In this document: positions 1 through 14,115 of the stretch, piece by piece
How positions within the stretch are numbered: the first letter of the stretch is position 1
Layout: each line of letters begins with the position of its first letter
Origin: DASVDK01 sp036381125 [NCBI: Thermodesulfobacteriota bacterium]
GTDB taxonomy: Bacteria; DASVDK01
DNA: 14,115 nucleotides
NCBI GenBank assembly: GCA_036381125.1
Contig: DASVDK010000303.1
Coordinates: 1 to 14,115 of the forward strand
Direction: 5' to 3'
The notes under the pieces: generated by a model
The model's database searches: none
What the model was told of the DNA's origin: nothing
The model's input: the letters and a program-made list of their open reading frames with translations, nothing else
Program-made: the position numbers and the translations under genes

Positions 1-1167
1 AGCCGCTTCGCGGGGCAGGCCGCCTATCTGGCCGCGGTGGTCCTCGACGATCAGGGCGAGGCCGAGGAGGCGCGGGCGCGGTTCCGCTCGCTCGCCGACC
101 GGGCGGGGCGGGCGCCGCTGGCGGCCGACGCGCTCTGGAACGTCGCCTGGGGGGCCTATCGAGCCGGCGACCTCGCGGCTGCCGGCGAGATCCTCGGCGA
201 GATCGTGCAGCGCTTCGCCGGCAGCGACGCCGCCGACCGGGCGCTCTACTGGCTTGCCCGCACCGAGCTCAAGCTCGGCGAGATCGCCCTCGCCGTGCCG
301 CGCCTGCAGGACCTCGTGGCGCGCCGGCCGCTCAGCTACTACGGCATCCAGGCCTCCCGCCGGCTCGAGGAGGTCGACCGCGAGGCGGCGGCCGGGAACC
401 CGACGCGCGCGAACCGCCCGGCGCCGCCGCCCGAACCGGAGTGCTGCGGCGTGCTCGCGGCGCGTCCGGTCGCATCGCCGGTCCTCGAGCGGGCGACCGT
501 GCTCGTGCAGCTCGGGCTCCTCGCCGAGGCGCGCACGGAGCTTGCCGCCGTCCACCGGCGCGGCGGCGACGTGCCGCCGCTCGAGGTCGCGCGCCTCCTC
601 CATGCCGCCGGCGACTACAGCCGGCCGCTGGCCATCGCGAGGGGGCTTGCCGGCGTGCCGCTCGAGCGGCTCGGCCTCGATCCCGACGGGCGGCTCTTCG
701 CGCTCGCCTTCCCGCGAGGCTACCGGGACGCGGTGGAGGCGGAAGCGCGCGCGGCCGGCGTGCCGGTTCACCTCGCGTACGCGATCATCCGGGCCGAGAG
801 CCACTTCGACCCGGAGGCCGTGTCGCCGGTGGGGGCTCGCGGCCTCATGCAGCTCATGCCGGCCACCGCGGAGAGCCTCGCGGCGACGGTGGGCCTCGCG
901 CCCTTCGACCCGCAAGCGCTCTTCTCGCCCGCCGCGAACCTCCGCGTCGGCATCACCCTGCTCGGCCGGCTCCTCGCGCGCTACCCCGGGCGGCCGTACC
1001 TCGCGATGGCGGCCTACAACGCCGGCCCCGAGGCCGTGAGCCGGTGGCTCGCCGCCTTCGGCAACCTCCCCGAGGACGAGTTCGTCGAGTCGATCCCCTA
1101 CACGGAGACGCGCGGGTACGTCATGAAGGTCACGGCCTTCTGGAAGACGTACGACGCGCTGTACTGA
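1..1167 (+). CDS. slt: Soluble lytic murein transglycosylase (Slt/MltE-type), 5'-truncated
   Basis: A periplasmic muramidase-like enzyme that cleaves the MurNAc-GlcNAc bond of peptidoglycan with 1,6-anhydro ring formation. The frame is open from base 1 and continues TPR-like helical repeats, so the gene begins upstream; the GTG at 37 is not the start. The first ~700 nt encode alpha-helical, Ala/Leu/Arg-rich TPR-type repeats like the superhelical U/L domain of Slt70, interrupted by a Pro-rich linker (about 400-440). The C-terminal catalytic SLT domain covers about 724-1160. It has the hallmark IRAESHFDPEAVSPVGARG, with catalytic Glu at 796-798, then GLMQLMPATA and the substrate-groove motif AYNAGPEAV. 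It ends in an aromatic-rich tail (KVTAFWKTYDALY) after a typical Y-x-E-x-R-x-Y segment. Downstream is a 133-nt gap, so the next gene probably has its own promoter. The SLT assignment is secure; the subfamily cannot be fixed without the N-terminus. Confidence 0.93.
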   Translation, partial: SRFAGQAAYLAAVVLDDQGEAEEARARFRSLADRAGRAPLAADALWNVAWGAYRAGDLAAAGEILGEIVQRFAGSDAADRALYWLARTELKLGEIALAVPRLQDLVARRPLSYYGIQASRRLEEVDREAAAGNPTRANRPAPPPEPECCGVLAARPVASPVLERATVLVQLGLLAEARTELAAVHRRGGDVPPLEVARLLHAAGDYSRPLAIARGLAGVPLERLGLDPDGRLFALAFPRGYRDAVEAEARAAGVPVHLAYAIIRAESHFDPEAVSPVGARGLMQLMPATAESLAATVGLAPFDPQALFSPAANLRVGITLLGRLLARYPGRPYLAMAAYNAGPEAVSRWLAAFGNLPEDEFVESIPYTETRGYVMKVTAFWKTYDALY

Positions 1168-1178
1168 TGGCGGACCCC

Positions 1179-1207
1179 TTGACGGCACTCCGTCGCACCG
1201 GTACCGT
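1179..1207 (+). promoter_or_regulatory. Putative sigma70-type promoter ahead of the ABC exporter genes
   Basis: TTGACG (1179-1184, five of six consensus bases) is followed after 17 nt by TACCGT (1202-1207), which keeps the three most conserved -10 positions (T1, A2, T6). Transcription would be expected to start near 1214-1215, exactly at the ATG at 1215. The -10 sits inside GGTACCGT, which resembles the GGTAGAAT at 3113 and 7910. It lies in the gap between slt and the ABC ATPase gene. Prediction from pattern only. Confidence 0.4.
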
Positions 1208-1214
1208 CCCGCCC

Positions 1215-1304
1215 ATGACCCGGGCCGAGCCGACCGAGCGGGTCGTCACGATCGCCGCCGCGCGGGCGTCCCGACTCCGCGGCGGCAAGGAGGCGGTCCG
1301 CTGA
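1215..1304 (+). CDS. Possible 29-codon upstream ORF / leader peptide before the ABC ATPase
   Basis: A short ORF begins with ATG at 1215, seven bases after a putative -10 element, so it would be read from a leaderless transcript. It ends in GGKEAVR and a TGA at 1302-1304. That stop overlaps the CTG proposed as the ATPase start (CTGA, 1301-1304), and the SD of the ATPase lies inside its last codons. The same frame is also open back to an ATG at 1167 overlapping the slt stop (45 codons). The peptide (Arg/Ala/Glu-rich, no recognisable motif) matches nothing I know. It may be a coupling leader or simply chance in GC-rich DNA. Confidence 0.2.
   Translation: MTRAEPTERVVTIAAARASRLRGGKEAVR
1287..1293 (+). 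promoter_or_regulatory. Strong Shine-Dalgarno deciding a CTG start
   Basis: AAGGAGG is a perfect anti-16S complement, seven bases before CTG at 1301. No ATG, GTG or TTG in the ATPase frame occurs between 1160 and 1361. The SD therefore points to CTG as the initiator, or to an unseen frameshift. Confidence 0.55.
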
Positions 1305-2230
1305 AGCACGACACCCCCCTCGTCCTGGCGCGCGGGCTCACCAAGCGGTACGGCCCGGTCGTGGCCGTGGACGCGATCGACTTCGACATCGTCGAGGGCG
1401 AGTGCGTCGGCTTCCTCGGCCCCAACGGCGCGGGCAAGACCTCGACGATGGGCATGCTCTACGGCCGCGTGTCGATCACGGGCGGGACGCTCACGGTCGC
1501 CGGCCTCGACGTGGCCGCCCACGGGCCCGAGGTCAGGCGCCTCACCGGCGTCGTCGCGCAGGACGACACGACCGACCACGACCTCGACGTGGAGGGCAAC
1601 CTCCTCTCGTACGCCCGATACTTCGGGATCACCGGGCGGGCGGCCCGCGAGCGCGCCGACGAGCTGCTCGACTTCTTCCAGCTCGCCGAGCGCCGCCACG
1701 CCAGGATCGACGACCTCTCGGGCGGCCTCAAGCGCCGCGTCATGATCGCCCGCGGCCTCGTGAACGCCCCGCGCCTGCTCATCCTCGACGAGCCGACGAC
1801 CGGTCTCGACCCGCAGGCGCGCCAGGCGGTCTGGCAGCGGCTGCGCGCCCTGCGGCGCGGCGGCGTCACCATGGTGCTGACGACGCACTACATGGAGGAG
1901 GCCGCCCAGCTCTGCGACCGCATCATCCTGATGGGCAAGGGGAGGATCCTCCTCGAGGGGACGCCCGCGGAACTCGTGCGCGAGCGGGCCGGGGAGCAGG
2001 TGGTCGAGATCCACGAGCCCGAGGCCGGGCGGCGGGCGGCGCTCGCCGCGCGCATCGACGGGCTTGCCGAGGTGGAGCAGTCGGCCGACGCCCTCTACCT
2101 TTACGGGGCCGACGGTCGGGCGCTCCTCGACCGGGTGCTCCGGCTCGCGCCGGGGGCGCAGGCGCGGCTGCGGCCCGCCAACCTCGAGGACGTCTACCTC
2201 CGGCTCACCGGACGGGAACTCGCCGCGTGA
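1301..2230 (+). CDS. ABC-2 type exporter ATP-binding protein (NodI/DrrA-like)
   Basis: The cytoplasmic ATPase of a two-component ABC exporter, partner of the permease encoded next. Numbered from the CTG at 1301 (309 aa), it shows Walker A GPNGAGKT (40-47), a Q-loop (VVAQDD), signature LSGGLKRR, Walker B LLILDEPTTGLD (Asp163, Glu164) and the H-loop TTHYMEE. The C-terminal LEDVYLRLTGREL is typical of the NodI/DrrA branch. The start is unusual. GTG at 1361 would remove the first beta strand (ARGLTKRYG) that every such ATPase has, whereas CTG at 1301 has a perfect SD and restores it. The stop overlaps the permease GTG by 4 nt (GTGA). Family members export lipo-oligosaccharides, drugs or polysaccharides; the substrate here is unknown, so no gene symbol is given. 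Confidence 0.9.
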   Translation: MKHDTPLVLARGLTKRYGPVVAVDAIDFDIVEGECVGFLGPNGAGKTSTMGMLYGRVSITGGTLTVAGLDVAAHGPEVRRLTGVVAQDDTTDHDLDVEGNLLSYARYFGITGRAARERADELLDFFQLAERRHARIDDLSGGLKRRVMIARGLVNAPRLLILDEPTTGLDPQARQAVWQRLRALRRGGVTMVLTTHYMEEAAQLCDRIILMGKGRILLEGTPAELVRERAGEQVVEIHEPEAGRRAALAARIDGLAEVEQSADALYLYGADGRALLDRVLRLAPGAQARLRPANLEDVYLRLTGRELAA

Positions 2231-3066
2231 GCGTCGCGAGCGCGTCGACAGCCGTGGACGCCCGCCGCTCGCCGCTCGCGCTGCTGGCCTGGCCGCGCCC
2301 CTCGCGGCTCGTCCTCGCGATCCTGCGGCGCCACGTCGACGTCTTCCGGCGCACCTACGCCACCAACCTCCTGCCGCACTTCGTCGACCCGCTCCTGTGG
2401 CTCGCGGCCTTCGGCCTCGGCCTCGGCGGCTACATGCCGGCCATCCGCGGCGTCGACTACCTCCAGTGGTTCGCGCCGGCGATGCTCGTCTCGTCGGCGA
2501 TGTGGTCGGCCGCCTACGAGTGCACGTACGGGACGTACATCCGGCTCAAGTACCCGCCGCTCTTCGAGTCGATGCTGGCGGCCCCGACGACGCTCGCCGA
2601 CGTCGCCTACTCGGAGGTCCTCTGGGCGGGGGGCAAGAGCGCGGCCTACAGCGCGATCATCCTGACCGTACTCGCCGTGGTCGGGCTCATCCCCGCCTGG
2701 ACCGGGCTCCTCATCCCGGTCGCCATCCTGGCGGAGGGGATCATCATCGCGTCGATCTCGCTCGTCTTCGCGGCGACGGTCCGCACCATCGACGCCTTCG
2801 CCTTCTACTACACCCTCGGGGTGACGCCGATGTTCGTGCTCTCGGGGATCTTCTTCCCGCTCGACCAGTTGCCGGTCGCGCTCCAGTGGCTGGCCTGGCT
2901 GAACCCGCTGGCGCACACGGCGGTCGTGGCGCGGGGCCTCGCGCTCGACTCGGACGCATTCGCACTCGGGGCCGAGGTGCTGCGGAGCCTCCTCTGGCTG
3001 GCCGTGGCAATGGCGGTGACGCTGCCGATCGGCGTGAACCTCATGCGGCGGCGCCTTGCGCGATGA
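2227..3066 (+). CDS. ABC-2 type exporter permease (NodJ/DrrB-like)
   Basis: The inner-membrane half of the exporter whose ATPase is encoded directly upstream. GTG at 2227 overlaps the ATPase stop as GTGA, giving 279 aa. After a short cytoplasmic N-terminus (RHVDVFRRTYATN) come about six hydrophobic segments. They include LLWLAAFGLGLGGYM, a long pair around SAIILTVLAVVGLIPAWTGL and LIPVAILAEGIIIASISLVF, then MFVLSGIFFPLDQLP and a last segment LLWLAVAMAVTLPIGVNLM before a basic end (RRRLAR). FVLSGIFFPLDQLP followed by LNPLAHTAVVARGL matches the conserved ABC-2 (NodJ) signature region. The exported substrate cannot be told from the sequence. A 61-nt gap with its own promoter-like element separates it from the lipoprotein gene. 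Confidence 0.9.
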   Translation: MSVASASTAVDARRSPLALLAWPRPSRLVLAILRRHVDVFRRTYATNLLPHFVDPLLWLAAFGLGLGGYMPAIRGVDYLQWFAPAMLVSSAMWSAAYECTYGTYIRLKYPPLFESMLAAPTTLADVAYSEVLWAGGKSAAYSAIILTVLAVVGLIPAWTGLLIPVAILAEGIIIASISLVFAATVRTIDAFAFYYTLGVTPMFVLSGIFFPLDQLPVALQWLAWLNPLAHTAVVARGLALDSDAFALGAEVLRSLLWLAVAMAVTLPIGVNLMRRRLAR

Positions 3067-3090
3067 GCCGGGTCACGGTTCGCGGCACCG

Positions 3091-3120
3091 TTGTGCAGGG
3101 GGGGGTATGGACGGTAGAAT
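3091..3120 (+). promoter_or_regulatory. Putative promoter TTGTGC-N18-TAGAAT before the lipoprotein gene
   Basis: TTGTGC (3091-3096) and TAGAAT (3115-3120, five of six consensus) are spaced by 18 nt. The predicted transcription start, near 3127, falls on or beside the ATG at 3128. The -10 overlaps the ATG codons at 3107 and 3119, so those are unlikely to be used from this promoter. A stretch of eight Gs (3098-3105) lies in the spacer. Confidence 0.45.
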
Positions 3121-3127
3121 GCGCGTG

Positions 3128-3709
3128 ATGTCGTTGCGGGGTCGTCCCCACCTTGCCGCCCTCGGGGCGGCGCTCGTCCTGGCCGGATGCGCCACCCTCG
3201 AGACGCGCGATCCCGCCTTCCCGCCCGCGGGGCCGCCCGAGGCGCCGTCGGCGCCGATGAGCCGCCCGGAACCGGCCGCCTACGTGCCGCAAGGTCCGCT
3301 GGTCCTGCCGGCCACCGAGGGGCAGCCGCCGCATCGGGCCGCCTCGCTGCGCATCGTCGAGCGGGCGGCGCACGACCTCGCCGCCGGGCGAGACGACGCC
3401 GCGGCGCGCCAGCTCGATCGGGCCATTCGCCTCGATCCGAGCAACCCCTACGCCTTCTACCTCATCGCGCTCCATCGGCATCGCCAGGGCGTGTTCGACC
3501 AGTCGCTCGCGTTCGCCCGCAAGGCGGAGATCCTCCTGCGCGACGACCCGTCCTGGCTCGCCGAGACCTACCTGCTCATGGCGCTCAACCAGGAGGCGCT
3601 CGGCCGTCCGCGCGAGGCCCTCCGGCTCTACGAAGCGGCGCTCGCCATCGAGCCCGACCGGGGGCTCGCCCGCGGCCGGGTGGCGGAACTCAGGCGCGCG
3701 TTGCCGTGA
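3128..3709 (+). CDS. TPR-containing lipoprotein, hypothetical
   Basis: A predicted lipoprotein anchored to the periplasmic face of the inner or outer membrane. From ATG 3128 (193 aa), a basic N-terminus is followed by a hydrophobic core (LAALGAALVL) and lipobox LAGC with Cys21. A Pro/Ala-rich linker (about 25-70) follows, then about three tetratricopeptide repeats from residue 75 to the end (motifs AARQLDRAIRLDPSNPYAF, QSLAFARKAEI and ALRLYEAALAIEPD). In-frame alternatives are ATG 3107, ATG 3119 and GTG 3125, but the first two overlap the putative -10 element, which favours 3125/3128. The stop overlaps the phoH GTG start (GTGA), so the two are probably co-translated. TPR lipoproteins usually scaffold envelope complexes; the specific partner here is unknown. 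Confidence 0.82.
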   Translation: MSLRGRPHLAALGAALVLAGCATLETRDPAFPPAGPPEAPSAPMSRPEPAAYVPQGPLVLPATEGQPPHRAASLRIVERAAHDLAAGRDDAAARQLDRAIRLDPSNPYAFYLIALHRHRQGVFDQSLAFARKAEILLRDDPSWLAETYLLMALNQEALGRPREALRLYEAALAIEPDRGLARGRVAELRRALP

Positions 3710-5115
3710 ACGGTACGCACGTGGCGTCGCACCGGGACGATGTCACGACCAGCGGTGCTCCCGGGGCAGGGGCGCTCGCCCCAGACGAGGATCGACAGCC
3801 CTTGAAGAAGTCATTCGTCCTCGACACCAACGTCCTCCTGTACGACCCGCAGGCGATCTTCCGGTTCGAGGACAACGACGTCATCATCCCCATCACCGTC
3901 ATCGAGGAGATCGACCGGTTCAAGAAGGACGGCAACGAGACCGGCCGCAACGCGCGTCAGGTGTCGCGCTACCTCGACCGGCTGCGCACCGAGGGCCACC
4001 TCTCCGAGGGCGTCCGGCTGCCGCAGGGCGGGATGCTGCGGGTCGAGATGGGCCAGGAGGAGCGCGACGGCCTGCCGCCCGACGACCCGGCCAAGCACGA
4101 CAACCGCATCCTCGCGATCGCCCTCGACGTGATGCGGCGCAACGGGCAGCCGGTCGTGTTCGTTACGAAGGACACGAACCTGCGCATCAAGGCCGACGCG
4201 GTCAGCCTGAAGGCCGAGGACTACGAGAGCGACAAGGTCTCCATCGACGAGGTCTACAGCGGCGTCCGCGAGGTGACCGTTCCGGGCGACGTCGTGGACG
4301 CGTTCTACGCCCAGGGCGAGGCGCGGATGCCGGACCTCGACCTCTACCCGAACCAGTTCGTCATCATGCGCGACGGCGCCGCGCCGAACCACACCGCCAT
4401 CGGCAAGTACGTCCACAGGGACGGCCGCATCGTCCCCATCGGCAAGCGCAAGGAGGCGGTCTGGGGGATCCTCCCGCGCAACCGCGAGCAGCTCTTCGCG
4501 CTCGATCTCCTGCTGAACGACGAGGTCCAGCTCGTCACCCTCCTCGGCAAGGCCGGCACCGGCAAGACGCTCCTCGCCCTGGCCGCCGGGCTCCACAAGA
4601 CCGCGGAGGAGGGCAAGTACCAGCGGATGCTCGTCTCCCGGCCGATCTTCCCGCTCGGCCGCGACATCGGCTTCCTGCCGGGCGACGTGAACGAGAAGCT
4701 CAAGCCCTGGATGCAGCCGATCTTCGACAACGTGGAGCTCCTCATGGGCGGCATCGAGGGGCGGGGCAAGAAGATGCACCGCGGCTACCAGGAGCTGATC
4801 GACATGGGCATGCTCGAGATCGAGCCGCTCACCTACATCCGCGGCCGGAGCATCCCCAATCAGTTCCTGCTCGTCGACGAGGCCCAGAACCTGACGCCGC
4901 ACGAGATCAAGACCATCGTCTCGCGCGCCGGCGAGGACACCAAGCTCGTCCTCACGGGTGATCCCTACCAGATCGACAACCCGTACGTCGACTCGGACTC
5001 GAACGGGCTCACCTACCTGGTCGAGAAGTTCAAGGGTGAGCCGATCGCCGGCCACGTCACGCTGGTCAAGGGCGAGCGCAGCCGGCTCGCCGAGCTGGCC
5101 GCCAACCTCCTGTGA
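3706..5115 (+). CDS. phoH2: PhoH-family ATPase with N-terminal PIN domain (PhoH2/YlaK type)
   Basis: A fusion of a PIN-type ribonuclease domain and a PhoH ATPase, a family in which mycobacterial PhoH2 acts as an RNA helicase/RNase. From GTG 3706 (469 aa), the PIN domain begins at KSFVLDTNVLLYDP (Asp40), with further acidic residues in VIEEIDRF, KHDNRILAIALD and TKDTNLRIKAD. The PhoH domain has Walker A GKAGTGKT (281-288, Lys287), RPIFPLGRDIGFLPGD, Walker B LLVDEAQN (Asp391) and LTGDPYQIDNPY. The end is the family-typical KGERSRLAELAANLL. GTG 3706 overlaps the lipoprotein stop (GTGA). TTG 3802, with GAGG 11 nt upstream, would begin directly at the PIN domain and give 437 aa, close to the usual family length, so the first 32 residues are doubtful. 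Function is clear at family level; the RNA target is not known. Confidence 0.93.
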   Translation: MNGTHVASHRDDVTTSGAPGAGALAPDEDRQPLKKSFVLDTNVLLYDPQAIFRFEDNDVIIPITVIEEIDRFKKDGNETGRNARQVSRYLDRLRTEGHLSEGVRLPQGGMLRVEMGQEERDGLPPDDPAKHDNRILAIALDVMRRNGQPVVFVTKDTNLRIKADAVSLKAEDYESDKVSIDEVYSGVREVTVPGDVVDAFYAQGEARMPDLDLYPNQFVIMRDGAAPNHTAIGKYVHRDGRIVPIGKRKEAVWGILPRNREQLFALDLLLNDEVQLVTLLGKAGTGKTLLALAAGLHKTAEEGKYQRMLVSRPIFPLGRDIGFLPGDVNEKLKPWMQPIFDNVELLMGGIEGRGKKMHRGYQELIDMGMLEIEPLTYIRGRSIPNQFLLVDEAQNLTPHEIKTIVSRAGEDTKLVLTGDPYQIDNPYVDSDSNGLTYLVEKFKGEPIAGHVTLVKGERSRLAELAANLL

Positions 5116-5199
5116 CCGGCGAGCCGCGTCGTCGTGACCGACGGCGTCTCGTCCAGGTCTTGCGTTGAACGAAAGAGCATCTACGAAGTCTTGTGGCCG

Positions 5200-5208
5200 T
5201 GGTATAGT
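5200..5208 (+). promoter_or_regulatory. Putative extended -10 promoter TGGTATAGT ahead of the methyltransferase
   Basis: TGn-TATAGT fits an extended -10 element, which can work without a good -35; none is visible at 16-18 nt. The expected transcription start is about 5215. It lies in the 169-nt gap after phoH. A TTG at 5216, in frame with the methyltransferase, follows seven bases later. If the restriction cassette is an insertion, this promoter might be the original promoter of the downstream housekeeping gene. Confidence 0.4.
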
Positions 5209-5284
5209 CTGGGCCTTGCTGCGGTCTGCCGCTCCGTGTGCCCATTGGCGGCGGATGGGATCCCTCCCGAACCCGGAATGTGCC

Positions 5285-6220
5285 ATGACCGTTCGAGTTC
5301 AGGAATCGGAGCGTAAGGGGCGGTCGGTCGCCAGAGAAGTCAACGGGGTGAGGTACTCGCTCCACCTGGTCGACTGCTTCGCGTGGATGCAGGAGGCTCG
5401 TGCCTGCTCCGTTCACGCCATCGTGACCGATCCGCCGTACGGGCTACGCGAGTACACGGAGGAGGAGAAGGCCAAGCTGAGGCGCCGGAGGGGCGGGATC
5501 TGGCGCATCCCGCCGACCTTCGACGGATGCCGGCGCTCTCCGCTGCCGCGCTTCACGGTGCTGACCGAAGCCGATCGGGCGGCGTTGCGGGCGTTCTTCT
5601 CCCGCTTCGCGACGCTCGCGTTTCGAGTCCTGGTGCCGGGCGGGCACGTGATCGTCGCGACGAACCCGCTCCTGTCGCACCTGGTGTACCTGCCGCTCAT
5701 GGAAGCGGGCTTCGAGAAGCGAGGGGAGATCATCAGGCTCGTGCGAACGCTTCGGGGCGGCGATCGACCGAAGAACGCGCACGACGAGTTCGCCGAAGTC
5801 ACCGTCATGCCGCGCTCGTCCTGGGAGCCGTGGGGGCTCTTCCGGAAGCCGTGCGAGGGGCGTGTCCAGGACAATCTTCGGAAGTGGAGGACCGGCGGGC
5901 TGCGGCGCCCGTCGTCGCTGGTGCCGTTTTCGGACGTCATCGTGTCGGCCCCGACGCGCCCCGAGGAACGTGCGATCGCGCCTCACCCCTCGCTCAAGCC
6001 CCAGGCGTTCATGCGGCAGATCGTGCGCGCGTCTCTGCCCATGGGCGAGGGCGTGGTGCTGGATCCGTTCATGGGCGCCGGATCGACCATTGCCGCGGCG
6101 ATCGCCGTCGGCTACGAGAGCATCGGGTTGGAAGTGGACGACGTCTTCTTCGAGGTTGCTGAACGTGCCGTCCCGCGGCTGTCCACCTTCGGCAGGGTCG
6201 TTCAGCAGTCCTTCGTTTGA
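5285..6220 (+). CDS. Site-specific DNA amino-methyltransferase (N6-adenine or N4-cytosine), beta class
   Basis: An AdoMet-dependent enzyme that methylates the exocyclic amino group of A or C in a target site. From ATG 5285 (311 aa), motif IV DPPYG is at 49-53 near the N-terminus. The AdoMet-binding motif I, DPFMGAGST, is at 260-268 near the C-terminus, preceded by HPSLKP (234-239). That IV-then-I order defines the beta class of the N6/N4 methylase family. A likely target-recognition part is the polar segment between about 150 and 225; there is no large separate TRD. ATG 5255 and TTG 5216 are in-frame upstream alternatives; none has a convincing SD. The stop overlaps the TTG of the next gene (TTGA), pairing it with a nuclease-like protein. 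Composition drops below that of the neighbours, suggesting acquisition. The target sequence cannot be predicted. Confidence 0.9.
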   Translation: MTVRVQESERKGRSVAREVNGVRYSLHLVDCFAWMQEARACSVHAIVTDPPYGLREYTEEEKAKLRRRRGGIWRIPPTFDGCRRSPLPRFTVLTEADRAALRAFFSRFATLAFRVLVPGGHVIVATNPLLSHLVYLPLMEAGFEKRGEIIRLVRTLRGGDRPKNAHDEFAEVTVMPRSSWEPWGLFRKPCEGRVQDNLRKWRTGGLRRPSSLVPFSDVIVSAPTRPEERAIAPHPSLKPQAFMRQIVRASLPMGEGVVLDPFMGAGSTIAAAIAVGYESIGLEVDDVFFEVAERAVPRLSTFGRVVQQSFV

Positions 6221-6858
6221 GGAACCAGCGGACGGACGGGTTCGATCCTTCCGTCCCTCTCCCGCCGCAGCTGAAGCTCTCGCACATCCGAGAGGCCATC
6301 GCCTATATCGAGGAGCGCGCCGACGACTTCGTCGACGTGTACTACGAGCAATCCAATGTCTTCAGCGCACTCATCGGGATACTCGGCACCTCTGCCCTGA
6401 ATGCGCTGAGCCCGTACAAGAAGCACAAGCACCCTGACGTCGCCCAGCAGCGCTTTCCCGACCTCTCACTCGACGGTAAGCTGAACCCCCCTCCCAAGCA
6501 GTGCCTGGAGTCCAAGGCGAGCAGCCGGCCGTGGGAGATCCAATCCCACTATAACCACGCGGGTTGGTACATTATCTGGCGATACGCCGTGGATCCCACG
6601 CGACGGATGAAGCCGCCCCGACGGGTCCTGATCTGGCGCGTAGACGTCGTGTACCTCGGCACGGAGGACTGGAAGTACGAGAAGAGCAAGGCCGAGCAAG
6701 GCAAGGGCGGCAGGACGCACACCTTCGGCGTGCCGAGGCCGAAGGAGCGGCTCGAGAACGCGATCGTCTATCAAGCACCGGGAATCGGTCTGTCCCGGGG
6801 AAGGCCTACGTTGGGTGCGGAACAGCTCCCGGCGCGACTCGTGCGGCAGGGCTCGTGA
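6217..6858 (+). CDS. Putative type II restriction endonuclease with PD-(D/E)xK signature
   Basis: A 213-aa protein I do not recognise as any named restriction enzyme. Residues Pro81-Asp82, then Glu98-Ser99-Lys100 (FPDLSL ... CLESKAS) reproduce the PD-X(10-30)-(D/E)xK metal-binding core of many restriction nucleases, with the expected hydrophobic residues around each strand. An N-terminal helix (HIREAIAYIEERADDFVDVY) with Glu44 just after it and a later aromatic-rich strand (GWYIIWRYAVD) are compatible with that fold. The TTG start at 6217 overlaps the methyltransferase stop (TTGA), so translation is likely coupled and dependent on prior methylase synthesis. GC is clearly lower here: 33 of 60 bases at 6541-6600, against 43 of 60 at 4561-4620 and 7621-7680. 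Size and placement fit a type II restriction partner; this is an inference from motif and context. Confidence 0.65.
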   Translation: MRNQRTDGFDPSVPLPPQLKLSHIREAIAYIEERADDFVDVYYEQSNVFSALIGILGTSALNALSPYKKHKHPDVAQQRFPDLSLDGKLNPPPKQCLESKASSRPWEIQSHYNHAGWYIIWRYAVDPTRRMKPPRRVLIWRVDVVYLGTEDWKYEKSKAEQGKGGRTHTFGVPRPKERLENAIVYQAPGIGLSRGRPTLGAEQLPARLVRQGS

Positions 6859-6879
6859 CGGCGTGATCGGGTGCCTCCC

Positions 6880-7896
6880 ATGATCGTCCTCGGCGTCGAG
6901 ACATCGTGCGACGAGACCGCGGCGGCGGTCGTCGAGGGGGGGCGCGTCCGGTCGTCCGTCGTCGCCTCGCAGGTGGAGCTGCACGGGCCGTGGGGCGGGG
7001 TGGTGCCGGAGCTGGCCTCGCGGCGGCATCTCGAAGCGGTCCTCCCGGTCATGCGGGCGGCGGTCGAGCGGGCCGGGCTTTCCGGCTTCGAGGCGATCGA
7101 GGGGGTCGCGGTCACCCAGGGCCCGGGGCTCGTGGGGGCGCTCCTCGTCGGCCTTGCCGCGGCCAAGGGGTTCGCGTACGCCCGACGGCTCCCCTTCGTC
7201 GGCGTCCACCATCACGAGGCGCACCTGCACGCGATCCGCCTCGAGTACCCCGACCTCGGCTACCCGTTCGTGGGGCTCCTCGTCTCGGGGGGCCACACGA
7301 GCCTGCACCTCGCCGAAGGGCTCGGCCGCTACCGGCTCCTCGGCCGCACGGTGGACGACGCGGCGGGCGAGGCGTTCGACAAGGGGGCCAAGCTCCTCGG
7401 CCTCGGCTATCCGGGCGGGGCCGTGATCGATCGCCTGGCGAGGGGCGGCGACCCGGCGCGGGTGCGCTTCCCGCGCGCGCGCCTGGGGCCCCCCACGGGC
7501 CCGGAGCCGCTCGACTTCTCCTTCTCGGGGCTCAAGACGGCGCTTCGCCAGCGGGTGGAGCGGGGGGAGGTCCCGGCCCGCGAGACGCCGGCCTTCGCCG
7601 ACCTCGTGGCCGGCTTCCAGGAGGCGATCGTCGAGCCGCTCGTCGACAAGGCGATGCAGGCGACGCGCGACACCGGCGTGCGCCGGCTCGTCGCCGCGGG
7701 CGGCGTGGCGGCCAACAGCCGGCTCAGGGGACGCCTCTCCGAGGCGTGCGCGCGGGAGGGGGTCGCCCTCTTCATCCCGTCGCTCCACCTCTGCACCGAC
7801 AACGCGGCCATGGTCGCGGGGCTCGGCGAGGCCTACTTCGCCGCGGGCCGCCGCAGCGGCTGGGACGCCGACGCCCGGCCCGACTGGCGCCTGTAG
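6880..7896 (+). CDS. tsaD: tRNA N6-threonylcarbamoyladenosine transferase subunit TsaD
   Basis: The cytoplasmic catalytic subunit (YgjD/Kae1/OSGEP family) that, with TsaB and TsaE, transfers the threonylcarbamoyl group to A37 of ANN-decoding tRNAs. From ATG 6880 (338 aa), the canonical start MIVLGVETSCDET is followed by metal ligands HHHEAH (His111 and His115, the same numbers as in E. coli). Then come the phosphate/nucleotide motifs SGGHTSLHL, TVDDAAGEAFDKGAKLLGL, DFSFSGLKTA, AAGGVAANSRLR and CTDNAAMVAGLG. A GTG at 6871 is in frame but adds only three residues and leaves the family N-terminus displaced. It starts 21 nt after the nuclease stop with no clear SD, so it is probably read from an upstream promoter. 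It is a housekeeping gene and marks the right edge of the lower-GC cassette. Confidence 0.97.
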   Translation: MIVLGVETSCDETAAAVVEGGRVRSSVVASQVELHGPWGGVVPELASRRHLEAVLPVMRAAVERAGLSGFEAIEGVAVTQGPGLVGALLVGLAAAKGFAYARRLPFVGVHHHEAHLHAIRLEYPDLGYPFVGLLVSGGHTSLHLAEGLGRYRLLGRTVDDAAGEAFDKGAKLLGLGYPGGAVIDRLARGGDPARVRFPRARLGPPTGPEPLDFSFSGLKTALRQRVERGEVPARETPAFADLVAGFQEAIVEPLVDKAMQATRDTGVRRLVAAGGVAANSRLRGRLSEACAREGVALFIPSLHLCTDNAAMVAGLGEAYFAAGRRSGWDADARPDWRL

Positions 7897-7909
7897 CGCC
7901 GGCTCGGGC

Positions 7910-7917
7910 GGTAGAAT
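7910..7917 (+). promoter_or_regulatory. Putative -10 element before ccmAB, leaderless geometry
   Basis: GGTAGAAT contains TAGAAT (7912-7917, five of six consensus), followed by six bases (CCCTCC) and the GTG at 7924. The predicted transcription start coincides with the start codon. No good -35 is visible at 16-19 nt. The same octamer occurs at 3113-3120 before the lipoprotein gene with nearly the same spacing. Confidence 0.4.
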
Positions 7918-7923
7918 CCCTCC

Positions 7924-9477
7924 GTGCTCATCGAGACTTCCGGGCTCGGGCGACGCTACGGCCGGGCCGTGGCGGTGGCCGGCGTGGACCTCGCGCTGCC
8001 GGCCGGCGAGGTGCTGGCGCTCCTCGGCCCCAACGGCGCCGGCAAGACGACCCTCCTCAAGCTGCTTGCCGGCCTCGTCGCGCCGACCTCGGGCAGTGGA
8101 CGGGTGGCCGGCTGCGATCTCCAGGGCGACCGCGAGGGGGTCCGGGCCGCAGTCGGCGTCCTCGCCCACGGCTCCCACCTCTACGACGAGCTGACGGCGC
8201 TCGAGAACCTGCGCTTCGCGGCGGCGATGCGCGGCATCGACCGGGACCGGGCGGCGCTGCTCGCCGCGCTCGAGGGGGTCGGCCTGCGCCGGGCGGCCGA
8301 TCAGCGGGTGCGGCAGTTCTCGAGCGGCATGAAGCGGCGGCTGGGGCTCGCGCGCCTGCGCATGATCGAGCCGCAGGTCCTGCTCGTGGACGAGCCGTAC
8401 GCCGGGCTCGACCAGTCGGGCGCGGCGCTGTTCGAGACGGTCGTGGCCGAGGCGCTGGCGCGCGGCGCGGCGGTGGTCATGGCGACCCACCAGCTCGGCA
8501 AGGCGCACGCCCTGGCGCACCGGGTCGCCATCCTCGCGGGCAACCGGCTCGCGTACGCCGGGCGGACGGCGGAGACGGACCTCGAGGGGCTGCGGCAGAT
8601 CTACGCCCGCTGCACGGAGGAGATGCCGGAGCGGGCGGCGGTGGCGGTCCCGGTCGGGGCGGTGCCCGGCGTCGAGCCGGCGCTGCCGCCTCGGCCGGAG
8701 GCCCTGCCGACCCGGGTGGACCCCGCGCCGTCGTCGGCGGCACGGCGGTCGACGGGCGCGCCGCACGGTTCGGCGGCCGCGAAGCCGCGGCCGCGCGGCG
8801 GATCGTTCCTCGCCCGGACGCGGGCCATTCTCTGGAAGGACGTCCTCGTCGAGCGGCGGACCAAGGAGTCGACCGTCGCGATGGTCTTCTTCGCGACGCT
8901 CGTCCTCTTCATCTTCGCGTTCGCCCTGGGGGCCGACCGGACGCGGCTCAGGGACGCCTCGCCGGGGCTCCTCTGGGTGGCGTTCGTCTTCACCGGCGTG
9001 CTCGGGCTCGCCCGCGGCTTCCAGGTGGAGCGGGAAAACGACGCCCTCGACGGCCTTCTCCTCCATCCGGGCGACAAGAGCCCCATCTACCTCGCCAAGC
9101 TGGCGGGCAACCTCCTCTTCGTCGGCGCGGTGGAGCTGCTCGTGATCCCGCTCATGGCGGTCTTCTACAACCTGGACCTCTGGCCGGTCGCGCCCGGCAT
9201 CCTCGGCGTGGCGCTCCTCGGCACGCTCGGCTTCGCCGCGCTGGGGACGCTCTACTCGGCCCTGACGGCCAACTTCAGGTTCCGCGAGGTGCTCCTGCCG
9301 CTCCTCCTCCTGCCCGCCACCGTCCCGGTGCTCCTCGGGGGGGTGGAGGCCACGGGGGCGCTCATCCGGGACGGCGCCCTGGGAGACGCGAAGCGCTGGA
9401 TCGGCGTCCTGGCGGCCTTCGATACGGTATACGTGACCGCCTGTTTGCTACTCTTCGAGCACGTCATCGAGGACTAG
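7924..9477 (+). CDS. ccmAB: Fused heme exporter CcmA-CcmB (ATPase plus permease in one chain)
   Basis: One uninterrupted 517-codon frame encodes both parts of the ABC module that releases holo-CcmE during System I cytochrome c maturation. Residues 1-233 are CcmA: Walker A GPNGAGKT (35-42, Lys41), signature FSSGMKRRLGLARL, Walker B LLVDEPYAGLD (Asp156, Glu157) and H-loop MATHQ. Residues about 234-293 form a Pro/Ala/Val/Arg-rich linker without predicted secondary structure. Residues about 294-517 are CcmB: SFLARTRAILWKD and ERRTKES, then about six membrane segments with the family motif FQVERENDALDGLLLHP and a final VYVTACLLLFEHVIED. In most bacteria these are two genes of about 200-240 aa each. 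No stop separates them, though in-frame GTGs in the linker (for example 8641 and 8662) could allow internal initiation of CcmB. Start GTG 7924 has no SD but lies six bases after a -10-like element. Confidence 0.93.
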   Translation: MLIETSGLGRRYGRAVAVAGVDLALPAGEVLALLGPNGAGKTTLLKLLAGLVAPTSGSGRVAGCDLQGDREGVRAAVGVLAHGSHLYDELTALENLRFAAAMRGIDRDRAALLAALEGVGLRRAADQRVRQFSSGMKRRLGLARLRMIEPQVLLVDEPYAGLDQSGAALFETVVAEALARGAAVVMATHQLGKAHALAHRVAILAGNRLAYAGRTAETDLEGLRQIYARCTEEMPERAAVAVPVGAVPGVEPALPPRPEALPTRVDPAPSSAARRSTGAPHGSAAAKPRPRGGSFLARTRAILWKDVLVERRTKESTVAMVFFATLVLFIFAFALGADRTRLRDASPGLLWVAFVFTGVLGLARGFQVERENDALDGLLLHPGDKSPIYLAKLAGNLLFVGAVELLVIPLMAVFYNLDLWPVAPGILGVALLGTLGFAALGTLYSALTANFRFREVLLPLLLLPATVPVLLGGVEATGALIRDGALGDAKRWIGVLAAFDTVYVTACLLLFEHVIED

Positions 9478-9481
9478 GAGG
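9476..9481 (+). promoter_or_regulatory. Shine-Dalgarno of ccmC
   Basis: AGGAGG overlaps the ccmAB stop (TAG 9475-9477) and lies four bases before GTG 9486. It fixes the ccmC start and links its translation to ccmAB. Confidence 0.6.
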
Positions 9482-9485
9482 ATCC

Positions 9486-10205
9486 GTGGCCCCCCGCTCC
9501 CCGTACGCCCCGGTGCTGGGTGTCGTGGCGCTCGCGGCCTGGGCGGCCGGCACCGTCGCCGCGCTCTGGCTCGCGCCTGCCGACTCGTTCATGGGGCAGG
9601 TGCAGCGCATCATGTACGTACACGTCCCGATGGTCTGGGCGGCGTTCCTCGCGGGCGCGCTCTGCTGCCTCGCGTCGGTGATCTACCTCTTCGTGGACCG
9701 CCAGAAGAAGTGGGACCGCATCGCCCACGCGTCGGCCGAGCTGGGCGTCATGTTCGTGGCGCTCGGCATCGCCTGCGGCGCGATCTGGGGCCGACCCACG
9801 TGGGGCGTCTGGTGGACCTGGGACGCGCGGCTCACCACCACGGCCATCCTCCTCCTCATCTACGTCGGCTATCTGATGGTCCGCTCGGTCGGGGGCGACT
9901 CGGAACGGGTCGCGCGCGCGGCGGCCGTGATCGGCATCGTCGGCTTCCTCGACATCCCGATCATCCACATGTCCGTCTACTGGTGGCGGACGCTCCACCA
10001 GCCGCCGTCGCTCCTGCGGCCCGGCGCGCCGACCATGGCGCCCGAGATGGCCCTCACGCTCCTGGCCAACGCCCTGGCGTACACGCTCGTCCTCTTCTAC
10101 CTGCTCACGTTGCGCACGCGCGAGATGGCGTACCGCAGCCGGCCGGTGGAGCCGGACGAGGCGACGACCTCGGCGTCGGTCGGCGCCGGCGTCCGGGCGT
10201 CCTGA
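9486..10205 (+). CDS. ccmC: Heme exporter/handling protein CcmC
   Basis: An inner-membrane protein of the heme-handling family that presents heme to CcmE. It has 239 aa from GTG 9486, which has an AGGAGG four bases upstream. It shows about six hydrophobic segments and the tryptophan-rich periplasmic motif WGVWWTWD (106-113). Conserved histidines suited as axial heme ligands are His46 (YVHVPM), His161 (IIHMSVYWW) and His171 (TLHQP). The C-terminus is a short polar tail (VEPDEATTSASVGAG). Gene order between ccmAB and ccmD and the WWD motif separate it from CcmF, which is much larger. Stop 10203-10205 is followed after 12 nt by ccmD, preceded by GGGAGG. Confidence 0.96.
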   Translation: MAPRSPYAPVLGVVALAAWAAGTVAALWLAPADSFMGQVQRIMYVHVPMVWAAFLAGALCCLASVIYLFVDRQKKWDRIAHASAELGVMFVALGIACGAIWGRPTWGVWWTWDARLTTTAILLLIYVGYLMVRSVGGDSERVARAAAVIGIVGFLDIPIIHMSVYWWRTLHQPPSLLRPGAPTMAPEMALTLLANALAYTLVLFYLLTLRTREMAYRSRPVEPDEATTSASVGAGVRAS

Positions 10206-10217
10206 GGGAGGCGAGCC

Positions 10218-10382
10218 ATGTCGGACGGCAACCTCGGCTACATCGTCGCGGCGTACGGGTTGGTCTGGGTCACGCTCGGCATCTACATGGTGCGGCTCTG
10301 GCAGCGCCTGGGGGCCGCGGCGCGGGAGGACGAGCCGGCGTCGCGCGGCCGGACGGCCCGGGAGGGCCGCCATGCGCGGTAG
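10218..10382 (+). CDS. ccmD: Heme exporter small subunit CcmD
   Basis: A 54-aa single-pass membrane protein that in System I stabilises the CcmABC-CcmE complex and helps release holo-CcmE. ATG 10218 has GGGAGG (10206-10211) six bases upstream. After a short N-terminus (MSDGNLGYIVAAYG), one membrane segment (LVWVTLGIYMVRLW) is followed by a basic, Arg-rich cytoplasmic tail. This is the usual CcmD design with an aromatic pair at the membrane edge. Its last 11 nt overlap the start of ccmE in another frame. Identification rests on size, topology and its place between ccmC and ccmE, because CcmD sequences are poorly conserved. Confidence 0.88.
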   Translation: MSDGNLGYIVAAYGLVWVTLGIYMVRLWQRLGAAAREDEPASRGRTAREGRHAR

Positions 10383-10866
10383 GCGCGTCAAGCTCCTCGT
10401 CGGCGGCGTCGTCATCCTCGCGGCGCTCGGCTACCTGGTCTACGGCGGCATGCAGAGCGCGGTGGTCTACTTCGTCACCCCGACCGAGTTGCGGGCGCAG
10501 GGGGCCGACGCGGTGGGCAAGGCGCTGCGGCTCGGCGGGATGGTGGAGGCCGGCTCGCTCACCTGGGACGCCCGCACGCTCGCGCTGAGCTTCCGGCTGA
10601 CCGACGGGACGACGACGGTGCCGGTCGTCCACACCGGCACGCCGCCCGATCTCTTCGCGGAGGGGCAGGGGGCGGTGGTCGAGGGGAGGGTGACCGAGGA
10701 CGGCACCTTCCAGGCGCAGACCATCATGGCGAAGCACTCCGAGGAGTACATGCCTCCTCGGTCGGGCGAGATGCCGGCGTTCCAGAAGGGACGGTACCGG
10801 CCGGAGCCCGGTACGGCGCAGGCGGCCCCGCCGGCGCCGTCCGACGCATCCGGGGTGGCCTACTAG
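10372..10866 (+). CDS. ccmE: Periplasmic heme chaperone CcmE
   Basis: A membrane-anchored periplasmic OB-fold protein that binds heme covalently and passes it to CcmF. It has 164 aa. ATG 10372 overlaps ccmD by 11 nt and has GGAGGG (10361-10366) five bases upstream. An N-terminal signal anchor (VKLLVGGVVILAALGYLVYGG) is followed by the beta-barrel and the heme site AKHSEEYMPP, with His122 as the covalent heme ligand and Tyr126 as axial ligand (HxxxY, the common type rather than the archaeal Cys variant). The C-terminus is a flexible Pro/Ala-rich tail (GTAQAAPPAPSD). The next gene starts one base after the stop. Confidence 0.97.
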   Translation: MRGRRVKLLVGGVVILAALGYLVYGGMQSAVVYFVTPTELRAQGADAVGKALRLGGMVEAGSLTWDARTLALSFRLTDGTTTVPVVHTGTPPDLFAEGQGAVVEGRVTEDGTFQAQTIMAKHSEEYMPPRSGEMPAFQKGRYRPEPGTAQAAPPAPSDASGVAY

Positions 10867-10867
10867 G

Positions 10868-12892
10868 ATGATCTCGACCCTTGGGACCGTCACGCTCACG
10901 ACGGCGCTCGTCATCGCGCTCTACGCCGCCGCGGCCTCGGTCCTCGGGGCGCGCACCGGCCGGCCGGCGCTCGTCGCGAGCGCCGAGAACGGCGTCCTCA
11001 CGGTCTTCGCCCTCGTGGCGCTGGCCGTGGCGCTCATGGAGTGGGCGCTCGTCGGCGGCGACTACTCCATCGCGTTCGTCGCCAACAACTCGAGCCGGGC
11101 GACGCCGCTGATCTACAAGATCACGGGCCTCTGGGGGGCGCTCGAGGGCTCGATCCTCCTCTGGCTCTTCATGCTGGGCCTCTTCTCGGTAGGGGTCGTG
11201 CTGACCTACCGCCGCGACCCGCGGCCCACGACGCGCGCGCTCCTGCCGTACGCGACCGCCGTCCTCATGGCGGTCGTGAGCTTCTTCCTCCTGGTCACCG
11301 TCGTGCCGGCGAACCCGTTCGCGCCGGTGCCGGGCGGCGTCGTGCCGCCCGACGGCCGCGGCCTCAACCCGCTCCTCCAGAACCCGGGCATGGCGGGGCA
11401 CCCGCCCATGCTCTACCTCGGCTTCACCGGCTTCACCGTCCCCTTCGCCTTCGCGATGGCGGCCCTCGTCACCGGCCGTCTCGATCGCGACTGGATCGTC
11501 GCCACGCGGAAGTGGACCGTGGCTGCCTGGTGGTGCCTCTCGGCCGGCATCCTGCTCGGCGGCTGGTGGGCCTACCACGTGCTCGGGTGGGGCGGAATCT
11601 GGGCCTGGGATCCGGTGGAGAACGCGTCCTTCCTGCCCTGGCTCACCGGCACCGCCTTCCTCCACTCGGTGATGATCCAGGAGCGGCGGGGCATGCTCAA
11701 GGTCTGGAACATCGTCCTGATCATCCTGACCTTCACCCTCACGCTCTTCGGGACCTTCCTGACCCGCAGCGGCATCCTCGCCTCGGTGCACGCGTTCACG
11801 ACGTCGGACATCGGGTACTACTTCCTCGCCGCCGTGGCGGTGACGCTCGTCGGCGCGCTCTGGCTGCTCGCCGCGCGGGGCGAGCGGCTCCGGAGCGAGG
11901 CCACGCTCGACTCGATGGTGTCGCGCGAGAGCGTGTTCCTCATGAACAACGTGTTCCTGGTCGGCTCCTGCTTCAGCGTGTTCCTCGGGACGGTCTTTCC
12001 GCTGATCGCCGAGGCGCTGCGCGGGGTGAAGATCAGCGTCGGCGCCCCCTTCTTCAACAGCGTGAACGTCCCCATCGGCGTCGGCCTCGTCGTGCTCATG
12101 GGCGTCGGGCCGCTGATCGCCTGGCGCCGCGCCTCCCTGGAGCAACTCAGGCGGCACTTCCTCTGGCCGGCCGTGACCGGCGTCGTGACGGCGGCCGTCC
12201 TCTTCGCGCTCGGGGTGCGCGGCGGGTGGGCGCTCGCCTCCTTCGCCTCGGCGGTCTTCGTGGCCGTCGTCGTGGGGGCCGAGTTCGTGCGGGTCGCCCG
12301 TGCCCGCGCCGTCTCGGCGGGCGAGCCGTTCGTGAAGGCCCTGGCCGAGGTCGCGCGGCGCAACCGCCGCCGGTACGGCGGCCTCGTCGTCCACCTCGGC
12401 ATCGTCTGCATCGTGATCGGCATCACCGCCTCGTTCGGCTTCCAGAAGTCGCGGGAGGTCGCGCTGGCGCGGGGCGAGGCCGTGGACTTCGAGGGCTACC
12501 GGATCGAGTACACCGGCCTGGTGCACGAGCAGGAGCCCCATCGGCTGGTGATCGGGGCCCGCCTCGACGTGTCGCGCGACGGCCGGTCGCTCGGGACGTA
12601 CGTGCCGGCCAAGAACTTCTACGAGGGCCGCCAGGAGCCGACCACCACCGTGGCGGTCCGCGAGCGGCCGAGCCACGACCTCTACCTCATCCTGGGGGAC
12701 GTGGCGCCCGACGGCTCGCACGTGACCGTACGCGTGCTGCTGAACCCGCTCGTCATGTGGATCTGGTTCGGCGGGGTGATCCTCACGCTGGGGACCGTCC
12801 TCGCGGTGCTGCCCGACCGCAAGCCGGCCCACGCCGTGGCGCCCGCGGCGCTCGGCCGGCTCGGCGCGGTGGCCAGGGGGCGGCCCGAGTGA
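10868..12892 (+). CDS. ccmF: Cytochrome c heme lyase subunit CcmF
   Basis: A large inner-membrane protein (674 aa) that takes heme from CcmE and ligates it to apocytochrome c with CcmH. ATG 10868 follows the ccmE stop by one base. Many hydrophobic segments are present. Family motifs include WGALEGSILLW near residue 90, AGHPPMLYLGFTG, the WWD heme-handling motif WGGIWAWD (241-248) followed by PVENASFLPWLTGTAFLHS, and TRSGILASVHAFT. A large periplasmic loop (about 530-625) precedes the last segment MWIWFGGVILTLGTVLAVLP. The length is in the normal range (about 640-680). The stop overlaps ccmG's GTG (GTGA). Confidence 0.97.
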   Translation: MISTLGTVTLTTALVIALYAAAASVLGARTGRPALVASAENGVLTVFALVALAVALMEWALVGGDYSIAFVANNSSRATPLIYKITGLWGALEGSILLWLFMLGLFSVGVVLTYRRDPRPTTRALLPYATAVLMAVVSFFLLVTVVPANPFAPVPGGVVPPDGRGLNPLLQNPGMAGHPPMLYLGFTGFTVPFAFAMAALVTGRLDRDWIVATRKWTVAAWWCLSAGILLGGWWAYHVLGWGGIWAWDPVENASFLPWLTGTAFLHSVMIQERRGMLKVWNIVLIILTFTLTLFGTFLTRSGILASVHAFTTSDIGYYFLAAVAVTLVGALWLLAARGERLRSEATLDSMVSRESVFLMNNVFLVGSCFSVFLGTVFPLIAEALRGVKISVGAPFFNSVNVPIGVGLVVLMGVGPLIAWRRASLEQLRRHFLWPAVTGVVTAAVLFALGVRGGWALASFASAVFVAVVVGAEFVRVARARAVSAGEPFVKALAEVARRNRRRYGGLVVHLGIVCIVIGITASFGFQKSREVALARGEAVDFEGYRIEYTGLVHEQEPHRLVIGARLDVSRDGRSLGTYVPAKNFYEGRQEPTTTVAVRERPSHDLYLILGDVAPDGSHVTVRVLLNPLVMWIWFGGVILTLGTVLAVLPDRKPAHAVAPAALGRLGAVARGRPE

Positions 12893-13428
12893 GCGCGCTC
12901 TCGTTCCGCCGGCTGCGCTGGCTGATCCCGCTCTCGGCGCTGCCGGTCATCGCGCTCCTGGCGTACGGGTTCCGCGTCGACCCGCGGGCCATCCCGTCGC
13001 CGCTGGTCGACCGCCCGGCGCCCGGCTTCACGCTGCCGCGCCTCGACACGGGCGAGCCGCTCTCGCTGGCCGATCTGGACGGCCGGGTCGTCGTCGTGAA
13101 CTTCTGGGCGTCCTGGTGCTATCCGGCCTGCTACGAGGAGGCGCCGGTGCTCGAGGACGGCTGGCGCCGGTGGAAGGAGCGGGGCGTCGCCTTCGTCGGC
13201 ATCAACATGCAGGACACCGACGAGCGGGCGCGCGAGTTCATGCACCGCTTCAGCTTCACCTTCCCGAACCTCGCCGACCGCGACGGCCGGACGGTCATCG
13301 ACTACGGCGTCTACGGCGTGCCCGAGACGTTCTTCATCGACCGCGAGGGACGGGTCGCCAGGAAGATCGTCGGCGGCGTGACCGCCGAGGCGCTCGAGGA
13401 GACGCTCCGTGCGCTCACTCGCGGCTAG
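12889..13428 (+). CDS. ccmG: Thioredoxin-like CcmG/DsbE with a CxxxC active site
   Basis: A membrane-anchored periplasmic thiol-disulfide oxidoreductase that keeps apocytochrome c and CcmH cysteines reduced. GTG 12889 overlaps the ccmF stop by 4 nt, giving 179 aa. An N-terminal anchor (LIPLSALPVIALLAYGF) and the family segment APGFTLPRLDTGEP precede VVNFWASW. The active site is Cys77-Tyr-Pro-Ala-Cys81, with three residues between the cysteines instead of the usual two, confirmed codon by codon (tgc tat ccg gcc tgc). The rest is standard: the cis-proline loop YGVPETFFID (Pro145) and a GINMQD segment. Fold and context leave the assignment secure; the redox behaviour of the CxxxC site is unknown. 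The end overlaps ccmH by 20 nt. Confidence 0.93.
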   Translation: MSALSFRRLRWLIPLSALPVIALLAYGFRVDPRAIPSPLVDRPAPGFTLPRLDTGEPLSLADLDGRVVVVNFWASWCYPACYEEAPVLEDGWRRWKERGVAFVGINMQDTDERAREFMHRFSFTFPNLADRDGRTVIDYGVYGVPETFFIDREGRVARKIVGGVTAEALEETLRALTRG

Positions 13429-13993
13429 CCTCCTTGCGGTGATGGTCCTCGCGGCGCCGGCGCCGGCCCTGGCGTTCGCGGCCGAGCCCGCGCCGGCCCG
13501 GCCGGGGAGCGCGGCCTCGCCCGCCCCGACCGAGGCGGAGGCGCGGCGCGTCCGGGAAATCTCGGCGCAACTCCGCTGCGTGGTCTGCCAGGCGCTGTCG
13601 GTGGCCGATTCGCCCTCCACCACGGCGCAGCAGATGCGCGCCCTGGTCCTCGAGCAGGTGCGCGCCGGCAAGAGCGACGAGGAGATCCTGGCCTACTTCG
13701 TGAGCCGGTACGGGGACTGGGTCCTCCTCGCGCCGCCGCCGCGCGGCTTCAACCTGCTCGCCTGGGGGCTGCCGTTCGTCGGGATCGGGATCGGCGTCGT
13801 CGCCGTCGTCCTGGCCGCCCGTCGATGGGTGCGCAACGGGAGGGCGGCGCGGGCATCCTCGGCCGCGTCGGGTGCCCCTTCGGCCGAGGCGGACGGCACG
13901 GCGCCGTTGCCGGCACGCGAGGAGCCGGGCGCACGGCCTCGTTCGGCCGCTCGCGACCGACTCGCCGAGGAACTGGCGCGCCTCAGACCGTGA
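13409..13993 (+). CDS. ccmH: Cytochrome c maturation protein CcmH (CcmH/CycL N-terminal type)
   Basis: A membrane-bound periplasmic thioredox protein that presents reduced apocytochrome c to CcmF. It has 194 aa. GTG 13409 lies inside the end of ccmG (20-nt overlap), with GAGGAG about six to seven bases upstream. A cleavable signal peptide (LAASLLAVMVLAAPAPALAF) is followed by the redox motif LRCVVCQ (Cys57, Cys60) and ALSVADS, then the helical bundle ILAYFVSRYGDWVLL with APPPRGFN. One membrane segment follows (LLAWGLPFVGIGIGVVAVVL). After it a 50-odd residue Ala/Arg/Pro-rich tail makes the protein longer than the usual ~150 aa. The E. coli CcmI-like second domain is absent here; a separate gene follows. 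Confidence 0.95.
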   Translation: MRSLAASLLAVMVLAAPAPALAFAAEPAPARPGSAASPAPTEAEARRVREISAQLRCVVCQALSVADSPSTTAQQMRALVLEQVRAGKSDEEILAYFVSRYGDWVLLAPPPRGFNLLAWGLPFVGIGIGVVAVVLAARRWVRNGRAARASSAASGAPSAEADGTAPLPAREEPGARPRSAARDRLAEELARLRP

Positions 13994-14000
13994 ACCGGCC

Positions 14001-14115
14001 ATGACCCTGCTCCTTGCCGCGCTCGTCGTCGCGGCGGCCCTCGCGGCCGTCCTCGTCCCCCTCGTCCGGACCCGGCCGGCGCCGGCGACGCCGGCGGCCG
14101 CCGAGCCGCGCGAGG
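14001..14115 (+). CDS. Probable CcmI-type membrane protein, 3'-truncated by window end
   Basis: ATG 14001 begins seven bases after the ccmH stop and the frame is open to the end of the window (38 codons). It encodes a hydrophobic N-terminal anchor (LLLAALVVAAALAAVLVPLV) followed by an Arg/Pro/Ala-rich stretch. In this position, directly after ccmH, a CcmI-like protein (membrane anchor plus TPR domain that chaperones apocytochrome c) is expected, but the informative part lies outside. There is no clear SD. Confidence 0.5.
   Translation, partial: MTLLLAALVVAAALAAVLVPLVRTRPAPATPAAAEPRE

Follow-up and report, generated by a model that had tools for sequence, protein, structure and literature searches.

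The methylase gene (M) and nuclease gene (R) that lie side by side in the window (the whole 14,115-nucleotide stretch of DNA analysed here) are very probably a horizontally acquired Type II restriction-modification (R-M) system, in which R encodes a PD-(D/E)xK endonuclease of the EcoRV-like branch. The computed basis for this assignment is the pairing of the two genes across phyla, the conserved catalytic triad of R, its fold prediction, the atypical base composition of the pair and the differing nucleases found beside related methylases. The original prediction, made from the sequence alone, was of a compact R-M pair, and is supported by the profile of M, by its linkage to R (26 of 27 loci), by the triad (22 of 22 uninterrupted R sequences) and by a predicted restriction-enzyme fold.

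In the mechanism that we propose, a two-gene Type II system would have entered between phoH and tsaD by horizontal transfer. M would methylate an amino group in a short specific sequence of the host DNA, and R would cut the same sequence when it is unmethylated, such that incoming phage or plasmid DNA would be destroyed. The active form of R would most likely be a homodimer in which D82, E98 and K100 bind the metal ions. We infer catalysis by R, its metal dependence and its dimerisation, as well as translational coupling of the two genes at their TTGA overlap. The features of the locus are collected in Table 1.

Table 1. Coordinates of the R-M pair and its predicted functional elements in the window
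Feature	Position	Strand	Description
Leader, phoH to M	5116..5284	+	169 bp, GC 0.645
M gene	5285..6220	+	ATG start, 311 aa; beta-class amino-methyltransferase, modification enzyme
M motif IV, DPPYG, residues 49-53	5429..5443	+	Catalytic loop; the same in all 9 aligned sequences
M motif I, DPFMGAGST, residues 260-268	6062..6088	+	AdoMet binding; basis: sequence
TTGA overlap	6217..6220	+	R start TTG and M stop TGA; basis: sequence
R gene	6217..6858	+	TTG start, 213 aa; predicted Type II restriction endonuclease, PD-(D/E)xK, EcoRV-like branch
Asp82 codon	6460..6462	+	Predicted catalytic acid; within FPDL; model strand 82-85
Glu98-Ser99-Lys100 codons	6508..6516	+	Predicted catalytic ExK; 15 residues after D82; strand 96-102

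The pair lies between housekeeping genes and differs from them in GC3

The position of the pair between phoH and tsaD, as originally described, is borne out by the profiles of the flanking genes: a PhoH-like gene ends upstream at 5115 (PhoH2 model, E = 2e-96, under the curated cut-off) and a TsaD gene, above its profile cut-off, starts downstream at 6871. Farther away in the window are a CcmA-like gene, which passes its cut-off, and CcmF/NrfE-like and NrfF-like genes, which do not. Positions 7924-9477 form a single frame of 517 aa, the N-terminal part of which matches CcmA above the curated cut-off; the remainder we take, by eye, to be a CcmB-type membrane protein, which would make this an apparent CcmA-CcmB fusion.

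The pair had also been described as lower in GC than its surroundings, especially in the second gene. Total GC is 0.673 for M and 0.634 for R, and 2.0% of the 642-bp windows of the whole stretch have a GC as low as that of R. The 60-mers of the window contain 43.3 G+C on average and 0.9% of them have 33 or fewer; such 60-mers include stretches of R (6298-6409 and 6525-6601), but others lie in phoH and in the leader (5132-5228). In total GC, PhoH (0.670) is no higher than M, and GC3 is therefore the better argument for an atypical composition. With GC3 values of 0.859 (M) and 0.827 (R), the pair is the lowest of the 13 genes measured, the other 11 ranging from 0.872 to 0.981 (lowest among these are a TPR gene, 0.872, and CcmH, 0.897).

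In a distant relative (G435, locus L140), in which PhoH is 64% and TsaD 59% identical to the window proteins, the gap between phoH and tsaD is about 0.4 kb and holds neither M nor R; this comparison is with one relative, and at the 11 other TsaD loci there was no PhoH match within the flank examined. The best identity of the window TsaD was 61% among 148 genomes of one phylum and 58%, including partial matches, among 20 carrier genomes. A promoter scan of the leader found no sigma-70-type promoter, and promoter and terminator scans at the locus found nothing. With respect to a mobile-element frame, neither a tRNA nor an Rfam match was detected, and none of the repeat pairs resembles the ends of an element.

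M is a beta-class amino-methyltransferase

M matches the PADLOC Type II methyltransferase model PDLC03215 (MTase_II; E = 5e-111, residues 23-302) and the Pfam family N6_N4_Mtase (PF01555; E = 1e-16, above the cut-off). The residue numbers first given for DPPYG and DPFMGAGST were right. Motif IV (DPPY) stands ahead of motif I (FxGxGxT), which is the order of the beta class, as first assigned, and residues D260, F262, G264, G266, S267 and T268 of motif I are invariant in the 9 aligned sequences. Based on DPPY alone, the modified base is probably adenine, at N6. Among solved structures, those closest to M by profile are two 'Methyltransferase' entries, 8urk and 9c3u (profile positions 104-299), together with CcrM, DpnA and MboIIA, which match mainly in the C-terminal part.

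R is a predicted PD-(D/E)xK nuclease outside the named families

Neither Pfam, PADLOC, NCBIfam nor PDB sequences contain a significant match to the window R, and PHROGs gave a single, non-significant one at E = 0.25. Similarly, all 18 members of its family compared with PADLOC and Pfam matched no family there, and neither a helicase nor an ATPase domain was detected in R in the Pfam, PADLOC, NCBIfam and PHROGs searches. The original suggestion that the pair is possibly undescribed holds for these four libraries and for PDB sequences, REBASE being outside this scope. Within titles and the openings of abstracts, we found no description in the literature of the R nuclease, of the exchange of its partners or of its relatives.

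R contains the PD-X15-ESK arrangement first noted, and D82, E98 and K100 are invariant in all 22 uninterrupted R sequences, 18 of them rows of our alignment (A3, from which the broken R sequences of L015, L017, L027 and L028 were left out) and 4 from further loci. Conservation of the triad thus does not refute the earlier reading. The spacing of E98 and K100 from D82 (16 and 18) is the same as that of D90 and K92 from D74 in EcoRV (PMC4081073). R of the window type also has its own FPDL, QSHY and GGRTHTF blocks. The TTG start assigned to R is supported because it sits two codons ahead of the MVRKxDFD start common to several relatives.

The best model of R has an alpha/beta fold (pLDDT 83.9, pTM 0.83; over the five models, pLDDT was 83.9 to 66.7, with two under 70). 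D82 opens one predicted strand and E98 and K100 lie on the next, which is the strand arrangement of PD-(D/E)xK enzymes. Foldseek matched the model to SfiI (E = 2e-3) and BglI (E = 0.03), and to nothing at an E of 1e-3 or below. The VIA Z values, which the tool itself rates as moderate, were 9.3 (144 aligned residues, 5.2 A) and 8.9 for NaeI, 8.2 (149 aligned, 3.7 A) for 3ndh, which we take to be ThaI, 7.6 for SfiI, 7.0 for both DpnI and SwaI, 6.2 for NhoI, 6.1 for EcoRV, 5.8 for BglI and 5.5 for NlaIV. The first 31 rows of the VIA ranking are all restriction-enzyme entries (Z from 9.3 to 5.1), and the next row, which is not a restriction enzyme, has a Z of 3.5. The alpha/beta nuclease core that had been anticipated is in line with this model, in that Type II restriction enzymes are its top solved matches, with moderate scores. 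Because the Z values are moderate, the model makes it likely, not certain, that R belongs to the EcoRV-like (beta) branch of the PD-(D/E)xK enzymes; the available text of two sources places EcoRV, BglI and NaeI in that branch and likens SfiI to BglI (PMC4081073, PMC548270). A viral structure library gave no match at an E of 1e-3 or below, and its top rows were unnamed or uncharacterized.

We found 26 relatives of R (20 genome loci, one viral contig, four loci from a phylum sample and one remnant), which with the window make 27 loci. By record titles the relatives come from about nine phyla, those named in the titles or tree labels of the 20 genome loci being Acidobacteriota, Pseudomonadota, Planctomycetota, Chloroflexota, Armatimonadota, Elusimicrobiota, Nitrospirota, Myxococcota and candidate division FCPU426. 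R was carried by 6 of the 396 genomes in that phylum sample (two known before and four new loci), by 2 of 343 in a further sample (one known, one a remnant), and by 1 of 398 and 1 of 301 in two others (known carriers), all samples being of phyla with known carriers and including those carriers where they were drawn. Most of the hosts are represented by fragmented metagenome bins. This rare and patchy occurrence is as expected for horizontal spread.

M and R are linked across phyla and R is the partner more often broken

M lies directly upstream of R, on the same strand, in 26 of the 27 distinct R loci, a count that includes a locus with a frameshifted M (L012), one cut by a contig end (L019) and one in which the overlap of two contig ends joins the genes (L017 with L128). 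The one exception (L013, contig JACQTF010000196.1) has an uninterrupted R beside a stub of M (residues 12-67) and may be a solitary nuclease or else the result of misassembly. Frequent occurrence of R apart from a methyltransferase was thus not seen (one stub in 27), and in this respect too the earlier reading is not refuted. The two genes are separate and linked, as in Type II systems, R being an endonuclease by prediction. In the bin that contains L013, a piece of M (residues 198-300) is found on another contig, near genes that by eye are rnpA- and yidC-like.

At 5 of the 27 loci R is broken beside an uninterrupted match to M, by in-frame stops (L015, L017 and L027), by truncation (L028) or by a large internal deletion (G866). 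The reverse is seen at two of the 27, with the M stub of L013 and the frameshifted M of L012, where R is open, and both of these are in metagenome assemblies. The stop in the R of L027 is at codon 4, and the next 20 codons contain no ATG, GTG or TTG. In G866 (L146/L147), an uninterrupted methylase match is followed by an R that lacks about residues 36-151; judging from the sequence, restriction has apparently been lost there and methylation kept. We noted that different stops (TGA, TAA) exactly replace the invariant Gln109 in L015 (1683-1685) and L017 (366-368), the frame being open before and after them, and that these two broken R genes come from different phyla and from metagenome assemblies. 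In the broken R of L017, residue 98 is changed as well, to Lys.

The TTGA overlap between the M stop and the R start, also part of the original prediction, is present in the sequence as described. Among 13 relatives, in which R starts with ATG, GTG or TTG, R overlaps M by 4-161 nt in eight and follows it after a gap of 8-77 nt in five, figures that depend on the start codons that we chose, and a 4-nt overlap is found only in L025. The 'safety order' proposed for the pair is less well supported than the rest of the earlier reading: the methylase-first order is conserved, but the TTGA form is not. It is a reasonable supposition that the overlap would delay or limit the synthesis of R in the window.

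Related methylases adjoin other predicted nucleases

Plasmids and phage contigs carry methylases that are 50-71% identical to M and have other neighbours (for the viral methylase loci, the best 80 of 127 were taken, with close inspection up to L043). At least 17 of the related methylases adjoin a protein of 201-307 aa, here called type B, which is convergent with the methylase in 15 of 17 cases and has the motif (H/Y)PD(L/M/I) with ExK 19 or 20 residues on (PD-X19/20-ExK). In hhalign comparisons with R, the type B family scored 97% (E = 7e-11 over 184 columns) and its viral subset 96.5% (E = 1e-9), and single type B members matched the R profile with E values from 3e-8 to 1. Searches of PDB sequences with the single R sequence or with profiles of both nuclease families gave chance matches only. 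The type B model (pLDDT 89) has the same main order of helices and strands as R, and its top match is NaeI (Z 10.5). Hhalign sets the PD of type B against H72-P73-D74 of R, not against F80-P81-D82; D74 is not invariant, and F80-P81-D82 may be the true counterpart, a placement favoured by the order of the strands and by D82 being invariant.

A different nuclease is found on the Microvirga plasmid pMVF16-3, where a match to the PADLOC model PDLC03399 (REase_II; E = 1e-89), here called type C, comes directly after a methylase 64% identical to M. Beside the methylases of L008, L033 and L036, we recognised no type B partner with the A3/R profile and by eye. The methylase of L033 (2977-3864) is on a viral contig right after a gene that by eye is chaperonin-like, without a recognised nuclease, and might act as a phage anti-restriction methylase. 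A related methylase and its convergent HPDL-ExK nuclease are found on two mobilizable plasmids: on pYUI-1 of Pseudomonas (L111:2243-3963) the nuclease is annotated 'hypothetical protein', and on pCol4401-L121 of Klebsiella (L007) it crosses the start of the record and has no listed gene.

In a tree of 46 methylases, the distribution of tandem (type A) and type B partners needs five changes, of which at least two are forced by strongly supported branches. This tree left out L013, the G866 methylase, the near-copies L007, L110 and L043, same-locus copies and the viral matches L044-L109, which score far lower. The methylases of the alphaproteobacterial loci L010 and L014 group with those of types B and C, while their type A nucleases group with that of the window. 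When the 14 type A methylases of a 25-row subset are constrained to one group, the log-likelihood falls by 125 units (AU p = 5e-36, which is not the p value of a group named in advance, because the 25 rows were picked after the first tree). Nucleases thus appear, from these sequences, to have been replaced beside one methylase lineage, an exchange that we infer because the methylase tree rejects a single tandem-type group. A tentative extension, which we doubt slightly more than we believe, is that the methylase is an interchangeable antidote, beside which three kinds of restriction nuclease (two of them remote homologues of each other, the third of another PADLOC family) were swapped in while one recognition sequence was kept; the nucleases would then evolve or be replaced under a constant methylation mark. 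Had the recognition sequence of the lineage stayed the same, all three kinds of nuclease would be isoschizomers.

Alternative explanations for the pair

The decay of R at several loci raises the alternative that the pair is a former R-M system that is now mainly a methylation module, with M active and R drifting or dead in the window, as in several relatives. The five loci with a broken R beside an uninterrupted M match fit this explanation, as do the weak TTG start of the window R and its branch, which is the longest of 25 R sequences (0.97). The window R is nevertheless open, keeps D82, E98 and K100 and departs from the family at 2 of 74 nearly fixed columns, compared to 0-4 in the relatives, and we consider this explanation unlikely.

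Somewhat less probable again is that R is a nuclease with another job, either in nicking or mismatch cleavage (Vsr-like) or in methyl-dependent cutting. DpnI, which is methyl-dependent, and NhoI, bound to methylated DNA according to its title, are among the fold matches of R, and the uninterrupted R beside an M stub in L013 could be read in the same way. But a methyl-dependent cutter next to its own methylase would attack its host; moreover, NaeI, 3ndh, SfiI, SwaI, EcoRV and BglI match R about equally or better, and related or known nucleases adjoin the same methylase lineage. We give hardly any credence to M and R being chance neighbours with R not a nuclease, an idea that draws on the failure of every library searched to name R, but is contradicted by the upstream M in 26 of 27 loci across phyla, the invariant PD-ExK triad and the restriction-enzyme fold prediction.

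Implications

As a Type II endonuclease, R would represent a restriction-enzyme family without an entry in Pfam, PADLOC, NCBIfam or PHROGs. Since the family is missing from these libraries, defence surveys that use their models would see only an orphan methylase at these loci. On the plasmids inspected (pYUI-1 and pCol4401-L121), the type B convergent nuclease has no name either. The general kind of system, Type II R-M defence, is well known, and the evolutionary pattern of the pair is somewhat unusual. The differing nucleases beside one methylase lineage provide a testable case of how R and M recognition stay matched after one of the two has been exchanged. Both enzymes are of small size, and useful specificities may result.

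Comparison with known systems

Small PD/DD...ExK nucleases paired with a DPPY amino-methylase, like the window pair, are described for NruI/Sbo13I in the available text of PMC2890505, in which NruI has 219 aa. By the same description, M.NruI has 267 aa and a gamma-like motif order, the nuclease motif is PD-X21-EVK or DD-X21-EVK and the two genes have opposite directions (PMC2890505). We rejected identity of the window pair with NruI/Sbo13I on this organisation, the two being set apart by the gamma-like 267-aa methylase, the X21 spacing and the opposite orientation as there described.

The predicted fold of R resembles those of the EcoRV-like enzymes NaeI, 3ndh, SfiI, SwaI, EcoRV and BglI, and EcoRV shares the D-X15-ExK spacing, with D where R has E. 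The identity to these enzymes is 8-15% in structural alignments, and R has no sequence relative in the PDB. M resembles the PADLOC Type II methyltransferase model PDLC03215, the library entry of which gives no recognition sequence, whereas no PADLOC model matches the window R. The PDLC03399 REase_II of pMVF16-3 is, like R, directly downstream of a related methylase, but it has 356 aa and does not match the profile of the window R. The type B partner nucleases differ from R in being mostly convergent with the methylase (15 of 17), in their longer D-to-E spacing and with regard to the FPDL, QSHY and GGRTHTF blocks, which are R's own; they are homologous to R by profile, are predicted to have the same main order of helices and strands and are partners of the same methylase family.
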